Below, one piece after another: positions 1 to 64,000 of a DNA stretch of 64,000 nt. Each line of letters opens with the position of its first letter. Position 1 is the first letter of the stretch. Below the pieces are notes generated by a model, which was not told the DNA's origin, did not search any database, and saw nothing but the letters and a program-made list of their open reading frames with translations. The DNA comes from Noviherbaspirillum suwonense. GTDB taxonomy: Bacteria; Pseudomonadota; Gammaproteobacteria; Burkholderiales; Burkholderiaceae_D. The translations under genes and the position numbers were made by a program. The stretch lies in NCBI RefSeq assembly GCF_900182955.1, contig NZ_FXUL01000007.1, positions 1 to 64,000 on the forward strand. The letters run 5' to 3'.

Positions 1-195
1 GTGGCGGGCAGCGTGACGAGCGGCTGCGTGCGGGCCAGCGTGGTGGACGCGATGTCGCTGGGTTTCCGGCCGCTGGTGGTGGAAGACTGCGTCGGCGACA
101 GGGCGCTGGGTCCGCATGAAGCCAACCTGTTCGACATGCGGCAGAAGTACGCGGCCGTGATGCCGCTGGCGCAGGCGCTGGCGGCAACGGCCTGA
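1..195 (+). CDS. Isochorismatase-family cysteine hydrolase, C-terminal fragment
   Basis: This is the last 64 residues of a gene that begins before the window. The segment GCVRAS followed by VVDAMSLGF and VVEDCVGDRA is the usual nucleophile-cysteine region of isochorismatase-fold amidohydrolases such as N-carbamoylsarcosine amidase and maleamate amidohydrolase. The cysteine in GCVRAS (residue 9 of the fragment) would attack the substrate amide. The in-frame GTG at position 1 is only the window edge, not a start. The catalytic Asp and Lys lie outside the window, so the substrate cannot be deduced. The TRAP transporter downstream is on the same strand but 342 bases away. Confidence 0.75.
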   Translation: MAGSVTSGCVRASVVDAMSLGFRPLVVEDCVGDRALGPHEANLFDMRQKYAAVMPLAQALAATA

Positions 196-537
196 AAAAA
201 GAGCGAGCCCATGGTGCTCATCATGCGTTGCAACAGTGCAGTAATGCACTGAAACGGCATGGCGGCGGCCCCGAAAATGGGAAGCAAAAAATACGGAGCG
301 GCCAGCGGCAAAACTGTATTGACAGCGGTAAATTTGATCAGTACGCTGACTAAATCAGACAGCATGCTGAGTATCAAGGTTTTCAACGTCGTCGGCATGG
401 CCTCGCACCTGGCAGCTCGACCGTTCGCATGCTTTACGCGTTGAGGCATCGCCTTTGCAGGAAACCGGCGCGGCAGGCGCCACAGTCGGTAACGGGCCCG
501 AGGGCTTCGCTTAATTTGTCAACCAGAGGAGAGATTC
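196..537. other. Intergenic region before the TRAP operon
   Basis: There is no convincing gene here. Short open frames lack family features. A purine-rich ribosome-binding site (GAGGAGAG) sits just before the ATG at 538. The promoter of the TRAP operon is presumably in this stretch, but I could not identify it with confidence. Confidence 0.6.
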
Positions 538-1632
538 ATGCAACGACGTCGGTTTCTTAAGCAGGCAGGCAGCGCAACCGCGATTGCCGGCCTGTCCATG
601 CCAGCCATCGCACAGGACAACAAGCAGGTCAAATGGCGCATGTCGACCAGCTGGCCCAAAAGCCTGGACACGATTCATGGATCGGCCGAAGAGTTTTGCA
701 AGCGTGTGGGCGAGCTGACCGAGGGCGCCTTCGAGATCCGCGCATTTGCGGGTGGCGAACTCGTGCCGCCCGGGCAGAATATGGATGCGGTGAGCAATGG
801 CACGGTCGAGTGCAACCACGTGCTAGCGTCCGCCTATATCGGCAAGAACACGGCGCTGGCCTTTGACGCCGGCCTCGCATTCGGCCTGAGCGCCCGACAG
901 CACAACGCATGGATACAGTACGGCGGCGGTCTCAACGCGCTGCGCGAGCTCTACAAGAAGTACAGCATCGTCAATTTCACCTGCGGCAACGTCGGCGTGC
1001 AGATGGGCGGCTGGTATCGGAAGGAAATCAAGAGCGTGGCCGACCTGAAGGGCCTGAAGATGCGTATCGGCGGGCTGGGCGGCATGGTGCTGGAAAAGCT
1101 CGGCACGGTGCCCCAGCAGATTCCCACGGCAGACATCTACCCGGCGCTGGAGAAGGGCACGATCGACGCGGCCGAATGGATCGGGCCGTATGACGATGAG
1201 AAGCTCGGCCTTGACCGTGTCGCGAAGTTTTACTATGCGCCGGGCTGGTGGGAAGGCAGCGCGTCCATCACCTCGATGGTCAATGCCAAGGCCTGGGAGG
1301 CGCTGTCGCCTCGCTTCAAGGCAGCCTTTGAATGCGCGGCCAATGAGCAGACCATGAAGATGCTGGCAAAGTACGACGCCCGCAATCCCGATGCGCTGCG
1401 ACGGTTGCTGGGGCAGGGCGCCAAGCTTGCATTCTTCCCGAGGGAAGTGCTGGATGCGGCATTCAAGGCGTCGCATGAGCTGTATGGCGAACTGTCGGAA
1501 AAAAATCCCGATTTCAAGGCCATGCTGCCGCAGTGGAAAGCCTTCCAGCAGAACGAGGCAAGCTGGTTCCGCGTCGCCGACAGCGCGCTCGACAACTACA
1601 CGTTCGCCGCCGTAACCGCCAAGCCCAAGTAA
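538..1632 (+). CDS. dctP: TRAP transporter solute-binding protein, TakP-like DctP
   Basis: A 364-residue periplasmic binding protein that captures an organic acid for the DctQM permease encoded next to it. It begins with a twin-arginine-type leader (RRRFLK, hydrophobic stretch, cut near AIAQ at residue 26). The arginine-containing segment LKMRIGGLGG near residue 180 is the carboxylate-binding region of DctP proteins. The blocks EWIGPYDDEKLGL and APGWWEGS resemble 2-oxoacid binders of the TakP type, so a 2-oxo or 2-hydroxy acid is a reasonable but unproven ligand. Length is normal, and a strong ribosome-binding site precedes the ATG. Confidence 0.9.
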   Translation: MQRRRFLKQAGSATAIAGLSMPAIAQDNKQVKWRMSTSWPKSLDTIHGSAEEFCKRVGELTEGAFEIRAFAGGELVPPGQNMDAVSNGTVECNHVLASAYIGKNTALAFDAGLAFGLSARQHNAWIQYGGGLNALRELYKKYSIVNFTCGNVGVQMGGWYRKEIKSVADLKGLKMRIGGLGGMVLEKLGTVPQQIPTADIYPALEKGTIDAAEWIGPYDDEKLGLDRVAKFYYAPGWWEGSASITSMVNAKAWEALSPRFKAAFECAANEQTMKMLAKYDARNPDALRRLLGQGAKLAFFPREVLDAAFKASHELYGELSEKNPDFKAMLPQWKAFQQNEASWFRVADSALDNYTFAAVTAKPK

Positions 1633-1697
1633 GGGCGCCAACCCGGACCGGCGTGCTGGCTGCGTTGCCGGCCGCCGGCAGCTTCAAGAGGCTATTC

Positions 1698-2225
1698 ATG
1701 AAGTTACTGCTCAAGCTTGCGCGGGGTATTGACGCGCTCAATTCCCTGGTCGGCCAGGCTGCGCGCTGGCTGATCCTGGTGGCCGTGCTGATCAGCGCAT
1801 TCAATGCATTTTCGCGGAAGGCGTTTTCGCTCAGTTCGAACGGCATGCTGGAAATTCAGTGGTACCTGTTCGCCGCGGTATTCCTGCTCTGCGCCGGCTA
1901 CACGCTGCTCAGTAATGAGCATGTGCGGGTCGACGTGCTGCTGTCGCGCCTATCGCGGCGCAAGCAGCTGTTCGTCGAGCTGTTTGGACTGATCGTTTTC
2001 CTGGCGCCGGTGGCCGTGCTGGTGCTGGTGCTGTCCTGGGCGCCGTTCGTGGACGCCTATACCAGCGGCGAGATATCGAGCAATGCAGGTGGGCTGGTGC
2101 GCTGGCCGGTGAAACTGCTGATTCCGGCAGGCTTTCTGCTGCTGTTGCTACAGGCATTGTCGCAGGTGATCAAGACCATCGATGAACTGCGTCGCCTGCC
2201 CGATGCGGCAGCGCCGGCAAACTAG
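1698..2225 (+). CDS. dctQ: TRAP transporter small permease DctQ
   Basis: A 175-residue, four-helix inner-membrane protein that pairs with DctM. Hydrophobic segments begin near residues 20, 55, 90 and 140, and a basic stretch (LLSRLSRRKQ) lies between helices two and three, as in DctQ proteins. The frame is open upstream to 1533 inside dctP, but the ATG at 1698 starts the normal MKLLLKLARG amino terminus, so it is preferred. The gene lies 65 bases after dctP and 9 bases before dctM, consistent with one transcript. Confidence 0.9.
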   Translation: MKLLLKLARGIDALNSLVGQAARWLILVAVLISAFNAFSRKAFSLSSNGMLEIQWYLFAAVFLLCAGYTLLSNEHVRVDVLLSRLSRRKQLFVELFGLIVFLAPVAVLVLVLSWAPFVDAYTSGEISSNAGGLVRWPVKLLIPAGFLLLLLQALSQVIKTIDELRRLPDAAAPAN

Positions 2226-2234
2226 AAAGCTGAT

Positions 2235-3680
2235 ATGTCTGCATTCCTGATTGCGAACATGGCGCCGATCATGTTCGCTTCGCTGATCCTGTTTCTCGTC
2301 GTCGGTTATCCGGTCGCGTTTGCTCTCGGCGCCAACGGTCTCTTTTTTGCGCTGGTCGGCATCGCGCTTGGCTTGCTGGAACCCGCGCTGTTCCAGGCGC
2401 TGCCCGAGCGTATTTTCGGCATCATGTTCAACGAGACGCTGCTGGCCATTCCATTCTTTACCTTCATGGGCCTGATACTGGAACGATCAGGCATGGCCGA
2501 GGAGCTGTTGGACACCATAGGCCAGCTGTTCGGCTCGGTGCGCGGTGGTTTGGCCTATGCGGTGATCTTCGTGGGCGCGCTGCTGGCCGCCACCACGGGC
2601 GTCGTCGCGGCGTCGGTGATCTCGATGGGCCTGATCTCGCTGCCCATCATGATGCGCTACGGTTACGACCACAAGCTGGCCGCCGGTGTCATTGCCGCAT
2701 CGGGCACGTTGGCGCAGATCATCCCGCCATCTCTGGTGCTGATCGTGATGGCCGACCAGCTGGGCCGCTCGGTGGGCGACATGTATGCCGGCGCGCTGGT
2801 GCCCGGCCTGGTGCTGACCGGCCTCTATGCCATCTATGTCTTTGCCTATTCGATGATCAAGCCGGGTTCGGCGCCGCCGCTGCCGCCCGAAGCACGCACG
2901 CTGCACGGCGCGGCGCTCGGCATGCGCGTGCTGACCTCGCTGGTGCCGCCGCTGGTGCTGATCTTCCTGGTGCTGGGCACGATCTTCCTCGGCATCGCCA
3001 CGCCGACCGAAGGCGGCGCGATGGGCGCATTCGGCGCGCTGGTGCTGGCTCTGATGCGCCGCCGCCTCAGCCTGTCGCTGCTCAACCAGGCAATGGACAA
3101 GACCGCCAAGCTGACCTGCTTCGCCATCTTCATCCTGGTCGGCTCGACGGTATTCGGCCTGGCTTTCCGCGCGGTGAATGGCGACCTGTGGGTCGAGCAC
3201 CTGCTGCTGGCCCTGCCGGGCGGCGTCATCGGTTTCCTGGTCGTGGTCAATCTCCTTGTCTTTCTGCTCGCATTCTTCCTCGACTTTTTCGAACTCGCGT
3301 TCATCATCGTGCCGCTGTTGGCGCCGGTGGCGGAAAAGCTGGGCATCGACCTGGTCTGGTTCGGCGTCATTCTCGCCATTAACATGCAGACTTCCTTCAT
3401 GCATCCGCCGTTTGGCTTTGCGCTGTTCTACCTGCGCAGCGTCGCCAGCCGCGACCTGCGGACCGCCGACATCTACAGGGGGGCCGTGCCGTTCGTGATC
3501 ATGCAACTTATGATGGTTGGCGCGGTCATCCTGTTTCCCGGCCTGGTCACGGGGAACGTGGAAAAACACCAGAAAGTCGACATCGAGTCGATCCGGATCG
3601 AAGCGCCGGCGGGCGACGCTTATCCCGGTAACAGCAGCAGCGACGATCCGGCCCGCATGTTCAACGATGATCGCCGCTAG
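2235..3680 (+). CDS. dctM: TRAP transporter large permease DctM
   Basis: A 481-residue polytopic membrane protein, the ion-coupled translocation subunit of the TRAP system. It is rich in hydrophobic helices and has typical DctM blocks such as GVVAASVISMGLISLP, ASGTLAQIIPPSLVL and TPTEGGAMGAFGAL. The last 40 or so residues (from about 440) form a polar tail rich in Asp, Ser and Pro, longer than most DctM carboxyl termini. It follows dctQ by 9 bases. Confidence 0.93.
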   Translation: MSAFLIANMAPIMFASLILFLVVGYPVAFALGANGLFFALVGIALGLLEPALFQALPERIFGIMFNETLLAIPFFTFMGLILERSGMAEELLDTIGQLFGSVRGGLAYAVIFVGALLAATTGVVAASVISMGLISLPIMMRYGYDHKLAAGVIAASGTLAQIIPPSLVLIVMADQLGRSVGDMYAGALVPGLVLTGLYAIYVFAYSMIKPGSAPPLPPEARTLHGAALGMRVLTSLVPPLVLIFLVLGTIFLGIATPTEGGAMGAFGALVLALMRRRLSLSLLNQAMDKTAKLTCFAIFILVGSTVFGLAFRAVNGDLWVEHLLLALPGGVIGFLVVVNLLVFLLAFFLDFFELAFIIVPLLAPVAEKLGIDLVWFGVILAINMQTSFMHPPFGFALFYLRSVASRDLRTADIYRGAVPFVIMQLMMVGAVILFPGLVTGNVEKHQKVDIESIRIEAPAGDAYPGNSSSDDPARMFNDDRR

Positions 3681-3695
3681 AACGGAGAACAGCAG

Positions 3696-4931
3696 ATGAC
3701 CTTGCCCGAATCCATCCTGATCATCGGCGCCGGCCAGGCGGGCGGCTGCGCCGCGGCGGCCTTGCGCCGCGAAGGCTACGAGGGGCGCATCACGCTGGCA
3801 GGCATCGAGCCGCATCGGCCCTATGAACGTCCGCCGCTGTCCAAGGCTGTGCTCCATGATGCCGGCGCGGAGGAGACGCTGTTCCTTCACAAGCCGGATT
3901 TCCATGACAGCCTGAAGATGGACTGGCGTCCCGGCGCAGAAGTGCGGTCGCTCGATGTCGCTGCCCGCTGCGCCCGCACGGCATCGGGCGAGACACTTGC
4001 GTTCGACCGTTGCCTGCTTGCCACCGGCGGCCGCGCGCGGCTGCTTCCCGGACTTCCGCCTGACGCCCCGAACGTGCATTACCTGCGCGGCCTGGACGAC
4101 GCCCGGCGCTTGCGCAGGCGGCTGCAGCCCGGCGCCAGCGTGATCGTGATCGGCGGCGGCTTCCTCGGCCTCGAATTTGCCGGCATGGCGCGCGGCCAGG
4201 GCGTAGCCCTGACCGTCTGCGAAGCCGGCCCGCAACTGTTGGGTCGAGCCGCACCGCCGCAGGTCGGCGCCTGGCTGCAGCGTTGTCATGAGGAAGCCGG
4301 CACACGGGTGCTGTGCAATGCGATGACGCGCTCCGTCGCGCCGGGCGCCGATGGCGTGACCGTCGCGCTGGACAGCGGCGAAATCCTGCATGCCGATTTC
4401 CTGCTGGCGTCAGTCGGCCAGCTGCCGAATGTCGAGCTTGCACAGGAAGCGGGCCTGGCGGTGGACAACGGCATTGTCGTGGATGCCCGCTGCGAGACCT
4501 CTGCGCCGGGTATCTTTGCCGCCGGGGATTGCGCGTCGCATCGGAGCCGTTTCCTGCAGCGCCATGTCCGGCTCGAATCGTGGCAGAACGCGCAGGAGCA
4601 GGCGCAAGTGGCCGCCCGCGGCATGCTGGACCTGCCTGCCAGCTATGACGTGCTGCCGTGGTTCTGGTCTGACCAGCTGGAGATGAATATCCAGATGCTT
4701 GGCATGCCCGACGCGGGGCTGGACTACCGTATGCGCGGCCGGGAGTCCGACCGCAAGTTTTCGGTGTATGGCTTCGCGGACGATCGACTTCGTTATGTCC
4801 TGGCGGTCAATAGCGGTGCAGAAATGACGCCGTTGCGCCGGCTCATCGCCGCAGGCGCCGTCGTCGATGCAAACCGGCTCACGGACGCGGACCTGCCGGT
4901 ACGCGAAACCGTGAAACTGGCGCTTGCGTGA
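3696..4931 (+). CDS. FAD-dependent ferredoxin-reductase-like oxidoreductase
   Basis: A 411-residue flavoprotein of the type that passes electrons from NAD(P)H to a ferredoxin (rhodocoxin, putidaredoxin and BphA4-like reductases). The FAD-binding GAGQAGG lies at about residues 11-17. A second Rossmann motif (GGGFLGLEFAG) lies near residue 150, and the ATG/GD region GIFAAGDCASH near 275. The carboxyl domain from about 320 matches the reductase C domain of this family. It follows dctM by 15 bases. No ferredoxin, P450 or ring-hydroxylating oxygenase is visible in the window, so its partner is unknown. Confidence 0.85.
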   Translation: MTLPESILIIGAGQAGGCAAAALRREGYEGRITLAGIEPHRPYERPPLSKAVLHDAGAEETLFLHKPDFHDSLKMDWRPGAEVRSLDVAARCARTASGETLAFDRCLLATGGRARLLPGLPPDAPNVHYLRGLDDARRLRRRLQPGASVIVIGGGFLGLEFAGMARGQGVALTVCEAGPQLLGRAAPPQVGAWLQRCHEEAGTRVLCNAMTRSVAPGADGVTVALDSGEILHADFLLASVGQLPNVELAQEAGLAVDNGIVVDARCETSAPGIFAAGDCASHRSRFLQRHVRLESWQNAQEQAQVAARGMLDLPASYDVLPWFWSDQLEMNIQMLGMPDAGLDYRMRGRESDRKFSVYGFADDRLRYVLAVNSGAEMTPLRRLIAAGAVVDANRLTDADLPVRETVKLALA

Positions 4932-4977
4932 GCGTAGCGCCTCGGGCCCGCGAGGCACTGTCATCGAGCGGGACGAG

Positions 4978-6186
4978 GTGAAGCCAGGCAAGCCGGTCGG
5001 CGTACAAGCAGTCGGTGCGCCGCCGTGGCTGCTGCTCCTGGCGCTATTCATGGTCGGCATCAACTTGCGCCCCGCGCTGGCGACCGTGGCGCCGCTGCTG
5101 GAAACGATCCGCGCGGAGACCGGCATTTCCGTTGCCGCGGCCGGTGCGCTGTCGACGCTGCCCGTGCTGTGCTTCGGCCTGTTCGCGCCGCTGGCGCCGC
5201 GGCTTGCCAGGCTCCTGCCACCGGAGCGCGTGGTGTTCTGGTGCATCGTCGCGCTGCTGGGCGGCATAGGCTTGCGCAGCCTGCCAGGTATTGCCCCCTT
5301 GTTTGCAGGCACGCTGATCATCGGCGCGGCAATCAGCCTGACGATGACCCTGCTGCCGGGACTGATCAAACTCTGTTTCCCGGGCGGCGCCGCGAGCATC
5401 ACCGGTTTTTATACTGCCACGCTCGGCATCGGCGCAGCCCTGGCCTCCGCCGTGGCGATACCGCTGAAAGACCTGACCGGCAGCTGGCGCATGGCGCAGG
5501 CCGTGTGGGCCGCGCCTGCTGCGCTCGTCATTATCGCCGCCGCCGTTGCCTATTGGCGCCGGGCAGGCCGTCGTAAAGCGGCGCAAGCCGTGTTGCCGCG
5601 CAGGGCAGGCGGCCTGCTGGGCAACGCGCTTGCATGGCAGGTGGCGCTGTATTCCGGGCTGCAGTCGGCGCTGGCTTACTGCGTCTTCGCCTGGCTGCCG
5701 ACGATGCTGGTGGACCGCGGCGTGCGTCCGGCGCTTGCCGGTTTCTTGCTGTCCCTCTCCATCGGCGCGCAGCTGGTGACATCCCTTACCGGTCCGTGGC
5801 TGGCGACCCGCAGCAAGGACCAGCGCAGCGCCATTTACATATTGCTGGGAATGACGATACTCGGCTTCCTCGGCTGCCTTTACGGCCCGCACGCAGCCCT
5901 ATGGCTGGCAGCGGTGGTGCTGGGACTGGGGCAGGGCGGCACCTTCAGCATCGCGAATGCGTTGATCGTGCTGCGCTCCCCGGACGCGAACGTTGCCGCC
6001 TCGCTGTCGGGCATGACGCAATGCATCGGCTACACGATCGCCGCCGCCGCGCCGCTTGGCGCCGGGTTGCTGCATGCTGCGAGCAATGACTGGAACGCCG
6101 TCGGGCTCGCCTTCGTCCTTTGTGCCATCGCTTCCGCAGTCGCAGCGGCCGGGGCCGGGCGTAACCTGCAGATCGCGTTGCGGTAG
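4978..6186 (+). CDS. MFS transporter, CynX/NimT family
   Basis: An integral membrane carrier of about 402 residues with 12 predicted helices. The amino-terminal block MVGINLRPALATVAPLL and the internal GFYTATLGIGAAL are characteristic of the CynX/NimT (cyanate and 2-nitroimidazole type) branch of the major facilitator superfamily. The frame is open from a TTG at 4924, which would overlap the reductase gene. The GTG at 4978 is preferred because it leaves a short cytoplasmic leader before helix one. Neither start has a strong ribosome-binding site. It is probably co-transcribed with the TRAP genes; the substrate is unknown. Confidence 0.85.
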   Translation: MKPGKPVGVQAVGAPPWLLLLALFMVGINLRPALATVAPLLETIRAETGISVAAAGALSTLPVLCFGLFAPLAPRLARLLPPERVVFWCIVALLGGIGLRSLPGIAPLFAGTLIIGAAISLTMTLLPGLIKLCFPGGAASITGFYTATLGIGAALASAVAIPLKDLTGSWRMAQAVWAAPAALVIIAAAVAYWRRAGRRKAAQAVLPRRAGGLLGNALAWQVALYSGLQSALAYCVFAWLPTMLVDRGVRPALAGFLLSLSIGAQLVTSLTGPWLATRSKDQRSAIYILLGMTILGFLGCLYGPHAALWLAAVVLGLGQGGTFSIANALIVLRSPDANVAASLSGMTQCIGYTIAAAAPLGAGLLHAASNDWNAVGLAFVLCAIASAVAAAGAGRNLQIALR

Positions 6187-6194
6187 GACCGTCG

Positions 6195-6293
6195 TCAGAA
6201 TACGCCAAGCAATAACAGCAGCAGCAAGGTCAGCACTGCCGACAGGAGGATGGAACCGAGGCAACCCAGCCTGCTGGAAAAAAAGAAAAACAT
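6195..6293 (-). CDS. Small hydrophobic membrane protein, 32 residues
   Basis: A short open frame reads M-F-F-F-F-S-S-R, then GCLGSILLSAVL, then a run of leucines ending LLGVF and a TGA stop. The pattern is one transmembrane helix preceded by an aromatic and basic start. A good ribosome-binding site (TTGGAGCG) lies six bases before the ATG. The gene faces the end of the MFS gene, which stops 8 bases away. The layout (short basic head, GCLGS, one Leu-rich helix) is seen in other small bacterial membrane proteins, but I cannot name a family. Confidence rests on the ribosome-binding site and composition. Confidence 0.55.
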   Translation of the reverse strand: MFFFFSSRLGCLGSILLSAVLTLLLLLLLGVF

Positions 6294-6536
6294 CTGCGCT
6301 CCAAGGATGAATCAATCGCTATAGGGTCGTGCCGCATTGCATAAAACGCTCAGGCACGCCCGGCACCATCACTGATTGCCAGCGGATGGTCGTGAGCGAT
6401 TCGGTTTACCGGCCAGATTTATCCCGAATCACTATGCGTTGCGCCTGCCATTGCACTCCCGGGGAAAGGGCGGCGGAAGCGAATCCGATGGCGGTCCAGC
6501 CGACGCGCCATAGCCGTCCCGCCAGCCGGCGACGGA

Positions 6537-7520
6537 TTACCCTTGTTGCTGGCCGTGCTGCATGATCTCGACCTGCTTCTTTGCCAGCTTGAACACCAGG
6601 TCGGCGCTCAGGAACGGGTCGTTGGCCAGCATCTGCTTGACGATCATCGTGGTGATGGGGTACGCATCGCCTGGCGCGATCGCGATGCCGCGTGCGCCTG
6701 TTCCCTTGCTCTGCACCGACAAGTAGAGCTTGCCCGGCTGCGCTTCGAGGGTCATCCATTTTTCGTTGCTTTGGCCGTGTCCCCTGGCTTCAAACCGGCT
6801 GGTCCAGAGCATGAGCGTGGCCAGCATCAGCGGCAGCTCGCGCTGCGACAGCTGGATGGCAACCTTATTCTTCCAGTTATAGGTCCGCTGGCCGCTCGCT
6901 TCGGTCGCCTCGACGCGTATCGTGTGGATGCCGCGCTGCGTCGTATCTTCGGAAAAACAGGCCGCGAACTTGCCGCCATAGACATGAAACGACTTGAACC
7001 GGTCCCCGTCCGGACTCGAGCCCGTTTCGCTGTCGTCATCGGGCCATGGCGTTTCCGCTGGCGACGGGTCGACCTGCTGCAATGCCTCGTCACGCGGCGG
7101 CGCCTGGCGGCCCGAAAACCTGCCGGCTGACATGGCCGGCGCCGCCGCGCGTTCCAGGTGGCGCGCCAGCGTGCGGCGAACGTAGCGGGCGTCGTCGCCA
7201 TCGTCCAGTCCACCTTCATCCCAGGACTTGAGCTTGATGGAGAAGCCCGGCCCCTCGTGTCGTCCAATGGAAATCAATATGCCGATGCCGGGAACGGCGA
7301 GGCCGCGGCGGGCCAGTCTTTCCCTTGTCGCCGGCATGACCGCATACAGGATGCCTTTCAGGTAATTCTTCGCCTGCTCATTTCCAGCGTTGAATGCGTC
7401 GACGGCCCGGACCATGGCGTCGCCCTCGATGGCGAAAATGTCGGACAGGATATGCGGATCAGGGACGGGGAGGGCAAGTGCGCGTATGGACTGCTGATAG
7501 GTAATGGCATTGAAAGCCAT
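6537..7520 (-). CDS. Conserved-looking protein of unknown function, 327 residues
   Basis: I do not recognise this protein. It has an amino-terminal domain (about 1-115), a Pro/Ser/Asp-rich linker (about 120-170) and a carboxyl domain (about 170-327). The last contains HVYGGKFAACF, YNWKNKVAIQLS and FEARGHGQSNEKWMTLE, which read like a folded nucleic-acid- or ligand-binding domain. There is no signal peptide or membrane helix, so it is probably cytoplasmic. The frame is open to 7628, but the ATG at 7520 has a GGAGAG ribosome-binding site and gives the natural start MAFNAITYQQ. The gene stands alone, with a palindrome 140 bases upstream. Confidence 0.75.
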   Translation of the reverse strand: MAFNAITYQQSIRALALPVPDPHILSDIFAIEGDAMVRAVDAFNAGNEQAKNYLKGILYAVMPATRERLARRGLAVPGIGILISIGRHEGPGFSIKLKSWDEGGLDDGDDARYVRRTLARHLERAAAPAMSAGRFSGRQAPPRDEALQQVDPSPAETPWPDDDSETGSSPDGDRFKSFHVYGGKFAACFSEDTTQRGIHTIRVEATEASGQRTYNWKNKVAIQLSQRELPLMLATLMLWTSRFEARGHGQSNEKWMTLEAQPGKLYLSVQSKGTGARGIAIAPGDAYPITTMIVKQMLANDPFLSADLVFKLAKKQVEIMQHGQQQG

Positions 7521-7904
7521 GCGCTCTCCGACTGAAGGTAAGGAAGTAAGGGAGCGCTGATTATAGGGCGGCTGGCAATCGCTTGCCACGGTTTGGCGCG
7601 TGGCTTCTCCCCGGTTGTCAAGATGCAAGCGTTCCTTTTTGTAAAATTCTCTGCGTCTGTGCCTAAATTTTAGGCATAAAAATTTTCTTATTCAGATCAA
7701 TTACTTGCGTTTGGCGATACGCCGATACGGGCCCACTTGTCCACAAAACCTGTGGAGAACTACCGGTTGCCGCCGAACTGATGGCTGCTCCTCAGCCGGC
7801 GACCGCAGTGACCAATGGTGGCAATACACATGTTCCTTGCCAACCAACAGTAACCGGTCCGAACCGCTTTCCTGCCAGCGGCCCGGACCGTCGCCTGGCG
7901 CCTT
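7521..7904. other. Intergenic region with a perfect palindrome
   Basis: This stretch separates the 3' end of the amidohydrolase gene from the unknown gene that starts at 7520; both are read on the minus strand. No gene was found in it. Its AT-rich part (7630-7700) is the likely promoter of the unknown gene and holds the palindrome listed separately. Confidence 0.55.
7660..7676. promoter_or_regulatory. 17-bp perfect palindrome, candidate operator
   Basis: The arms TGCCTAAA and TTTAGGCA flank a single T. The site is in the AT-rich segment upstream of the gene starting at 7520, where a dimeric regulator would be expected to bind. No regulator gene adjoins it, so the binding protein is unknown. 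Confidence 0.4.
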
Positions 7905-10900
7905 TCAGTCCGCATGCATCCCGACCTCGCCGCAGTTCGCCGCGTCGGCCTTGCACAGCTTGTTATACGCCAGGATGGCCTTGCGGCGCGCGGCCAGCGC
8001 GAGCGGTGTCTTGAACGGCGCCAGGATCTGCGCCTGGGTAAACACGTTGCCGTTCTTGATCACGTACTCGGTGTTGGCAGCCGCCTTCAGGTCTTCCAGC
8101 GGATTGCCGCGCACGGCCACCAGGTCGGCCAGCTTGCCCACTTCCACCGAGCCCAGGTCGCGATCGACATAGGCCATCTTCGCCGCGTTGATCGTCATCG
8201 ACTGCAAGGCCTGGTGCGGCGTCATCACCAGGCCCGCCGCGCGCAGGTTCATGTGCAGCGAGATGCCGGGAACGACCAGCGGCGAGTCCGTGCCGTTGGC
8301 AAGCAGCCCGCCTGCCGCCTGCACCTTGGCCTGCTGCTGGGCGTCCTTGCGGATCGTTGCCAGCGTGGCCGCCGTCGGCGCCGGGGCGCTTTGCAGGCCG
8401 GCGATGAAGTTCGGCGGGACCAGCACGAAACGGTCGCTGCTGAGGACGGTCGGGTCCTGCGCGGTCAATGCATTGGCCGAGAACAGGGTGTCGATCAGGT
8501 GGAAGTCCGCCTTGCCGTGCAGGTCTGCCGCATCCTGGTAGGTCAGCGCCTGCCCGCTCGACTTTGCCCAGCCATAGCCCATGCGCTGGGTCGCAGACAG
8601 GTGGGTGGTGCCGCCTATGCCTGTCGCCGCGCCCGGCGAAAGCATATGCGTGCCGGTCGGAATGCCGATGTCGAGGCCGGCCTGCGCAATCTTCGACATG
8701 ATCGGAATCGGCGCACGCACATAGGACTTCAGGAAATCGGCGCCCATTGCCCTGGCCTTGGCGATCTCCATGTCCGCCACTTCCGGCGTGCGCAGCGTTC
8801 GGGCGAAGTTATAGAACAAACGATTGCCTTCCCACAGCGGCGGCGAGACGAACAGGCGCGGCCCCACCAGGTTGCCGGCTTCGAGCGCCTCGCGTATCTC
8901 GATGCTCTGGTGCAGCGGGCCGGCGACCGACTGGGTGGACGTCAGCCCGTACGACAGCATCAGCGCCGCGATCTGACCGAACTGGCCGCCCTGGTACAGC
9001 GTGAGCGGGTGGATGTGGGGGTCCCACAGTCCGGGCATCACGGTAAGCGCGGACGCATCGATGAAACGCGTCGCGCCCGCTTCCGCGCCCGCCTGCGATG
9101 CCTTGATCGACGTGATGCGGTTGCCGGTGATGAGGATATCGACATTGCGCTGCAGGGTCGGGCTGATGCCATCCCACAGCGCGCCGGCGCGTACCAGCGT
9201 GGTGCCGACGGGTACGGCCGGGGTCCATTGCAGGTTGACGGCAATTTCCTGCGCGCCGCCGCCGCCGGCGGCCACGGTCTTGAGCTTGCTGGCGGACTTG
9301 TACAGGATGGTCTGCGAGTCGCCGGACCAGGAGGGCAGGTCCGCCGCCTCGCTGGTGATGGCCACCGCGGGGCCGGACGGCGAGCCATCCGGCCTGACCG
9401 GCATCACGTGCAGCAGGGAGTCCATGATGAACGCGACCTTGGTGCTGTCCGGTGAAAGCACTGCCGCGCCTTCATCGCGCTCGGAAATCTGGCGCGGCGC
9501 CGCGGCCACCGGATAAAACGTCCCCTGTTTGCTTGCCAGGTCGATTACGCGCAGCTTGTTGTAGCCTTCGCGGAATCGGTTGTTGATGCGCTCGTTGTCC
9601 ACGACCATGACCTTGCTGCCATCCGGCGTCCACGAAGGCGTGCTGACCTGGGTGCTCAGGGACGGCAGGATCACCTGTGCCGACTTGCTGGCGATGGTCC
9701 AGATCTCCAGCTGGCCCGACAGCGTGGTATAGGCGATGCGGTCGCCGCTCGGCGACATCTTCGGCGTCACCATCGACTTGCCGGTGATGGCGGCCAGGCG
9801 GGTACGGGCCTTGGTCGCGACGTTGATCTGGTCGATCGCCAGCTGGCCGGCATTGCCTTTCTCAGAGGAGAAGTAGACGGCCGTTCCATCCGGCGTCCAC
9901 TGCGGACTGCCATCGCGGTCGGTGTCGTTGGTCAGCCGGACCGGGGCCTGGCCGATGGCCATGACCCATACATCATTAAGCGCGACGAACGCAATGCTCT
10001 TTCCATCCGGCGACAGCGCAGGCGCACTGATGCCGGTGACGGGGCGCGCGGCGAGGTTGCTGAAGCCGTGATCCTTCGGCGTGTTGATGACGGGCCGGCG
10101 CACCGTGAGCGATGCGCTGAAAGCGACGTCCTGCGGGTTGGTCCCGGCCGCGTCGCGTATGCGTATCTTGCCGTCGGCTGCATAGACAAAGCGGCCGTCG
10201 GGCAGATAGCGCACCGGGAACGGAAAGACATCCTCGCCGGCAAATGCTTCCTTGCCGCCGATGACCATGGCCTGCGTCGGCGTCTGGTAAACGAGCCCCG
10301 TGCCGGCAGGATTCCACGCAGGCGCCGTGCCCGCGGCGACCTTTACAGGCGCGTCGGTGCCGCCGATACTGACGGTGAAGACATTGCCGGTGTCGACGTA
10401 AGCAAGCTGTTTGCCGTCGGGCGACACGATGGGATTGCTTTCCGCGCCGGCGCCCCTGGTCAATTGCGTCAGCGCGTTCCCGCTCAGCTTGACGCTCCAG
10501 ATCTTGTACTGGCCGTCGTTGCTCCGGTCGGAGGAAAACACCAGTCCGCTGCCATCGGGCAGCCAGGCCGGTTCGCGGTCGTCATTCGGGCCGGTGGTCA
10601 GTTCGGTCGGATTGCTGCCGTCCGGCGCGACAGTCCACATGTGGTAATTGCCTTCCGGCGCATAGTTTTGAAATGCGATGGTCTTGCCGTCTGGGGACCA
10701 GACAGGGGCCGTAGGTTCGAGTTCCCAACCGGTGATCCGGGTCGCCTGTCCGCCCGCAATCGGGATCACCCATAAGGCGCCCTGGGCGCTGAAGACCAGC
10801 CGCTGCCCATCGGGCGACGGGGCAACCGCCATGTTCGTGCCTTCATGCAGTTCCACCGTCACGTCTTTCGTCGAGCCCTTCAAGGTGCTCAGCTGATTGA

Positions 10901-11051
10901 TCTGCGGTGCAGTGGGATTACTGCTGTCGTTGTGGTCGCTGCCGCCGCAGGCGCTCAGGAGCGCTGCGCTCATGGCGACGACGAGCATGGTTTTGGCGGG
11001 AAGGGATTGCGTCCGGCTTTCCACAGTACTGCGGTTGGATGGCAATTTCAT
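7905..11051 (-). CDS. Lipoprotein with TolB-like propeller and amidohydrolase domain
   Basis: A 1048-residue exported enzyme. The leader ends in a lipobox (LLSACGG), predicting a lipid-anchored protein. Residues from about 50 to 640 contain repeats of the type SPDGKxIAF and TPDGTAVYFSS, as in TolB/WD40-like beta propellers. The last 400 residues are a metal-dependent amidohydrolase with the metal-binding HxH in MPGLWDPHIHP, a GTHML segment, GTDSPLVVPG and the usual end GSVEVGKLADLVAVRGNPL. Such propeller-amidohydrolase proteins are usually annotated as imidazolonepropionase-like or peptidase-like; the substrate is not predictable. GGAGA precedes the ATG. It is a single gene. Confidence 0.88.
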   Translation of the reverse strand: MKLPSNRSTVESRTQSLPAKTMLVVAMSAALLSACGGSDHNDSSNPTAPQINQLSTLKGSTKDVTVELHEGTNMAVAPSPDGQRLVFSAQGALWVIPIAGGQATRITGWELEPTAPVWSPDGKTIAFQNYAPEGNYHMWTVAPDGSNPTELTTGPNDDREPAWLPDGSGLVFSSDRSNDGQYKIWSVKLSGNALTQLTRGAGAESNPIVSPDGKQLAYVDTGNVFTVSIGGTDAPVKVAAGTAPAWNPAGTGLVYQTPTQAMVIGGKEAFAGEDVFPFPVRYLPDGRFVYAADGKIRIRDAAGTNPQDVAFSASLTVRRPVINTPKDHGFSNLAARPVTGISAPALSPDGKSIAFVALNDVWVMAIGQAPVRLTNDTDRDGSPQWTPDGTAVYFSSEKGNAGQLAIDQINVATKARTRLAAITGKSMVTPKMSPSGDRIAYTTLSGQLEIWTIASKSAQVILPSLSTQVSTPSWTPDGSKVMVVDNERINNRFREGYNKLRVIDLASKQGTFYPVAAAPRQISERDEGAAVLSPDSTKVAFIMDSLLHVMPVRPDGSPSGPAVAITSEAADLPSWSGDSQTILYKSASKLKTVAAGGGGAQEIAVNLQWTPAVPVGTTLVRAGALWDGISPTLQRNVDILITGNRITSIKASQAGAEAGATRFIDASALTVMPGLWDPHIHPLTLYQGGQFGQIAALMLSYGLTSTQSVAGPLHQSIEIREALEAGNLVGPRLFVSPPLWEGNRLFYNFARTLRTPEVADMEIAKARAMGADFLKSYVRAPIPIMSKIAQAGLDIGIPTGTHMLSPGAATGIGGTTHLSATQRMGYGWAKSSGQALTYQDAADLHGKADFHLIDTLFSANALTAQDPTVLSSDRFVLVPPNFIAGLQSAPAPTAATLATIRKDAQQQAKVQAAGGLLANGTDSPLVVPGISLHMNLRAAGLVMTPHQALQSMTINAAKMAYVDRDLGSVEVGKLADLVAVRGNPLEDLKAAANTEYVIKNGNVFTQAQILAPFKTPLALAARRKAILAYNKLCKADAANCGEVGMHAD

Positions 11052-11344
11052 TGCATGTCTCCGTTGTCATTGTAGGTTTGCGGCTTTGCACCAAAAAGAG
11101 GCGGCTGCCGTTCTTTCAACCTAGGACACGTTTCTTACGAGCGTCTTACAGCCCGGACAGCGAAGTTCCAAGGTGAAACCAGGATTGATTGGGCTCAAGG
11201 TCGATGCGGACGTTCAATAGGGAAGGGGGAAAAGTGCAGGGCAGATCCAGCCCCGGGCAGCGCAGCTGGACCCAGGTGCATGATGCGTCGCAAAACGGTA
11301 TGGCACGGCGGTGCAGGAAGCGGCTGTCTGCCGGTAGCCCGGAC

Positions 11345-12232
11345 CTAGCCCGGCTGCAAGGTATCTGCGGCCACGTCGAGAAAATGCTGTAGGGCCGGGG
11401 TCGTATTCTCCGTCTGCCACAGCAGGTATGCGCTTGAAAACGCTTCGGTCCCGCGCAGCGGAACGAAACGCGTGCCCGCGATCTTCGACTGCGCAATGGA
11501 CCGTGGCACCAGCGAGACGCCGAGCCCGTTGGCGACCAGCGCGACGATGGTGAGCCACTGCCGGGCGGCAAACCGGATTTCCGGCTCGAACCCCGCTTGC
11601 CGGCATACGCCGACGACATTGTCATAGTTCGCCGGAGAGATCTCCCGCATGAACATCACGAAGGGATCGCCGGCTATCTCGACCAGGTCGATCTGCTTCC
11701 TGTTCGCCAACGCGTGGCTGTCGGGCAGGCAGCATACGAACGCATCCTTCAACAGCGCAAGTCCCTGCAGGCCTTCGGGAACCAGGGGCAGGTTGACGAA
11801 GGCCGCATGCAGCTGGCCATGCAGCACTGCGTCCACCTGTTCGGCGGACGCCATCTCCCGCAACGTGACCTCGATTCCGGGGTGACGCTCGAAGAAACGC
11901 GAGACGATCTGCGGCACTTCGCGGTAAACCATGGACCCGGTGAATCCGATATCGATCCGCCCCGACTTGCCCGATGCAATCGACCGCGCCGTCGCATTTG
12001 CATGCGCCATCCGGTCCAGGATGGCACGGGACTCCAGCAGGTAGGCCCGCCCGGCCTCCGTCAGGCTGACGCTCTTGTTGTCGCGCACGAAAAGCTGGGC
12101 ATCGAGCTCCTGCTCGAGGGCGCGGATTGCGAAGCTCAACGGCGGTTGGGTAATGGAAAGCCTGAGCGCCGCGCGGCCAAAATGCAGCTCTTCGGCAAGG
12201 ACCACAAAATAACGAAGATGCCTCAGTTCCAT
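11345..12232 (-). CDS. LysR-family transcriptional regulator
   Basis: A 295-residue regulator with a winged helix-turn-helix at residues 1-60 (MELRHLRYFVVLAEELHFG, then AALRLSITQPPLSFAIRALE) and a periplasmic-binding-protein-like effector domain from about 90. It is the last gene of the minus-strand operon Bug-CaiB-acyl-CoA dehydrogenase-crotonase, 6 bases after the crotonase. LysR genes are more often divergent from their targets; here the regulator would be made with the pathway. Its ligand is probably the imported acid or a CoA-linked intermediate. Confidence 0.92.
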   Translation of the reverse strand: MELRHLRYFVVLAEELHFGRAALRLSITQPPLSFAIRALEQELDAQLFVRDNKSVSLTEAGRAYLLESRAILDRMAHANATARSIASGKSGRIDIGFTGSMVYREVPQIVSRFFERHPGIEVTLREMASAEQVDAVLHGQLHAAFVNLPLVPEGLQGLALLKDAFVCCLPDSHALANRKQIDLVEIAGDPFVMFMREISPANYDNVVGVCRQAGFEPEIRFAARQWLTIVALVANGLGVSLVPRSIAQSKIAGTRFVPLRGTEAFSSAYLLWQTENTTPALQHFLDVAADTLQPG

Positions 12233-12238
12233 ATCGCC

Positions 12239-13042
12239 TCAATAGGTTTCCGCATTGTCTCCTATCCAGTCGGGCGCACGCTTTTCTAGAAAAGCCGCGA
12301 TCCCCTCCCTACCTTCCGGCGAGGCTCGAACGCTGGCGATACGCAATGCGGTTTCATTCATGACGTCCGCCGTGATCGCCTCCTCGGCAACCCAGTCCAG
12401 CAATGTTTTCGTGGTCGCCACGGCCGTCGGTCCGGCACAGAGAAAAGCGCGTGCGATCCTGCGAACGGCGTCGTCGATGCCGCCGCGTTCGCTCAGCTCA
12501 TGAACGAAGCCCAGCCTGTATCCGTCTGCGGCGGACATGCGTTCGCCGGAGAGCATATACCGGCGGGACTGGTGCGCGCCCAGCGCCCGGACGATATAGG
12601 GGGAGATGGTCGACGGGATCAAGCCGATCTTCACTTCGGACAGGCAGAAATCCGCATCCGGCTCGGCAACGATCACATCGCATGTACACGCCAGCCCCAT
12701 CCCGCCGGCGTAGGCCGCGCCATGCACGCGGGCGATGGTGGGCTTTTTCAGCCGGTATAGCTTGTGGAGCATGGACGCCAGCGCTTGTGCGTCGCGAAGG
12801 TTGTCCGCTTCGCTATAGGTCGCGGTTTTCCTCATCCAGCCCAGGTCGGCGCCAGCGCAGAATGCCTTTCCCCGACCGGCCAGCACGACCACCCGCACGC
12901 GCTCGTCCTGTTCGCATGCATGGGCAGCATGGGCAAGCTCCGCGATGACCGTCTCGTTCATCGCATTGCGAATATCTGGCCTGTTCAGCCAGATCGTGCC
13001 AATGCCGCCGGCGACTTCCACTTCGATCGTCTGGTAATTCAT
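12239..13042 (-). CDS. Enoyl-CoA hydratase/isomerase, LiuC-like
   Basis: A 267-residue crotonase-fold enzyme. The oxyanion-hole segments GKAFCAGADLGWM and VHGAAYAGGMGLACTCD are intact, and FCLSEVKIGLIPSTISPY is close to 3-methylglutaconyl-CoA hydratases. It would hydrate an enoyl-CoA formed by the neighbouring acyl-CoA dehydrogenase. The frame is open upstream to 13279, but the ATG at 13042 begins the normal domain (MNYQTIEVEV). It lies 14 bases after the dehydrogenase and 6 bases before the LysR gene. Confidence 0.9.
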   Translation of the reverse strand: MNYQTIEVEVAGGIGTIWLNRPDIRNAMNETVIAELAHAAHACEQDERVRVVVLAGRGKAFCAGADLGWMRKTATYSEADNLRDAQALASMLHKLYRLKKPTIARVHGAAYAGGMGLACTCDVIVAEPDADFCLSEVKIGLIPSTISPYIVRALGAHQSRRYMLSGERMSAADGYRLGFVHELSERGGIDDAVRRIARAFLCAGPTAVATTKTLLDWVAEEAITADVMNETALRIASVRASPEGREGIAAFLEKRAPDWIGDNAETY

Positions 13043-13056
13043 CGTGTTCCCGAGGG

Positions 13057-14220
13057 CTAGTAGGATTTCGGCAGGCCAAGCACCTTTTCGGCAATGAAGC
13101 AGAGGATGAGCTGCGGACTCACCGGCGCCAGGCGGGGAATCCATGATTCCCTCAGATAGCGCTCGACGTGATACTCCTTGGCATAGCCCATTCCTCCATG
13201 CGTGAAGATCGCATTCTCGCAGGCGTGATAGCAGGCCTCCGCGGCGAGAAACTTGGCTGAATTGGCTTCGGCGGCGCAAGGTTTGCCGGCATCATAGAAG
13301 GAAGCGGCCTTGAACACCATCAGGTTGGCAGCCTCGAGTTCCATGTAGGACTTTGCCAGCGGATGCTGGATGCCCTGGTTCTGCCCGATGGGCCGCTCGA
13401 ACACGACACGTTCCTTTGCGTAGCGTGCTGCGCGCGCAAGCGCGACCCGGCCCAGGCCAATGGCTTCGGACGCGATCAGGATACGCTCGGGGTTCAATCC
13501 ATGCAGGATGTAGCTGAAGCCCTTGCCTTCCTCGCCGATACGGTCTTCGACCGGGATGCGCAGGCCATCGATGAAGACCTGGTTGGAATCGACTGCCTTG
13601 CGTCCCATTTTCTCGATGTTCCGCACTTCCACGAACCGGCGGTCGAGGTCGGTGTAGAACAGCGACAGGCCTTCCGTCCCCTTTGCGTCTTCCACCGGCG
13701 TGGTGCGCGCGAGAAGAAGCATCTTGTTGGCGACCTGTGCGGTGGAAATCCAGACCTTCTGTCCGGTCACCACGTAATGGTCGCCTTCGCGCACGGCGCG
13801 GGTCTTGAGCTTCAGCGTATTCAGCCCGCTGTTCGGTTCCGTCACGGCGAAGCAGGCCTTGTCGATTCCCTGGATCAATGGGGGAAGCCAACGCTTTTTT
13901 TGCTCGTCGCTGCCGAACACGACGACAGGGTGCAGGCCGAATATATTCATGTGCACCGCCGACGCGCCGGACAGACCGGCGCCCGTGGCTGATATCGTCT
14001 GCATCATCAGCGCTGCTTCGGTAATGCCCAGCCCGGCGCCGCCATACTCTTCCGGCATCGCGATGCCCAGCCAGCCCGCGTCGCCCAGGGCCTTGTGGAA
14101 ATCGTGCGGAAACGTGCCGTCACTGTCCTTGCGGTGCCAGTAGTCGTCGTCGAATGGCTGGCAGAGACGCTCGATGGCGTTCCTGATGTGCTCCTGCTCT
14201 TCACTGAATGTGAAATCCAT
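13057..14220 (-). CDS. Acyl-CoA dehydrogenase
   Basis: A 387-residue FAD enzyme that introduces a 2,3-double bond into an acyl-CoA. It has the usual amino-terminal helical domain (MDFTFSEEQEHIRNAIERL), the FAD/substrate motif CFAVTEPNSG near residue 130, and the carboxyl-terminal THGGMGYAKEYHVERYLRE. Length is normal. The frame is open to 14343, but the ATG at 14220 gives the standard start. It sits between the CaiB gene and the crotonase, so the operon would activate, oxidise and hydrate one acid. Confidence 0.93.
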   Translation of the reverse strand: MDFTFSEEQEHIRNAIERLCQPFDDDYWHRKDSDGTFPHDFHKALGDAGWLGIAMPEEYGGAGLGITEAALMMQTISATGAGLSGASAVHMNIFGLHPVVVFGSDEQKKRWLPPLIQGIDKACFAVTEPNSGLNTLKLKTRAVREGDHYVVTGQKVWISTAQVANKMLLLARTTPVEDAKGTEGLSLFYTDLDRRFVEVRNIEKMGRKAVDSNQVFIDGLRIPVEDRIGEEGKGFSYILHGLNPERILIASEAIGLGRVALARAARYAKERVVFERPIGQNQGIQHPLAKSYMELEAANLMVFKAASFYDAGKPCAAEANSAKFLAAEACYHACENAIFTHGGMGYAKEYHVERYLRESWIPRLAPVSPQLILCFIAEKVLGLPKSY

Positions 14221-14311
14221 GCCTTGCCTCTGCGCTGGTATGTGGATTATCGGGAATGCTGTCCGGCGCTGGGTGCCTTCGACGCATCCATGACGAATCG
14301 GGTTGATGAAT

Positions 14312-15532
14312 TCAGGCAGGGCTGCTGCCGGCTGTGACCCCATCGGCGATCAATCCTTCAATCTCGGCCGCACTGTACCCGGCCTCCAGAAGGACTTCGA
14401 CCGAATGCTGGCCCAGGCGCGGCGCGGGTGCGGCTTCCGCGTCCAGCGGCGTGTTCGACCAGGAAGTGGGATTGCCTATCGTATGCAGCTTGCCCTCGGT
14501 CGGATGCTCGGTGTTCCGGACCAGTCCCACTGCCTGAAGGTGAATGTCGTCGAGCAGGTCCTGCGGCGAATTCATCGGCATGTTCGGGATATCCGCCGCG
14601 TCCAGCAAGGTCTCCCATTCGGACACGGTGCGCTCGAGCATGATGCGCCCGACTTCGGCATAGACCGCATCGATATTTGCCGCCCGGTTTCCATGCGTTG
14701 AAAATCGCGGGTCCGTCATGAAGCGGTCGGCGTCGCCAATCGCCGCGAAGAAATTGCGCCAGTGCTTGTCGTTATAGATCAGCACGCACAGGTATCCGTC
14801 TTTGGTCTTGTACGGTCGCCGGTGCGAGGTCAGGAGCCTCGCATAACCGGCGTCGCCGGCGGGTGGGTCGAATGAAAGCCCGGCCATGTGGTCGCCCAGC
14901 ACGAACTGCGCCATCACCTCGAACATGGGCACCACCACCGCCTGGCCTTCGCCGCTGCGCTCGCGCGCAAAGAGCGCGCCGGTCACCGCATAGACCGCGT
15001 GCAGTCCGGTGACCCGGTCAGCCAGCGTGATCGGCGCATAGCAGGGGTCCTTCGCGCCATAGCGCTGCATCAGCCAGGGCAGGCCGGTCGCGCCCTGGAT
15101 CAGGTCGTCATACGCGGCCTTGGCCGCATAGGGGCCATCCTGCCCGAAGCCGCAGCAGCTGACATGGATGATCTTCGGGTTGCGCGCCTTCACCGAATCG
15201 TAGTCGAGGTTGAGACGCGCGAGCGCCTGCGGCCGGACGTTCGTGATCAGCACATCGGCCTGCTCGGCCAGCCGCAATAGCGCTTCCTGGGCCTCGGGAC
15301 GCTTCAGGTCCAGGACGATGCTGCGCTTACCCTGATTCGCATGCAGAAAAATGTGGCCCATGCCGGAATTCTGCATCGGGCCAACATGGCGCATGTTGTC
15401 CCCGTCCGGGGTCTCGATCTTCGTCACCTCGGCGCCCATGGAAGCCAGCAGCTGGGTCGCGTAGGGACCCATGATGACGGAGGTCATGTCGAGGATCTTG
15501 ATGCCCGCGAGCGGGCCCGAACTCTGTTTCAT
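14312..15532 (-). CDS. CaiB/BaiF family CoA-transferase
   Basis: A 406-residue type III CoA-transferase that moves CoA to a carboxylic acid. It begins GPLAGIKILDMTSVIMGPYA, as the family does, followed by LLASMGAEVTKIE. The segment APITLADRVTGLHAVYAVTG carries the aspartate expected to form the acyl anhydride. It starts 3 bases after the Bug gene stops, suggesting the imported acid is its substrate. The specific acid is unknown. Confidence 0.92.
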   Translation of the reverse strand: MKQSSGPLAGIKILDMTSVIMGPYATQLLASMGAEVTKIETPDGDNMRHVGPMQNSGMGHIFLHANQGKRSIVLDLKRPEAQEALLRLAEQADVLITNVRPQALARLNLDYDSVKARNPKIIHVSCCGFGQDGPYAAKAAYDDLIQGATGLPWLMQRYGAKDPCYAPITLADRVTGLHAVYAVTGALFARERSGEGQAVVVPMFEVMAQFVLGDHMAGLSFDPPAGDAGYARLLTSHRRPYKTKDGYLCVLIYNDKHWRNFFAAIGDADRFMTDPRFSTHGNRAANIDAVYAEVGRIMLERTVSEWETLLDAADIPNMPMNSPQDLLDDIHLQAVGLVRNTEHPTEGKLHTIGNPTSWSNTPLDAEAAPAPRLGQHSVEVLLEAGYSAAEIEGLIADGVTAGSSPA

Positions 15533-15535
15533 CGC

Positions 15536-16495
15536 TTATTCCGGTTGAATGCCAGCCTGCTTGATGAGCGTGCGCCAGTGGACGAGCTGGCGTTCCACAT
15601 AGTCGGCAAACTCGCGGGTGGTTGCCGACGGCCCGACCTGGAAGCCTTGCTGCGTCAGCTGCTCCTGCACGTCCTTGTCTGCCAGCACGGCGAGGATCTC
15701 GGTGTTGAGCTGGTCGACGATGGGCTTGGGCAGATTGGCCGGACCGAAGATCCCATTCCAGGACGTGAGATCGAAGCCGGTAATGGTCTGCGCCACCGGG
15801 GGCACGCCCGGCAGCAGCTTCGACGGCGTCTTGGTCGTGACGGCCAGCGTCTTGACCTTGTCGGCCTTGATCATGGACATGCCAGACCCGAAATCGACGA
15901 CATAGAAATCAATCTGTCCGCCGATCAGGTCCGTCATCGCCTGCGGGCTGGACTTGTAGGGAACCGCCAGCAAATCGATGCCGGCCAGCCGCTTGATCGT
16001 CTCGGTGGCGACCAGCGATGTGCTGTTGGGCGTGCCATAGCTTAATTTTCCCGGGTTGGCCTTTGCATAGTCGACGAACTCCTTCATCGTCCTGACCGGA
16101 AGCTTGTTGTTCACGACCACCGCAAAAGGGAGTTCGCCCACCAGCGTGATGGGCGTGAAGCCCTTGATCGGGTCATAGCTCAGCTGCTTGAACAAGCTGG
16201 GATTCGCCGAATGGCCAGTATTGGTGGTCATCAGCAGCGTGTAGCCATCCGGCTTGGCGTTCGCCACAAAATTGGTCGCAATCTGCGCGCTGGCGCCAGG
16301 CTTGTTGTCGACGATGACGGTCTGGTTCATCCGCTCTCCGAGCTTCTTGGCGACGACGCGGGCAACCGCGTCGGTGCCGCTGCCGGCGGCGAATGGGACG
16401 ACGAGCGAGATGGGACGTGAGGGGTAGGTCTGCGCACCTGCGGCTGCGCTGGCGAGTGCAAGAACAGTAGCCAGCATTAATTTAATGGACTTCAT
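15536..16495 (-). CDS. Bug/TctC-family periplasmic solute-binding protein
   Basis: A 319-residue secreted binding protein with a cleavable signal peptide (MKSIKLMLATVLALASAAAG, cut after AQT). The start of the mature protein, YPSRPISLVVPFAAGSGTD, is the carboxylate-binding loop of the Bug (tripartite tricarboxylate receptor) family. It heads a five-gene minus-strand operon and stops 3 bases before the CaiB start. No TctA or TctB permease is nearby, as is usual for orphan Bug proteins in Burkholderiales. Confidence 0.93.
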   Translation of the reverse strand: MKSIKLMLATVLALASAAAGAQTYPSRPISLVVPFAAGSGTDAVARVVAKKLGERMNQTVIVDNKPGASAQIATNFVANAKPDGYTLLMTTNTGHSANPSLFKQLSYDPIKGFTPITLVGELPFAVVVNNKLPVRTMKEFVDYAKANPGKLSYGTPNSTSLVATETIKRLAGIDLLAVPYKSSPQAMTDLIGGQIDFYVVDFGSGMSMIKADKVKTLAVTTKTPSKLLPGVPPVAQTITGFDLTSWNGIFGPANLPKPIVDQLNTEILAVLADKDVQEQLTQQGFQVGPSATTREFADYVERQLVHWRTLIKQAGIQPE

Positions 16496-16593
16496 ATCTG
16501 TCTCCGGTATTTTTTATGTCGCCTTTATCATCGCAGGCAATCGACGCATCTTTGACCAGCAATCGATCCATGTCCAATTGTAAAAACGTCTCG

Positions 16594-16616
16594 TACGATA
16601 CATAAAAAATATCGTA
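16594..16616. promoter_or_regulatory. Inverted repeat between divergent operon and cupin gene
   Basis: The arms TACGATA and TATCGTA are perfect and are separated by nine A-rich bases. The left arm overlaps a second palindrome, TCGTACGA. The site is about 100 bases from the Bug start on one side and 120 from the cupin start on the other, so it could control both. The binding protein is not known. Confidence 0.45.
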
Positions 16617-16736
16617 AAGCCGCTTAACCGGGCCATTACAATCCGCAAGCCGGCGGGTGAGCCTTATGGAATCTGCTCATTACCCGCAGCCGAGTTCGCA
16701 TCACATCGACAGATACCCCGTGAATAAAGGTCCGTT

Positions 16737-17114
16737 ATGAGCAAGAGTCATTTCATCCGCATGGAAGACGTTGAGCCGTATCATCCCGCCAACCATCATG
16801 GCACCAGCAACTACCGCCTGATTTCCCCGGAGACGGTCGGCGCCAAGCATCTCGAGGTGCTGATCGGGGTCATCGAGAAAAATCATGGCGCGCTGCCGCA
16901 TGCCCACCCCGGCATCGAGCAGGTGTGCTACCTGCTGGAAGGCACGGCCGTTGCCGAAGTCGGCGGAGAGCGCCGGGAGATGGTGCCGGGAGACTGCTGC
17001 TTCTTCCCGGCGGATATCCCGCATGTATTTACCGCAACCAGCGAAACGCCGGTCAAGCTGATGGTGATCTATTCGCCGCCTTATGGCGAGGACCCGGCCA
17101 AAGTCATCCGCTAG
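16737..17114 (+). CDS. Cupin-domain protein
   Basis: A 125-residue single-domain cupin. The metal-binding set is visible: HGALPHAHPGIEQVCYLLEG holds the first-motif histidines and glutamate, and FFPADIPHVFTATSE holds the second-motif histidine. It could be a small-molecule dioxygenase, isomerase or sensor; the sequence does not decide. AAAGG precedes the ATG. It is divergent from the Bug-CaiB operon and may serve the same pathway. Confidence 0.85.
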   Translation: MSKSHFIRMEDVEPYHPANHHGTSNYRLISPETVGAKHLEVLIGVIEKNHGALPHAHPGIEQVCYLLEGTAVAEVGGERREMVPGDCCFFPADIPHVFTATSETPVKLMVIYSPPYGEDPAKVIR

Positions 17115-17185
17115 CAGCGGGAAGAACGGTCACCGCGTTTTGGAGAATTGGGCGGAAAAGCCTGGAATGGATTCGCAGCGCGCAC

Positions 17186-17698
17186 TTATCCGTAAAGATC
17201 GTTTTCCGACACCGGAAGCGGCCCTGCCGGCTTGCCTTGCCGTTGCGCCCGGCCTCGCGCGGAAAACATCGGGCCGCGCGCCTCTTGCACTGGAGCGAAA
17301 TGCAGGAAGCCGGTGGCATCGACCATGTCGTCATAGACCGCTTCCATTCCGCCGCGCATGAAGTAGGCCTCATGCCAGAAGCCGGTGCCTCCCGAATTAC
17401 GCAGGAATTGCTGCCACCATCCGCGGTGAGGTTCGGAGCGGGCCCATGATTCAAGGGATTCGAAATCCCGCCAGTACTGGCGCATCCCCACATGCGGCGG
17501 AAAAACGGAAAACATGAAATTCTCGTGCAACAGCAATCCCTCCGGCATGGCTGTAACGGAGGCGGCAATCTTTGGGCCAAAACCGAACAGGGTTTTGAGT
17601 CCGGAAAACGCATTGACGCGCATGCCGAGGTAGATGACGACCAAGTCCGGATAGGCGGAGAGATCCACTGTGCGACGGTGTACCTTACTGTTCATCAT
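17186..17698 (-). CDS. DUF4188 monooxygenase-like protein
   Basis: A 170-residue protein that resembles the DUF4188 family (sometimes annotated as monooxygenase) in DLVVIYLGMRVNAFSGL, MPEGLLLHENF, QYWRDFESLESWA and GTGFWHEAYFMRGGMEAVYD. Its function is not established. The start codon overlaps the stop of the upstream iscB gene (ATGA). The IscB element appears to have been inserted immediately in front of this gene, so its original ribosome-binding site may now lie 1.7 kb away at about 19372-19378. Expression would then depend on coupling to iscB. Confidence 0.75.
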   Translation of the reverse strand: MMNSKVHRRTVDLSAYPDLVVIYLGMRVNAFSGLKTLFGFGPKIAASVTAMPEGLLLHENFMFSVFPPHVGMRQYWRDFESLESWARSEPHRGWWQQFLRNSGGTGFWHEAYFMRGGMEAVYDDMVDATGFLHFAPVQEARGPMFSARGRAQRQGKPAGPLPVSENDLYG

Positions 17699-19077
17699 GC
17701 TTTTGCGCGAGATACCCTGGCATTCATGCCGGGGAGGGATAGCGCGGCACGCGAAGCGTCCCCTGCACCCGCTGAAATAGTGCTATCCATGTTGAACGAA
17801 TAACCGTAGCCATCTGCCCGTTGCACCATGGTGCAGTACTGATGGCCGATTCCCTGTATCACTTCCTTGCCCGTCTGGATGTTGAAACTGCCAGAGGCTC
17901 GCACTGCCAACCGGCCTACATAGGTCCCGATCTTCTTGCCCTTTGTGACGGTCGCACGGACCACGTCGCCGGTTTGGAATCCCTTGACGGACTTTTCACG
18001 CATCAGGTAACCACGCGGGAAGCCGTATTTGTCCAAGCGGGTGCGCTGGTAGGCGCCACGGCCGGTTGCCTTGATGGCCAGCGTAGGTCGGCGCCAATCT
18101 GCCACAGCAGCCACATTCCCGACGCACACCGCATCAAGCGCATGGGTCTTGGGTAGGTACAGTCGGCATCGGTTGAACTTGGTCCGCCCGCCGGAGGATG
18201 CTTCGACGGCAAGCCCGGTGGCTTTCAGGCGGTTGAGCAAGACCCACCTTGTCGCATTGACTGCAGCCGCATCCTTCAGCGGCCGCTTAACCTGCGCCAG
18301 AATGCTTGCAAGCCTCGCCGGATCCTTCTTCAGAAACGCCTTGATGTCGCGAGCGGCCTTTTTCTGGTTGCATGGCTGACAGGCGATGCCAAGGTTGCTC
18401 GGGCGGTCAGTCCCGCCGTTTGCTCTCGCATGGATGTGCTCGACCTGCAGTGGTACGCCTTCCTTGTCACAGTACATGCACTTGCGGCCCCATTTTTCCA
18501 GTAGATACTCGCGCAACTCGTAGCCGGCCAGCGTGCCTTGCTGGTACGCGACGCCGGATATCTCGGGGTTTTCCATGGCCTGCATGTCGAAGCGGACCAG
18601 CTCTGTGCTCAGCGCCGTCACCGGCGTCCAGCGGCAGATCCGCTTGACCCATGACATGGTGGTGTCGACGCGGTGCTGCAGGGACGGCGCCAGCCAGCCA
18701 TCCGGCTTGCGGCGATTCAGAAACCGTGGCGCCCGGTGTCGGGTGTTGCGGCCGCGCCGGCCACGGCGCATGCTGGCCCGGGCGGTCAGCGCCTCGGAAA
18801 TCTGCCGACCACGGTGCATTAGGTCAAACAGATTCAATACCGCGATGCCGCCATTGAACTCGCGCACCAGCGCCAGCCCAGTGGTCTTGCTGCCCGGGTC
18901 CAGTTTCAGGCGCAGCGGTTGAAACGCACAGGAGTCGGCCGTACGGTCAATCAGCCGGATCGCAAACGGCAAAACACGGTGCACGCGCGCACGGCCACGT
19001 TCGAGGAGCAACCTCGCGCGCTTCTCCGTGCACGGCATGACCGGCTTGCCGCATCGATCCAACACAAACACCGCCAC
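17695..19077 (-). CDS. iscB: IscB RNA-guided HNH-RuvC nuclease
   Basis: A 460-residue IscB, the transposon-encoded relative of Cas9. A PLMP-like head comes first (PVMP at 12-15), then RuvC-I with Asp60 (LKLDPGSKTTGLAL) and an Arg-rich bridge helix (98-119). RuvC-II has Glu159. An HNH domain (about 195-245) has Cys200/203, Glu213-His214-Ile-His216 and Cys233/236. RuvC-III has His312 and Asp315 (KTHALDAV). Every catalytic residue I expect is present, so it looks active. It starts with GTG after a GAGGAGAAGG ribosome-binding site. The omegaRNA is encoded directly upstream. No TnpA transposase is present, so mobility would need one in trans. Confidence 0.95.
   Translation of the reverse strand: MAVFVLDRCGKPVMPCTEKRARLLLERGRARVHRVLPFAIRLIDRTADSCAFQPLRLKLDPGSKTTGLALVREFNGGIAVLNLFDLMHRGRQISEALTARASMRRGRRGRNTRHRAPRFLNRRKPDGWLAPSLQHRVDTTMSWVKRICRWTPVTALSTELVRFDMQAMENPEISGVAYQQGTLAGYELREYLLEKWGRKCMYCDKEGVPLQVEHIHARANGGTDRPSNLGIACQPCNQKKAARDIKAFLKKDPARLASILAQVKRPLKDAAAVNATRWVLLNRLKATGLAVEASSGGRTKFNRCRLYLPKTHALDAVCVGNVAAVADWRRPTLAIKATGRGAYQRTRLDKYGFPRGYLMREKSVKGFQTGDVVRATVTKGKKIGTYVGRLAVRASGSFNIQTGKEVIQGIGHQYCTMVQRADGYGYSFNMDSTISAGAGDASRAALSLPGMNARVSRAKA
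17715..17734. repeat. Subterminal hairpin at the 3' end of the IscB element
   Basis: The arms CCCTGGCAT and ATGCCGGGG pair over nine positions (one G-T pair) around a two-base loop. The stem is similar in sequence to the hairpin at the other end (19340-19355, CCGGCC with GGCCGG). TnpA transposases of IS200/IS605 elements recognise such subterminal hairpins. Confidence 0.65.
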
Positions 19078-19365
19078 GTCCTTCTCCTCAAATTCTGCCC
19101 CTACGGGCCTTGTTACGGCACCTTTCGGTGCTCTTCCTTCGACGATGGTGCAACGCAGCTTCAGGATTTCTCCCTCGCGACAGACCGTTTCGTGCTTACC
19201 CTATGCTTGTCTGCTTCTACCGCTTTCAGAGCCTGGAACTTAGAAAGCATTCCAAGGTGAGTTTTGTACTTCGTTGCAACGTAGCGGGTTGGGTACCGCT
19301 TCGTCTGGTCAACCGAGCTTGTCAGTTTCCTTTCAAGCTCCGGCCGTCAGGCCGGGGTAGTTGAC
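19078..19365 (-). ncRNA. IscB omegaRNA scaffold
   Basis: The roughly 290-base non-coding segment upstream of iscB starts with the conserved GTCAACTACCCC. A hairpin (CCGGCC-TGAC-GGCCGG, 19340-19355) comes first, then a seven-pair stem (GAGCTTG with CAAGCTC, 19315-19340). A GCACC-GAAA-GGTGC stem-loop with a GNRA loop (19118-19131) lies near the coding start. This order matches known omegaRNAs, in which the guide precedes the scaffold and the scaffold runs up to iscB. The 3' end of the mature RNA is not defined by sequence; it may overlap the ribosome-binding site. Confidence 0.85.
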
Positions 19366-19381
19366 CCATCTCTCCGCGCTG
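19366..19381 (-). other. IscB guide segment (16 bases)
   Basis: In IscB systems the guide is the chromosomal sequence flanking the element, transcribed as the 5' end of the omegaRNA. Read on the minus strand it is CAGCGCGGAGAGATGG. It contains GGAGAG, which looks like the former ribosome-binding site of the DUF4188 gene. The guide therefore matches the uninterrupted version of this locus, which fits the idea that IscB helps the element persist at its insertion site. The exact guide length is inferred from the family, not seen. Confidence 0.7.
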
Positions 19382-19525
19382 GAACCTTGAGGTGAGAACG
19401 GCGCGGGTTGCAATACAACTTTGTCTCCTGCGCCATTGGGACACCGCAATCTTTTGAAAATTGTCTGGCTGGCATATTAGCGTAACTCTCGTTCGTTAAT
19501 GCGGCCAGCCGACGCTGCTCGGCAG

Positions 19526-19545
19526 GCATTGCATTGCATTGCATT
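19526..19545. repeat. Four tandem copies of GCATT
   Basis: A five-base unit is repeated four times exactly, between the IscB guide and the dehydrogenase gene at 19676. Tract-length change here could alter spacing of promoter elements, but there is no direct evidence of that. Confidence 0.8.
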
Positions 19546-19675
19546 GGTCAAAGGTCGCGGCCAGACACATCGCCGCATGTGTTGACCGCACCGCTTCCCG
19601 TGCGTGTCGGCGATTGCTGGTCTAATAGGATCTTTGTCCACTGCCGGGGTACCGGCACCGAAAGGAACACCACTC

Positions 19676-20554
19676 ATGATTATCGCTTTCCTTGGACTCG
19701 GCGCGATGGGCCAGCACATGGCCGCCAATTTGTTGAAATCCGGCGAGCCGGTCTATGTATGGAACCGCTCTCCGCAAGCCGTGCAGGCACTTGCGCAGCA
19801 GGGCGCGCGGCCTGCGGCCACGCCGGCCGAGTGCGGTATCGCCGACGTCGTTTTCAGCATGCTGGCGGACGACGCCGCGACCCGCGCGGTGCTGGTCGAT
19901 GGCGGCGTGCTGGATGCGTTGGCCCCTGGCAGTATCCACGTCAACATGGCCACCGTCTCGGTCGCGTTCGCGCGCGAGATGTCGGCGCTGCACCTTGCGC
20001 GCGGCATCGGCTATTTAGCCGCGCCGGTGCTGGGAAGGGTCGACGTGGCCGCCGCCGGCAAGCTCAACATCCTGGCTGGCGGCGCCGACGAACTGGTCAG
20101 CCGCGTGCAGCCGCTGCTCGACCTGATGGGCCAGAAAACCTGGCGCTTCGGCACGGCGCCGGAGCAGGCAAACGCCGTGAAGCTGGCATGCAACCTGACC
20201 CTCGCCTGCGCTATCGAAGCGATGGGAGAAGGATCGGCACTGGCCGGCGCGCATGGCATTCCGGCTGCCAGCTTCATCGAACTCATTACGGGCACCCTGT
20301 TCGCCGGCTCGCCGGTGTACAAGGGCTATGGCGGCATGATCGCCGAAGAGCGCTACAGCCCCGCAGGCTTCAAGCTGTCGCTCGGGCAGAAGGATGTGCG
20401 GCTGGCGGTGGAGGCTGGACGCGACCTGGGCCTGCCGCTGGCGTTCGGCGACGCGCTGCAAACAGTGCTGAAGGAAGCCGTGGACCATGGCGATGCAGAC
20501 CTCGACCTGGCGGCGCTTGGCAAGAATGCCGCGCGGCGGCGCGGGGCGGGCTGA
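19676..20554 (+). CDS. NAD(P)-dependent beta-hydroxyacid dehydrogenase
   Basis: A 292-residue enzyme of the 6-phosphogluconate/3-hydroxyisobutyrate dehydrogenase group. The Rossmann start is FLGLGAMGQHMAANLLKSG. The substrate-binding segment APVLGRVDVAAAGKLNILAGG and the catalytic lysine region EQANAVKLACNLTL near residue 170 are present. It oxidises a 2- or 3-hydroxy acid or reduces its semialdehyde; the exact acid is unclear. The ATG at 19676 follows GAAAGGAA and gives the natural start. It is a single gene. Confidence 0.9.
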   Translation: MIIAFLGLGAMGQHMAANLLKSGEPVYVWNRSPQAVQALAQQGARPAATPAECGIADVVFSMLADDAATRAVLVDGGVLDALAPGSIHVNMATVSVAFAREMSALHLARGIGYLAAPVLGRVDVAAAGKLNILAGGADELVSRVQPLLDLMGQKTWRFGTAPEQANAVKLACNLTLACAIEAMGEGSALAGAHGIPAASFIELITGTLFAGSPVYKGYGGMIAEERYSPAGFKLSLGQKDVRLAVEAGRDLGLPLAFGDALQTVLKEAVDHGDADLDLAALGKNAARRRGAG

Positions 20555-20664
20555 TTCCTTTCGCCGTTGAGGCAGCATGGCCAGGCAAGCGTTGCCGCAT
20601 GAGGGACATGCCAGCCTCGCGCGGCGATCGTTGTCGCATGCGGCGGTGATTCAGGGCAGGCTCG

Positions 20665-21726
20665 TCAGCGTGGGGTTGGCGCCCGGTCTTGTGCCGGCGC
20701 CAACGTGCGGATGAAGAATGCGGTGATTGTTTCGTTCAGCCTTGTAACCTCGGCTTGCCGGTCGAAGCCCGGGGGATCGCCGATCAGGGTGGCTGTCAGC
20801 CGGGCCATATCAGGCGGCAGCGGCGCCAGCAACGCGCCATGGCCGCCGCCTGGCATGTCGGCAAGATGTTCGCAGGAGCGGCAGACCGCGAGGATTGCGT
20901 CGCTGTGGAATCTTGGGACGAGCCAGCGGTCGAGTCGCGCCGTGACCAGCGCAAGCGCGACCGGTGGCTGGGCCAGGGAAGCCGGGTCGAAGTCGGCGGC
21001 GAATGGCACTCCCGCGACGATGGCCACGATACGGGGATCCGTGTGCTCGTACCAGGTTTCGTCATCGAGCTTATGGTTGATGATGGACTCAACGACGGCA
21101 AGTTTCAGTCTGTCCAGCGGCCCGCCCGTCAGCGATGTGGAAAGGCCGGCGCAGGCGTGGAAGTCATCGACCAGATGCTGCTGGCAGTGCGTGCGCAGAC
21201 GGGATGGCGACCAGCGTCCCCCAGCCAGCGATAATGCCGTGTGCCCGCCCGCAGACATGCCGTACATCCCGACACGGGTGAAATCCAGGGAGCGGGCAAA
21301 CTGCGGATCGTCGCGCAGCCTGTCGATGGCGCGCGATACTTCGATCGGCCGACGTTTCCAACTGGGGGGGCCGGGCTCGCTGTCGTCCTTGTAGTTATCC
21401 GCATGGTGTTCGGGCATTGCCACAGTAAATCCGGCCAGCACCAGGGTTCGCGTCAGTTCAAGGTAGACCCATGGCGACGCGGGCGATCCATGCGAGATCA
21501 CAATCAGGCGATGATTGCCGGGGGCAGGAGCGGCATTGAGCGCAAGCTCGAACTGAAATGCGTCACGACGATGCAGTTGGGCCTCGGCGCTTGCCGGATA
21601 AAATATCGTGACCGGACCGGATGACGGGTTGGAAGCGAGTTCCACCATGCCCACGGAAGCAAATGCCGGGCATGCGGAGCCGAGCAGAATGACCAGAGTG
21701 AAAATCCAAGCCGGTGCGAGACGCAT
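20665..21726 (-). CDS. Secreted alpha/beta hydrolase
   Basis: A 353-residue hydrolase with a signal peptide (MRLAPAWIFTLVILLGSACP, cut after AFA). The nucleophile elbow GMSAGG (G-x-S-x-G) is near residue 160. The oxyanion segment VISHGSPASPWVY is near 75, and a late GGGHGALLAPLP may supply the catalytic histidine. The fold resembles PET-hydrolase/dienelactone-hydrolase-like exported esterases. The frame is open to 21822, but the ATG at 21726 gives the signal peptide. It lies 70 bases downstream of yaiI. Confidence 0.85.
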   Translation of the reverse strand: MRLAPAWIFTLVILLGSACPAFASVGMVELASNPSSGPVTIFYPASAEAQLHRRDAFQFELALNAAPAPGNHRLIVISHGSPASPWVYLELTRTLVLAGFTVAMPEHHADNYKDDSEPGPPSWKRRPIEVSRAIDRLRDDPQFARSLDFTRVGMYGMSAGGHTALSLAGGRWSPSRLRTHCQQHLVDDFHACAGLSTSLTGGPLDRLKLAVVESIINHKLDDETWYEHTDPRIVAIVAGVPFAADFDPASLAQPPVALALVTARLDRWLVPRFHSDAILAVCRSCEHLADMPGGGHGALLAPLPPDMARLTATLIGDPPGFDRQAEVTRLNETITAFFIRTLAPAQDRAPTPR

Positions 21727-21796
21727 GGCGATGGCGCTCCATGCGGAAAACGCATCGACGCTTGCAAGGCCTCGCCATGCAGGACGATGACGATGC

Positions 21797-22261
21797 TCAG
21801 CGCGTACCTGCGCCATTTCCACCCCGCGTCAGCTCGCGGTCGAGCGCATTGGCAAAATTCTGGCGGTCGGCATGGTTGAATGCCGCCGGGCCGCCCGTGT
21901 CGACACCGCTGCTGCGCAGCTCTTCCATGAAAGACCGCATTGTCAGTTGCTGTGCGATCGTGTCCTTGGTGTACCACTCGCCGCGCGGGTTGAGCGGCAG
22001 CCCGCCTTTCTCCAGCACCAGGGACGCCAGCGGAATATCGCCGGTGACGACAATGTCGCCGGCGCTGACACGCTCGACGATCTCGGCATCAGCCGCATCT
22101 GCGCCGGCCGGCACCTGGAGCGCGCGGATGAAGCGCGAACCAGGCACGCGGATCAACTGGTTGGCCACCAGCGTGACGTGGAGCTGCAGGCGTTCCGCTA
22201 CCCGGAACAGGATGTCTTTGATAACGGCGGGACAGGCGTCCGCATCGACCCAGATGTGCAT
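21797..22261 (-). CDS. yaiI: YaiI/YqxD family protein (DUF188)
   Basis: A 154-residue cytoplasmic protein. It starts [18 protein letters not shown] and contains [18 protein letters not shown] and LNPRGEWYT, all signature segments of the DUF188 family, which has a PIN-like fold with conserved acidic residues. Its role is not established. The frame is open to 22294, but the ATG at 22261 is the family's normal start. It lies between a DUF2141 gene and a hydrolase gene on the same strand. Confidence 0.92.
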
Positions 22262-22404
22262 GGCAGGCAGAAGGAGAGCAGCAGATAGCGCCATTGTAGC
22301 TGCAAGCCGGCGCCCAGGCCCTCGGCAAAGCCCGTGGCCCTAACCGCGCTGCGCCATCGTGGCTGTCAGGCGCCTGCCCGGCTTGGCCGCAGCCAGGCGC
22401 GGCG

Positions 22405-22854
22405 TTATTTGGTGCCGATGCTGACTGCCGCGCCCTCGGCAGGGAGACTGAAAGCAGCCTCCTCGAATGCCGGCGGGCCGAACATGGCTCTGCCTTGCCT
22501 GGAAAAGCCGTACGGCTCGGTCGGCATGCCGACCAGGTTGGTCGTGAGCTTGCCGTTGGCATCCCTGTCGTGAATGGCGGACACCGCGTAGGTGCCGGCC
22601 GGCAGCCCGGCGAACCTGATCCTGACGATGCCGCTGCTATCGCGTTCCGACGCGGGAACCGACTTTCCCTGCACCGCATGCTTTGGGAAAGCGGCAGCGG
22701 AGTCAAACACGCCTACCCGCACCTGCCCGCTGTCGTCCCGGATGTTTTCGATCGCCACTGTGAGGTCTGCGGCGAAGGCGCCATGGGCGGCCACAGCCAG
22801 CAACGCCGTAGCAAAGGCGCGTGGCAGAAATGATGCGGGTGCGGGGTGTGCCAT
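22405..22854 (-). CDS. Exported DUF2141 protein
   Basis: A 149-residue secreted protein with a signal peptide (LPRAFATALLAVAAHGAFA). The mature domain reads DLTVAIENIRDDSGQVRVGV, then GLPAGTYAVSAIHDRDANGK, then PTEPYGFS, the usual DUF2141 pattern of a small beta-sandwich. Function is unknown; homologues are periplasmic or outer-membrane associated. It is the first gene of a minus-strand run with yaiI and the hydrolase. Confidence 0.9.
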   Translation of the reverse strand: MAHPAPASFLPRAFATALLAVAAHGAFAADLTVAIENIRDDSGQVRVGVFDSAAAFPKHAVQGKSVPASERDSSGIVRIRFAGLPAGTYAVSAIHDRDANGKLTTNLVGMPTEPYGFSRQGRAMFGPPAFEEAAFSLPAEGAAVSIGTK

Positions 22855-23061
22855 ATTGTCCCTGGTCGGGTGGTTGGTAATGGGACGACTGTATGCCGTG
22901 CGGGCAAGATCGGCACGAAGAATACGACGAAATGCAGGCCGGCGGGCGTGAAAGGGCGCTGCGGACGACTAGTGGTGTTGCTAGTGGTGTCATTCGTGCC
23001 GGCGCATCAGGCGGCGGACACAGGTAGATTCCGTCACCTGGACCCATGCCAGCCTGCACAG

Positions 23062-23679
23062 TCAGATGACTGCACCGGCCTCAAGCAAATACGGCGAGAC
23101 ATTCCGCATCGCACGTGAAACGTAGTCTTCCTTTTCGCCAACCGGCGCAACGTAATGAAGCGCCTCCTGCGCCGCCTCGATGCCAACCAGGCGGGCAATG
23201 AGCCAGAAAGCGAGATACTGCGACGCAAGGCACCCGCCGGCGGTGGCCACATTGTCCCTGGCAAAGAACGGCTGGTTGAGTACGTCGATGCCTGCCTGCT
23301 CGACCCAGGGTTTTGTCGTCAGGTCGGTGCAGGCAGGTACGCCGTCAAGGAGGCCCAGCCTCGCCAGCACCAGCGCGCCGGAGCATTGCGCCCCGAGCAG
23401 TTGTCCGGCGGGATCGAGCTGCAACTGGGACATCAGCGTCGCATCGTCAATGACTTCCAGCGTGCGCATGCCACTGCCGACGATGACCGCATCGGCCTCG
23501 CTTGCGTCCCGGAGTGACGCCTGTGCTTCGAGGACCACGCCATTCATCGACCGTACCTGCGCGGCGGGGCTGGCGATCGAAACCCGCCAGCCGGGCTTCT
23601 TGATGCGATTGAGTATGCCCAGTGCGATCAATGAATCGAGTTCGTTGAATCCTTCGAAGGTCAGTATGGCGATATGCAT
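23062..23679 (-). CDS. DJ-1/PfpI family protein
   Basis: A 205-residue protein of the class I glutamine-amidotransferase-like DJ-1/PfpI superfamily. It starts MHIAILTFEGFNELDSLIAL. The nucleophile-elbow cysteine is Cys99 in GAQCSGALVLARLG, and GGCLASQYLAFWLIARLVG follows. Members act as glyoxalases, isonitrile hydratases, chaperones or AraC-like sensor domains; there is no DNA-binding domain here. The ATG at 23679 has an AAAAGGGA ribosome-binding site. It is a single gene. Confidence 0.88.
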   Translation of the reverse strand: MHIAILTFEGFNELDSLIALGILNRIKKPGWRVSIASPAAQVRSMNGVVLEAQASLRDASEADAVIVGSGMRTLEVIDDATLMSQLQLDPAGQLLGAQCSGALVLARLGLLDGVPACTDLTTKPWVEQAGIDVLNQPFFARDNVATAGGCLASQYLAFWLIARLVGIEAAQEALHYVAPVGEKEDYVSRAMRNVSPYLLEAGAVI

Positions 23680-24388
23680 GAAATCCCTTTTAGCGTCAGC
23701 GGCGGTATCGGTGCGGAAACATACCGTTTTACCCATAGGCAGGCAAGGATTATGCAAAAACGGCATGGACGCACGTTCAGCTTGAAGACGGCAGGCAGGC
23801 GATTAACCAGGCATTGGCGACATCTCGGACGATCAGGCCATGCGACCGGGCCGTTTTCTACATGTTCAGGTGAATGTATCCGTCCCAACAACTTCCAGAA
23901 GAAGAACGGAATGAAGGAGAAAGATATGGGCTGACCAAAAAGACCCATTCAATTTTTGATTGCGCCGATCCCATGAATAATCGTGCTTCATGGCGTTTTC
24001 AGAACGCTGCTGCGATCGGGAATGTCGGCAGGAACCGTGAGAATGCAGAGCTGAATTCTGTTATTTAAAACAAGAGGGAAGAAATTGAAAGTGCGCCGGC
24101 CTAGGTCGCGTTTCAATGCGGCACCTTTTCAGAAGGCGGCTTACGGCCTCGCCAGGTTGCCCCGCTTGCGAATGCCTTCCGCCTCGCGTCAGGCAAATCG
24201 ATTGCCGCAATGACACTCACCTCGGGAGGCGGATTTTAAAAAGAAAAGGCAATTTCCAGCGTTTTTTGAGATGCGCTAAAGGTCTGAATCTCCCATCTTT
24301 AACTATGATGCGGATCGACTAAGGTCTCAGAGTGCTGCGCGCGTCAATGCGGGACAGGTCGATCCGAAGACAAGTCATGGAGCCAATC
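23680..24388. other. Intergenic region before sodC
   Basis: About 700 bases without a supportable gene. The short open frames on either strand have no family features and poor starts. The stretch is less GC-rich than its surroundings between about 23860 and 24110. Promoters for the DJ-1 gene (minus) and sodC (plus) must be here, but I cannot place them. Confidence 0.55.
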
Positions 24389-25096
24389 ATGTTTGCAGTG
24401 AAGCATCCAACCATTCTGAAACGAGGTGTCCGAGAAAATATCACACGAGGCTTGAGGGCCAGGTTCGGTGCACCGGTCCTGCTCGCGGCTTCGCTCGTCG
24501 GACTGATAGCCCCCGCAGACGCGTGGACGCTGGCTGCAGAAGCAAGGCTTCATGGTACCAATGAGCATCATGTGGGAGTCGTCAGACTTATTCAATTAGG
24601 GAGCGGCGAGATCATTGTCCAGGCGCGGGTTCACGGCCTTCCAGCAGGATTCCACGGGTTCCACGTGCATACCGTTGGGGAATGTGTCCGTGGTACGCCG
24701 CCCACCCAGGACGTGCCTGGCGTACCGGGTACGCCAGGCACGCCGGATTTTGTTTCTGCTGGCGGTCACTTCGATACCGGGAGAACGCCGCCGGCTCAAC
24801 CGCATACGCATCAAAACCATTCCGGCGACTTTCCTGTCCTGCTCGTGACGGCAGACGAGACAGCCAATGCCATTTTCAGTACCGATCGCTTCGATCTTGC
24901 TGATCTTTTTGACAGCGACGGCAGTGCGATCATTGTCCATGCGGCGCCGGACAACTATGCCAATATTCCGTCCAGCCGGTATGCTTCCAAGCCCACGGAG
25001 ACGCCCGCGACCGTGCCGGACGAAATTACGCAGAGGACGGGCGATTCCGGCGACAGGATTGCGTGCGGGGTGATCAAGAAGTTAATCGACAGGTAG
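24389..25096 (+). CDS. sodC: Periplasmic Cu/Zn superoxide dismutase
   Basis: A 235-residue exported enzyme that converts superoxide to peroxide and oxygen. A long leader ends in ADA at residue 45. Copper ligands are His92 and His94 (HGFHVHTVGEC), His127 and His184 (IIVHAAPDNYANIP). Zinc ligands are His127, Asp147 (HSGDFP) and nearby histidines (139-144). The disulfide cysteines (GEC and IACGV) and the active-site Arg are present. Between the first cysteine and SAGGHF there is an extra Pro-Gly-rich loop (PGVPGTPGTP) encoded by a palindrome. Starts at 24377, 24347 or 24332 are possible, but GGAG favours 24389. Confidence 0.92.
   Translation: MFAVKHPTILKRGVRENITRGLRARFGAPVLLAASLVGLIAPADAWTLAAEARLHGTNEHHVGVVRLIQLGSGEIIVQARVHGLPAGFHGFHVHTVGECVRGTPPTQDVPGVPGTPGTPDFVSAGGHFDTGRTPPAQPHTHQNHSGDFPVLLVTADETANAIFSTDRFDLADLFDSDGSAIIVHAAPDNYANIPSSRYASKPTETPATVPDEITQRTGDSGDRIACGVIKKLIDR
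24713..24741. repeat. 29-bp perfect palindrome inside sodC
   Basis: The arms GTGCCTGGCGTACC and GGTACGCCAGGCAC are perfect complements around one G. They encode the extra Pro-Gly loop of SodC. A stem this strong in the mRNA could slow translation or protect the transcript. It may also be the trace of an inserted short palindrome. Confidence 0.85.
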
Positions 25097-25677
25097 CCGT
25101 CTCAGGATGCCTGGTCGACGTCCGGGTTGCCTGCGAGGCGGCTTCAATACCGGCATCGATGATGCGTTCCCGATGCGACGTCGCGAACACGCCGCCGGGC
25201 ACCACTGTAAGCCTACACTCGTCATCTTTCTCAACGCCCGCGTGCCATCAGGACTTGCATCGTGTCCAGGTTCGTGTTTTCGCATCTGATTGTCTGGCCG
25301 CCGGTCAGCACCGGCGCGGTGAGGCTGGTCAGTACCGTCCCCATTTGCATTAACGAGGCAAGTCTCGCGCCGCGTTCCCATGCCAGGCGCACTGTGGCAT
25401 GGCATTACGCAGGCTTGACGACATTGTCCGCCAGGTCCTCAGCGATGCGCGTCGTGTTCAACCGCATCTGCGCCATGCCAGCACGCAGATAGGTCATCAC
25501 CGGGCGGTGCAAGGCGAGGGCGCCGACCGCTTCCGCATTCCCATTGCTTTCGTTCAGACGCGTGCCTTATTCCGGATCAGGCGGCTTTGGGTATTCGCGC
25601 GGCCTCCTCCGATCGGCATTTCATGGGACCAAGATAATTTGACGAGACAACTGCATTAATCAAGCGCGCAGTGCGAT
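25097..25677. other. Intergenic region between sodC and a LysR gene
   Basis: About 580 bases with no supportable gene. The composition is coding-like and several frames are open for 60-100 codons on both strands, so this may be a decayed gene, but no frame gives a recognisable family. The promoter for the LysR gene at 25715 lies at its right end. Confidence 0.5.
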
Positions 25678-25696
25678 CATTACTGTCAGGGTAATG
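25678..25696. promoter_or_regulatory. Inverted repeat just before a LysR start, candidate autoregulatory site
   Basis: The arms CATTAC and GTAATG are separated by seven bases. The outer arm overlaps an in-frame ATG at 25694, so the repeat supports the later start at 25715. The size and spacing fit a LysR-type site. Confidence 0.4.
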
Positions 25697-25714
25697 AAGG
25701 TGCTAGGGGAAGGC

Positions 25715-26635
25715 ATGGCGATCGACGACGAAATTACGTTGAAAAAATTGGAAGTGTTTCTTGCGTTCATGCAGATGAGTAATCTGACGCGCGTTTCCGA
25801 ACGGCTTGGCTTGAGCGCGGTGAGCGTGCACCGTGCGCTTCATTCACTGGAAGAAGGCCTGCGGTGCCCCCTGTTCAAGCGCGAAGGGCGCAACCTGATT
25901 CCGCTGAAGTCGGCCTATGCCTTTGCCGAACATGCGCAGCGCGCGATCGCGGCATGCGAGGCCGGCGTGGCGGAGGTGCGTGAGATGTCGGGTTTCAATG
26001 CGCCGCGGCTGCGGATAGGCTCCCTGTATTCACTGACGCTGCGCTGCATTCCGAAAGTGATTATCGGCCTCAAGCTGCGCAAGCCGACGCTGGACGTCAA
26101 CCTGACGCTGGGCTCGAATCGCGAGCTGTTGAATTCACTGGAGGAAGGGCGGCTCGACGCAATCATCATCGGCCTGAAGGAGCCGCCCGTGAGCCAGGAC
26201 CTGGTTTCGGTGCCGCTCTTCAACGACCTGATCTACTTGGCAGCGCACCTCGGGTCGCCCTACGCCGATGCGGCGGAGATCGATCTCGCCGACATGCGGG
26301 ATCAGCCGTTCGTGACCTTGAGCGAAGGCTTCGTGACGTCCGACAGCTTCAGCCGGGCCTTCGAAATCAGCGGCTACAGTCCGCGGATCGCGATGGAGGT
26401 CGGCGACATCTTTTCGCTGATCAACCTGGTCAGCGAAGGAATAGGCTACGGCCTGCTACCGGGGCGCATCGGGGCGTTCAGCTCACGCATCCAGTTGCTG
26501 CCGCTGGCGAAGAAATATGCGTCCCATCAGCAGGTCACGCTGATGTTTTCCGCCAGCCGCGAACGCGACCCGAACCTGCTGGCGCTCGCTGCCGAATGCC
26601 GGCTCTACGGACGCCAGCTGGCCGGAAAGGAATAG
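25715..26635 (+). CDS. LysR-family regulator, MdcR-like
   Basis: A 306-residue regulator. The helix-turn-helix is LKKLEVFLAFMQMSNLTRVS followed by RLGLSAVSVHRALHSLEE, and the effector domain runs from about 95 to 295. The sequence recalls MdcR, the malonate-decarboxylase regulator, but no malonate genes lie nearby in this window. The chosen ATG has AGGGGA four bases before it; an alternative ATG at 25694 is inside an inverted repeat. The gene stands alone, so its target is unknown. Confidence 0.88.
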   Translation: MAIDDEITLKKLEVFLAFMQMSNLTRVSERLGLSAVSVHRALHSLEEGLRCPLFKREGRNLIPLKSAYAFAEHAQRAIAACEAGVAEVREMSGFNAPRLRIGSLYSLTLRCIPKVIIGLKLRKPTLDVNLTLGSNRELLNSLEEGRLDAIIIGLKEPPVSQDLVSVPLFNDLIYLAAHLGSPYADAAEIDLADMRDQPFVTLSEGFVTSDSFSRAFEISGYSPRIAMEVGDIFSLINLVSEGIGYGLLPGRIGAFSSRIQLLPLAKKYASHQQVTLMFSASRERDPNLLALAAECRLYGRQLAGKE

Positions 26636-27056
26636 GGCTCAGCGGTTGACTCGCCTTACTGACGCGGTTCGTGTGTCTCCTTTCTAGCCGCGGAATGCAG
26701 CTGGAACCCGCGGTGGCACGGCGGCCCCGGCGCGCAGGCGGCGCCGTGCCCGGGCTGCGTCGGCACATCTGGATTTGGACCGAATGCCGTTTTCAGTTCG
26801 ATTGGACGAAATTGGCCGCTCTGTTCCTTTTTGCAGACACGGTTTTCCCTGTCCCTGAAAATTGTGAACTGGTGGTTTAACAGTTTCTTGATGGAAAGTA
26901 TAATAGTTCGCATGACTGCAACTGCGTCGCCGGTCGGCATCTCCCGGGCGCTGCGCACCTTGAATAAAACGACCGGAAATTTCGTTTTTTAAATTACACT
27001 TGTTGCCAAATCTGTATCAGCGTCATGCGTCATTCCTACTTGCTCAATTCCGGCCG
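26636..27056. other. Intergenic region between LysR and a GGDEF-EAL gene
   Basis: About 420 bases with no gene that I can support. The right half (26860-27000) is AT-rich and contains a stem-loop with a T tract, listed separately. It should also hold the promoter of the c-di-GMP enzyme gene. Confidence 0.55.
26966..26990 (+). terminator. Stem-loop with T tract, possible terminator
   Basis: The arms AAAACGA and TCGTTTT enclose a nine-base loop and are followed by further T residues. It could end transcription from the LysR gene 330 bases upstream. The A-rich left arm gives a T-rich tail on the other strand too, so it may act both ways. The stem is weak in GC, which lowers confidence. Confidence 0.4.
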
Positions 27057-29726
27057 ATGACATTTCGGAACACAGTCGTTTTTCTGCAGCATCGTGCAAG
27101 GTATCTGGCGCCATGGCCGCTGATCTGCGGCCTGTTGATCGCGGTTGTCTGGTGGTGGGGGTTCAGCACCATTGACCGCGAGCAGGCTGACATCCGCAAA
27201 CAGGCGCACAGCGCAGTGTCGGCGCAGGCGCGGACCTACGCCGAGCAGGTCGAGCGCACGATCGGGCAACTCGACTACATCCTGCGCAGCCTCCAGTTCA
27301 ACTGGCAGCGCAATGGCGGCGCGCTGAACCTGGAAGAGCATGTCTATGCCGGCCTGGTGCCCAAGTCCGCGCGGATCTCCGTGACCATCCTCGACCGCAC
27401 GGGCATGCCGGTCACGACCACCATTCCAGCCCATCACAAGCGCAGAAGCGTCGCGGCGCTGGAGCATTTCCAGTTTCATGCGGCGAACGCCAGCCATGAT
27501 GTGTTCATCTCCAAGCCGACGCTGAACCTGCTGACCAATCGCGATATCGTGCTGCTGTCGCGTCGATTGGACGACGAGGCGGGCGCTTTCGCCGGCGTCA
27601 TCGCGCTGGCGATCGAGCCGAAGTTCCTTGGCTCCTTCGTCGACGACACCAAGCTCGGACCCGATGATTTCGTGTCGATCCGGCGGTCGGACGGCGCATT
27701 CTTCGCATCGAAAAAGGGCAATGGCGCCCAGTCGACCACGCCCAATTTCAGGGGACAGCGGGTGGTCTCGGGGCCGCAAGGCGTGCGGCACGTCGCCGGC
27801 GATAATTACATCGATGGCAAGGCGCGGATCGTGGCCTGGTACACCACCGCCAGCTATCCGGTGATGCTGCTGGTGGGCACGTCCGATGCGGCACTGCAGC
27901 AGGCCTATCAGCCGCGCTACCGCGAGATCTGGGCGAGCATGCTGAGCGCCAGCCTGGTGCTGCTGGTCCTCGGCGCAGCAGGCGCGCGGCGCACCGCGCT
28001 GCGGGTCGGGCAGAAGCAATCCACCCGCGAAGTCCATGAGGCCTACCGGGTCGCGACCGAGAATGCAAAGGAAGGCTTCTACATGCTGCGGCCCTGCTAT
28101 GGACCGGACAACAGCATCGTCGATTTCCTCATCGAGGATTGCAACGAGCGCGGCGCGATGTTCCGTGGCCTTCCGAAGGAATCCCTGATCGGCCGTACCG
28201 TGTCGAACATCCTGCCCGTCCTGTTTTCGAGTCACATGCTGCCCCAGTGCCGAGAGGCGATGCAGACCGGACTGTTCGAAGATGAAATGCTGGTGCCGGC
28301 GCGCGGGAACCGCGCGACGCAGTGGCTGCAGCGGCGCCTGGTGCGCACCAGCGCCGGCCTGGCCCTGACGCTGCGGGATGTCACGGAAACCAAGAACCAG
28401 GAAGCGGCGCTGAAGCGGCTCGCCAATGCCGACGCCGTGACGTCGCTGCCCAACCGCCACTGGCTGATGAATTATCTTCCGACAGCCATCGACCATGCGC
28501 GGGCCGCGGGCCGGATGCTGGCCGTGATGTTCGTCGACCTGGACGACTTCAAGAACATCAACGATACGCTCGGCCACGCCACCGGCGACGAGCTGCTGAA
28601 AGCAGCCGCGTTGCGCCTGCAGGCGGTGATCCGGCCGGAGGACAAGATCGCGCGGCTTGGCGGCGATGAGTTCACGATCATCGTCGAGGCGGCGCAGACC
28701 CGTGAGGACGTCATCGCCGTCGCCGAGCGGATCATCGACACGCTCAAGGCGCCCTTCGTACTTGGCGATGGAACCCGTCAGCATGCGGTGCATGCGTCGG
28801 TCGGCATCAGCCTTTTCCCGCTGAACGGGGCCGATGGCGAGACGCTGCTCAAGCATGCGGACATCGCGATGTATGACGCCAAGGAGAATGCAAAGGGCAG
28901 ATACCGGTTCTTCGAACCCAGCCTCGAGCGGCGGCTGGTCAACCGGCTGACGCGGGAAGCCGAGCTGAAGCTGGCCATCGAAGGCCGCCAGTTGATTCTT
29001 TACTACCAGCCCAGGGTCAGGGGCGACAGCGGCGAAATCACCAGCATGGAAGCGCTGGTACGCTGGGTCCACCCGGTGCTGGGCCTGGTCCCGCCGTGCG
29101 AATTCATCCCGATGGCGGAGAAGATCGGGCTGATCGTGCCGCTGGGTGCGGAAGTGGCGCGAATGGCATGCGAGCAGATTGCGCAGTGGCGAACGCAGGG
29201 CCTGCGGGTGGTGCCGGTCTCGGTCAATGTCTCGGCGCAGCAGATCGACACCGGCACGGTCAGCACAATGCTCACCGGCGTTCTCGAAGCAAACGGCCTG
29301 GACGCCAGCCTGCTCGAAATCGAAGTGACCGAGTCGGCGACCGTGACCAAGGACGGCGCCGCCGTGTCGGAACTGGCGGCTATCCAGAGGACAGGCATCA
29401 AACTCTATGTGGATGATTTTGGCACCGGCTATTCCTGTCTCGCCCAGCTGAAAGACCTCGACATGGATGGCCTCAAGATCGACCGCGCCTTCACGTCACG
29501 GCTGGGCACGAGCCGGGCCGATGCCGCGCTGTACGAAGCCATCGTGTCGATGGCGCACGCGCTCGATATGCGGGTTGTCGCCGAAGGCGTGGAGACTGCC
29601 GAGCAACTGGCCGCGCTCCAGGCGCTGGGTTGTGAGGAAGTGCAGGGCTACTTTATCGCCAGGCCGGTGCCGGCCGCCGAGGCGGCAATGCTGCTGGAGA
29701 AGCGCTTCCTTTTCCCGGCTCCGTAG
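27057..29726 (+). CDS. Membrane c-di-GMP enzyme with Cache, GGDEF and EAL domains
   Basis: An 889-residue signalling protein. One helix (about residues 15-38) is followed by a periplasmic dCache-like sensor (about 45-285), a second helix near 300, a PAS-like region (330-440), GGDEF (440-610) and EAL (630-880). The cyclase motif GGDEF is intact at 535-539, with an RxxD inhibitory site (RPED) five residues before it. The phosphodiesterase EAL motif is at 665-667 and DDFGTGYS is intact, so both activities are possible. A TTG at 27000 would add 19 residues; the ATG is preferred, though neither has a good ribosome-binding site. Confidence 0.92.
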   Translation: MTFRNTVVFLQHRARYLAPWPLICGLLIAVVWWWGFSTIDREQADIRKQAHSAVSAQARTYAEQVERTIGQLDYILRSLQFNWQRNGGALNLEEHVYAGLVPKSARISVTILDRTGMPVTTTIPAHHKRRSVAALEHFQFHAANASHDVFISKPTLNLLTNRDIVLLSRRLDDEAGAFAGVIALAIEPKFLGSFVDDTKLGPDDFVSIRRSDGAFFASKKGNGAQSTTPNFRGQRVVSGPQGVRHVAGDNYIDGKARIVAWYTTASYPVMLLVGTSDAALQQAYQPRYREIWASMLSASLVLLVLGAAGARRTALRVGQKQSTREVHEAYRVATENAKEGFYMLRPCYGPDNSIVDFLIEDCNERGAMFRGLPKESLIGRTVSNILPVLFSSHMLPQCREAMQTGLFEDEMLVPARGNRATQWLQRRLVRTSAGLALTLRDVTETKNQEAALKRLANADAVTSLPNRHWLMNYLPTAIDHARAAGRMLAVMFVDLDDFKNINDTLGHATGDELLKAAALRLQAVIRPEDKIARLGGDEFTIIVEAAQTREDVIAVAERIIDTLKAPFVLGDGTRQHAVHASVGISLFPLNGADGETLLKHADIAMYDAKENAKGRYRFFEPSLERRLVNRLTREAELKLAIEGRQLILYYQPRVRGDSGEITSMEALVRWVHPVLGLVPPCEFIPMAEKIGLIVPLGAEVARMACEQIAQWRTQGLRVVPVSVNVSAQQIDTGTVSTMLTGVLEANGLDASLLEIEVTESATVTKDGAAVSELAAIQRTGIKLYVDDFGTGYSCLAQLKDLDMDGLKIDRAFTSRLGTSRADAALYEAIVSMAHALDMRVVAEGVETAEQLAALQALGCEEVQGYFIARPVPAAEAAMLLEKRFLFPAP

Positions 29727-29869
29727 GCGTCAGGCAGCTACCCGGGCGTGTGGCATGGGCGGGCGTGGCGGGCATTGGCCTGCCGGCGGCGAGGCGCAGT
29801 AAAGCAGGCTCTGCGCGGGCTTCCGATGACCGCGGTTGATGCCGTCCCGTCGGACCCGTCCGGCGAGCT

Positions 29870-31423
29870 TCAGGCGGCGTTGCAGACCTGGTTGCGCCCC
29901 GCAGCCTTCGCTGCGTACAGCGCCTTGTCGGCTGCCTGGAGCAGCGACTCGCACGATGCGGCATCCTCGCCGGGGCAGCATGCGGCCGCACCGATGCTGA
30001 CCGTGACCAGGCCCACGGGATTGCCGCCGTGCGGGATGGCCTGCGCAAGCACCGCATGCCGGAAGCGCTCGGCCATGGCATTGGCGCCATCCACATCCGT
30101 GTCGGGCAGCAGTACGGCCAGTTCCTCGCCGCCATAGCGCACGGCGACGTCGCCGGGCCGGCAGCCGGATTCCATCAGCGTCTCGCCAAGCCGTCGCAGG
30201 CATTCATCGCCGGCAGGATGGCCGTAGAGATCGTTGTACCGCTTGAAGTAGTCGACATCGATCATGATCAGCGCCAGCGGCGTCGCCGCGCGCTTCCCGC
30301 GATGGAATTCATCGAACAGCGCGGTATCGAACAGGCGGCGGTTGCCCAGCCCGGTCAGGCTGTCCTGCAGCGTCAGGCGCTCGAGGGACTGGTTCATCTT
30401 TTCCAGCGAGGTCTTCGCCTTGCGCAGCTCGATCTGCGCGCGCTCGCGCTCGCCGATCAGTCGCAGGATTCGGTATCCCAGCAAGCCCAGCAGCGCCAGC
30501 AGCAGCGCTTCGACGCCGACGATCCAGAACGTGTCCTGCCGCCAGTTCGCCAGGACATCCCGGATGGACAGGGCGCTCGCCACGATCAGCGGATAGTGGG
30601 CCAGCTGCTGATAGGCATACATGCGCTCGATGCCGTCGATCCGTGCAGTCAGCACCGCGCTGCCTTCCTTGCCCTTGGTCCGGTAAGTCTGGAAGACCGG
30701 GCCGCCGCTGGCGTCGGAATTGATCTGGGCTTCCGCAAACGGCCGGCGCACGATGATCCTGCCGTCGCCGGACATCAGGAGGATGACGCCGTCCCGGCCG
30801 ATGTCGAAGCTGTTGTGGAATTCCTGGAAATACGCGAGCTCGATGGTGGCGACGGCAACCCCGCGGAATGCGCCGTCGGGCCCGTTGATGCGGCGCGACA
30901 CCGGCAGGATCCAGCGCCCGGACGTGCGGCTGCGTGCCGGCGCGCCCACAAACACCTCCCGTCCTGCCGTAGCGGCGTGATGACGGAAATAATCACGATC
31001 GGAAACATTGAAGGAGCCCGTGATCCGCGAGCGGGACGTGATCAGTCCACGGCCCTGGCTGTCGTAGACCGATACGCTGTCCAGCCCCGGGGTTTTCTCG
31101 ACCGTCAGGCGCAGCAGCACCAAGGCCTGCGCCAGGGCATCCTTCTCCACACCATCGACTTCCAGCTGCTGCACGACGCCCACCAAGGCAACCTCGGCAG
31201 CACGCACCGTGTCGTCGGTGTGCTGGGCGAGGGCGCGGGTCATGTTGGTGGTGGCGACCCGTGCCGTCTCGATCTGCTTGCTGCGCGCCTGCTGGACGCT
31301 CCAGCCCTGCAAACCCACGAACGACAGCACGATCGACAGTACGAAGAGAATGGAGACCGACTGGATGGTGCGTGGACGACGAAGCCGGGTAAAGGCGCGC
31401 TGGGCGGTAATCGGAAGCATCAT
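29870..31423 (-). CDS. Membrane diguanylate cyclase with Cache sensor
   Basis: A 517-residue diguanylate cyclase. The order is a helix near residues 22-42, a periplasmic dCache sensor (about 45-290), a second helix (about 300-320), a short coiled segment and a GGDEF domain (about 345-510). The active-site motif is GGEEL at 431-435, with an RxxD inhibitory site (RPGD) five residues earlier. Substrate-site blocks such as DSLTGLGNRRLFD and DVDYFKRYNDLYGHPAGDEC are intact. It converges with the GGDEF-EAL gene, so opposing enzymes are neighbours. Confidence 0.93.
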   Translation of the reverse strand: MMLPITAQRAFTRLRRPRTIQSVSILFVLSIVLSFVGLQGWSVQQARSKQIETARVATTNMTRALAQHTDDTVRAAEVALVGVVQQLEVDGVEKDALAQALVLLRLTVEKTPGLDSVSVYDSQGRGLITSRSRITGSFNVSDRDYFRHHAATAGREVFVGAPARSRTSGRWILPVSRRINGPDGAFRGVAVATIELAYFQEFHNSFDIGRDGVILLMSGDGRIIVRRPFAEAQINSDASGGPVFQTYRTKGKEGSAVLTARIDGIERMYAYQQLAHYPLIVASALSIRDVLANWRQDTFWIVGVEALLLALLGLLGYRILRLIGERERAQIELRKAKTSLEKMNQSLERLTLQDSLTGLGNRRLFDTALFDEFHRGKRAATPLALIMIDVDYFKRYNDLYGHPAGDECLRRLGETLMESGCRPGDVAVRYGGEELAVLLPDTDVDGANAMAERFRHAVLAQAIPHGGNPVGLVTVSIGAAACCPGEDAASCESLLQAADKALYAAKAAGRNQVCNAA

Positions 31424-31651
31424 CGTAGGGGCGTCGCAAGCGACGCCGGAAGTTATTCACGAGTGGCTATGAATAACTTTCTACGAAATAATTTCAGTGC
31501 ATCTGTAAAAAACAGCAGAAACCGATCCAATTCCTGAATAGTTCTGAATCGGACAAGGTTCGGCCGCCGCCCGGCGCTGCCTGGCGGCAGCGACGGATGG
31601 TCGGCTGGTCTGCCGGATAAGACTCCTGGCACATGTGCAGCCGCCCGCCTG

Positions 31652-31960
31652 TTACTCCGGCCGGTTGCCGCCTTCGCGAGGCATGCCCTGGATGGGGCTG
31701 AGACGGAATTTTTTCCGCCGGTCGCCCAGCAGTTCCCGCAGTTCGCCCACGGACAGGTTGGATACCTCGTGCATGCGGATCAGGATCGATGCGCCCACTG
31801 GCAGGCGGCGATGCCGGATCTTGCTGATCACCGGCGGCGCGACTTCCAGGACGCGCGACAGCGCCGCGTCGTTCTTCAATTCCAGTTTCTTCAGCAGCGA
31901 ATCGAGCAGGTTATCCGGGTCGTATTCTGGCTGCGAGGTCAGCGGATGCGTATTGTCCAT
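31652..31960 (-). CDS. Small XRE-like helix-turn-helix protein, 102 residues
   Basis: A small cytoplasmic protein. The middle (DPDNLLDSLLKKLELKNDAA, then LSRVLEVAPPVISKIRHRR) has the look of an XRE-type helix-turn-helix, in which APPVISKIRHRRLPVG would be the recognition part. Similar small proteins appear to be common in Oxalobacteraceae, to my recollection. Its function is unknown. The frame is open to 32035, but the ATG at 31960 has an AGGA ribosome-binding site and is preferred. It is divergent from the outer-membrane protein gene. Confidence 0.75.
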   Translation of the reverse strand: MDNTHPLTSQPEYDPDNLLDSLLKKLELKNDAALSRVLEVAPPVISKIRHRRLPVGASILIRMHEVSNLSVGELRELLGDRRKKFRLSPIQGMPREGGNRPE

Positions 31961-32268
31961 GGCGATTCCTGTTTCTGTTAAGTAATTACTCACGAATGTA
32001 AACCTATTTCTGGGCGGCGAATTGTTATAAAGCAAACATGCCTGAAGTCATTTTGCAACATTGCTCTTTTTGCACGCCCGGTTCCCGATTGACAACGGTT
32101 GTTGCAGTGTAGGCACACTCCCGCCGCATTACGGGATTGGAATGACCCGGCAACTTGCCTCATGGAAATTTGGCCGGTTAGAATCCTTTCGCGATTTTGA
32201 GGGCGCGGAACGGTGTTCCCCCTCTGCACCGCCGGTGCGCTCGCCACTATTCAAGCAGGAATGAAAAA
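31961..32268. other. Divergent promoter region
   Basis: About 300 bases between the small HTH-like gene (minus) and the outer-membrane protein gene (plus). No gene was found. It is AT-rich near 31975-32060, where both promoters may lie; I see no clear operator. Confidence 0.5.
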
Positions 32269-32841
32269 ATGAAAAAGCATCTATGTACAGCCCTGGTGTT
32301 CACCGCGTTTGCCTTTCCGCTGGCTGCCCATGCCGCGGGCGCTTACCTGGGGGCCAACGTTGGCAGCGTCGAGCACAAGTTCAACGTCAACGGCGATTCC
32401 ACGACCGAGGACAAGACGGGCGCCAAGGTTTACGCCGGCTATGGCTTCACCGATCATTTCGGTATTGAACTTGGCTATGCCAACCTGGGCAAGGTCAACG
32501 CCGCCCTCGATAACGGCGTGAACAGCGCATCGTTGCGCTACGAAGCACAGGTGCTCTACCTGGCCGGCACGGCCACGTTGCCGGTGAGCGCCGGCTTCTC
32601 GCTGTTTGCCAAGGGCGGCGTCGCAGTCAACTATGCGAAGGGCACCGTGACATTCAATGGCGACACCAAGAACGGTCGCGCTGGAAATGGCACCGGCATG
32701 TTTGGCATTGGCGCCGCGTACAACGTGTCTCCGAAGCTGAGCGTCGTTGCCGAGTACGAGAACTTTGGCAAGGTGCTGGAAAAGAATGAAACCAACACCA
32801 AGGCGCAGATGGTTTCGGTCGGCCTGCGCTATACGTTCTGA
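32269..32841 (+). CDS. OmpA/OprF-type outer-membrane beta-barrel protein
   Basis: A 190-residue outer-membrane protein. It has a signal peptide (MKKHLCTALVFTAFAFPLAA, cut after HAA). The mature part starts AYLGANVGSVEHKF and alternates strands and turns (GIELGYANLG, FAKGGVAVNYAKG, VVAEYENFGKV), ending in the barrel signature VGLRYTF. It is the size of a single eight-strand barrel and has no peptidoglycan-binding tail. AGGA precedes the ATG, and a terminator follows the stop. Confidence 0.88.
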   Translation: MKKHLCTALVFTAFAFPLAAHAAGAYLGANVGSVEHKFNVNGDSTTEDKTGAKVYAGYGFTDHFGIELGYANLGKVNAALDNGVNSASLRYEAQVLYLAGTATLPVSAGFSLFAKGGVAVNYAKGTVTFNGDTKNGRAGNGTGMFGIGAAYNVSPKLSVVAEYENFGKVLEKNETNTKAQMVSVGLRYTF

Positions 32842-33142
32842 GGCGATACGCCAAGGTCAAGCCGGCTTTCGGGCCGGATTTTTTTCGTCCCGAGAAGGCA
32901 TGCCGGCCGGTGCGGCGAATGTTCAGTCAGGGCAGCGCAGATGAAGGCGATATGGCGACCAGCCCCCTGAATGCGCTTCCTGCCTGTCAGATCCAGGTTC
33001 ACGCAGCCAGCGCGACAAGATTGCGCAACTGTTCATCTGGCATGCGGTCCGTCCCTGGAATGATGCAGCGCGTGTTTTCTTCCGCCCGCAGTCAGGCTAC
33101 ATTGTCGTTGTCAAGGCCGGAACACGATACGGGAGAGGAAGA
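32842..33142. other. Intergenic region after the outer-membrane protein gene
   Basis: About 300 bases containing the terminator at 32861-32887 and then no supportable gene. The promoter of the flavoprotein gene at 33143 should be at its right end, where GAGAGGA forms its ribosome-binding site. Confidence 0.55.
32861..32887 (+). terminator. Rho-independent terminator
   Basis: A GC-rich hairpin (arms CCGGC and GCCGG around TTTCGG) is followed by ATTTTTTT. It lies 20 bases after the stop of the outer-membrane protein gene and fits a factor-independent terminator well. Confidence 0.8.
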
Positions 33143-34324
33143 ATGAGCGTGCGTGCCAAATATGATGTGGTGATTGCAGGAGGCGGCATCCTTGGCTGCT
33201 ATGTCGCCTATTTCCTCAAGCAGCGCAACCCGGCCATCGACGTCGCGGTGATCGAAGCGGACCCGACTTATGAATATGCGTCGACAGTGCGTGCCTCCGG
33301 CGGCGCCCGGCGCTTGTTTTCCTGCCCGGAGAACATCGCGATGTCCAGCTTCAGCATTGAACGCATCAAGAATTTTTCCACTGAAATGGCGGCCGGCGAC
33401 AGTCCTGCGGCGATCGATTGGGTGGAGCAGGGCTATCTCTTCATCGTCTCGGGCGTGAAGGCCATGCGCCTGCTGGAAGAAAATGCGCATGTGCAGCGCT
33501 CGCTGGGAGCCGATATCCAGTTGCTGGATCGCGAAGGGCTGAAACACCTTCTCCCCTCCATGCACGTCGCCGATCTCGATGGCGCCGCGTACTCGCCGGG
33601 GGACGGCTGGTGCGACCCGAACAGCTTCCTTCAAGGCACTCGCAAGAAAGCCGGATCGCTAGGCGTCGAGTTCATCAGCGATCGGGTAGCCGGCTTCACC
33701 AACACGGGCGGCAGAATTGCCGGAACGATCCTGGCTGGCGGCGCCACTGTGAAAGCCGATTCTTTTGTGAATGCCGCCGGCCCATGGGCAGCCCAGGTAA
33801 GCGCTATGGCGGGCATGTGCCTGCCCGTCTCGCCGCTACGGCGTTTCGAGCATTACTTTACTGGTCACCGCAGGATCGAGCCTCTCCCTTATGTGAAAGA
33901 TTTGAACCGTCTGGCGTTTCGCTCGGAGGGGCAGGGTTTTTCCGGTGGGCTGGTCAATTCGGATGAACCGAGAGGGTTCAACTTCGACGTGGATCACGGC
34001 TACTTCGACAAGGTCGTCTGGCCGGCGTTGGCGCACCGCTTCCCGACTGCCTTCGAAGGCGTGAAGTGCCATCGCACCTGGTCGGGGCTGTACGAGCAAT
34101 GCGAGCTGGATGGCAACCCGATCATTGGCAACTGGACCGGCAACCACGAAAACTTCTACGTGGTCGCCGGCTTCTCGGGACATGGAATGATGCACGCGCC
34201 GGCAGCCGGCCGCGGGATTGCAGAATTGATCGACAAGGGTCGCTTCGAAACCATCGATTTGAGCCGCATGGGTTATGAACGCGTGCTCAAGCATGCGCCT
34301 TATCGAGAGCGCGGCATCCTTTGA
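33143..34324 (+). CDS. FAD-dependent amino-acid oxidase/dehydrogenase family protein
   Basis: A 393-residue flavoprotein of the D-amino-acid oxidase fold (DAO family). It starts YDVVIAGGGILGCYVAYFLK, the FAD-binding dinucleotide motif. The carboxyl half has GNWTGNHENFYVVAGFSGHG and MHAPAAGRGIAELI, the second FAD contact found in sarcosine-oxidase-like enzymes. It probably oxidises a secondary or D-amino acid, with electrons going to oxygen or a quinone; the substrate is not clear. It stands alone. Confidence 0.88.
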   Translation: MSVRAKYDVVIAGGGILGCYVAYFLKQRNPAIDVAVIEADPTYEYASTVRASGGARRLFSCPENIAMSSFSIERIKNFSTEMAAGDSPAAIDWVEQGYLFIVSGVKAMRLLEENAHVQRSLGADIQLLDREGLKHLLPSMHVADLDGAAYSPGDGWCDPNSFLQGTRKKAGSLGVEFISDRVAGFTNTGGRIAGTILAGGATVKADSFVNAAGPWAAQVSAMAGMCLPVSPLRRFEHYFTGHRRIEPLPYVKDLNRLAFRSEGQGFSGGLVNSDEPRGFNFDVDHGYFDKVVWPALAHRFPTAFEGVKCHRTWSGLYEQCELDGNPIIGNWTGNHENFYVVAGFSGHGMMHAPAAGRGIAELIDKGRFETIDLSRMGYERVLKHAPYRERGIL

Positions 34325-34486
34325 TGACAAGTTCCTGCTGATCGTCGGCCTGCCCGCGCAGGACGCACCAGGTTGAATGGATAGCCATTGCGCCCGTGGG
34401 GGCCGTGTCGCTTTCGGCAGTGACACGACACCCTTCGCACCGAGCGCCTTGGCAAGCCCGCCGAGGATAGGCCTGCTGTGCTGCCC

Positions 34487-35776
34487 TCAATCGGCATCCG
34501 TCCCTTCGCCGCGCAACTTGTCGGCACGCTGGCGCATCAGGGCCTTGTCCTGTTCATTCGTGGCCAGTTCGGCAGCCCGGGTGAAGGCCTTGCAGGCTTC
34601 CGCCGCACGGCCGAGGCGCGCCAGCATGTCGCCGCGCACCGCATGGAGCAAGCCGTATCCCTGCATTGCTGGCTCGGCTGCCAGCGCTTCGACAAGGGGG
34701 AGTGCGGCTTCGGGTCCATGGGCCATGCCTATAGCGACCGAACGATTCAGTTCGACGACCGGCGAAGGGCGGACGTGGGCCAGTTCATTGTACAAGGCGA
34801 CGATTGCTGTCCAGTCGATGTCCCGCGGCGCGGCGGCGCGCGCATGGCAAGCAGCGATTTCCGCCTGCAGCGTATAGAATCCCCGGGGCTGGCCCAGTGC
34901 ATGCACGCGGCCAAGGGCGGCCAGGCCCCGCCCGATCAGCAGTCGATCCCAGCGCGTCCGGTCCTGATCCAGAAGCAGCACCGGCTGGCCCCGGGCATCG
35001 GTGCGAGCCCGCAGCCGGGAGGCCTGGATCTCCAGCAACGCCTGGAGGCCGTGCGCTTCGGCTTCCTGCGGCAAAATGGCGGCAAGCGTGCGGGCCAGCC
35101 GCAGCGCATCCTCGCACAGCGCAGGTCGCATCCACTGGGGGCCGCTCGTGGCCGCATAACCCTCGTTGAAGATCAGATAGATAACCTCAAGCACCGCAGT
35201 CAGCCGCCGCACGCGCTCCTCGCCCCGCGGCACGTCGAACGGCACGGCTCCCTGCGAGAGGGTCTTCTTCGCGCGCACGATACGCTGCGCAATCGTTGCC
35301 TCCGATACCAGGTAAGCACGGGCAATGTCCGATGTGGACAGGCCGCCCAGCAGTTTCAGCGTGAGTGCGGTTTGCGCTTGTTGCGGGAGCAAGGGGTGGC
35401 AGGCAGCGAAGATCAGGCGGAGGAGATCGTCGCCGATGTCATCCGCGCGCGCCGCATCCAGCGCGTCGACAAAGTCGGGCACGACAGCATCGCCACGCGC
35501 ATCGGCATCGGCGCCTAGCTCGGCATGCTTGCGCGCCTGCAGCGCCTGAAGGCGGAGGTAGTCCAGCGCCTTGTTCCTGGCCGTGGTCATGAGCCAGGCG
35601 CCGGGATTCTCGGGCAGGCCGGCGACTGGCCAGTGCTCGAGCGCAGCCATCAGCGCCTCCTGTGCCAGGTCTTCCGCCAGCCCGACGTCCCGCACGAGTC
35701 GCGCCACACCACCCACGATACGGCCCGATTCGATGCGCCAGACCGCTTCGACGTGGCGCGCGACTTCACGCGCCAT
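34487..35776 (-). CDS. ECF42-type RNA polymerase sigma factor with C-terminal extension
   Basis: A 429-residue sigma-70-family protein. Region 2 includes AEDLAQEALMAALEHWP and region 4 includes GGLSTSDIARAYLVSEATIA. A 230-residue carboxyl extension with TPR-like helices follows (DIDWTAIVALYNELAHVRPS, then PVVELNRSVAIGMAHGPEAA). This layout and the adjoining DGPF gene identify group ECF42. The start at 35776 follows AAGGA and overlaps the DGPF gene by 11 bases; an alternative is 35782. In the known group, the extension is needed for activity. There is no anti-sigma gene beside it. Confidence 0.9.
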   Translation of the reverse strand: MAREVARHVEAVWRIESGRIVGGVARLVRDVGLAEDLAQEALMAALEHWPVAGLPENPGAWLMTTARNKALDYLRLQALQARKHAELGADADARGDAVVPDFVDALDAARADDIGDDLLRLIFAACHPLLPQQAQTALTLKLLGGLSTSDIARAYLVSEATIAQRIVRAKKTLSQGAVPFDVPRGEERVRRLTAVLEVIYLIFNEGYAATSGPQWMRPALCEDALRLARTLAAILPQEAEAHGLQALLEIQASRLRARTDARGQPVLLLDQDRTRWDRLLIGRGLAALGRVHALGQPRGFYTLQAEIAACHARAAAPRDIDWTAIVALYNELAHVRPSPVVELNRSVAIGMAHGPEAALPLVEALAAEPAMQGYGLLHAVRGDMLARLGRAAEACKAFTRAAELATNEQDKALMRQRADKLRGEGTDAD

Positions 35777-36203
35777 TCGCATCCTTGCTTGCGATTTGCC
35801 GGCGCAGCTGCTCTTCCTGCTCGCGCAGTTCCGGCGTGAAGTTCTCGCCCAAGTCCTCGGCGCCAAAGATGGGCCGGATCTCGATCTCGGAATCCGTCCG
35901 CATCGGGTTCGGGCAGCGCCGTACCCATTCGATGGCTTCGTCCATTGAGCTGACTTCCCATAGCCAGAAACCCGCGACCAGCTCCTTGGTTTCGGTAAAC
36001 GGGCCGTCGATCACCGTGCGTGTCTTGCCCGAGAAACGCACACGCGCTCCTTTCGAACTCGGCTGCAGGCCCTCGGCGGCCAGCATCACGCCGGCCTTCA
36101 CCAGTTCCTCGTTGAAGCGGCTCATCTCTGCCAATTCCTCGGTCGTCGGCATTGCGCCGGATTCGGATTCCGCTGTTGCCTTGACCATGACCAGTACACG
36201 CAT
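35766..36203 (-). CDS. YCII-related DGPF-domain protein
   Basis: A 145-residue protein of the YCII-related (DGPF) superfamily, with MRVLVMVKATAESESG at the start and the name motif DGPF in VIDGPFTETKELVAGFWLW. Such proteins are small dimeric ferredoxin-like folds usually encoded next to ECF42 sigma factors. They are proposed targets or partners of the sigma factor; the chemistry is unknown. GGAG precedes the ATG. It is the first gene of the pair, downstream of a matching promoter at 36261-36287. Confidence 0.92.
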   Translation of the reverse strand: MRVLVMVKATAESESGAMPTTEELAEMSRFNEELVKAGVMLAAEGLQPSSKGARVRFSGKTRTVIDGPFTETKELVAGFWLWEVSSMDEAIEWVRRCPNPMRTDSEIEIRPIFGAEDLGENFTPELREQEEQLRRQIASKDANGA

Positions 36204-36260
36204 GTCGATTCTCCTTCACGGGTCGTCGGGCCGCGAACCATTCGCCACCTTCATGACTAC

Positions 36261-36287
36261 GACGAACGAGCAGGGCCGAAATCGACA
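36261..36287 (-). promoter_or_regulatory. Putative ECF42 promoter of the DGPF-sigma operon
   Basis: On the minus strand, TGTCGA (36287-36282) is followed after 17 bases by CGTC (36264-36261). These match the -35 (TGTCGA) and -10 (CGTC-like) elements described for ECF42 sigma factors. The position gives a leader of about 50 bases before the DGPF start, which fits autoregulation. Confidence 0.65.
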
Positions 36288-36624
36288 TACTGCCTGAAGT
36301 TATTCACAGTGCGGCGTTCGGCAGCTGCCGCACGTTGCTTGCCTGGTCCGACCGGAAATCCGCGCCTAGACCAGCGCGGCGGTCTCCACTGCCAGCCAGT
36401 CGCGTTCTGCCGTTCGGCCGATTTTTCGAGGCTATGCACCGCGTGCCGGTCGGATGCGTTGGCAATCCAATCTGCATGCCGGGCGCCGCTGGCGCGGCGT
36501 CGATGCATGAATTCGGTTGATGCACCGGTGAGTTTTAATCGTTTGAGTTCATTCGGCGCATATAAGACGATCTTCTCTGCTGTATTCATAAACAAGATTT
36601 TATAAATACATAGGAGCTTGAATC
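36288..36624. other. Intergenic region before an SDR gene
   Basis: About 340 bases without a supportable gene. It becomes AT-rich after 36530, where the SDR promoter probably lies, and AGGAG precedes the ATG at 36625. No clear operator was seen. Confidence 0.5.
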
Positions 36625-37374
36625 ATGTTACTGAAAGATCGCGTTGCAATCGTCACCGGCGGCGCCGGCGTCAATGGGCTGGGATTTGCCACCGCGCGCA
36701 TGCTGGCCGCGCAGGGGGCTACGGTTGCCATCCTTGACCTGGCGTCCGCCAACCCGACCGCGGCTGCGGCAGAGCTTGGGCCAGACCATCTCGGCGTCGT
36801 TGCAGACATTACCAGCAAGCAGCAGTGCGATGCGGCCACTGAATCGGTGCTGGGCCGCTATGGACGCATTGACATCCTGTTCAACAATGCCGGAATTACC
36901 CAGCCGCGCAAAACGTTGGAAATATCGGCTACCGATTATGACGCGGTGCTCGATGTGAGCCTGCGCGGCACGCTATTGATGTCGCAAGCGGTGCTGCCGG
37001 TGATGCAGCGTCAAAAAGGCGGATCCATCATCTGCACCTCGTCGGTTTCCGCGCAACGCGGCGGCGGCATACTCGGTGGCCCCCATTACTCTGCCGCCAA
37101 GGCGGGCGTTCTCGGGCTGGCACGGGCCATGGCGCGGGAATTCGGCGCGGATGGCATCCGGGTCAACTGCATCACGCCAGGGCTGATCGCGACAGATATC
37201 ATCCGCGGCAAACTGACCGAGGAGCGCAAGGAGAAGATCGCAGAGGATATTCCGCTGGCGCGGCTTGGAAGGGCGGACGATATCGCCGGCGCCGTCGTCT
37301 TCCTTGCCAGCGATCTGTCGAGCTACTGCACGGGAATCACGCTGGATGTCAACGGCGGCATGCTGATCCACTGA
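36625..37374 (+). CDS. Short-chain dehydrogenase/reductase
   Basis: A 249-residue SDR. The cofactor motif is VTGGAGVNGLGFATARMLA, with NNAG at about residue 90, catalytic Ser near 145, and YSAAKAG (Tyr and Lys) near 158. The end SSYCTGITLDVNGGMLIH is typical. It probably acts on a sugar acid or polyol, given the transketolase genes and MFS carrier nearby, but this is inference. It converges with the LysR gene. Confidence 0.9.
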   Translation: MLLKDRVAIVTGGAGVNGLGFATARMLAAQGATVAILDLASANPTAAAAELGPDHLGVVADITSKQQCDAATESVLGRYGRIDILFNNAGITQPRKTLEISATDYDAVLDVSLRGTLLMSQAVLPVMQRQKGGSIICTSSVSAQRGGGILGGPHYSAAKAGVLGLARAMAREFGADGIRVNCITPGLIATDIIRGKLTEERKEKIAEDIPLARLGRADDIAGAVVFLASDLSSYCTGITLDVNGGMLIH

Positions 37375-37461
37375 TTGCCCCGAACCGGGGGAGCGCTGTT
37401 GTGGCCTCAATTGGCCTACGGCAGTGCCTCCTTGCGTCGACCGGCGCACCGGTGCGCGCGC

Positions 37462-38460
37462 TTACCTGCCATTGCCGGAAGGCGAATCCGCTGCCTCGTT
37501 CTTGCCGTCGATCGGCACTGCCTCATGCGGGTCGCCGGAACTTCGGTTGGCCATCCACGAGTTGATCCAGTCGAGAACGGTCCTCACGGTGTCCAGGCTC
37601 TCCTTGCTTTTCGGCACCGCCAGATAGTGCGCCTTGATGGGCAATCCCATGTCCCCGAATGGCAGCACCAGTCGTCCCTGCTGCAAATATTCCAGCACTA
37701 GCACAGTGCTTTCCACGCACATTCCCAGACCGTTTTCAGCGGCGTTTAGCGTCATGAATGCCCGGTCGAGCCGCAAGCCGCGAACGATGTTTGTGCAGCC
37801 CGGCGCAAACCGTTCGATCCATTCATCCCACGAAGTCAGCGACACATCGTTCTGGATCAGATAGAAGTCCTCAATCCGGCTGGGCTGCAGTGGCAGCGCC
37901 TGGCCCTCGACCAGGCTGGGGCTGCACACCGGAACGTAGCGCTCGTCCGGCGCAATGGGTTCGATCCTGACGCCGGCTGAGGCCTGGGGGCGTCCATAGG
38001 TGACGGCAATATCCACGCCGGTGCTGGAAAAGTCGGGCGGTTCATGCACGGCCCAAAGGCGTACATCGATGCCTGGATGCGAAAGCAGGAATGCCGGCAG
38101 TCTTGGCATCAGCCATATGGCGGCGAAGCTCGGTGAACACTGGATGGTGACTATCTGCGGCTTGTCGCTCTTGTCGAGAAGCGCACGCATCTCGGCATCG
38201 ATATCGCTGAAAGCGCGGCCTATTACTGCATACAGGCGCGCGCCTGCTTCCGTCGGGATGACGCCGCGCTTGACCCGCTGGAACAGCAGCGTCCCGAGCA
38301 CCTCTTCCAGCGACTGGATCGAATGGCTGATCGCCGATGCAGTGATCGACAGCTCCTTTGCGGCGTCCGCAAAGGACTGGTGCATATAGGCTGCTTCGAA
38401 CGCCTGCAGGCTCTTGATCGACGCTTTGCGCAATGCAATATATCGCTGAACTGATTTCAT
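37462..38460 (-). CDS. LysR-family regulator, GcvA-like
   Basis: A 332-residue regulator. The winged helix-turn-helix is LKSL-type at residues 15-75 (SLQAFEAAYMHQSFADAAKE, then LSITASAISHSIQSLEEVLG). The effector domain runs from about 100 to 310, with a polar tail. It is divergent from the transketolase genes, 117 bases away, and so probably controls them. GcvA-like regulators often have an amino-terminal extension like the first 15 residues here. Confidence 0.9.
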   Translation of the reverse strand: MKSVQRYIALRKASIKSLQAFEAAYMHQSFADAAKELSITASAISHSIQSLEEVLGTLLFQRVKRGVIPTEAGARLYAVIGRAFSDIDAEMRALLDKSDKPQIVTIQCSPSFAAIWLMPRLPAFLLSHPGIDVRLWAVHEPPDFSSTGVDIAVTYGRPQASAGVRIEPIAPDERYVPVCSPSLVEGQALPLQPSRIEDFYLIQNDVSLTSWDEWIERFAPGCTNIVRGLRLDRAFMTLNAAENGLGMCVESTVLVLEYLQQGRLVLPFGDMGLPIKAHYLAVPKSKESLDTVRTVLDWINSWMANRSSGDPHEAVPIDGKNEAADSPSGNGR

Positions 38461-38577
38461 CTATTGGTAAGAATTCATCGCTATCCGATTTTGGACGAGG
38501 TTTATACACTGGATTTCGAGGAGTGCAAATTCCTCGTGTTTCTCTTCCTTATAAACCCACCGGAGACAGATCAAGTG

Positions 38578-39435
38578 ATGCAGGACAACCCTATCACATC
38601 CCTGAAAAGCGCCGCCTACCGTATCCGCCGTTATGCCCTGCAAATGGGCGCGGTGCAGGGGCAGGGATATATTGGCCAGGCGCTTGGCATGGCGGACATT
38701 CTTGCGGTTGCATACCGCCATGCGCTGAACTACCGCGCCGCAGATCCCAAGTGGGAAGGGCGCGACCGCTTCCTGCTTTCCCACGGCCACTATGCCATTG
38801 CACTCTATGCCGCGCTTCTCGAGGCCGGAATCGTTCCCGAGGCTGAACTCGACAGCTATGGAAGCGATGATAGCCGCCTGCCGATGTCCGGCATGGCCAC
38901 TTATACGCCGGGCATGGAAATGTCGGGAGGTTCACTCGGGCAAGGCTTGATCATCGCGGTCGGCATGGCGCTGGGCCTGCGCCAGAAGAATAATAAAGCC
39001 TTCGTCTATAACTCGATGTCGGACGGGGAACTGGACGAGGGCTCGACCTGGGAGGCTGCCCTGTCGGCCAGCCATTTCGGACTTGGCAACATCATCAACC
39101 TCATCGACATCAACAACCAGCAGGCCGACGGCCCGTCGGGAAAAATGCTTGGCTTCGAACCGCTCGCGGACAAATGGACCGCGTTTGGCTGGTTCGTTCA
39201 ACGTGTCGACGGCAACGACCTTCCTGCCGTGCTTCAGGCATTCGATGCCGCACGCAAGCATCCGGACCCCCAGCCCCGCGCAATCCTGTTCGACACGCTG
39301 ATGGGCAAAGGCGTGCCCTTCCTGGAGCGGCGCGAGAAGAATCACTTCATCAGCGTCGACGCGGCGGAATGGGAGCAGGCCATTCATTTTCTGGATAACG
39401 ATTACTTCGGAGATAGTGCAAATGAGCAGCGCTAA
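38578..39435 (+). CDS. Transketolase, N-terminal (TPP-binding) subunit
   Basis: A 285-residue subunit with the thiamine-diphosphate pyrophosphate-binding motif SMSDGELDEGSTWEAA, with the ligand asparagines in IDINNQQADG. The early histidine-containing segment FLLSHGHYAIALYAALLE is the usual substrate side. Together with the next gene it forms a two-part transketolase that moves a two-carbon ketol unit. The frame is open to 38464, but the ATG at 38578 has GGAGA upstream. The next gene overlaps its end. Confidence 0.93.
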   Translation: MQDNPITSLKSAAYRIRRYALQMGAVQGQGYIGQALGMADILAVAYRHALNYRAADPKWEGRDRFLLSHGHYAIALYAALLEAGIVPEAELDSYGSDDSRLPMSGMATYTPGMEMSGGSLGQGLIIAVGMALGLRQKNNKAFVYNSMSDGELDEGSTWEAALSASHFGLGNIINLIDINNQQADGPSGKMLGFEPLADKWTAFGWFVQRVDGNDLPAVLQAFDAARKHPDPQPRAILFDTLMGKGVPFLERREKNHFISVDAAEWEQAIHFLDNDYFGDSANEQR

Positions 39436-40420
39436 TGCAGGCAAGCCGCGGCTGAAGACCTCGGCAATGATCGCGTCAATCGCATCGGAGGGGCAACGGA
39501 CGGTCAGTGCGCCGTTTGGCCATGCCCTGGTCGAGCTGGCCAGCCGGCGAGCAGACATCGTCGGGATGACCGCGGACCTCGGAAAGTACACGGACCTTCA
39601 TATCTTCGCGCAAGCCTTTCCGGAGCGATTTTTCCAGATGGGAATGGCCGAGCAGCTATTGATGGGCGCGGCAGGCGGCATGGCCAAGGAGGGCTTCGTG
39701 CCCTTCGCGACCACTTATGCGGTCTTTGCGTCGCGAAGGGCCTATGATTTTATCCATCAGGTAATTGCCGAGGAAAACCTGAACGTCAAGATCGCCTGCG
39801 CGCTGCCGGGCCTGACGACGGGCTACGGTCCGAGCCATACCGCGACGGAAGACATCGCTATTTTCAGGGGCGTGCCGAATCTGACGATCGTCGATCCATG
39901 CGATGCGCTGGATATCCAGCAGGCGGTTCCTGCGATAGCCGCCCATCAGGGGCCGGTCTATATGCGCCTGCTTCGCGGCCGCGTGCCGCTGGTGCTGGAT
40001 GAATATGACTACACCTTCGAGCTTGGCAAGGCGAAGCTGCTGCGCGATGGGCGCGACGTCCTGGTCATCTCGAGCGGCATTCTGACCATGCGCGCGCTCG
40101 AAGTGGCCGATGCTTTGCAGGCCGACAGTATCGATGTCGCGGTGCTGCATTGCCCGACAATCAAGCCGCTGGATCAGGAAACCATTATCCGGGAAGCCTC
40201 GCGCGGGGGCCGGCTGGTCGTGGTCGCGGAAAACCATTCAGCCATCGGCGGCCTGGGCGAAGCCGTCGCGGGAACCTTGCTGCGTGCCGGCGTCGCCCCG
40301 AGTTTCCGGCAGATTGCGCTGCCGGATGCATTTCTCGATGCCGGTGCATTACCGACACTGCATGACCGCTACGGCATCTCGGCCGATGCCATTGCGGAAA
40401 GCCTAAAGAGCTGGCTCTGA
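39422..40420 (+). CDS. Transketolase, C-terminal subunit
   Basis: A 332-residue subunit with the pyrimidine-binding domain (MGMAEQLLMGAAGGMAKEGF holds the glutamate that activates thiamine diphosphate) and the carboxyl-terminal domain. It overlaps the preceding gene by 14 bases; the ATG at 39422 follows GGAGA. Split transketolases of this kind are found in catabolic operons, for example apiose utilisation, and work separately from the housekeeping enzyme. Confidence 0.93.
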   Translation: MSSANAGKPRLKTSAMIASIASEGQRTVSAPFGHALVELASRRADIVGMTADLGKYTDLHIFAQAFPERFFQMGMAEQLLMGAAGGMAKEGFVPFATTYAVFASRRAYDFIHQVIAEENLNVKIACALPGLTTGYGPSHTATEDIAIFRGVPNLTIVDPCDALDIQQAVPAIAAHQGPVYMRLLRGRVPLVLDEYDYTFELGKAKLLRDGRDVLVISSGILTMRALEVADALQADSIDVAVLHCPTIKPLDQETIIREASRGGRLVVVAENHSAIGGLGEAVAGTLLRAGVAPSFRQIALPDAFLDAGALPTLHDRYGISADAIAESLKSWL

Positions 40421-40724
40421 TCACAAGAACAATCACAGCGAGGACACGGCATGAGCGCCACACTGCTTACCCGTCGACCTCGCATGCCTTGCACGACTGG
40501 CGCATGGTAATTGCCTGAGTTGCGCGCAGCGTCGCCCGAATCGCGAGGCTATCTCCGGAGCTTGCCGGCGACTCGGGAGCGACAGCCAATCGTCGGGCCC
40601 ACCCGTACCTGAACCTGACGACCGTCAGCCGTCATTTCCGCTGCCGGACCGGCATTCGCTTGCCGACCCGGTCCGGAGGGACTGCGCGTGACGCTGTAAA
40701 CCGAGGATTAAACCGAAGGAGACA
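40421..40724. other. Gap between transketolase and MFS genes
   Basis: About 300 bases with no supportable gene. AAGGAG precedes the next ATG. The distance suggests the transporter may have its own promoter. Confidence 0.5.
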
Positions 40725-42056
40725 ATGATGAAATCTAACACAACGGCAAGTCTCGACGCTGGCAGCGGCATGCCAACCCAGACGGCCGGCAATTTTGAAT
40801 CCCGCACGTATGCCAAGGTGGCGCGCCGCCTCATACCGTTCCTGATGCTCTGCTACCTGGGCGCCTACCTGGACCGCGTCAACGTCGGCTTTGCGAAGCT
40901 GCAGATGCTGAATGACCTGAAATGGAGCGACACGATTTATGGCCTTGGCGCCGGCGTTTTCTTTCTCGGGTACTTTCTGTTCGAAGTGCCAAGCAACCTG
41001 ATCCTGCATAAGTACGGTGCACGCCGCTGGCTCGCGCGCATCATGCTGACCTGGGCGGTGATTTCTGCCTGCTTCGCCTTTGTATCGACGCCGACCATGT
41101 TCTATGTCATGCGTTTCTTGCTCGGTGCAGCCGAAGCTGGGTTTGCACCGGGCGTCATCCTGTACATCACCTACTGGTTCCCAAGCAAGCGCCGCGCAAA
41201 GATGCTGTCGGTGTTTTTCATGGCCATACCGCTGGCGAATATCGTGGGCGGTCCCTTGTCAGGCTGGATCCTGCAAACGTTCGCGGATTACCAGGGCCTT
41301 CGCGGATGGCAGTGGCTGTTCATGCTCGAAGCCATCCCGTCGCTCGTGCTCGGCGTGGCCATCCTTTTCTACCTGGACGACAGCATTGCTGCCGCCAAGT
41401 GGCTGACGCCCGAAGAAAAGAAGCTCCTGCAGGATAATATCGCCGAAGACAATACCGAAAAGGATAGCCATCCGTCCATTGGCGCGTTTCTGCGGGATCG
41501 TCGGGTCTGGCTCCTGTCGGCGATCTATTTTTGCGTTGTCATGGGTCAGTACGGCATTACATTCTGGCTGCCCACGATCGTCAAGAACGCCGGCGTCAGC
41601 AGCGTGGTCATGGTCGGCCTGCTTTCAGCCATTCCGTATATCTGCTCGCTGGTGGCATTGCCATTCATCGGCATGAGTTCGGACAGGACCAAGGCCAGGC
41701 GGCTCCATTGCGCAGCGCCGATGGTGGTGGCAGCAACTTCGCTTTTCCTGCTGCCCGCCACCAGCGGCGTCGGCATTGCGCTGGGCCTTCTAAGCTGCGC
41801 GGCCATCGGCAGCATTGCGTCGAGCTCCCAGTTCTGGGCACTGCCCACTGCTTTCCTGGGCGGGATGGCTGCGGCCGCCGGCATTGCGGCCATCAACTGC
41901 ATCGCCAACCTCGCCGGCTTCGTGTCACCCTCGGTAGTCGGCTGGCTCAATGATTTCACCGGAAATCAAAACGCGGGACTGATGTTTACCTCCTCGGCGC
42001 TTTTGGTCGGGGCGGCTCTCGTGTTGCTCTTGCCGGCGAAGACTGTGAATCGCTGA
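40725..42056 (+). CDS. MFS transporter, anion:cation symporter family
   Basis: A 443-residue carrier with 12 predicted helices. The segments GAYLDRVNVGFAKLQM, LGYFLFEVPSNLILHKYGAR and LGAAEAGFAPGVILYITYWF are diagnostic of the ACS family, which imports sugar acids, phthalate or tartrate with protons. Given the transketolase and SDR genes upstream it may import a sugar acid. A strong ribosome-binding site precedes two tandem ATG codons. A stem-loop follows 22 bases after the stop. Confidence 0.92.
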   Translation: MMKSNTTASLDAGSGMPTQTAGNFESRTYAKVARRLIPFLMLCYLGAYLDRVNVGFAKLQMLNDLKWSDTIYGLGAGVFFLGYFLFEVPSNLILHKYGARRWLARIMLTWAVISACFAFVSTPTMFYVMRFLLGAAEAGFAPGVILYITYWFPSKRRAKMLSVFFMAIPLANIVGGPLSGWILQTFADYQGLRGWQWLFMLEAIPSLVLGVAILFYLDDSIAAAKWLTPEEKKLLQDNIAEDNTEKDSHPSIGAFLRDRRVWLLSAIYFCVVMGQYGITFWLPTIVKNAGVSSVVMVGLLSAIPYICSLVALPFIGMSSDRTKARRLHCAAPMVVAATSLFLLPATSGVGIALGLLSCAAIGSIASSSQFWALPTAFLGGMAAAAGIAAINCIANLAGFVSPSVVGWLNDFTGNQNAGLMFTSSALLVGAALVLLLPAKTVNR

Positions 42057-42078
42057 CCAAGCGGTGATCTGGTTTCAG

Positions 42079-42119
42079 CCTGCAGCCCGGAATGTTCGTC
42101 TGAACAACCGGGATGCAGG
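42079..42119. terminator. Long imperfect stem-loop after the MFS gene
   Basis: Three paired blocks (CCTGCA with TGCAGG, CCCGG with CCGGG, TGTTC with GAACA) are interrupted by small bulges around the loop GTCT, about 16 pairs in total. There is no T tract, so it may stabilise the mRNA end or act with Rho rather than act as an intrinsic terminator. It is also symmetric enough to be a protein-binding site. Confidence 0.5.
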
Positions 42120-42696
42120 TTGACCAAATCACGCCCATCACCCCCGGATTGCATCCCTGACCGCATACAATTTTGCTTGGAGATATTGAAAGAAGGGATC
42201 GAATCTTACGCAGCGTCAAGTTGTTGCAAAACATTCGTCGTTGCACTTTCTGACCGCCCCTTTTTTTAGTCGACATCCAAGAATGCTTCATCTCCACGCA
42301 TTGTTGCCGGTTGTTATGCCGACTGCGAATAGCAGCAATTGGAAATGATCATTTCCGCGCTTTCAGCCTCGCGCCTAAACTTAGCGGGTTGGCTGGGACG
42401 CGATTCCCAGCCCTATCGAACGCTTATCGTTTTACCATTTCGAGGGACCCGCCATGTCGAATTTCTCCATGATCCTTGCAGCACTACCGGTTTTCGTTGT
42501 CATAGCACGAATAGTTCTGGTGTCACGCAGCACGTTGATGCACACCGAGTTTGCCCACTTGCTGAATTCGTGATTAGTGTTTTCATTGCCAAACCGATAT
42601 TTGGAACGAGGGGCTGAATCCCGGGGACCGTGCCAAGATCCATGATCGTCTCATGCACCCATTGCCCAGGCTTGCTCGGCAGGTAGACGTCTACAT
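42120..42696. other. Intergenic region between MFS and porin genes
   Basis: Almost 580 bases without a supportable gene. The longest frame (42339-42617) shows no family features. The region lies between converging transcripts and is less GC-rich than the rest. Confidence 0.55.
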
Positions 42697-43689
42697 TTAG
42701 AAAGTATGTCGAACTCCGAGGTTAAATGCCTTGTCTCCGGTGCCCGTATCGGTTGCATTGCCTACCTTGAAGTCCGCTCCGTTATCGTTGCCGATCCGGG
42801 CGTAGGCAACATAGAGATCGGTCCGTTTAGACAGGCCGTAAAAGTAACCGATAGCCCACTGGTGAGCATCGCGATTCATTGCCGTCCTGTCGTCATGCCG
42901 GATGTAGGAACCCAGCAATCGGTTTGGGCCGAACGGCACGGACACGCCCAGGATGAAGTCCCTGCTATCAGCCGCTCCCAGGCCCTTGTTAACGGCATAT
43001 CCGATGCTGCCTTCGGCAAGGCTGAACTTGTAGCGCGCCGCTAGCAGGGTATTTTTCGTCCTGTCTGTAGCCGTCGCATTGTTGAGCTGGTGGTGGGCCA
43101 GCTTTATCGCGGCAGGTCCTTGTTCGTAGCCGATCGCCGCGCCAATGGTGCGGCTCTTCTGCGCGTCACCGGCAATTTCGCCAAGGCCATAGGCGAGGTC
43201 GGCGAAAAATCCGCCAAACTTTGGTGTTTGGTAGTTAATCATGTTGTTGACGCGCGTGTTGGTTGCCATGACGTTTCCAGCCCGGCCAGCGAGGCCAGCC
43301 GCGAAAGGATCCGCGATGTCCCGCAGTGCCAGGTAATACGGTGAATACTGCCGGCCCATCCTCACCGCGCCAAAATTGCCTGACAAGCCAACATACATCT
43401 GGCGACCGAACAGCAAGCCGCCTTGTCCCAAGGTGCCGTTATCAGAATTAAACCCGTTCTCCAGCAGGAAGTTGGCGGACAGGCCGCCACCGAGGTCTTC
43501 CTTGCCCCTGAACCCCAGGCGGGAGCCCGATGCGACGCCACCGCCAAGGCCAGTGACATTGCCGTCGGGGCCGCCGCTCTCGCGAACCAGCCCGGCGTCG
43601 ACAATACCGTAAATGGAAACGCTGGTCTGAGCATGGGTCATGCCTGACAGCGCCAGCAGCGCAGCGGCAGCAATTACTGATGTTTTCAT
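42697..43689 (-). CDS. Outer-membrane porin, Burkholderiales type
   Basis: A 330-residue trimeric porin with a signal peptide (MKTSVIAAAALLALSGMTHA). The mature part opens QTSVSIYGIVDAGLVRESGG and includes GSRLGFRGKEDLGGGLSANF and FGRQMYVGLSGNFGAVRMGR, the loop and barrel blocks of this family, and ends LGVRHTF. It admits small anionic solutes and may serve the dicarboxylate pathway upstream on the same strand. GAGAG precedes the ATG. The leader contains a tandem repeat and a palindrome. Confidence 0.93.
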   Translation of the reverse strand: MKTSVIAAAALLALSGMTHAQTSVSIYGIVDAGLVRESGGPDGNVTGLGGGVASGSRLGFRGKEDLGGGLSANFLLENGFNSDNGTLGQGGLLFGRQMYVGLSGNFGAVRMGRQYSPYYLALRDIADPFAAGLAGRAGNVMATNTRVNNMINYQTPKFGGFFADLAYGLGEIAGDAQKSRTIGAAIGYEQGPAAIKLAHHQLNNATATDRTKNTLLAARYKFSLAEGSIGYAVNKGLGAADSRDFILGVSVPFGPNRLLGSYIRHDDRTAMNRDAHQWAIGYFYGLSKRTDLYVAYARIGNDNGADFKVGNATDTGTGDKAFNLGVRHTF

Positions 43690-43702
43690 CTCTGTGTCTC
43701 TC

Positions 43703-43742
43703 TCAATACCGGCAGGGCTGTTTCAATACCGGCAGGGCTGTT
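43703..43742. repeat. Two tandem copies of a 20-bp unit in the porin leader
   Basis: Two exact head-to-tail copies of TCAATACCGGCAGGGCTGTT begin 13 bases before the porin start codon. They would be in the 5' untranslated part of the mRNA. Copy-number change could shift the distance between promoter and start. Confidence 0.9.
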
Positions 43743-43773
43743 TGTTATGAAGCGCCTGGACGTGACCGGTCGC

Positions 43774-43790
43774 TTGTTCCGGCGGAACAA
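43774..43790. promoter_or_regulatory. Palindrome upstream of the porin gene
   Basis: Perfect seven-base arms (TTGTTCC and GGAACAA) flank GGC. It is about 85 bases upstream of the porin ATG, in the expected promoter region, so it may be an operator. No regulator can be assigned. Confidence 0.45.
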
Positions 43791-43888
43791 TTGGTTCGAT
43801 ATAGAGCCTGCGCGCGAGGGCCGCTGCGCAGCCGATGGGCCGTGGCCCATTTCAGACATGCTTCGAACCGGCTGGCGCAGCAAAAGCC

Positions 43889-45241
43889 TTAGCGGTTTTC
43901 CCGCCTACGGAGCACCCGGTCGACCATCTCCCCGGACAAGCCAAGATAATTCGCGGGATCGCACAGCTTGCTCAATTCGTCGCGGTTCATATGCCTGGAA
44001 ATCTCGGGATTTTCCACCAGCAGGTCGAGTAGAGGCCGGTTCTCCTGGATCGCGACGCGGCAAATGTCGTACACCAGGTCGTGCGCATATTCCCGTCCGA
44101 GATGGGGGCCAAGACCCATCATGACCGCCTCGGAGACCACCAGGCCGTTCGTCATTTCCAGATTGGCGCGCATGCGTTTTTCATCGACTTCCAGTCCTTC
44201 CAGCACAAAGCGCGCCTGCGCCAGCGCGCCGGCTGCCAGACAGAATGCCTCGGGCAGAACAATCCATTCGATTTCCCATGGCCCAGTGGAGCGTTCGTGA
44301 TCGGCGACGTTGGCGTCGAGCAGCGCCGCGACATGCTGCCGGACCACGCTGGTGCATGCGTGGATGTAGCAGGAGGAGATCGGGTTGCGTTTCTGCGGCA
44401 TGGTGCTGCTGGATCCGCGACCATGCGCGTAAGGCTCATAGACCTCGCCAACCTCGGTCTGCATCATCAGTTTTACATCTGTCGACAGTTTGCCCAACGT
44501 GCCCGTGACCAGGCCGAGGAAACACCCCACTTCGGCTATGTTGTCGCGGATCGTGTGCCAGGCGATGTCGGGCTGTCCCAGGCCCAGCTCCTGCATCAGT
44601 CCGGCCTGGGTTTCTAGGCCGCCGACTTCAATCGACGCCAGGGTGCCGGACGCACCCGCGAATTCGCCTACCAGGATCCGCGGCCTGAGTTCGGCAAGGC
44701 GGGTGCGGTGCCGTTCGACCGCGCTCAGCAGCCCGGCCACCTTGTAGCCGAAGGTGATCGGAACCGCCTGTTGCAGATTGCTTCGCCCAATCATTGGCGT
44801 GTCGCGATAGCGCTTGGCCAGGCTGGCCATGAGGCTGGAAATCGCCGTCAGCTCAGTGTCGACGAGATCCAGTCCTTCGCGTATTTGCAGCACGGTCGCT
44901 GTATCGGTAATGTCCTGCGTGGTCGCGCCCCAGTGGCAGAACTCGCCAAGCTTGTCCCGGCACAGCGCATTGATTTGCGAAACCACCCCAAGAATCGGGT
45001 AGCCGATACGCTGGGTTTGCGCGGCCAGTTTTTCCATGTCGATTTTTTCAAGCACGCAGTTGCGCACGATTTCGTCTGCGGCTTCCGCGGGAATAATCCC
45101 GAGACGTCCCTGGACGCGGGCCAGCGCCGCTTCAATGGCAAGATACTTCGCAGTGCGGTTCTCGTCGGACCAGACTTGCCGCATTGCTGCGGTGCTAAAT
45201 ATGTTGCCGAATATGGAAGAGTCGATGATGGTTGCAGCCAT
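43889..45241 (-). CDS. Aspartase/PurB superfamily lyase
   Basis: A 450-residue lyase of the fumarase/aspartase superfamily. The signature flexible loop SSTMPQKRNP carries the catalytic serine near residue 280. QDITDTATVLQIREGL and MIGRSNLQQAVPITFGYKVA are the other two conserved blocks. It is closest in style to PcaB (3-carboxymuconate cycloisomerase) and PurB, but the genome context is not purine or protocatechuate metabolism. It lies 50 bases after the CitE-type gene and so may form or use an unsaturated dicarboxylate. Length is usual. Confidence 0.88.
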   Translation of the reverse strand: MAATIIDSSIFGNIFSTAAMRQVWSDENRTAKYLAIEAALARVQGRLGIIPAEAADEIVRNCVLEKIDMEKLAAQTQRIGYPILGVVSQINALCRDKLGEFCHWGATTQDITDTATVLQIREGLDLVDTELTAISSLMASLAKRYRDTPMIGRSNLQQAVPITFGYKVAGLLSAVERHRTRLAELRPRILVGEFAGASGTLASIEVGGLETQAGLMQELGLGQPDIAWHTIRDNIAEVGCFLGLVTGTLGKLSTDVKLMMQTEVGEVYEPYAHGRGSSSTMPQKRNPISSCYIHACTSVVRQHVAALLDANVADHERSTGPWEIEWIVLPEAFCLAAGALAQARFVLEGLEVDEKRMRANLEMTNGLVVSEAVMMGLGPHLGREYAHDLVYDICRVAIQENRPLLDLLVENPEISRHMNRDELSKLCDPANYLGLSGEMVDRVLRRRENR

Positions 45242-45291
45242 GATTGCTATCTCCTGATGTTAAACGCGGTAAATGTGAGTTGCTGGCCAGT

Positions 45292-46116
45292 TCAGGCCGG
45301 GATGCGGCCTAGAATTGCCTCTGCCTTTAATAGGACCGGGCGATCCACCATCTTTCCGTCAACCTGTACCGCGCCCCGGCCGGCCCCGGCGGCAGCGACG
45401 ACGCGCCGCGCCCATTCGACCTCGTGGGCTTTTGGCGCAAGCGCCTGGCGGATCAGAGTCACCTGTTTCGGATGGATGCATAGCTTTGCGGTGAATCCGC
45501 AGGCGCGTGCGAAAGCAAGATCCGCCAGCAAGGCGTCATCGTCGGCGAGATCGGCCGTGACGCCTGCGATGGGGGCAGCCAGGCCGGCGGCGCGTGAAGC
45601 CAGCGCCATGCGGCAAGCCGGATACGCAAGGCCACGCTCGTCGCCCGACAAATCAAGATCCACTGCATAGTCCAGCGTGCCGAACGCCAGGCGCTGGACG
45701 CCGGCCGATACCGCAATTGCGTCGACATTGAGCAAGCCGCGGGCGGTCTCGATGATGGGAATGATTGCGCTCCCGGAAGCGAGCGCCGCTTTGACGCGCC
45801 CGACCTGGCTTGCCAGTTCCACCTTGGGCAGCATGACCCCGCCGATCCCGGCGGCGCTTGCCAGGGCAAGGTCGTCGTCGAACCATCGGGTCGTTTCGTC
45901 GTTGATGCGGACGATGAGTGCGGCAGCCATATCGCGATGCGCATCGCACCAGTTTCCAAGGGCGCGGCGCGCGCTTGCCTTTTCGTCGGGCGAAACGGCG
46001 TCTTCCAGGTCGACGATTACGGCGTCGGCGCCGGCCGCCAATGCCTTGGCATAGCGGTCGGGGCGGTTTGCCGGAACAAACAGGTAGGTGGCCGGCAGCT
46101 TGTCTTGTCTATTCAT
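45292..46116 (-). CDS. CitE/HpcH-family CoA-ester lyase, probable citramalyl-CoA lyase
   Basis: A 274-residue TIM-barrel lyase. The first strand and acidic motif YLFVPANRPDRY and VIVDLEDAV are followed by PIIETARGLLN (metal-binding Glu) and KLCIHPKQV, all typical of the citrate lyase beta/malyl-CoA lyase family. Beside a CaiB transferase and a mesaconyl-CoA hydratase-like protein, the best guess is cleavage of citramalyl-CoA to acetyl-CoA and pyruvate. The frame is open to 46341; the ATG at 46116 has a GAGG site and starts 8 bases after the CaiB stop. Confidence 0.88.
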   Translation of the reverse strand: MNRQDKLPATYLFVPANRPDRYAKALAAGADAVIVDLEDAVSPDEKASARRALGNWCDAHRDMAAALIVRINDETTRWFDDDLALASAAGIGGVMLPKVELASQVGRVKAALASGSAIIPIIETARGLLNVDAIAVSAGVQRLAFGTLDYAVDLDLSGDERGLAYPACRMALASRAAGLAAPIAGVTADLADDDALLADLAFARACGFTAKLCIHPKQVTLIRQALAPKAHEVEWARRVVAAAGAGRGAVQVDGKMVDRPVLLKAEAILGRIPA

Positions 46117-46124
46117 GGCGCACC

Positions 46125-47306
46125 TCATATCGCGTGGGCCGCCCGCATGTCGGCGATCTGCTTGTCTGAATACGCCAGGCTTTTCAGGATTGCCTCGGTG
46201 TGCTGGCCGAGCGCCGGCACGGCGTCCATGCGCGGCGGCTCGTCTTCCCAGGAGCCGGGCGGCAGCAGCGCCGGGATCTTGCCGGCCGGCGAATCGACCT
46301 GGCGCCAGCGCTCGCGCGCCTGCAGTTGCGGATGGGCCCACACCGCATGCATATCATTGACGTTGGCGTTGGCAATCTGGGCGGCATCGAGGCGGGCCAC
46401 CACTTCCGCCGACGTCAGCGTCGAGAAGGCCGCGACGATGAGCGCGCGAATCTCGTCCCTTGCAGCACTGCGTTTCGAATTGGTGAGAAAGCGCGGGTCG
46501 CCTGCCAGCTCCGGCGACAGCAGCACCTTCTGACAGAACAGGGTCCACTCTCTGTCATTCTGCAGCCCCAGCATGACGGTCTTGCCATCGCCAGCGGGGA
46601 AAGGACCGTAAGGATAGATCGTCGCATGGCTGGCGCCGGTGCGTGGCGGCGGCGCCGCGCCTTCATACGCGTAGTACAGCGGATAACTGTTCCATTCGAC
46701 CAGGCACTCCAGCATGGAAATATCCAGGTGCTGTCCGCGCCCCGTCCGCTCGCGCTGCAGCAGCGCGGCAAGGATGCTGCTGTATGCATACATGCCGGCG
46801 GAAATGTCGGCGATCGACGGGCCGGCCTTTGATGGCTGGTCGTCGGTGCCGGTGACTGAAAGGAATCCGGCTTCGCTCTGGATCAGAAGGTCATACGCTT
46901 TCTTGTCGCGATAAGGTCCGTTGCCGCCATAACCGGAAATGTCGCAGACGATGATGCCTGGCTTGGCTGCGGACAAGATCTCATAGGACAAGCCAAGTCG
47001 CGCCGCCGCGCCAGGCGCCAGGTTTTGCACGACGATATCGGCTTCCTCCATGATCAGACGCTGGAGGATTTTCTGCGCTTCGTCGTGCTTGACGTCCAGC
47101 GTCAGGCTTTCCTTGGAACGGTTGGTCCAGACAAAATGGGATGCCAGTCCGCTCACCCGTTCATCGTAGCCGCGCGCGAAATCGCCGACGCCCGGACGTT
47201 CAATTTTAATGATTCGTGCGCCCAGATCAGCCAGCTGGCGGGTGCAGAACGGCGCAGCGATTGCATGTTCCAGCGTAACGACGGTAATGCCTTGAAGAGG
47301 TTTCAT
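46125..47306 (-). CDS. CaiB/BaiF CoA-transferase, probable C5-dicarboxylate activation
   Basis: A 393-residue type III CoA-transferase. It starts MKPLQGITVVTLEHAIAAPF, then LADLGARIIKIERPG. The segment GPSIADISAGMYAYSSILAA holds the aspartate nucleophile, and GRGQHLDISMLECLVEW follows. By context it would move CoA from succinyl-CoA to mesaconate or a similar acid; that substrate is inferred. It is 9 bases after the MaoC-type gene and 8 bases before the CitE-type gene. Confidence 0.9.
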   Translation of the reverse strand: MKPLQGITVVTLEHAIAAPFCTRQLADLGARIIKIERPGVGDFARGYDERVSGLASHFVWTNRSKESLTLDVKHDEAQKILQRLIMEEADIVVQNLAPGAAARLGLSYEILSAAKPGIIVCDISGYGGNGPYRDKKAYDLLIQSEAGFLSVTGTDDQPSKAGPSIADISAGMYAYSSILAALLQRERTGRGQHLDISMLECLVEWNSYPLYYAYEGAAPPPRTGASHATIYPYGPFPAGDGKTVMLGLQNDREWTLFCQKVLLSPELAGDPRFLTNSKRSAARDEIRALIVAAFSTLTSAEVVARLDAAQIANANVNDMHAVWAHPQLQARERWRQVDSPAGKIPALLPPGSWEDEPPRMDAVPALGQHTEAILKSLAYSDKQIADMRAAHAI

Positions 47307-47315
47307 CTGGTGTCC

Positions 47316-48155
47316 TCACTTGATGGTGGCGCTTGCATCCATGGTCAACCAGCCTTCGTGATCCTTGGCCCACAGATGTATGGTCTTGCCGTCCGCTTCA
47401 CCGCAGACGAAAAAATGATGGATGTCAAATGTCGGGCGCACGGCCCGGAATGCGAAGCGCTCGACCTGGGCGTCGGGCAACTGCCGGCGCAGGAGATCGA
47501 GCAGCAGGGTGGCGATCATGGGGCCGTGAACCACCAGCCCCGGATAGCCTTCGACTTCGGTGACATAGCGACGGTCATAATGGATGCGGTGACCGTTAAA
47601 GGTCAGCGCCGAGTAACGGAACAGCAGCACGTCGTCGGGGACGATCTTCCGTTCCCAGGCAGACGAGGCCGGCGCTGCGGTGGGCGAGGGCGACACGTCA
47701 TCGGCTTGCGCGGCCTGGCGATAGACAATGTCGTGGAACTCGGTCAATGCGATGTCGGGCGCGCCATTACGGCGGATTTCATGTCTGACTTTGACGAACA
47801 CCAGCGGCCCGGTCCGCCCGGATTTTTCAGTCACGTCATCGATCGTGGATGTCCTTGTGACCTGGTCCCCGATCCGCAGGGGCTGGTGAAAGATGAACTG
47901 GCTGCCGGCCCACATGCGCCGCGGCAAAGGTACCGGCGGCAGGAAGGCGCCGCGCTTCGCATGCCCGTCGGCGCCGATCTCCGATTGCCGATAGAGCGGC
48001 AGAAAGTAAAGCCAGTGCCACAGCGCGGGCAGCGGCGTTCCTTGTGCCGGTCGGTCCGCCGTGTAGTCCAGGGTTGCCGAAAGGGCGGCATAGGGTGTCG
48101 CCGTGACCAGGTCCGAAACGCATTCGCTCTTCCCGATCCACTCGCTGAGATTCAT
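47316..48155 (-). CDS. MaoC-type double-hotdog hydratase, mesaconyl-CoA hydratase-like
   Basis: A 279-residue hydratase with two hotdog halves. The first (about 1-150) includes WAGSQFIFHQPLRIGDQVTR. The second has the active-site block FNGHRIHYDRRYVTEVEGYP and VVHGPMIATLLLDLL. This HTD2/FAS1-like form is the one used by mesaconyl-C4-CoA hydratase. It would turn mesaconyl-CoA into citramalyl-CoA. The frame is open to 48254, but the ATG at 48155 has GGAGA. It is the first gene of the operon and is divergent from the LysR gene. Confidence 0.88.
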   Translation of the reverse strand: MNLSEWIGKSECVSDLVTATPYAALSATLDYTADRPAQGTPLPALWHWLYFLPLYRQSEIGADGHAKRGAFLPPVPLPRRMWAGSQFIFHQPLRIGDQVTRTSTIDDVTEKSGRTGPLVFVKVRHEIRRNGAPDIALTEFHDIVYRQAAQADDVSPSPTAAPASSAWERKIVPDDVLLFRYSALTFNGHRIHYDRRYVTEVEGYPGLVVHGPMIATLLLDLLRRQLPDAQVERFAFRAVRPTFDIHHFFVCGEADGKTIHLWAKDHEGWLTMDASATIK

Positions 48156-48276
48156 GGTAGGGGTCTCCTCATGTACGAAACAAAAATGGGGAATCGTCGA
48201 GCAAGGCTTGTCTTGATTCACGTCGCCTTTGCCGATGTGGCGACGCCTTGCCATGAAAAGATTTTCCGTCTAAGGT

Positions 48277-48315
48277 ATTGATTTGTATATTGCTCAATTT
48301 TTTGCTTTTGATGCG
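48277..48315. promoter_or_regulatory. 39-bp element shared by two promoters, copy 1
   Basis: The stretch starts ATTGATTTGTATATTGC and ends in GATGCG. It is 34/39 identical to the copy at 52843-52881. It ends two bases before the LysR start and is about 120 bases upstream of the hydratase start. I read it as the binding region for that LysR protein, giving autoregulation and control of the hydratase operon. Confidence 0.7.
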
Positions 48316-48317
48316 CC

Positions 48318-49223
48318 ATGAGCATGAATTTCGACTTAGCCGATTTGCGCGCTTTTGTCGCGGTTGCCGAGATGAACAGTTTTCGGGCAGCGGCGACGGC
48401 ACTGCATCTGTCGCAGCCTGCAATCAGCCGACGTATTGAAAAGCTCGAGGCAGCGCTCGGGATCCGTTTATTCGAGCGCACCACGCGGCGCATCGCGCTG
48501 ACTGCTGTCGGCCGGGATTTTTCGCATAAGGCGCGCACCCTGCTCGACGACCTGGAAAATTCGCTGCTCAGCATGCGCGAGGTGGCAGCATCGCAAACGG
48601 GAGAGGTGGTGATTGCCTGCGTGCCCTCGGCAGCCTATTACTTCCTGCCGAAAGTGCTGACCGAATACCACAAGCAGTATCCGCGCATCCGGGTGCGGAT
48701 TATTGACGACAGCGCCAACGGCGTGTTGGCAAGCGTGACACGCGGCGAGGCCGAGTTCGGCATCAACATTACGGGCAACCAGGAGCCGGACATCGATTTT
48801 CAGGGCATCCTTACCGAGTCTTTTGTCGTGGCATGCCGGCGCGACCATCCGCTGGCATCAAGGTCCACGGTAAGCTGGGCAGAAATCGGCCAGTACGACT
48901 ACATGACGGTCGACCGCAGCAGCGGCAACCGGCTGTTGCTGGACCTGGCGCTGGCCCACACCAGCGTCAATCTTGCATGGTGCTATGAAGCCAAGCATGT
49001 TTCCACGTTGATTGGCCTGGTCGAAGCGGGGCTGGGCATTGCCGTGGTGCCACGGTTGTCCATGCCTGCTGACGGGCATCCGACGCTGATCAGCGTACCG
49101 CTGACGGACCCAAGCGTGAAGCGGATGGTCGGCCTCGTTCGCAGGCGCGGTCGCGAGCTGACGCCCTCGGCGCTGCACTTGTACCAGCTAATCGAGAGTA
49201 CCTGGCCGCGCCGCGTGAAGTAG
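48318..49223 (+). CDS. LysR-family regulator of the proposed C5-dicarboxylate regulon
   Basis: A 301-residue regulator. Helix-turn-helix region LADLRAFVAVAEMNSF followed by AATALHLSQPAISRRIEKLE; effector domain from about 90 to 295. It is divergent from the hydratase-CaiB-CitE operon, and the 39-bp element it would bind overlaps its own upstream edge. The same element lies upstream of dctA. The gene is therefore the best candidate controller of both operons. It converges with the prpF-type fusion gene, 36 bases apart. Confidence 0.93.
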   Translation: MSMNFDLADLRAFVAVAEMNSFRAAATALHLSQPAISRRIEKLEAALGIRLFERTTRRIALTAVGRDFSHKARTLLDDLENSLLSMREVAASQTGEVVIACVPSAAYYFLPKVLTEYHKQYPRIRVRIIDDSANGVLASVTRGEAEFGINITGNQEPDIDFQGILTESFVVACRRDHPLASRSTVSWAEIGQYDYMTVDRSSGNRLLLDLALAHTSVNLAWCYEAKHVSTLIGLVEAGLGIAVVPRLSMPADGHPTLISVPLTDPSVKRMVGLVRRRGRELTPSALHLYQLIESTWPRRVK

Positions 49224-49259
49224 CCGTCGGACTCGCGGACGCCAGGGCGCGCGCTTGGT

Positions 49260-51326
49260 TTAGTCTGCGGAAGAGTCGACCAGCTTGCCTTCCCGTGCGA
49301 CGTTCTTCCACTTCATCAGTTCGGACTGCACAAGTTCACGCAGCTCGGCTGGCGTACTGGCCTGGACTTCTGCGCCGTCCTGCTCCATCCGCTGGATGAT
49401 CTGCGGATCCGCCAGAACCGCGTGGAGCGCCTTGCTCAAAGTGTCGATCAGGGCCTTCGGCGTTCGGGCAGGCGCAAACAAGGCATACCACTGCGTGACG
49501 TCCACGCCGTCAATCCCGGCTTCCGCGAGCGTAGGCACGTCGGGCAAGGCGGCGCTGCGCCTTGGCCCAGCTACGGCAAGCGCGTGAAGTTTGCCGCTCT
49601 TGATCTGGGGCGCGGCCGTAAAGAGACTGGGAAACATGAAGTGCGCCCGGCCGGTGAGCATTTCAGTCAAGGCCGGCGAGGCGCCATTGTAAGGAACGTG
49701 AATCATGCGCGTACCGGAACTGAGCTTGAACAACTCGCCCGCGAAATGCGGCGCAGTGCCTGTTCCGGCGGAAACGTAACTGTACTTTTCCGGGGCGGCG
49801 CGCAGCTGGCGCACCACGTCTCTGACATCGGATGCAGGGACATTCGAACTCGCCACCATCACCGTCGGAGAATAGCCAACCAATCCTATCGGTTCGAAGT
49901 CGGCGACAGGATCGTAGCCGACCTTTTGCAACGCAGGATTCATCGCATGGGTGGCGATGTATCCCAGCATCAGGGTATGACCGTCCGGGGTGGCGCGCGC
50001 CACGTATTCGCTAGCGATGGATCCTTGCGCCCCGGCCCGGTTATCGATGATGACCGCCTGCCCCAGCAGCGCGCCGAGCTTGAGCCCGATGGCGCGCGCC
50101 ATCGCGTCATTGCCGCCGCCGGCGAAAGTCGGAACGACTATCGTGATCGGCTTGCCAGGAAATGGCATCGCTATCGCGGACGTGGCGTCGGTCGTGGTCG
50201 CCGCGTGCGCGGCGGGCCGGATCATGGCGGCGACTTCGTCGGGTCGTGACAGCACGTAATCCGGTATGTGCAGATCTCCCTGCAGTATCTTGCGTGCCGT
50301 ACGCACAAGCGAAGCACGCCTGATCTGGGTCGCGTCGCCGTCGCCTTCGGTCTCCACCTCGACGTCGATGCGGCCTGCGGGGTGGAGCACCACAAGGTTG
50401 CGTCGGGCGACGCCGGCCTCGCTTCGGACGCGGCTTGCAACAGTGCCAGGCAGCGCCAAAGCGCTTGCCACGCCAATCGCTCCTGTCACCGCATGCGACG
50501 CATGGCACCGGCGCGGCGTGAAATAACGTGAGCGGATGCTGTCATCGCTATCGCCTTCGCTGATCAGCACCGGCTTGGGAATGACGCTGGCGGAGACGTC
50601 TCCCAAACCCATCATTTCACCTGCCGCCAGCCGCATGCCTTCCAGTCGCAACAGCAAATCGGCATCGGCATCGAGTTCGGCAGGACTCTCGCTGCCAGTC
50701 ACGCCCAAATCGCGGGCACGGACGATCATCAGGGGCATCGCGGCATCGATGCAGGTCACCTCGATGCCGTCGATCCTGTCGATCCGTCGGCCGGTCGGAA
50801 AAACCTTGCCGGTGACCGCGCCCCATGCGTCCAGGAAATTCAGGTAGACGGGCGCCGCCGTTCCCGCCACCCCGTCTATCCGGGTGCCGCCGTCGTAGGT
50901 GAGGCGGCCTCCGGGCGTCTGCACCGTCACCTCGATCCGGGAACCGGTATTCACATTGAATACGCGCGCCGTCGTGGTGCCGTTGCTTGCCTTGATCAGT
51001 CCCTGCTCCAGCGCGAAGGGCACTACGCCGGCGAGCATGTTGCCGCAATTGGGCCGGGTATCGACGGAGCGCTGGCCGACGCCGACTTGCGCAAACAGAT
51101 AGTCGAGATCGCAGTCGGTCCGGCTCGACCGCGATACGATCGCGACCTTACTGTTAAGCGTGCTGCCGCCACCCACGCCATCGAGCTGGAGCGGATCGGA
51201 GGCGCCGATTGCGCCAATCAGTATCTGGTCGCGTGCATCCGTGTTTTCCGGCAGCCATTCGCGCAGGAAGAATGGCCCACGCGATGTTCCGGCGCGCATC
51301 AATACGCAAGGAAGCGTTTTACTCAT
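49260..51326 (-). CDS. PrpF-type isomerase fused to a Bug/TctC binding domain
   Basis: A 688-residue fusion. Residues 1-358 are a PrpF-family isomerase: VLMRAGTSRGPFF, LDGVGGGSTLNSKVAIV, the catalytic-type cysteine in PNCGNMLAGVVPFALEQGL, and PRRCHASHAVTGAIGVASA. PrpF proteins shift double bonds in unsaturated acids such as 2-methylaconitate. Residues 387-688 are a Bug-type binding domain: FPGKPITIVVPTFAGGGNDA, then VIIDNRAGAQGSIASEYVA. The 28-residue linker (359-386) is not a signal peptide, so the Bug half should stay in the cytoplasm. There is no frameshift in the joint. It lies 12 bases after dctA. Confidence 0.92.
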   Translation of the reverse strand: MSKTLPCVLMRAGTSRGPFFLREWLPENTDARDQILIGAIGASDPLQLDGVGGGSTLNSKVAIVSRSSRTDCDLDYLFAQVGVGQRSVDTRPNCGNMLAGVVPFALEQGLIKASNGTTTARVFNVNTGSRIEVTVQTPGGRLTYDGGTRIDGVAGTAAPVYLNFLDAWGAVTGKVFPTGRRIDRIDGIEVTCIDAAMPLMIVRARDLGVTGSESPAELDADADLLLRLEGMRLAAGEMMGLGDVSASVIPKPVLISEGDSDDSIRSRYFTPRRCHASHAVTGAIGVASALALPGTVASRVRSEAGVARRNLVVLHPAGRIDVEVETEGDGDATQIRRASLVRTARKILQGDLHIPDYVLSRPDEVAAMIRPAAHAATTTDATSAIAMPFPGKPITIVVPTFAGGGNDAMARAIGLKLGALLGQAVIIDNRAGAQGSIASEYVARATPDGHTLMLGYIATHAMNPALQKVGYDPVADFEPIGLVGYSPTVMVASSNVPASDVRDVVRQLRAAPEKYSYVSAGTGTAPHFAGELFKLSSGTRMIHVPYNGASPALTEMLTGRAHFMFPSLFTAAPQIKSGKLHALAVAGPRRSAALPDVPTLAEAGIDGVDVTQWYALFAPARTPKALIDTLSKALHAVLADPQIIQRMEQDGAEVQASTPAELRELVQSELMKWKNVAREGKLVDSSAD

Positions 51327-51338
51327 GTTCTTTTCCTG

Positions 51339-52655
51339 TCAGGCAGCGATTGCAGTGGAATGGGGCTGCGCCACTTCCTCCAGCTCGTCTTCCATAAAAC
51401 CGCGGTCCAGCTCACGGGAGAGGACCGTGCGGTCGCATGCGCCTTCCCACAGTGACACCACGATCGAGGCGACGCCATTGCTGACCAGGCTGGTCAGGGC
51501 GCGCGCTTCGGACATGAAACGGTCGATGCCGACGATCAGCGCCACGCCGGCAACCGGGATGTCCGGCATGATTGCCAGGGTCGCGACCAGGGCGACAAAT
51601 CCGCTTCCGGTGACGCCTGCCGCGCCCTTGGACGTCAGCAGCATCACGGCGAGCATGGCCAGGATCTGGCCGACGGACAGATGGATATCGCAAGCCTGTG
51701 CAATGAACACGGTGGCCAGAGTCAGATAGATGGCGCTGCCGTCGAGATTGAATGAATAGCCCATGGGCAGGACCAGGCCGGAGACGCCTTTTTGGCAACC
51801 CAGTCGTTCAAGCTTCAACAGCATGCGCGGCAGCACGGGCTCGGTGGAAGAGGTGCCCAGCACCACGACGAGTTCTTCCTTGAAATAACGCAGCGTCTTC
51901 AGCAGGCTGAACCCATGCAGTCTGGCGAGCGTGCCGAGGACGACAAACACGAAGAACAGGCAGGCCACATAGAAAGTGGCAATCAGCAGGCCGAGCGAGC
52001 TGACGGATTTGACGCCGTATTTGCCGATGGTAAACGCCATGGCGCCGAACGCGCCGAGCGGGGCCAGTTTCATCAGGAATCCGAAGACCGTGAAGAGCAC
52101 ATGCGAGAACGCGTCGATTGCATCGAGCACCGGACGTGCGCTTCGGCCCGTGTGCGCGATGCCGAACCCGATCAAAATGGCAAGCAACAGCACAGGAAGC
52201 ACTTCCCCTTCCGCGAATGCGCCAAAGAACGACGCCGGGATGATGTGCATGACGAACGGGACAAAACCGTGTGGGGCGTCCGGCTTCACATATTTGGCGG
52301 CCACGGAAGGATCCAGGGCGGACGGGGAGATATGCATGCCGACGCCAGGCTGCATCAGGTAGACCGCCGCCAGTCCCGTGGCAAGCGCAATGAACGTCAG
52401 CAGGTAAAACAGGCCCATTGCCTTGACCAGCGTCTTGCCGACCTCCTTCATGTTGCTCATTTTTGCAATGCCAAGAGCGATGGTGCAGAACACGATCGGC
52501 GCAATCATCATTTTTACAAACTTGATGAACGCATCGCCGAGCGGTTTGAGAGAGCTGCCGAAGTCAGGCCAGTAATGCCCGACCACGACCCCAGCGGTCA
52601 CCGCGATTAACACCTGGAAATACAGCGACTTATAGAATGCAGCCTTGGTTTTCAC
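51339..52655 (-). CDS. dctA: C4-dicarboxylate:cation symporter DctA family
   Basis: A 438-residue DAACS-family symporter. It has the conserved hairpin/TM7 blocks SSTEPVLPRMLLKLERLG and VLPMGYSFNLDGSAIYLTLA, with FIAQACDIHLS after. It opens FYKSLYFQVLIAVTAGVVVGH like DctA. The standard substrates are succinate, fumarate and malate. Next to a PrpF-type gene and under the shared 39-bp element it may carry a related C5 dicarboxylate. It is the first gene of a two-gene operon. Confidence 0.93.
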   Translation of the reverse strand: MKTKAAFYKSLYFQVLIAVTAGVVVGHYWPDFGSSLKPLGDAFIKFVKMMIAPIVFCTIALGIAKMSNMKEVGKTLVKAMGLFYLLTFIALATGLAAVYLMQPGVGMHISPSALDPSVAAKYVKPDAPHGFVPFVMHIIPASFFGAFAEGEVLPVLLLAILIGFGIAHTGRSARPVLDAIDAFSHVLFTVFGFLMKLAPLGAFGAMAFTIGKYGVKSVSSLGLLIATFYVACLFFVFVVLGTLARLHGFSLLKTLRYFKEELVVVLGTSSTEPVLPRMLLKLERLGCQKGVSGLVLPMGYSFNLDGSAIYLTLATVFIAQACDIHLSVGQILAMLAVMLLTSKGAAGVTGSGFVALVATLAIMPDIPVAGVALIVGIDRFMSEARALTSLVSNGVASIVVSLWEGACDRTVLSRELDRGFMEDELEEVAQPHSTAIAA

Positions 52656-52842
52656 GTTCGTCTCCTAAGACAATTTGTCATATCTGACGCCGGCTTTGGA
52701 TGAAGCTGGCACGAGGATGAATGGAGCAGTCTTCGGCGTTTGGTCCGGGTGAAATTGCCAATCCCGGAATGCGCTCTTAATCGATGCATACGGCGGCAGG
52801 CTCCGTACTCCATCTGGCATGACTAAAGTGTCGCGTGAACGG
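52656..52842. other. dctA upstream region
   Basis: Non-coding, between the dctA start and the shared 39-bp element. It should hold the dctA promoter; I could not pin down -35 and -10 boxes. Confidence 0.4.
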
Positions 52843-52881
52843 ATTGATTTGTATATTGCAAATTTTTTTGCTAATGATGCG
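52843..52881. promoter_or_regulatory. 39-bp element shared by two promoters, copy 2
   Basis: It starts with the same 17 bases as the copy at 48277-48315 and ends GATGCG, 34/39 identical, in the same orientation. It is about 190 bases upstream of dctA. It is the likely second site of the LysR encoded at 48318. Confidence 0.7.
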
Positions 52882-53232
52882 CGCCAAACATTGATGAATA
52901 GGGGAGATGCCTGCGTTGCAGTCCCAGGTCAATGACCAGCAGAATGCGTCAGAGCGGTAAGTTTTAATTAACGATGCCACCGCTTCATGGCGCGACATTG
53001 TTGAAGGAATTATGTCCAGACTGGCGCGGGAAGGGATGGATAAAACGGCTAGGGGCACAGGTGCTTCAGGGCTTTGGGCAAAAGCGATACGGGGGAGTAA
53101 TAGTGACAGGGTGTAGCAGAAGGGATACGAGAAGCCGGTAGTGGTGGTTCACCGTATGGTCGTGTTCGGCACTGAGCCGCCATTCGTCGTATTGAATCCA
53201 GTAGCCGCCTCAAGTTCTGCTGTAGCCTGAAA
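52882..53232. other. Intergenic region between dctA and LysR promoters
   Basis: About 350 bases without a supportable gene. A minus-strand frame (to about 53058) has no recognisable features. Its right end is the 3' side of the LysR gene at 53233. Confidence 0.5.
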
Positions 53233-54174
53233 TCATCTGGCTATTAAACCGGCGTCGTTCTCAAACGATGCCGCTAGAAAATCCACGAAGGCTTTAACCC
53301 GTGTCGTTGAACGATGCTGCTGTGGATATACCGCATATATATCGGCATCTGGAGTGTCGAAGTTTGGCAGAACATGGATCAATGTTCCACGCTGAATATA
53401 TTCAACCACATCCCATTCAGCCCTCAGCAATATGCCCTTGCCGGCGAGTGCCCAGTTCACAGCGACGCCACCGTCGTTGGTCGTAAGGTTGCCTCTGATA
53501 CGTATGTTTTGCTCGTCCACCTTGGCAGAACCCTTGCCCTTTGGGCGGCTGCGTGTGAACCGCCACACACCATATTCATCCCCCTGGCGGATCCCGATGC
53601 AGTTGTGTGCCATCAGATCCTGAGGTGACTTTGGTGCGCCGTGACGCTGCAAATAGGCGGGGGACGCGCACAGGATACGGCGATTGCTTGCGAGGAATCT
53701 GGCGACTGCACGGGTATCGGGCGGCGGACCGAAGCGAACGCATACATCATAAATGTCTTCGGACAGTGGCGGAGGGGTCACCGAGAGTTGCAATTGCACG
53801 TCAACATCGGCGTATTGCTGTACGAAGCTTGAAACAAGCGGCGCTACATAGCTCCGACCGAAGCCCAGGGTGGCGTTGACCCGCAACAGCCCTTTCGGCG
53901 TCTGCGTCGTTCCCCAAAGGAAGTTTTCCAGGTCATCGATCTCGCTCAGAATCTTGCGGGCGGCCTCCAGATACGTTTCGCCTTCGGGTGTCAGGCTCAT
54001 CCGGCGGGTCGTCCGGTTCATTAATCTCAACCGCAGGCGCTCCTCCATTAATGCCAGGTGCTTGCTGACAGCCGGCGTACTAATGCCCAGCTCCCGCGCG
54101 GCAGCCGCCAGACTCCCACAACTGACAAGCGTCGAAAAAAAGTCGAAATCACTTGGATTGATTGCCTTGGACAT
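53233..54174 (-). CDS. LysR-family regulator
   Basis: A 313-residue regulator. Helix-turn-helix DFDFFSTLVSCGSLAAAARE, then LGISTPAVSKHLALMEERL; effector domain from about 90. It is divergent from the Bug-tartrate dehydrogenase genes, and an inverted repeat at 54185-54205 lies just before its start, fitting autoregulation and control of the neighbours. Confidence 0.93.
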   Translation of the reverse strand: MSKAINPSDFDFFSTLVSCGSLAAAARELGISTPAVSKHLALMEERLRLRLMNRTTRRMSLTPEGETYLEAARKILSEIDDLENFLWGTTQTPKGLLRVNATLGFGRSYVAPLVSSFVQQYADVDVQLQLSVTPPPLSEDIYDVCVRFGPPPDTRAVARFLASNRRILCASPAYLQRHGAPKSPQDLMAHNCIGIRQGDEYGVWRFTRSRPKGKGSAKVDEQNIRIRGNLTTNDGGVAVNWALAGKGILLRAEWDVVEYIQRGTLIHVLPNFDTPDADIYAVYPQQHRSTTRVKAFVDFLAASFENDAGLIAR

Positions 54175-54184
54175 AGTGAACTTG

Positions 54185-54205
54185 AAGTTAATGACAGTTT
54201 AACTT
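54185..54205. promoter_or_regulatory. Inverted repeat, candidate LysR operator
   Basis: Perfect arms AAGTTAA and TTAACTT with seven bases between. It is 10 bases upstream of the LysR start and 72 upstream of the Bug start, a usual place for a LysR-type site. It agrees with the T-N11-A rule. Confidence 0.55.
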
Positions 54206-54277
54206 TGTAGGCAAATTTTGAGCCAAAGTCAACCTAGAATGCGTCTCACCAAATCCAAAAAAATTCAGGAGACAACG

Positions 54278-55267
54278 ATGAATCACTCTTTTAACGCAGG
54301 ACGCCTGGTGAAGCTGCTCGCCCTCGCCCCCCTGTTCCTGGTTGGCATAGTCAACCTCGCTCACGCGGAAGCCTGGCCGACGAAACCGGTGACCATCGTC
54401 GTTCCGTTTCCTGCGGGAGGCACGACCGATGTCCTGGCACGCGCAATTGCGGTCAAGCTTGGCCCTGTGCTCGGCCAGTCGGTGATCGTCGATAACAGGC
54501 CGGGTGCGGGCGCGACCTTGGGGGCTGCGCTGGTCGCAAAAGCGGCGCCGGATGGTCACACGATGCTCATGGGCGCGGTGCATCACACCATTGCGACCAG
54601 TGTTTATAAAAAAATGAGCTATGACTTCCAAAAGGATTTTGCGCCAATCACGACAGTTGCTCTGGTGCCCAACGTGCTGGTTGTCAGCACATCCAAGCCG
54701 TACAAGAACGTGAGCGATTTGGTTGCTGACGCGAAGGCCGCGCCTGGCAAGTTGAGCTACGGATCCAACGGCAATGGGACCGCGCAACATTTGATCGGCA
54801 CGCAGTTCCAGCAGATCAGCGGCACGACAATTTTGCATGTCCCATACAAAGGCAGCGCGCCACTGACAACCGACATGCTTGGTGGACAGATTGATATGTC
54901 CTTCGACACCATCACGCCGGTTCTTCCGTTTATCAAGCAGGGCAAGCTTCGGCCTCTGGCCATAACGACTGCGAAGCGCTCGTCTGTGTTGCCCGATGTG
55001 CCGACGATGCAGGAAGCCGGTATTTCCGGACTGGATATCGGCACCTGGTTTGGACTGCTGGTTCCCGCGGCAACACCCAAAGAAATTACGCAAAGGCTCA
55101 ACAAGGAGATCGTGCAGATCATTAAGTCTGGCGAGTTTCAGAAGCAGATGGCGGAAATTGGCGCCGAGCCGGTTGGAAACACACCGGCAGAAATGGCCAG
55201 GCAGATTCAGGAAGAAACCGAAAAATTTGCCGGCCTGGTGAGGGCAGGCAACGTCAAGATCGAATAG
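54278..55267 (+). CDS. Bug/TctC-family periplasmic solute-binding protein
   Basis: A 329-residue secreted binder with a signal peptide (residues 1-30, LVKLLALAPLFLVGIVNLAH, cut after AEA). The mature start WPTKPVTIVVPFPAGGTTD is the carboxylate-binding loop of the family. The ATG at 54278 follows AGGAGA. It is divergent from the LysR gene and 198 bases upstream of a tartrate/D-malate dehydrogenase-type gene, so a hydroxydicarboxylate is a fair guess for its ligand. Confidence 0.93.
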   Translation: MNHSFNAGRLVKLLALAPLFLVGIVNLAHAEAWPTKPVTIVVPFPAGGTTDVLARAIAVKLGPVLGQSVIVDNRPGAGATLGAALVAKAAPDGHTMLMGAVHHTIATSVYKKMSYDFQKDFAPITTVALVPNVLVVSTSKPYKNVSDLVADAKAAPGKLSYGSNGNGTAQHLIGTQFQQISGTTILHVPYKGSAPLTTDMLGGQIDMSFDTITPVLPFIKQGKLRPLAITTAKRSSVLPDVPTMQEAGISGLDIGTWFGLLVPAATPKEITQRLNKEIVQIIKSGEFQKQMAEIGAEPVGNTPAEMARQIQEETEKFAGLVRAGNVKIE

Positions 55268-55465
55268 CGGCAAAACGCTTTCATGCCTTGGAATTCGAGG
55301 GGACGGAAATTAATGCCATGATTAAAGGCACCTTCCGTCAGGAAATGACAGATTTTAAATTTCCGGCTAATTTGCATATTTTGCAGAATTCAAGGGCGCG
55401 GAACATCAGCGGAAGCACTGTGTTGCGAACCCGTTTTATCCACATTCACCCATCCAGGAGACATC

Positions 55466-56542
55466 ATGCGTGTACACAAAATTGCTGCCATCGGGGCAGA
55501 TGGAATCGGTCCGGAAGTCATTGCGGCTGGCTTGGAAGTCCTGGAGGCATTGTCTACCAAGGACGGCAATTTCAAATTGGAAATCGAGCATTTTCCATGG
55601 AGTTCTGAGTATTACCTGAAAAACGGCTATTACATTCCCGAAGGGGGGCTCGAAACCCTGAAGAAGTTCGACGCGATTTTCTTTGGCGCGGTCGGCAGCC
55701 AGCAAGTCCCGGATCATGTTTCCCTCTGGGGTCTGCGGCTGCCGATCGCCCAAGGTTTTGACCAATATGCCAACGTGCGGCCCGCACGCGTCCTGCCAGG
55801 CGTAAAAAGTCCATTGGCAGGGGGTGAGGACATTGACTGGGTCATCGTGCGCGAGAATTCCGAAGGTGAATACTCGGGTAATGGTGGGCGCGCGCATCGC
55901 GGCTTGCCGATTGAGGTGGGCACTGAAGTCGCCATCTTTACCCGTGCAGGCGTGGAGCGTATTCACCGCTTCGCGTTCAGGCTTGCCCAGAAACGTCCCG
56001 CCAAACACCTGACGCTGGTGACCAAGTCCAATGCGCAGCGTTTTGGCATGGTGATGTGGGATGAAATCTTCGCGGAAGTAGCCAAGGACTATCCGGACGT
56101 CACGACCGACCGCGAACTGGTGGATGCAATGACGACCCGCATGGTGCTCAAGCCGAAGACACTGGACGTCGTGGTAGCCACCAATCTGCACGCAGACATT
56201 CTGTCTGACCTGGCTGCGGCATTGTCCGGTAGCCTGGGCATCGCGCCGACCGCTAATCTGAACCCGGAACGCCAGTTTCCTTCGATGTTCGAGCCTATCC
56301 ATGGATCGGCCTTCGACATCACGGGCAAGGGCGTGGCAAATCCAATCGCAACCTTCTGGACGGCAGTCATGATGCTGGAACACCTGGGTGAATTCGAACC
56401 GGCGAAGAAACTGATGAAGGCGATCGAAGCGGTTACCGCAAACAAGGTTCACACGCCGGACCTGGGTGGCAAGGCGAGCACCGCCGATGTCACCAAGGCA
56501 GTTTGTGAGTACATCGCCGCTTCGGAAACCGTTACGGCCTGA
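55466..56542 (+). CDS. ttuC: Tartrate/D-malate dehydrogenase-type decarboxylating oxidoreductase
   Basis: A 358-residue enzyme of the isocitrate/isopropylmalate dehydrogenase superfamily. It begins [20 protein letters not shown]. The arginine-rich substrate loop [18 protein letters not shown] and [12 protein letters not shown] are typical of the tartrate dehydrogenase group. [20 protein letters not shown] carries the metal-binding aspartates, and [19 protein letters not shown] is near the end. It would oxidatively decarboxylate D-malate or tartrate with NAD. An AGGAGA ribosome-binding site precedes it. Confidence 0.9.
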
Positions 56543-56567
56543 GCAAGCGGCAACGAGGGGCGGTGGT

Positions 56568-56832
56568 CTGCTGGGTGTCGACCGGTTCGTGACCAACACG
56601 CAGATCCGGAAGGAATGCATCCGGAAGAACATCGCCAACGCCATCCCGATCAGGACAGACCAGATCGGCACGCTGACCGAGACCTTGGCCGCGATCGAAA
56701 TGGCCGAGGCGGCCAGCTGAACCGCTGTCATCTCGCACCGTTCCGGCGAGATCGGGGACACACATCACCGACATCGCGGTGGGCATGAATGCGCTGCAGC
56801 TCAAGACCGGCGTCGGGGCAAGTATGGTTTAA
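56568..56832 (+). pseudogene. Enolase fragment, degenerate
   Basis: A relic of the carboxyl-terminal part of enolase. One frame reads [35 protein letters not shown] and IEMAEAAS, then a TGA at 56718. The same frame goes on to TAVISHRSGE, the enolase catalytic-site signature. After a frameshift near 56760 another frame continues ITDIAVGMNALQLKTG. The remainder, including the amino-terminal 300 residues, is missing. It is probably a decayed duplicate; a complete enolase gene should be elsewhere in the genome. Confidence 0.75.
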
Positions 56833-57045
56833 CGGCTGCAGCAATTTGCGTCAGGGACCCAGCAAAGTCCACATTGGATCCCCGCGGCGCCGGCTCATAA
56901 CGATGTTTGTCCTATACCTTCACGTTCAACTGCTTGCTGTCGCTTTCCTGTCAACCGACAGCAGGGCGCTTGCCAGCGGCAAACGGACTAGTTCGGATGA
57001 GGCCGAGGCGGGGTTCTTCTAAATACTCGCTTGACCGTATCGCAG

Positions 57046-57954
57046 TCAGACATCGAGCTCGCCCTGCGCTGCCAGTTTGTGAGCTTCTTCGATCAAGGCG
57101 CGCATCTTTGGCTGCGCCTGTGTTCGAACTGGAAAGTACAAAAACAGGCCGGTGGTTTTTGGTACGAAAGCCGTAAGCACCCGCACGAGATGGCCTTTTT
57201 CCAGATCGGCCTCGATTTCCATGTCCGGAAGGTAGGCACAACCCAACGACTGCCGGGCAAACTCCGCAATAGCGACCGTGTCGCTGACGACCAGGGCGGT
57301 GTCAGTTTCGAGTTCATACGTGCCGTCCGGGCCGGAAAACCGCCACGCATGCAGAAGGCCGGACCCTTTGAAGCGATACCGGATCGTCAGATGGCCGAGC
57401 AGGTCTTGCGGCACGCCGGGCATGCCATGCCTTTCAAGATACTGTGGGGCGGCAACGACCGACCAGGACATTTCCCTGCTCAGGCGTACCGTTACCATGT
57501 CCTGCTCGATCGACTGTCCCAAACGGATGCCGGCATCGTATCCCTCCGCGACCAGATCGATCACGCCATCGTCCAGCGACAGGTCGACCGACACGTCCGG
57601 ATAAGTCGTCCGCAGGCGCGGCACTAACAGCCGCGCCACACGCAAACCGAGTGCCCGCGGGGCGGTGATGCGCAGACGGCCCGCCGGGCGTTCACGGAAT
57701 GACTCAAGTGCCGTAAACGCTTCTTCGATCTGCTCAACGGCTGGCTTAAGCATGGCGAGAAGGCTGACACCGGATTCCGTCAGTGACACGCTGCGCGTAG
57801 TGCGCCGGAACAGGATCACGCCGTGACGGCGTTCGAGCGCCCGCACTCCTTTGCTGCAAGCGGTAGGGCTGATGGCCAGGTCTTGCGCTGCAATTGAAAA
57901 ACTGCGGTGTTTGGCTACGGCTAAAAATATCCGGATGAGGTCGAGCGAAGTCAT
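57046..57954 (-). CDS. LysR-family regulator
   Basis: A 302-residue regulator. Helix-turn-helix LDLIRIFLAVAKHRSFSIAA, then LAISPTACSKGVRALERRHG; effector domain from about 90. It is divergent from an NTF2-like and an SDR gene. A 21-bp palindrome (57964-57984) lies 10 bases before its start, so it is likely to control itself and the two genes. Confidence 0.93.
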   Translation of the reverse strand: MTSLDLIRIFLAVAKHRSFSIAAQDLAISPTACSKGVRALERRHGVILFRRTTRSVSLTESGVSLLAMLKPAVEQIEEAFTALESFRERPAGRLRITAPRALGLRVARLLVPRLRTTYPDVSVDLSLDDGVIDLVAEGYDAGIRLGQSIEQDMVTVRLSREMSWSVVAAPQYLERHGMPGVPQDLLGHLTIRYRFKGSGLLHAWRFSGPDGTYELETDTALVVSDTVAIAEFARQSLGCAYLPDMEIEADLEKGHLVRVLTAFVPKTTGLFLYFPVRTQAQPKMRALIEEAHKLAAQGELDV

Positions 57955-57963
57955 GGCATGACA

Positions 57964-57984
57964 TTATGAACCATAGGTTCATAA
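57964..57984. promoter_or_regulatory. 21-bp palindrome, candidate LysR operator
   Basis: Nine-base arms TTATGAACC and GGTTCATAA are perfect complements around ATA. It sits between the divergent LysR and NTF2-like genes, 10 bases from the first and about 75 from the second. This is the strongest operator candidate among the LysR loci in the window. Confidence 0.65.
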
Positions 57985-58057
57985 GGCATGTATCTGCCAC
58001 CCATTTTTCGCAAGATTAATTCGGTCTAGACTTTCTGCTCAACTTCTGGAGACGACC

Positions 58058-58384
58058 ATGCTTAATCTTCCTGTACCTGTTGCCGCTTATCTGTCCGCGG
58101 CAAATGCCAACGATCCGCTTGCGCTGCGCGCCTGCTTTACCGCTGATGCCATTATTCAAGACGAAGGGAAGGAATATCACGGTGTCGAGGCGATTGTGGC
58201 GTGGAAAGAGAAGACTGATGTTCTTTACAGTCCCACCATAGAAGCCCAGCGCGTCGAAGGCGATCCACCGAATTATTGCCTGCACGCGCTCGTAAGCGGC
58301 AATTTTCCAGGTAGCCCCGCGACGCTCGCCTACCGCTTCGTCCTGCGCGGCGACAGGATCGCAGCCCTGGAGATCGGCATATGA
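58058..58384 (+). CDS. SnoaL/NTF2-like protein, 108 residues
   Basis: A small single-domain protein of the NTF2-like fold, starting VPVAAYLSAANANDPLALRA, CFTADAIIQDEGKEYHGVEA and ending RGDRIAALEIGI, the usual pattern. Such proteins are polyketide cyclase-like enzymes or ligand binders. It overlaps the next gene (ATGA), so the two are translationally coupled. The role is not known. Confidence 0.88.
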   Translation: MLNLPVPVAAYLSAANANDPLALRACFTADAIIQDEGKEYHGVEAIVAWKEKTDVLYSPTIEAQRVEGDPPNYCLHALVSGNFPGSPATLAYRFVLRGDRIAALEIGI

Positions 58385-59160
58385 GTGCGCTGGAATTTCA
58401 TGGCAAGCGGGCCCTCGTGACAGGCGGCACCAAAGGCATGGGCGAAGCGGTCGTGCGCCTTCTGGCCCAACGCGGGGCAACCGTCATCGCGACGGCCCGC
58501 CAGTTGCCCGCGAGCCCACTGGCCGGTGTTTGCTACCTGCAGGCCGACGTCGCGACCCCGGAAGGGGCTGGTACGGTCGTCAAAACCGTCGAGCGCGATT
58601 TTGGCGTTCTCGATTTGCTGGTCAATAATGTGGGCGGTTCATCGGTGCCGGGTGGCGGCGCCCTTGCGCTGACCGACGCCGACTGGGAAGCCGCTATACA
58701 GACCAACCTGATGGCGGCAGTCAGGCTGGATCGCGCCTTTTTACCGCGGATGGTTGCGCAAGGCAGCGGGGCCATCGTTCACATCACGTCGATCCAGCGC
58801 CGCCTGCCCCTTTATGAATCGACCGTGGCGTACGCCGCGGCAAAAGCGGCCCTTGCCAACTACAGCAAGGCCCTGGCGAACGAATTCGGACCGCGCGGCA
58901 TCCGCATCAATGCCGTGGCGCCAGGCTTTATCGAGACTACCGCAGCGTCCGCACTGATCGAGCAGATGGCGCTGCACCGTAATGTCGGCGACGACGAAGC
59001 ACGCGGCGCATTAATGGAATCGCTCGGAGGCATACCACTTGGGCGCCCTGGCAGTCCTGAGGACGTGGCGGAGGTAGTAGCATTTCTGTTGTCGTCACGC
59101 GCCGGGTTCGTCCAGGGGGCGGAGTATGTGGTCGATGGCGGCACGCTTCCGACGGTCTAG
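58381..59160 (+). CDS. Short-chain dehydrogenase/reductase
   Basis: A 259-residue SDR. Cofactor motif ALVTGGTKGMGEAVVRLLAQ, then NNVGG near 85, catalytic Ser near 138 and YAAAKAAL (Tyr, Lys) near 152. It ends GFVQGAEYVVDGGTLPTV. It overlaps the NTF2-like gene by four bases. The two are probably enzymes or enzyme and partner for one small molecule; the substrate is unknown. Confidence 0.92.
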   Translation: MSALEFHGKRALVTGGTKGMGEAVVRLLAQRGATVIATARQLPASPLAGVCYLQADVATPEGAGTVVKTVERDFGVLDLLVNNVGGSSVPGGGALALTDADWEAAIQTNLMAAVRLDRAFLPRMVAQGSGAIVHITSIQRRLPLYESTVAYAAAKAALANYSKALANEFGPRGIRINAVAPGFIETTAASALIEQMALHRNVGDDEARGALMESLGGIPLGRPGSPEDVAEVVAFLLSSRAGFVQGAEYVVDGGTLPTV

Positions 59161-59290
59161 GTTAGACGTCAATGTCTGGATTAAAGTGGAAAGCGAGCGG
59201 CGATACGCGGTCGGCGCAGCTTGATTAGATAGCGCCTATCCGCGTGAACACCGCGGCGTGCACGAATCATCCTTTCCTCAATACAAATCC

Positions 59291-59971
59291 TTATTCTTGA
59301 CCGATAAACTCGGACGGAAGCGAACTGACGAATTCGGCGAAGTCACGCCCCCCGACAGAGATATGGGCGATCATAGCCTGCCGCGCGCCCTCGCAATCGC
59401 CGGCCTCTATCCGTAGTAGAACTTCACGGTGTTCCTGCAACGACTGTTCAAGCCGTCCCGGCAAATCGAAACGCGATCGCTGGTAGCTGGCGCAGCGCAG
59501 CCGTAATGCACGGATCTGGGTCTTGGCCCAATCGTTGCGGCTGGCCGCGTATATCACTTCATGGAACTGTGCGTTTGCCTTTTTATAAGCGGCACTATCA
59601 CCTGCATGGGCAGCCGCTTCGCAAGCCAGGAAGGCTTCCTTCAAGGCCAGTCGCTCGGAGCTATCCATACGCTTGGCTGCAAACTTGGCGCATGCCCCTT
59701 CCAGTTCGGCCAGCATCTCCAGCAGCGACAGAAGCTCCTTGATGCTCAGCTTTGGCACGAGAACGCCTGCCCGGGGCATGACCTGCAAAAGCCCCTGCGT
59801 AACGAGTCGCAAAATAGCTTCACGCACCGGCGTACGCGAGACGGCATATTTTTCCGCAAGAGAGCGCTCGTCAAACACTTGCCCCGGGAGGAATGTTCCA
59901 TCAAGGAAGCTCTGCTCCATGGCACATCTAACGGTCTCGGATAAATTTTCTGTCGGAGGAGGCTTGATCAT
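59291..59971 (-). CDS. GntR-family regulator, FadR/FCD subfamily
   Basis: A 226-residue regulator with a winged helix-turn-helix (about 8-75: FDERSLAEKYAVSRTPVREA, then ILRLVTQGLLQV) and an all-helical FCD ligand domain (about 85-215). FCD proteins usually bind carboxylic acids through a metal. It is divergent from the crotonase-CaiB-Bug operon, and TGGTATACCA lies between them, matching the subfamily's operator type. Confidence 0.93.
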   Translation of the reverse strand: MIKPPPTENLSETVRCAMEQSFLDGTFLPGQVFDERSLAEKYAVSRTPVREAILRLVTQGLLQVMPRAGVLVPKLSIKELLSLLEMLAELEGACAKFAAKRMDSSERLALKEAFLACEAAAHAGDSAAYKKANAQFHEVIYAASRNDWAKTQIRALRLRCASYQRSRFDLPGRLEQSLQEHREVLLRIEAGDCEGARQAMIAHISVGGRDFAEFVSSLPSEFIGQE

Positions 59972-59994
59972 GCTGGCATTTTAACCTAGTCTTC

Positions 59995-60004
59995 TGGTAT
60001 ACCA
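59995..60004. promoter_or_regulatory. GntR/FadR-type operator
   Basis: The palindrome TGGTATACCA fits the TGGTNNACCA core known for FadR-type GntR proteins. It lies 24 bases from the GntR start and 31 bases before the crotonase start, so one bound dimer could repress both. Confidence 0.7.
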
Positions 60005-60034
60005 ACTACTTTGGTTGGAATGCCAGGAGATGAC

Positions 60035-60811
60035 GTGACTGAAGAGACCAATCCATTATTAAACCGTTCGGGCAGTCAAATTGCCCTAATCGAACTGAAT
60101 CGTCCAGGTAATGCGAACCGGATCCAGCCCGACGACTTGCAGGAACTTGAGCGATTACTAGACGAATGCGAAGCCGATCCGCAAGTCCATGTACTAATTA
60201 TTACCGGACGTGGTGAGTATTTCAGCGCTGGCTATGACCTGCGCGCGCTAATGTCGGCTCGAGGCGTGGACGAGAAGGAGTCGGTCGGGCGTGACAGCGC
60301 CTTTGAGCATTTCGCCAACCGATTGGAAAACACCCGCCTGATCACGATCGCTGCGCTAAATGGCCCGGTCCTTGGCGGCGCAACCGACTTTGCATTGGCC
60401 TGCGATTTGCGCTTGGGTGTGGAAGGCATGTATATGCAAATGCCGGCAGCGCGCATCGGCTTGCCGCTCTATGCCGGCGCGCTGCAACGTTATGTCAGCT
60501 GTCTCGGATTAAACCATGCAAAGCGGCTGGTATTCATGGCGGAGAAACTGCCGGCCACGGAAATGCTTGCGATCGGCTTCCTTAATGAACTGCTTCCTGC
60601 TGACGCAGTGCTGGAGCGTGCGTTCGCCATGGCAAAGGAAATTGCCTTGATGCCGGCAAAGCCGCTGGCCGCGATGAAGCAGACACTTAATGCCTCTGCG
60701 TTGGGAGAGGGCTGTGCGCCGGCACAAAGGGCTGCCCTGATCGATGCCTATGACCCGGCCCTGATCGCTGAACGGATCAAGGATGCGAAAAGGCAGAGGC
60801 AGGCACGTTAA
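60035..60811 (+). CDS. Enoyl-CoA hydratase/isomerase family protein
   Basis: A 258-residue crotonase-fold enzyme. Oxyanion-hole segments are ITGRGEYFSAGYDLRALM and LNGPVLGGATDFALACDLRL. The usual glutamate-bearing segment AARIGLPLYAGALQRYVS differs from standard hydratases, so the reaction may differ. The GTG at 60035 follows AGGAGA; earlier in-frame starts (60011, 60020) lie in the operator-promoter area. It heads an operon with CaiB and Bug genes. Confidence 0.88.
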   Translation: MTEETNPLLNRSGSQIALIELNRPGNANRIQPDDLQELERLLDECEADPQVHVLIITGRGEYFSAGYDLRALMSARGVDEKESVGRDSAFEHFANRLENTRLITIAALNGPVLGGATDFALACDLRLGVEGMYMQMPAARIGLPLYAGALQRYVSCLGLNHAKRLVFMAEKLPATEMLAIGFLNELLPADAVLERAFAMAKEIALMPAKPLAAMKQTLNASALGEGCAPAQRAALIDAYDPALIAERIKDAKRQRQAR

Positions 60812-60824
60812 GGAGACGATAAGC

Positions 60825-62000
60825 ATGAAATTAGCAGCCAAAACCGAAGGCCCCTTGGCCGGCCTCGTCGTGATCGACCTGACACGCGTGCTTGCCGGCC
60901 CTTACTGCACGATGATGCTTGCAGACCTTGGCGCTCGGGTGATCAAAGTCGAGATGCCTGGCACTGGCGACGACGCCCGCCATTCCGGCCCCTTTATTAA
61001 TCATAAAGACGCATCTTCCACGTCCGGTTATTTCTTTTCAATAAACCGTAACAAGGAGTCCATTGCGCTAAACCTCAAGCAGGAAGCCGACTGCGAGCTG
61101 TTCGATCGATTGCTTGCAAGCGCCGACATCCTGGTGGAGAACTTCACGCCAGGCACCATGGGCAAACTCGGCTACGACTGGGATACCCTGCAGGGGCGCT
61201 ACCCCTCCTTGATCCTGGCGTCCATCTCTGGATTCGGCCAGACCGGTCCATATCGTGAGCTGCCGGCATATGACATGGTTGTACAGGCCATGGGCGGCGT
61301 ACTAAGCCTGACTGGCGAAGAGGGCGGCCCGCCCACGCGGGTTGGCGTGTCCATCGGCGACATAGGCGCGGGAATGTTTGGCGCCATTGGCATTCAGGCA
61401 GCAGTGATTGAACGCATGCGTACCGGTCTCGGCAAACATGTCGACATTTCGATGCTCGATTCACAAGTCGCGATGCTGGAAAACGCATTGGTGCGGTATC
61501 AAGTGGACGGCGTCGTGCCCGGCCCCATCGGCTCGCGTCATCCGTCGATCACGCCGTTCGGTGTGTTCAAGGCGAAAGACGCTTACCTGGCAGTGGCGGC
61601 GGGCAATGATCGCATGTTTCCCCGGCTATGCGATGCGATCGGCATGGCGGAAGCAAAGGCGGACCCAAGATTTGCCACGAACCCGCTGCGGTGTGAACAC
61701 CATGGCGCACTCAAGATCCTAATGGAACAGGCGCTGGCTGCAAGAACCGCGGCCGAGTGGCTACGGCACTTAAAGGAACTCGGCATTCCCAGCGGACCTG
61801 TAAACGATGTGGCTGGCGTCATGCGCGATCCTCAAATCAATGCCCGTGGCATGTTGATCGAGTTGCCTCTTCCCGATGGCGAGACCTTGATCACTGCGGG
61901 CTGCCCGGTTCAGTTTGCCGGCGAGAAGCGGCAGGAACATTCGCCAGCGCCCGCGTTGGATCAGCACCGTGAAGCATTGCTCAGAGAACTCGGCATTTAG
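60825..62000 (+). CDS. CaiB/BaiF CoA-transferase
   Basis: A 391-residue type III CoA-transferase. It starts GPLAGLVVIDLTRVLAGPYC, then MMLADLGARVIKVEMPG. The active-site block is GVSIGDIGAGMFGAIG, and GLGKHVDISMLDSQVAMLEN follows. AAGGAG precedes the ATG at 60825. It lies between the crotonase and a Bug gene, so it would activate the imported acid for the crotonase; which acid is unknown. Confidence 0.92.
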   Translation: MKLAAKTEGPLAGLVVIDLTRVLAGPYCTMMLADLGARVIKVEMPGTGDDARHSGPFINHKDASSTSGYFFSINRNKESIALNLKQEADCELFDRLLASADILVENFTPGTMGKLGYDWDTLQGRYPSLILASISGFGQTGPYRELPAYDMVVQAMGGVLSLTGEEGGPPTRVGVSIGDIGAGMFGAIGIQAAVIERMRTGLGKHVDISMLDSQVAMLENALVRYQVDGVVPGPIGSRHPSITPFGVFKAKDAYLAVAAGNDRMFPRLCDAIGMAEAKADPRFATNPLRCEHHGALKILMEQALAARTAAEWLRHLKELGIPSGPVNDVAGVMRDPQINARGMLIELPLPDGETLITAGCPVQFAGEKRQEHSPAPALDQHREALLRELGI

Positions 62001-62027
62001 CATTTATTAAAACTAAAGGAGACAAAA

Positions 62028-62993
62028 ATGAATTGCATGAAAGTTGCAGTAGCAGCGGTACTCGCCATGGTAGGCGGCGCAGCATTGGCCCAGGACTATC
62101 CGAACAAGCCCATTACTTTGGTCATCGGTTTTCCACCGGGCGGCGGTGCGGACGGCGTGGCACGCCTGATGACCGACAAGATGTCCAAATTGCTCGGACA
62201 GCCCGTCATCATGGACTACCGGCCCGGCGCCGGTACGACGATTGCATCCACTTATGTCAGCCGCGCAGCACCGGACGGCTACACCATATACATGGGTAGT
62301 GCCGGCATCTATGGAGCGGACAAGGTGCTCTACAAGGGCATCAAGTATGAAGCAAAAGATTTTATGCCGATCGCACGGTGGACGCGTTCGCTCATGCTGC
62401 TTGCCGTCAATACAGCAAGTGGTATTAAATCGACCCAGGACCTGATTGCACGTGCCAAGAGCGCGCCGGACAAGGTCAGCTATGCTTCATCTGGCAACGG
62501 GGTTGCACCGCATCTCGCCGGCAGGCTGTTTGAACTGCAAAGCGGCGCGCAAATGATGCATGTGCCGTTCAAGGGTGGCGCGCCCGCCGTGCAGGCGGTT
62601 GGTTCCGGCGATGTCGACATCACGTTTGGGACGCCACCGTCCATTTTGCCAATCGCGCAGACAGGGCGTATCACGCCCATCGCGGTGACTACAGCGCAGC
62701 GCTCACCGCTGTTTCCAAACCTGCAGGCCATCTCGGAAGCAGGACTAAAGGACTACGACTATTCATTCTGGTTCGGCCTGTATGGTCCGGCAGGACTTCC
62801 CAAGGAAATCGTCAACAAATTGTTCGAGGCAAGCATCGAGGCCCTGGGCGACCCAGAGACCAAGGCCAAGCTCGCGCAGTCTGGCAATGAAGCGTTTCCC
62901 TCGACGTCTCCGACCGAATTTGCGCAATGGGCGCAAGCCGAAGGCAAACTATCGAAGGAGCTGACGGAAAAATCCGGGGCAAAGGTCGATTAA
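62028..62993 (+). CDS. Bug/TctC-family periplasmic solute-binding protein
   Basis: A 321-residue secreted binder with a signal peptide (MKVAVAAVLAMVGGAALA). The mature start QDYPNKPITLVIGFPPGGGA is the family's carboxylate-binding loop. AAAGGAGA precedes the ATG. It is the last gene of a GntR-controlled operon with a crotonase and CaiB, so it probably captures the acid that the CaiB protein activates. Confidence 0.93.
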   Translation: MNCMKVAVAAVLAMVGGAALAQDYPNKPITLVIGFPPGGGADGVARLMTDKMSKLLGQPVIMDYRPGAGTTIASTYVSRAAPDGYTIYMGSAGIYGADKVLYKGIKYEAKDFMPIARWTRSLMLLAVNTASGIKSTQDLIARAKSAPDKVSYASSGNGVAPHLAGRLFELQSGAQMMHVPFKGGAPAVQAVGSGDVDITFGTPPSILPIAQTGRITPIAVTTAQRSPLFPNLQAISEAGLKDYDYSFWFGLYGPAGLPKEIVNKLFEASIEALGDPETKAKLAQSGNEAFPSTSPTEFAQWAQAEGKLSKELTEKSGAKVD

Positions 62994-63397
62994 TTTTTTA
63001 TAGGCACGCAATTTTTGATAAGCCGATGCTGGCATTGTCCTTACGACGGAGTGATGCAATATCAGCCAGAGTGAGGCTTCGCGGACGAAGCGGACTGATT
63101 GTCGAGCAGGAGGTAGCGTGCTCTGGATCGTAGCGTCGCCATCGATCAGGAGCACGCGCAAGAGAGTGTTTCCGGAAAATGATAATTAATTACTCTGTTA
63201 AAGCTAATTTTAAATAGGAGCACAGCTAAGCTTTGGGCCTGCACCCGGACGGCCATTACTCAATAAAGAGATAGTGCCGATCCGCAGGCGGCTTTAGACT
63301 GACGGCTGACGGAGCGGCAAGGGACTGTCCCTGAGCAAAAGCAGGCTATCCCCGGCCCGATGCAGGTGACCGCCTTATAAAAAAATGAGCAAAAATC
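62994..63397. other. Intergenic region after the Bug gene
   Basis: About 400 bases without a supportable gene; only short open frames with no family features. No clear terminator was found. It separates two converging transcripts. Confidence 0.55.
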
Positions 63398-63829
63398 CTA
63401 CAAAGGGTGGTCGTTGTTCCAGATATCAGCCACGATGCGCCACTTGCCATCCGTTCCCTGTCGCCAGACCAATATGTCCTTGCCCTGGACTTTTCTTTCT
63501 CCTACGGTGACGACATAGCGACTCATCTCGATGGCCGTTAGACCCAGCATCTGAATTTCGATAGGCGTCTTTTCTATATGAGACAACCCCTGGTTAAACC
63601 GTGCTTGCCAGAATGACTGGATTCCTGCTCGCCCAGCCAGCATAGGAACGTTGGATGGCATAAGCCGGGCGTCCTCGGCATAGACCATGGCAAGCGAAGG
63701 GGAATCTTGCCTGTTGAATGCCTCTTGAAAGGCGGACATTCCCTGTCGCACACCAGCGTCTGACATCTCTATTGACGCGCAACCCGAAAGCGCTAGAAAA
63801 GCTGATGAAAGGATTATTTTATTAAACAT
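63398..63829 (-). CDS. NTF2-like (DUF4440/SgcJ type) lipoprotein
   Basis: A 143-residue secreted protein. The leader ends in a lipobox (ALSGCAS), so it should be membrane-anchored. The rest (AFQEAFNRQDSPSLAMVYAE, DGKWRIVADIWNNDHPL) is an NTF2-like domain resembling DUF4440. The frame is open to 63940, but the ATG at 63829 gives the signal peptide. It is a single gene; the region 63830-64000 holds its promoter and no other gene I can see. Confidence 0.85.
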   Translation of the reverse strand: MFNKIILSSAFLALSGCASIEMSDAGVRQGMSAFQEAFNRQDSPSLAMVYAEDARLMPSNVPMLAGRAGIQSFWQARFNQGLSHIEKTPIEIQMLGLTAIEMSRYVVTVGERKVQGKDILVWRQGTDGKWRIVADIWNNDHPL

Positions 63830-64000
63830 GATGAGCGTCTCCTCACGACAATATGACGTTTTGAAAAAGCCCTGGGTATTTTTTAGGATTGAAATAAAGA
63901 TATTCTTTCCTATTTCGTCAGTCCTGATAAATCTCAACACTTCTATGCCGGCTACTTTGCTTAGCCGCGCTGTGCAAAAATCCTTAACGACAGACCGAAC

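Follow-up and report, generated by a model that had tools for sequence, protein, structure and literature searches.

Bug/TctC proteins are numerous and are regarded as exported receptors. The genome of Noviherbaspirillum suwonense has about 50 matches to this family, and in the window analysed here (the whole 64,000-nucleotide stretch at positions 1 to 64,000 of contig NZ_FXUL01000007.1) a Bug domain is joined in one reading frame to a PrpF-type isomerase. The locus raises the question of whether such a protein is real and, if so, what a receptor domain would do on an enzyme. Our preferred answer, to which we give a probability of about 0.5, is that an aconitate-type isomerase located in the cytoplasm carries a carboxylate-binding domain that is tethered to it and 'unlatched'; in this organism the protein would act within a predicted aconitate-to-itaconate degradation.

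The fusion gene and its Bug half

The frame opens with an ATG at 51326 and closes with a stop at 49260. The following features were recognised along it:

49260..51326 (-): PrpF::Bug fusion gene, a single open frame of 688 aa (Pfam PrpF and TctC)
50253..51326 (-): PrpF-type isomerase half, residues 1-358 (Pfam, NCBIfam and PDB matches)
50169..50252 (-): linker, residues 359-386, without a hydrophobic core and with a different sequence in each fused locus
49263..50168 (-): Bug/TctC half, residues 387-688, under purifying selection and with no signal peptide visible
50124..50126 (-): residue F401 of the first closing loop, A in the compared signal-bearing relatives; TphC S31 by motif (PMC8556258)
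49680..49688 (-): residues N547-G548-A549 of the second closing loop, where the compared signal-bearing relatives have K-G-S; TphC K177-G178-T179 by motif (PMC8556258)

The preliminary description had proposed an uninterrupted frame joining the two families through a 28-residue linker with no export signal, and all three elements were upheld. Pfam PrpF matches residues 4-355 over its full length (profile positions 3-371 of 371; 364.7 bits, cut-off 27) and TctC matches residues 410-679 (222 bits, cut-off 27); as the phmmer alignment of solved Bug proteins begins at about residue 387, the linker comprises approximately 28 residues. Neither a signal peptide nor a hydrophobic segment was found in it by hydropathy and inspection by eye, the most hydrophobic stretch of 12 residues having a Kyte-Doolittle mean of 1.0, whereas the signal peptides of three Bugs reach 1.7, 2.3 and 2.7. 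The N-terminus of the fusion, MSKTLPCVLMRAGTSRG, resembles the N-termini of unfused PrpF relatives, and promoter and Rfam scans added nothing.

Both halves of the fusion are under purifying selection. Across six pairs among four fused loci (L057, L115, L058 and L059), dN/dS was 0.09-0.15 for the PrpF half and 0.18-0.32 for the Bug half, the Bug halves being the faster-evolving.

The Bug half is changed in its two closing loops, where positions 401, 547 and 549 differ between 10/10 unexported fusions and 8/8 signal-bearing relatives from the same clade. These eight rows, in all of which the signal peptide was seen, are seven separate genes and one fused locus (L009) with a signal peptide inside its frame; L010 and L011 are near-identical, and L095 was left out because it duplicates L059. 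The split was repeated in later finds (3/3 fusions against 10/10 signal-bearing relatives, counted without three separate Bugs outside the clade, L162, L163 and L134, and without duplicate and truncated L161 rows). Combined, the three positions separate all 13 unexported fusions from all 18 signal-bearing clade members, and with all three changed in each of the 13, TphC-like closing-loop contacts (S31-K177, T179) are absent. Positions 401 and 547 have been replaced in the fusions by many different residues. Among 51 Bugs outside the clade, used as background only, position 547 is K in 29, N in 13, R in 8 and D in 1; K547 is not a strict family trait. The loss of clamp residues could also mean that ligand binding was lost, which is a point against the explanation that we prefer.

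Other positions are conserved. T400, N406, Y456, H460 and S567 occur in every one of the 18 proteins compared first, whether fused or not, and these clade-specific residues, together with Q612, are invariant in the 10 fused proteins. Measured against the motif P-F-X-A-G-G-X-X-D (PMC5812351), the Bug half in the window retains P399, A402, G403, G404 and D407 and has T400 in place of the aromatic residue, as do all 18 clade members, signal-bearing ones included. Judged from these alignments, the unexported Bug halves keep putative pocket residues of their clade, and because of this they probably still recognise the same ligand as their secreted relatives, which might plausibly be the substrate of the isomerase itself. 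The missing residues of the two lobe-clamping loops would be in keeping with binding at the concentrations found in the cytoplasm, and the Bug half may then be pictured as a low-affinity module, tethered to the enzyme, that binds or senses the substrate and so buffers it, delivers it or responds to it. Substrate holder and cytoplasmic ligand sensor, the two roles proposed in the preliminary description, remain the leading candidates.

One may postulate instead that the Bug half no longer binds any ligand and is retained for structural reasons, for example to help the isomerase oligomerise or to keep it stable or soluble. The three changed closing-loop residues, with their varied replacements at 401 and 547, the higher dN/dS of the Bug half and its count of invariant columns (71 of 293 in the 10 fused proteins versus 102 in the 8 signal-bearing ones) would all fit such a role; a spacer would have no need of invariant clade-specific residues, however, and the six found in the fused proteins count against it. 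We regard this alternative as somewhat unlikely.

Substrate of the isomerase and gene neighbourhood

In the isomerase half, K60 (NSKV) and C94 (NCGN) are invariant in the 10 fused proteins (alignment A2) and correspond by motif, matched by eye, to the catalytic K73 and C107 of Shewanella oneidensis PrpF, an enzyme reported to convert trans-aconitate to cis-aconitate (PMC5690661). Another member of the family, Ustilago maydis Adi1, supplies the substrate of the decarboxylase Tad1 (PMC4720413). The isomerase half scores 494.1 bits against the 4-oxalomesaconate tautomerase equivalog NF033377 (NCBIfam OMA_tautomer), above its cut-off of 440, and 186.1 bits against the 2-methylaconitate isomerase PrpF equivalog TIGR02334, below its cut-off of 440.55. 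Its top PDB match is the putative isomerase YbhH, and the oxalomesaconate isomerases 6p3h, 6p3j and 6p3k also match. The genes around the fusion bear further on its substrate:

51339..52655 (-): DctA-type dicarboxylate transporter (Pfam SDF, 341.7 bits; NCBIfam DctA subfamily NF002461 above cut-off)
48318..49223 (+): LysR-family regulator (Pfam)
47316..48254 (-): itaconyl-CoA hydratase-like protein (PDB 8khg), real start probably internal, near 48155
46125..47306 (-): family III CoA-transferase, probable itaconate CoA-transferase (Pfam CoA_transf_3)
45292..46341 (-): CitE-like lyase, probable citramalyl-CoA lyase (PDB), real start probably internal, near 46119
43889..45241 (-): trans-aconitate decarboxylase (Tad) homologue (top PDB match 9h4e)
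42697..43689 (-): porin, downstream of the decarboxylase gene (Pfam Porin_4)

The DctA gene lies on the same strand as the fusion and ends 12 nt upstream of its start. The hydratase-like protein has only two PDB matches, the itaconyl-CoA hydratase 8khg (E 7e-70) and the MaoC-N domain protein 8huc, and no NCBIfam match. The CoA-transferase, whose top PDB matches are formyl-CoA transferase and succinate-HMG CoA-transferase, scores under every specific NCBIfam cut-off, and the lyase resembles the acyl-CoA lyase beta chains 9nzb (E 4e-58) and 8khl (E 1e-57), with RipC_Ccl as its best NCBIfam model (148.5 bits, below the cut-off of 375). For the Tad homologue, trans-aconitate decarboxylase 1 (9h4e; E 5e-162, 543 bits) outscores fumarate lyase (3c8t, 469) and muconate cycloisomerase (1re5, 366), and its best NCBIfam models, muconate cycloisomerase among them, are all under cut-off.

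The setting of the fusion in the window, on which the preliminary description is silent, is a probable aconitate-to-itaconate degradation cluster. The predicted route would consist of uptake via porin and DctA, aconitate isomerisation and decarboxylation to itaconate by the Tad homologue, followed by conversion through itaconyl-CoA and citramalyl-CoA to acetyl-CoA and pyruvate. Given these neighbours and its family, the N-terminal half is most likely a PrpF-family allylic isomerase that interconverts cis- and trans-aconitate or handles a close tricarboxylate.

This setting is not universal among the 14 fused loci described below. A Tad homologue and CoA-transferase lie near 8/14 fusions, and a strict link between fusion and Tad is rejected. 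The substrate may differ between members, since the genomes of the other six have no Tad homologue at E <= 1e-120 (one of them, G1203, is 62% complete). A close Tad homologue occurs in 6 of 392 family genomes, four of which have the fusion; in G359 an unfused PrpF adjoins the cluster, and in G150 a LysR-PrpF-Bug set is about 500 kb distant. A LysR homologue falls within the stretches examined around 11 of the 14 fused loci, the window included, and at L094 a porin gene is again present, between decarboxylase and fusion. MmgE/PrpD genes near the fusion in L116-L118 were considered as cis-aconitate decarboxylases replacing Tad and set aside, because the match of the L116 protein to IDS epimerase (E 4e-33) is better than its match to cis-aconitate decarboxylase (E 1e-26) and the three proteins are no more than about 29-34% identical to one another.

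A different substrate would follow if the enzyme were a 4-oxalomesaconate tautomerase of gallate-type catabolism and its aconitate and itaconate neighbours coincidental. The tautomerase equivalog and the three oxalomesaconate isomerase structures are consistent with this, as is a tannase gene adjoining the fusion in L089; the equivalog may not separate tautomerases from aconitate isomerases, however, because oxalomesaconate tautomerase is listed as the best characterised relative of Adi1, a proven aconitate isomeriser (PMC4720413), and it is YbhH that heads the PDB matches. The Amidohydro_2 family, to which genes close to the fusion at L117 and L167 belong, also includes 4-oxalomesaconate hydratases, but as gallate-pathway evidence these genes proved weak when checked: the best match of the L167 protein is aminocarboxymuconate semialdehyde decarboxylase (E 1e-43), with only a weak resemblance to oxalomesaconate hydratase (E 9e-7), and neither protein passes any NCBI model. 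We consider this alternative unlikely.

Less probable again is that the Bug half serves as an arm by which the isomerase docks close to a partner, either transporter or decarboxylase, for substrate channelling rather than sensing. The 12-nt spacing from DctA in the window and the separate Bug, TctB and TctA that come after the fusion in L093 could be read in this way, and channelling trans-aconitate would pay, since it inhibits aconitase and fumarase (PMC4720413). Yet no partner is fixed across the loci examined: TctB and TctA at L093 give way to a GGDEF protein gene, following an extra Bug, at L094 and to efflux genes after the fusion at L086, and DctA was found near three of the 14 fusions (the window, L089 and L094) and not in the stretches examined around the other 11.

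Recurrence and origin of the fusion

The preliminary description knew of no parallel for this arrangement, a view that did not hold: the one-frame PrpF::Bug fusion was found at 14 loci, window included, all in Burkholderiales. Among them are the RefSeq protein WP_162571173.1 and two plasmid records, one stated to be complete. At 13 of the 14, the linker has no visible signal peptide by hydropathy and inspection by eye. The other locus, L009, retains a Shine-Dalgarno sequence, an ATG and a signal peptide within the fused frame and looks like an intermediate form. It is the one locus that would fit a scenario in which two proteins are still made and Bug is secreted as a receptor from an internal start; among the start codons in the linkers of the other 13, none leads into a signal peptide that can be seen, and no internal start is conserved, so that this scenario is rejected, save possibly for L009. 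An assembly or sequencing artefact with a lost stop codon, conceivable in a 78-contig draft, is rejected for the architecture because 13 further loci, two of them on plasmid records, carry the same single-frame fusion with different linkers, which makes sequencing error very unlikely; the 688-aa frame at 49260-51326 (-) is real.

In a PrpF tree built without the truncated L161 row, the 14 fused PrpF halves cluster together (support 89/87), surrounded by unfused PrpFs with an adjoining Bug gene. The nearest unfused relatives are adjacent PrpF and Bug genes, the latter carrying its own signal peptide. The preliminary description would have counted such separate homologues against the fusion. They do exist (L010-L013 and others), but because they surround the fused group, with none inside it, they look like the older state and not a refutation. 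Two neighbouring genes would have fused and the Bug half would then have lost its signal peptide, leaving a gene whose product is probably a single cytoplasmic protein. The two-part protein looks like a real, retained invention rather than a sequencing error. More tentatively, the fusion may have moved a periplasmic receptor into the cytoplasm, where it would give an aconitate isomerase an 'unlatched' sensor or substrate buffer; in several members this isomerase would head aconitate degradation via trans-aconitate decarboxylation and itaconate.

No fusions were found outside Burkholderiales in the genomes and plasmids covered. A phylum draw of 398 genomes, in which up to two candidates per genome were scored at E <= 1e-120, gave one in the window genome only, and at the plasmid loci of Rhizobium, Microvirga and Sinorhizobium that were examined (L087, L088, L090-L092) the PrpF frame stops before Bug. 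The plasmid search gave 17 records in which one place covers 80% of the query, 14 of these among the 15 matches listed; seven plasmid records were examined, six of them from the 17, and two are fused. Among the papers listed on PrpF with TctC, tripartite tricarboxylate transport and oxalomesaconate tautomerase, no title or abstract opening mentions a PrpF-TctC fusion, and those listed on binding proteins fused to enzymes contain nothing relevant.

Comparison with known systems

The fusion shares a full-length Pfam PrpF domain and, at motif level, the catalytic Lys and Cys with PrpF-family isomerases (S. oneidensis PrpF, U. maydis Adi1, B. velezensis TarA, 6p3h and YbhH, 6otv), and allylic isomerisation is expected of it; it differs in its added C-terminal Bug domain and in scoring below the prpF equivalog cut-off. 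With the receptors that serve tripartite tricarboxylate transporters, the Bug/TctC proteins (BugD, 2f5x; Bug27, 2qpq; TphC, 7ndr), it has in common a full-length TctC domain and the first closing-loop motif, except for the aromatic residue, which is T in the fusion clade. Unlike these receptors, it has no visible signal peptide, is joined to an enzyme and has lost the second closing-loop Lys and Ser. A further receptor, BugE, corresponds to 2dvz (PMC5812351).

In the unfused PrpF-Bug neighbours (L010-L013, L119, L121, L152-L160), the same two families stand side by side and PrpF is 54-66% identical; here the genes are separate, and the compared Bugs have a signal peptide and A401/K547/S549. 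A LysR gene was seen beside such pairs in L010-L013, L119, L121 and L169. A lineage that has lost its export signal, gained an enzyme and altered three closing-loop positions in every unexported member examined allows the conversion of a transport receptor into an intracellular domain to be studied as a natural experiment.

The itaconate pathway of U. maydis (Adi1 and Tad1; PMC4720413) likewise pairs a PrpF-family isomerase with a Tad protein, whose homologue accompanies the fusion here, whereas the system in the window is bacterial, has its isomerase fused to Bug and is probably catabolic, because degradation-type genes adjoin it. These contiguous genes for a CoA-transferase, an itaconyl-CoA hydratase-like protein and a CitE-like protein recall the bacterial itaconate degradation cluster Ict, Ich and Ccl of Pseudomonas and Cupriavidus necator (PMC12290011). 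In the window the cluster is extended by a Tad homologue and by the PrpF::Bug fusion, and its Ict and Ccl assignments fall below specific NCBI cut-offs. From this setting one would predict that some bacteria degrade aconitate by way of itaconate with the help of a trans-aconitate decarboxylase homologue. Such a route could explain the 'adenylosuccinate lyase family' gene that in C. necator stands beside a second itaconyl-CoA hydratase homologue and is assigned to a different, unnamed pathway (PMC12290011).

A recurrent PrpF–Bug fusion

The 688-aa frame at 49260-51326 (minus strand) runs uninterrupted from ATG through stop and holds a PrpF domain (residues 4-355) and a TctC, or Bug, domain (residues 410-679) by Pfam, which bears out the preliminary description of the two as joined in a single open frame. 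The PrpF half exceeds the cut-off of the NCBIfam model for 4-oxalomesaconate tautomerase but not the one set for the prpF model, and its closest solved structures are YbhH, a putative isomerase, and oxalomesaconate isomerases; those of the Bug half are 2dvz (BugE in PMC5812351), terephthalate-binding proteins and BugD. Of the 53 matches to the fusion query in its own genome, one was the fusion, 2 were PrpF stretches and 50 were Bug stretches; as every one of these 50 is at most 43% identical to the fused Bug half, no close free copy was seen there. Three of these 50 Bug/TctC matches in the 6.45-Mb genome have one internal stop codon and one has two.

The arrangement had been thought without known parallel, but it is not unique: a contig scan, genome draws and plasmid records place it at at least 14 loci, window included. 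These counts are lower bounds because at most two candidates were scored per genome in three large draws. The contig scan returned 48 loci, 5 spanning nearly the full query length; PrpF and Bug are fused at L009, and at L010-L013 they are two genes separated by 9-13 nt, with the Bug bearing its own signal peptide. The family draw (392 genomes) recovered the fusion in the window genome, G372, G273 and G342, and the order draw (399 genomes) added G653, G525 and G402. It occurs in 4 of 62 genomes in the genus of G342 (G393 newly found), 4 of 74 in the family of G653 (G1205 and G1203 newly found) and 1 of 91 in a family draw around G628 (G1219). No fusion beyond that of the window genome appeared in the phylum draw (398 genomes, at most two candidates scored in each) or in the window's own genus (1/4 genomes), nor any beyond G402 in its family (1/4). 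Plasmids of Cupriavidus oxalaticus X32 (complete record) and Variovorax sp. SRS16 also bear it, the latter annotated as a single protein (WP_162571173.1, 674 aa).

Origin of the fusion

In a 29-row tree of PrpF halves, all 14 fused rows form one group (ultrafast bootstrap 89, SH-aLRT 87), with L010-L013 as its sister group (100/99) and other unfused rows outside. Separate-gene homologues with a signal-bearing Bug, which the preliminary description would have counted against its reading, do exist, but in this tree they fall outside the fused group. A single origin is favoured, though not proved. The tree of Bug halves unites the 11 fused ones known at that point with the Bugs of L010, L011 and L013 and the separate Bugs at L086 and L089 (SH-aLRT 98 for the group). 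When this tree was left free, the fused rows did not come out as a single clade, because the L009 Bug joins unfused Bugs (93); forcing together all 11 fused halves (p-AU 0.64), or the 10 without L009 (p-AU 0.82), was not rejected.

At L009, AGAAGGAGA, an ATG and a complete signal peptide are all retained within the fused frame, and at L013 the first gene's stop overlaps the second gene's Shine-Dalgarno sequence. Together these suggest that the stop was lost first and the signal peptide afterwards, an order we infer rather than read from the PrpF-half tree, since the branch setting L009 outside the 13 other fusions is weak (55/49). Linker sequence is unlike between all 13 of these, and no conserved internal start was found in their linkers.

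A same-clade, signal-bearing separate Bug gene lies immediately upstream of the fusion at L086, L089 and L166. At L093 the fusion is followed by a separate Bug, TctB and TctA, and at L094 a GGDEF gene comes after the separate Bug in place of TctB/TctA. At these loci the fused Bug is thus a supplement to a secreted one.

The closing loops of the Bug half

By a simple counting method applied to six pairs of L057, L115, L058 and L059, dN/dS was 0.09-0.15 for PrpF and 0.18-0.32 for Bug. We compared 293 Bug columns, of which 102 do not vary among the signal-bearing members; signal peptides were assessed from hydropathy and by eye, and those of the comparison set were confirmed on a second look. Residues 401, 547 and 549 are invariant in 8/8 signal-bearing clade members and missing from 10/10 fusions then known without a visible signal peptide. 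All three fall within two ligand-closing loops that hold 14 of the 102 invariant columns, with a chance of 0.002 for all three, a figure that is partly post hoc because the second-loop difference had been noticed beforehand. Later signal-bearing members have A401, K547 and S549 in 10/10; the later unexported fusions L133, L134 and L151 have S/S/S at 401, A/P/S at 547 and A/A/A at 549. Through common descent, the 13 changed fusions go back to a smaller number of independent events, especially at 549. K547 is not universal beyond the clade, where 29/51 Bugs have it.

By motif, these residues correspond to S31, K177 and T179 of the receptor TphC, for which PMC8556258 describes an S31-K177 hydrogen bond that forms on closure and water-mediated contacts from the backbones of S31 and T179 to the ligand's second carboxylate. 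The terephthalate-binding protein 8hkb_A has D at the position aligned to window N547, versus K in 8hka_A; D at 547 also occurs in several fusions. The clade-specific T400, N406, Y456, H460, S567 and Q612, which the motif match to TphC would place in the pocket lining, are invariant in 18/18 proteins of the first set; in the later set, the unfused protein L156 has E in place of Q612. With these residues kept and 401, 547 and 549 changed, the ligand pocket looks retained and the clamp altered. Among the strongest competing readings is that the Bug half is structural and non-binding; its ligand and role, like the substrate of the fusion, are matters that we infer.

Gene neighbourhood and predicted substrate

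The window DctA gene lies on the fusion's strand and ends 12 nt ahead of it, and a LysR gene separates the fusion from aconitate/itaconate-type genes:

42697-48254, all on one strand: porin, Tad homologue, CitE-like lyase, CoA-transferase, itaconyl-CoA hydratase-like gene

The best solved relative of the Tad homologue is named trans-aconitate decarboxylase 1 (E 5e-162), the hydratase-like gene matches 8khg (E 7e-70), and the stretch is probably a bacterial aconitate-to-itaconate degradation operon. Elsewhere in the window, 53233-56542 holds LysR (-), Bug (+) and tartrate dehydrogenase (+, above the NCBI cut-off), possibly a tartrate-use cluster with its own receptor.

A close Tad homologue and a CoA-transferase lie near 8 of the 14 fusions (window, L093, L094, L095, L115, L086, L089 and L009). 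A CitE-like lyase was not seen within the L086 stretch; the L089 stretch starts within the CoA-transferase gene, with the hydratase position beyond it, and the L009 contig stops within the decarboxylase gene. Genomes of the remaining six have no close Tad homologue at E <= 1e-120. Published accounts describe the PrpF-family isomerase Adi1 supplying Tad1 with trans-aconitate in U. maydis (PMC4720413), conversion of trans-aconitate to cis-aconitate by S. oneidensis PrpF (PMC5690661) and the dependence of B. velezensis on TarA, a PrpF-superfamily aconitate isomerase, when it grows on trans-aconitate (PMC11495376). Given these activities and the Tad-type neighbours, the isomerase half is predicted to act on aconitate, and the cluster would break aconitate down via itaconate to acetyl-CoA and pyruvate.

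Also among the strongest competing readings, the PrpF half would be an oxalomesaconate tautomerase. The following genes lie near certain fusions, and the first three bear on this:

L089 9234-10967: tannase/feruloyl esterase (Variovorax sp. SRS16), adjoining the fusion
L117 6038-6967: Amidohydro_2, no Tad homologue
L167 4504-5592: Amidohydro_2, no Tad homologue
L116 6623-8107: MmgE/PrpD family, no Tad homologue
L117 4609-5988: MmgE/PrpD family, no Tad homologue
L118 4351-5742: MmgE/PrpD family, no Tad homologue

The esterase fits a gallate over an aconitate role at L089. The L167 Amidohydro_2 protein is closest to aminocarboxymuconate semialdehyde decarboxylase, and the argument from amidohydrolases, though still standing, was weakened on closer comparison. 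Pairwise identity among the three MmgE/PrpD-family proteins is only about 29-34%.

The predicted breakdown of aconitate through itaconate can be set beside itaconate degradation, described as a three-enzyme route in PMC12290011. According to that account, C. necator has a second itaconyl-CoA hydratase homologue whose neighbours are a CoA-transferase and a member of the adenylosuccinate lyase family; no citramalyl-CoA lyase is close by, and the homologue is assigned to another pathway. Going by its description, this adenylosuccinate lyase family gene may encode the same decarboxylase as the Tad homologue.
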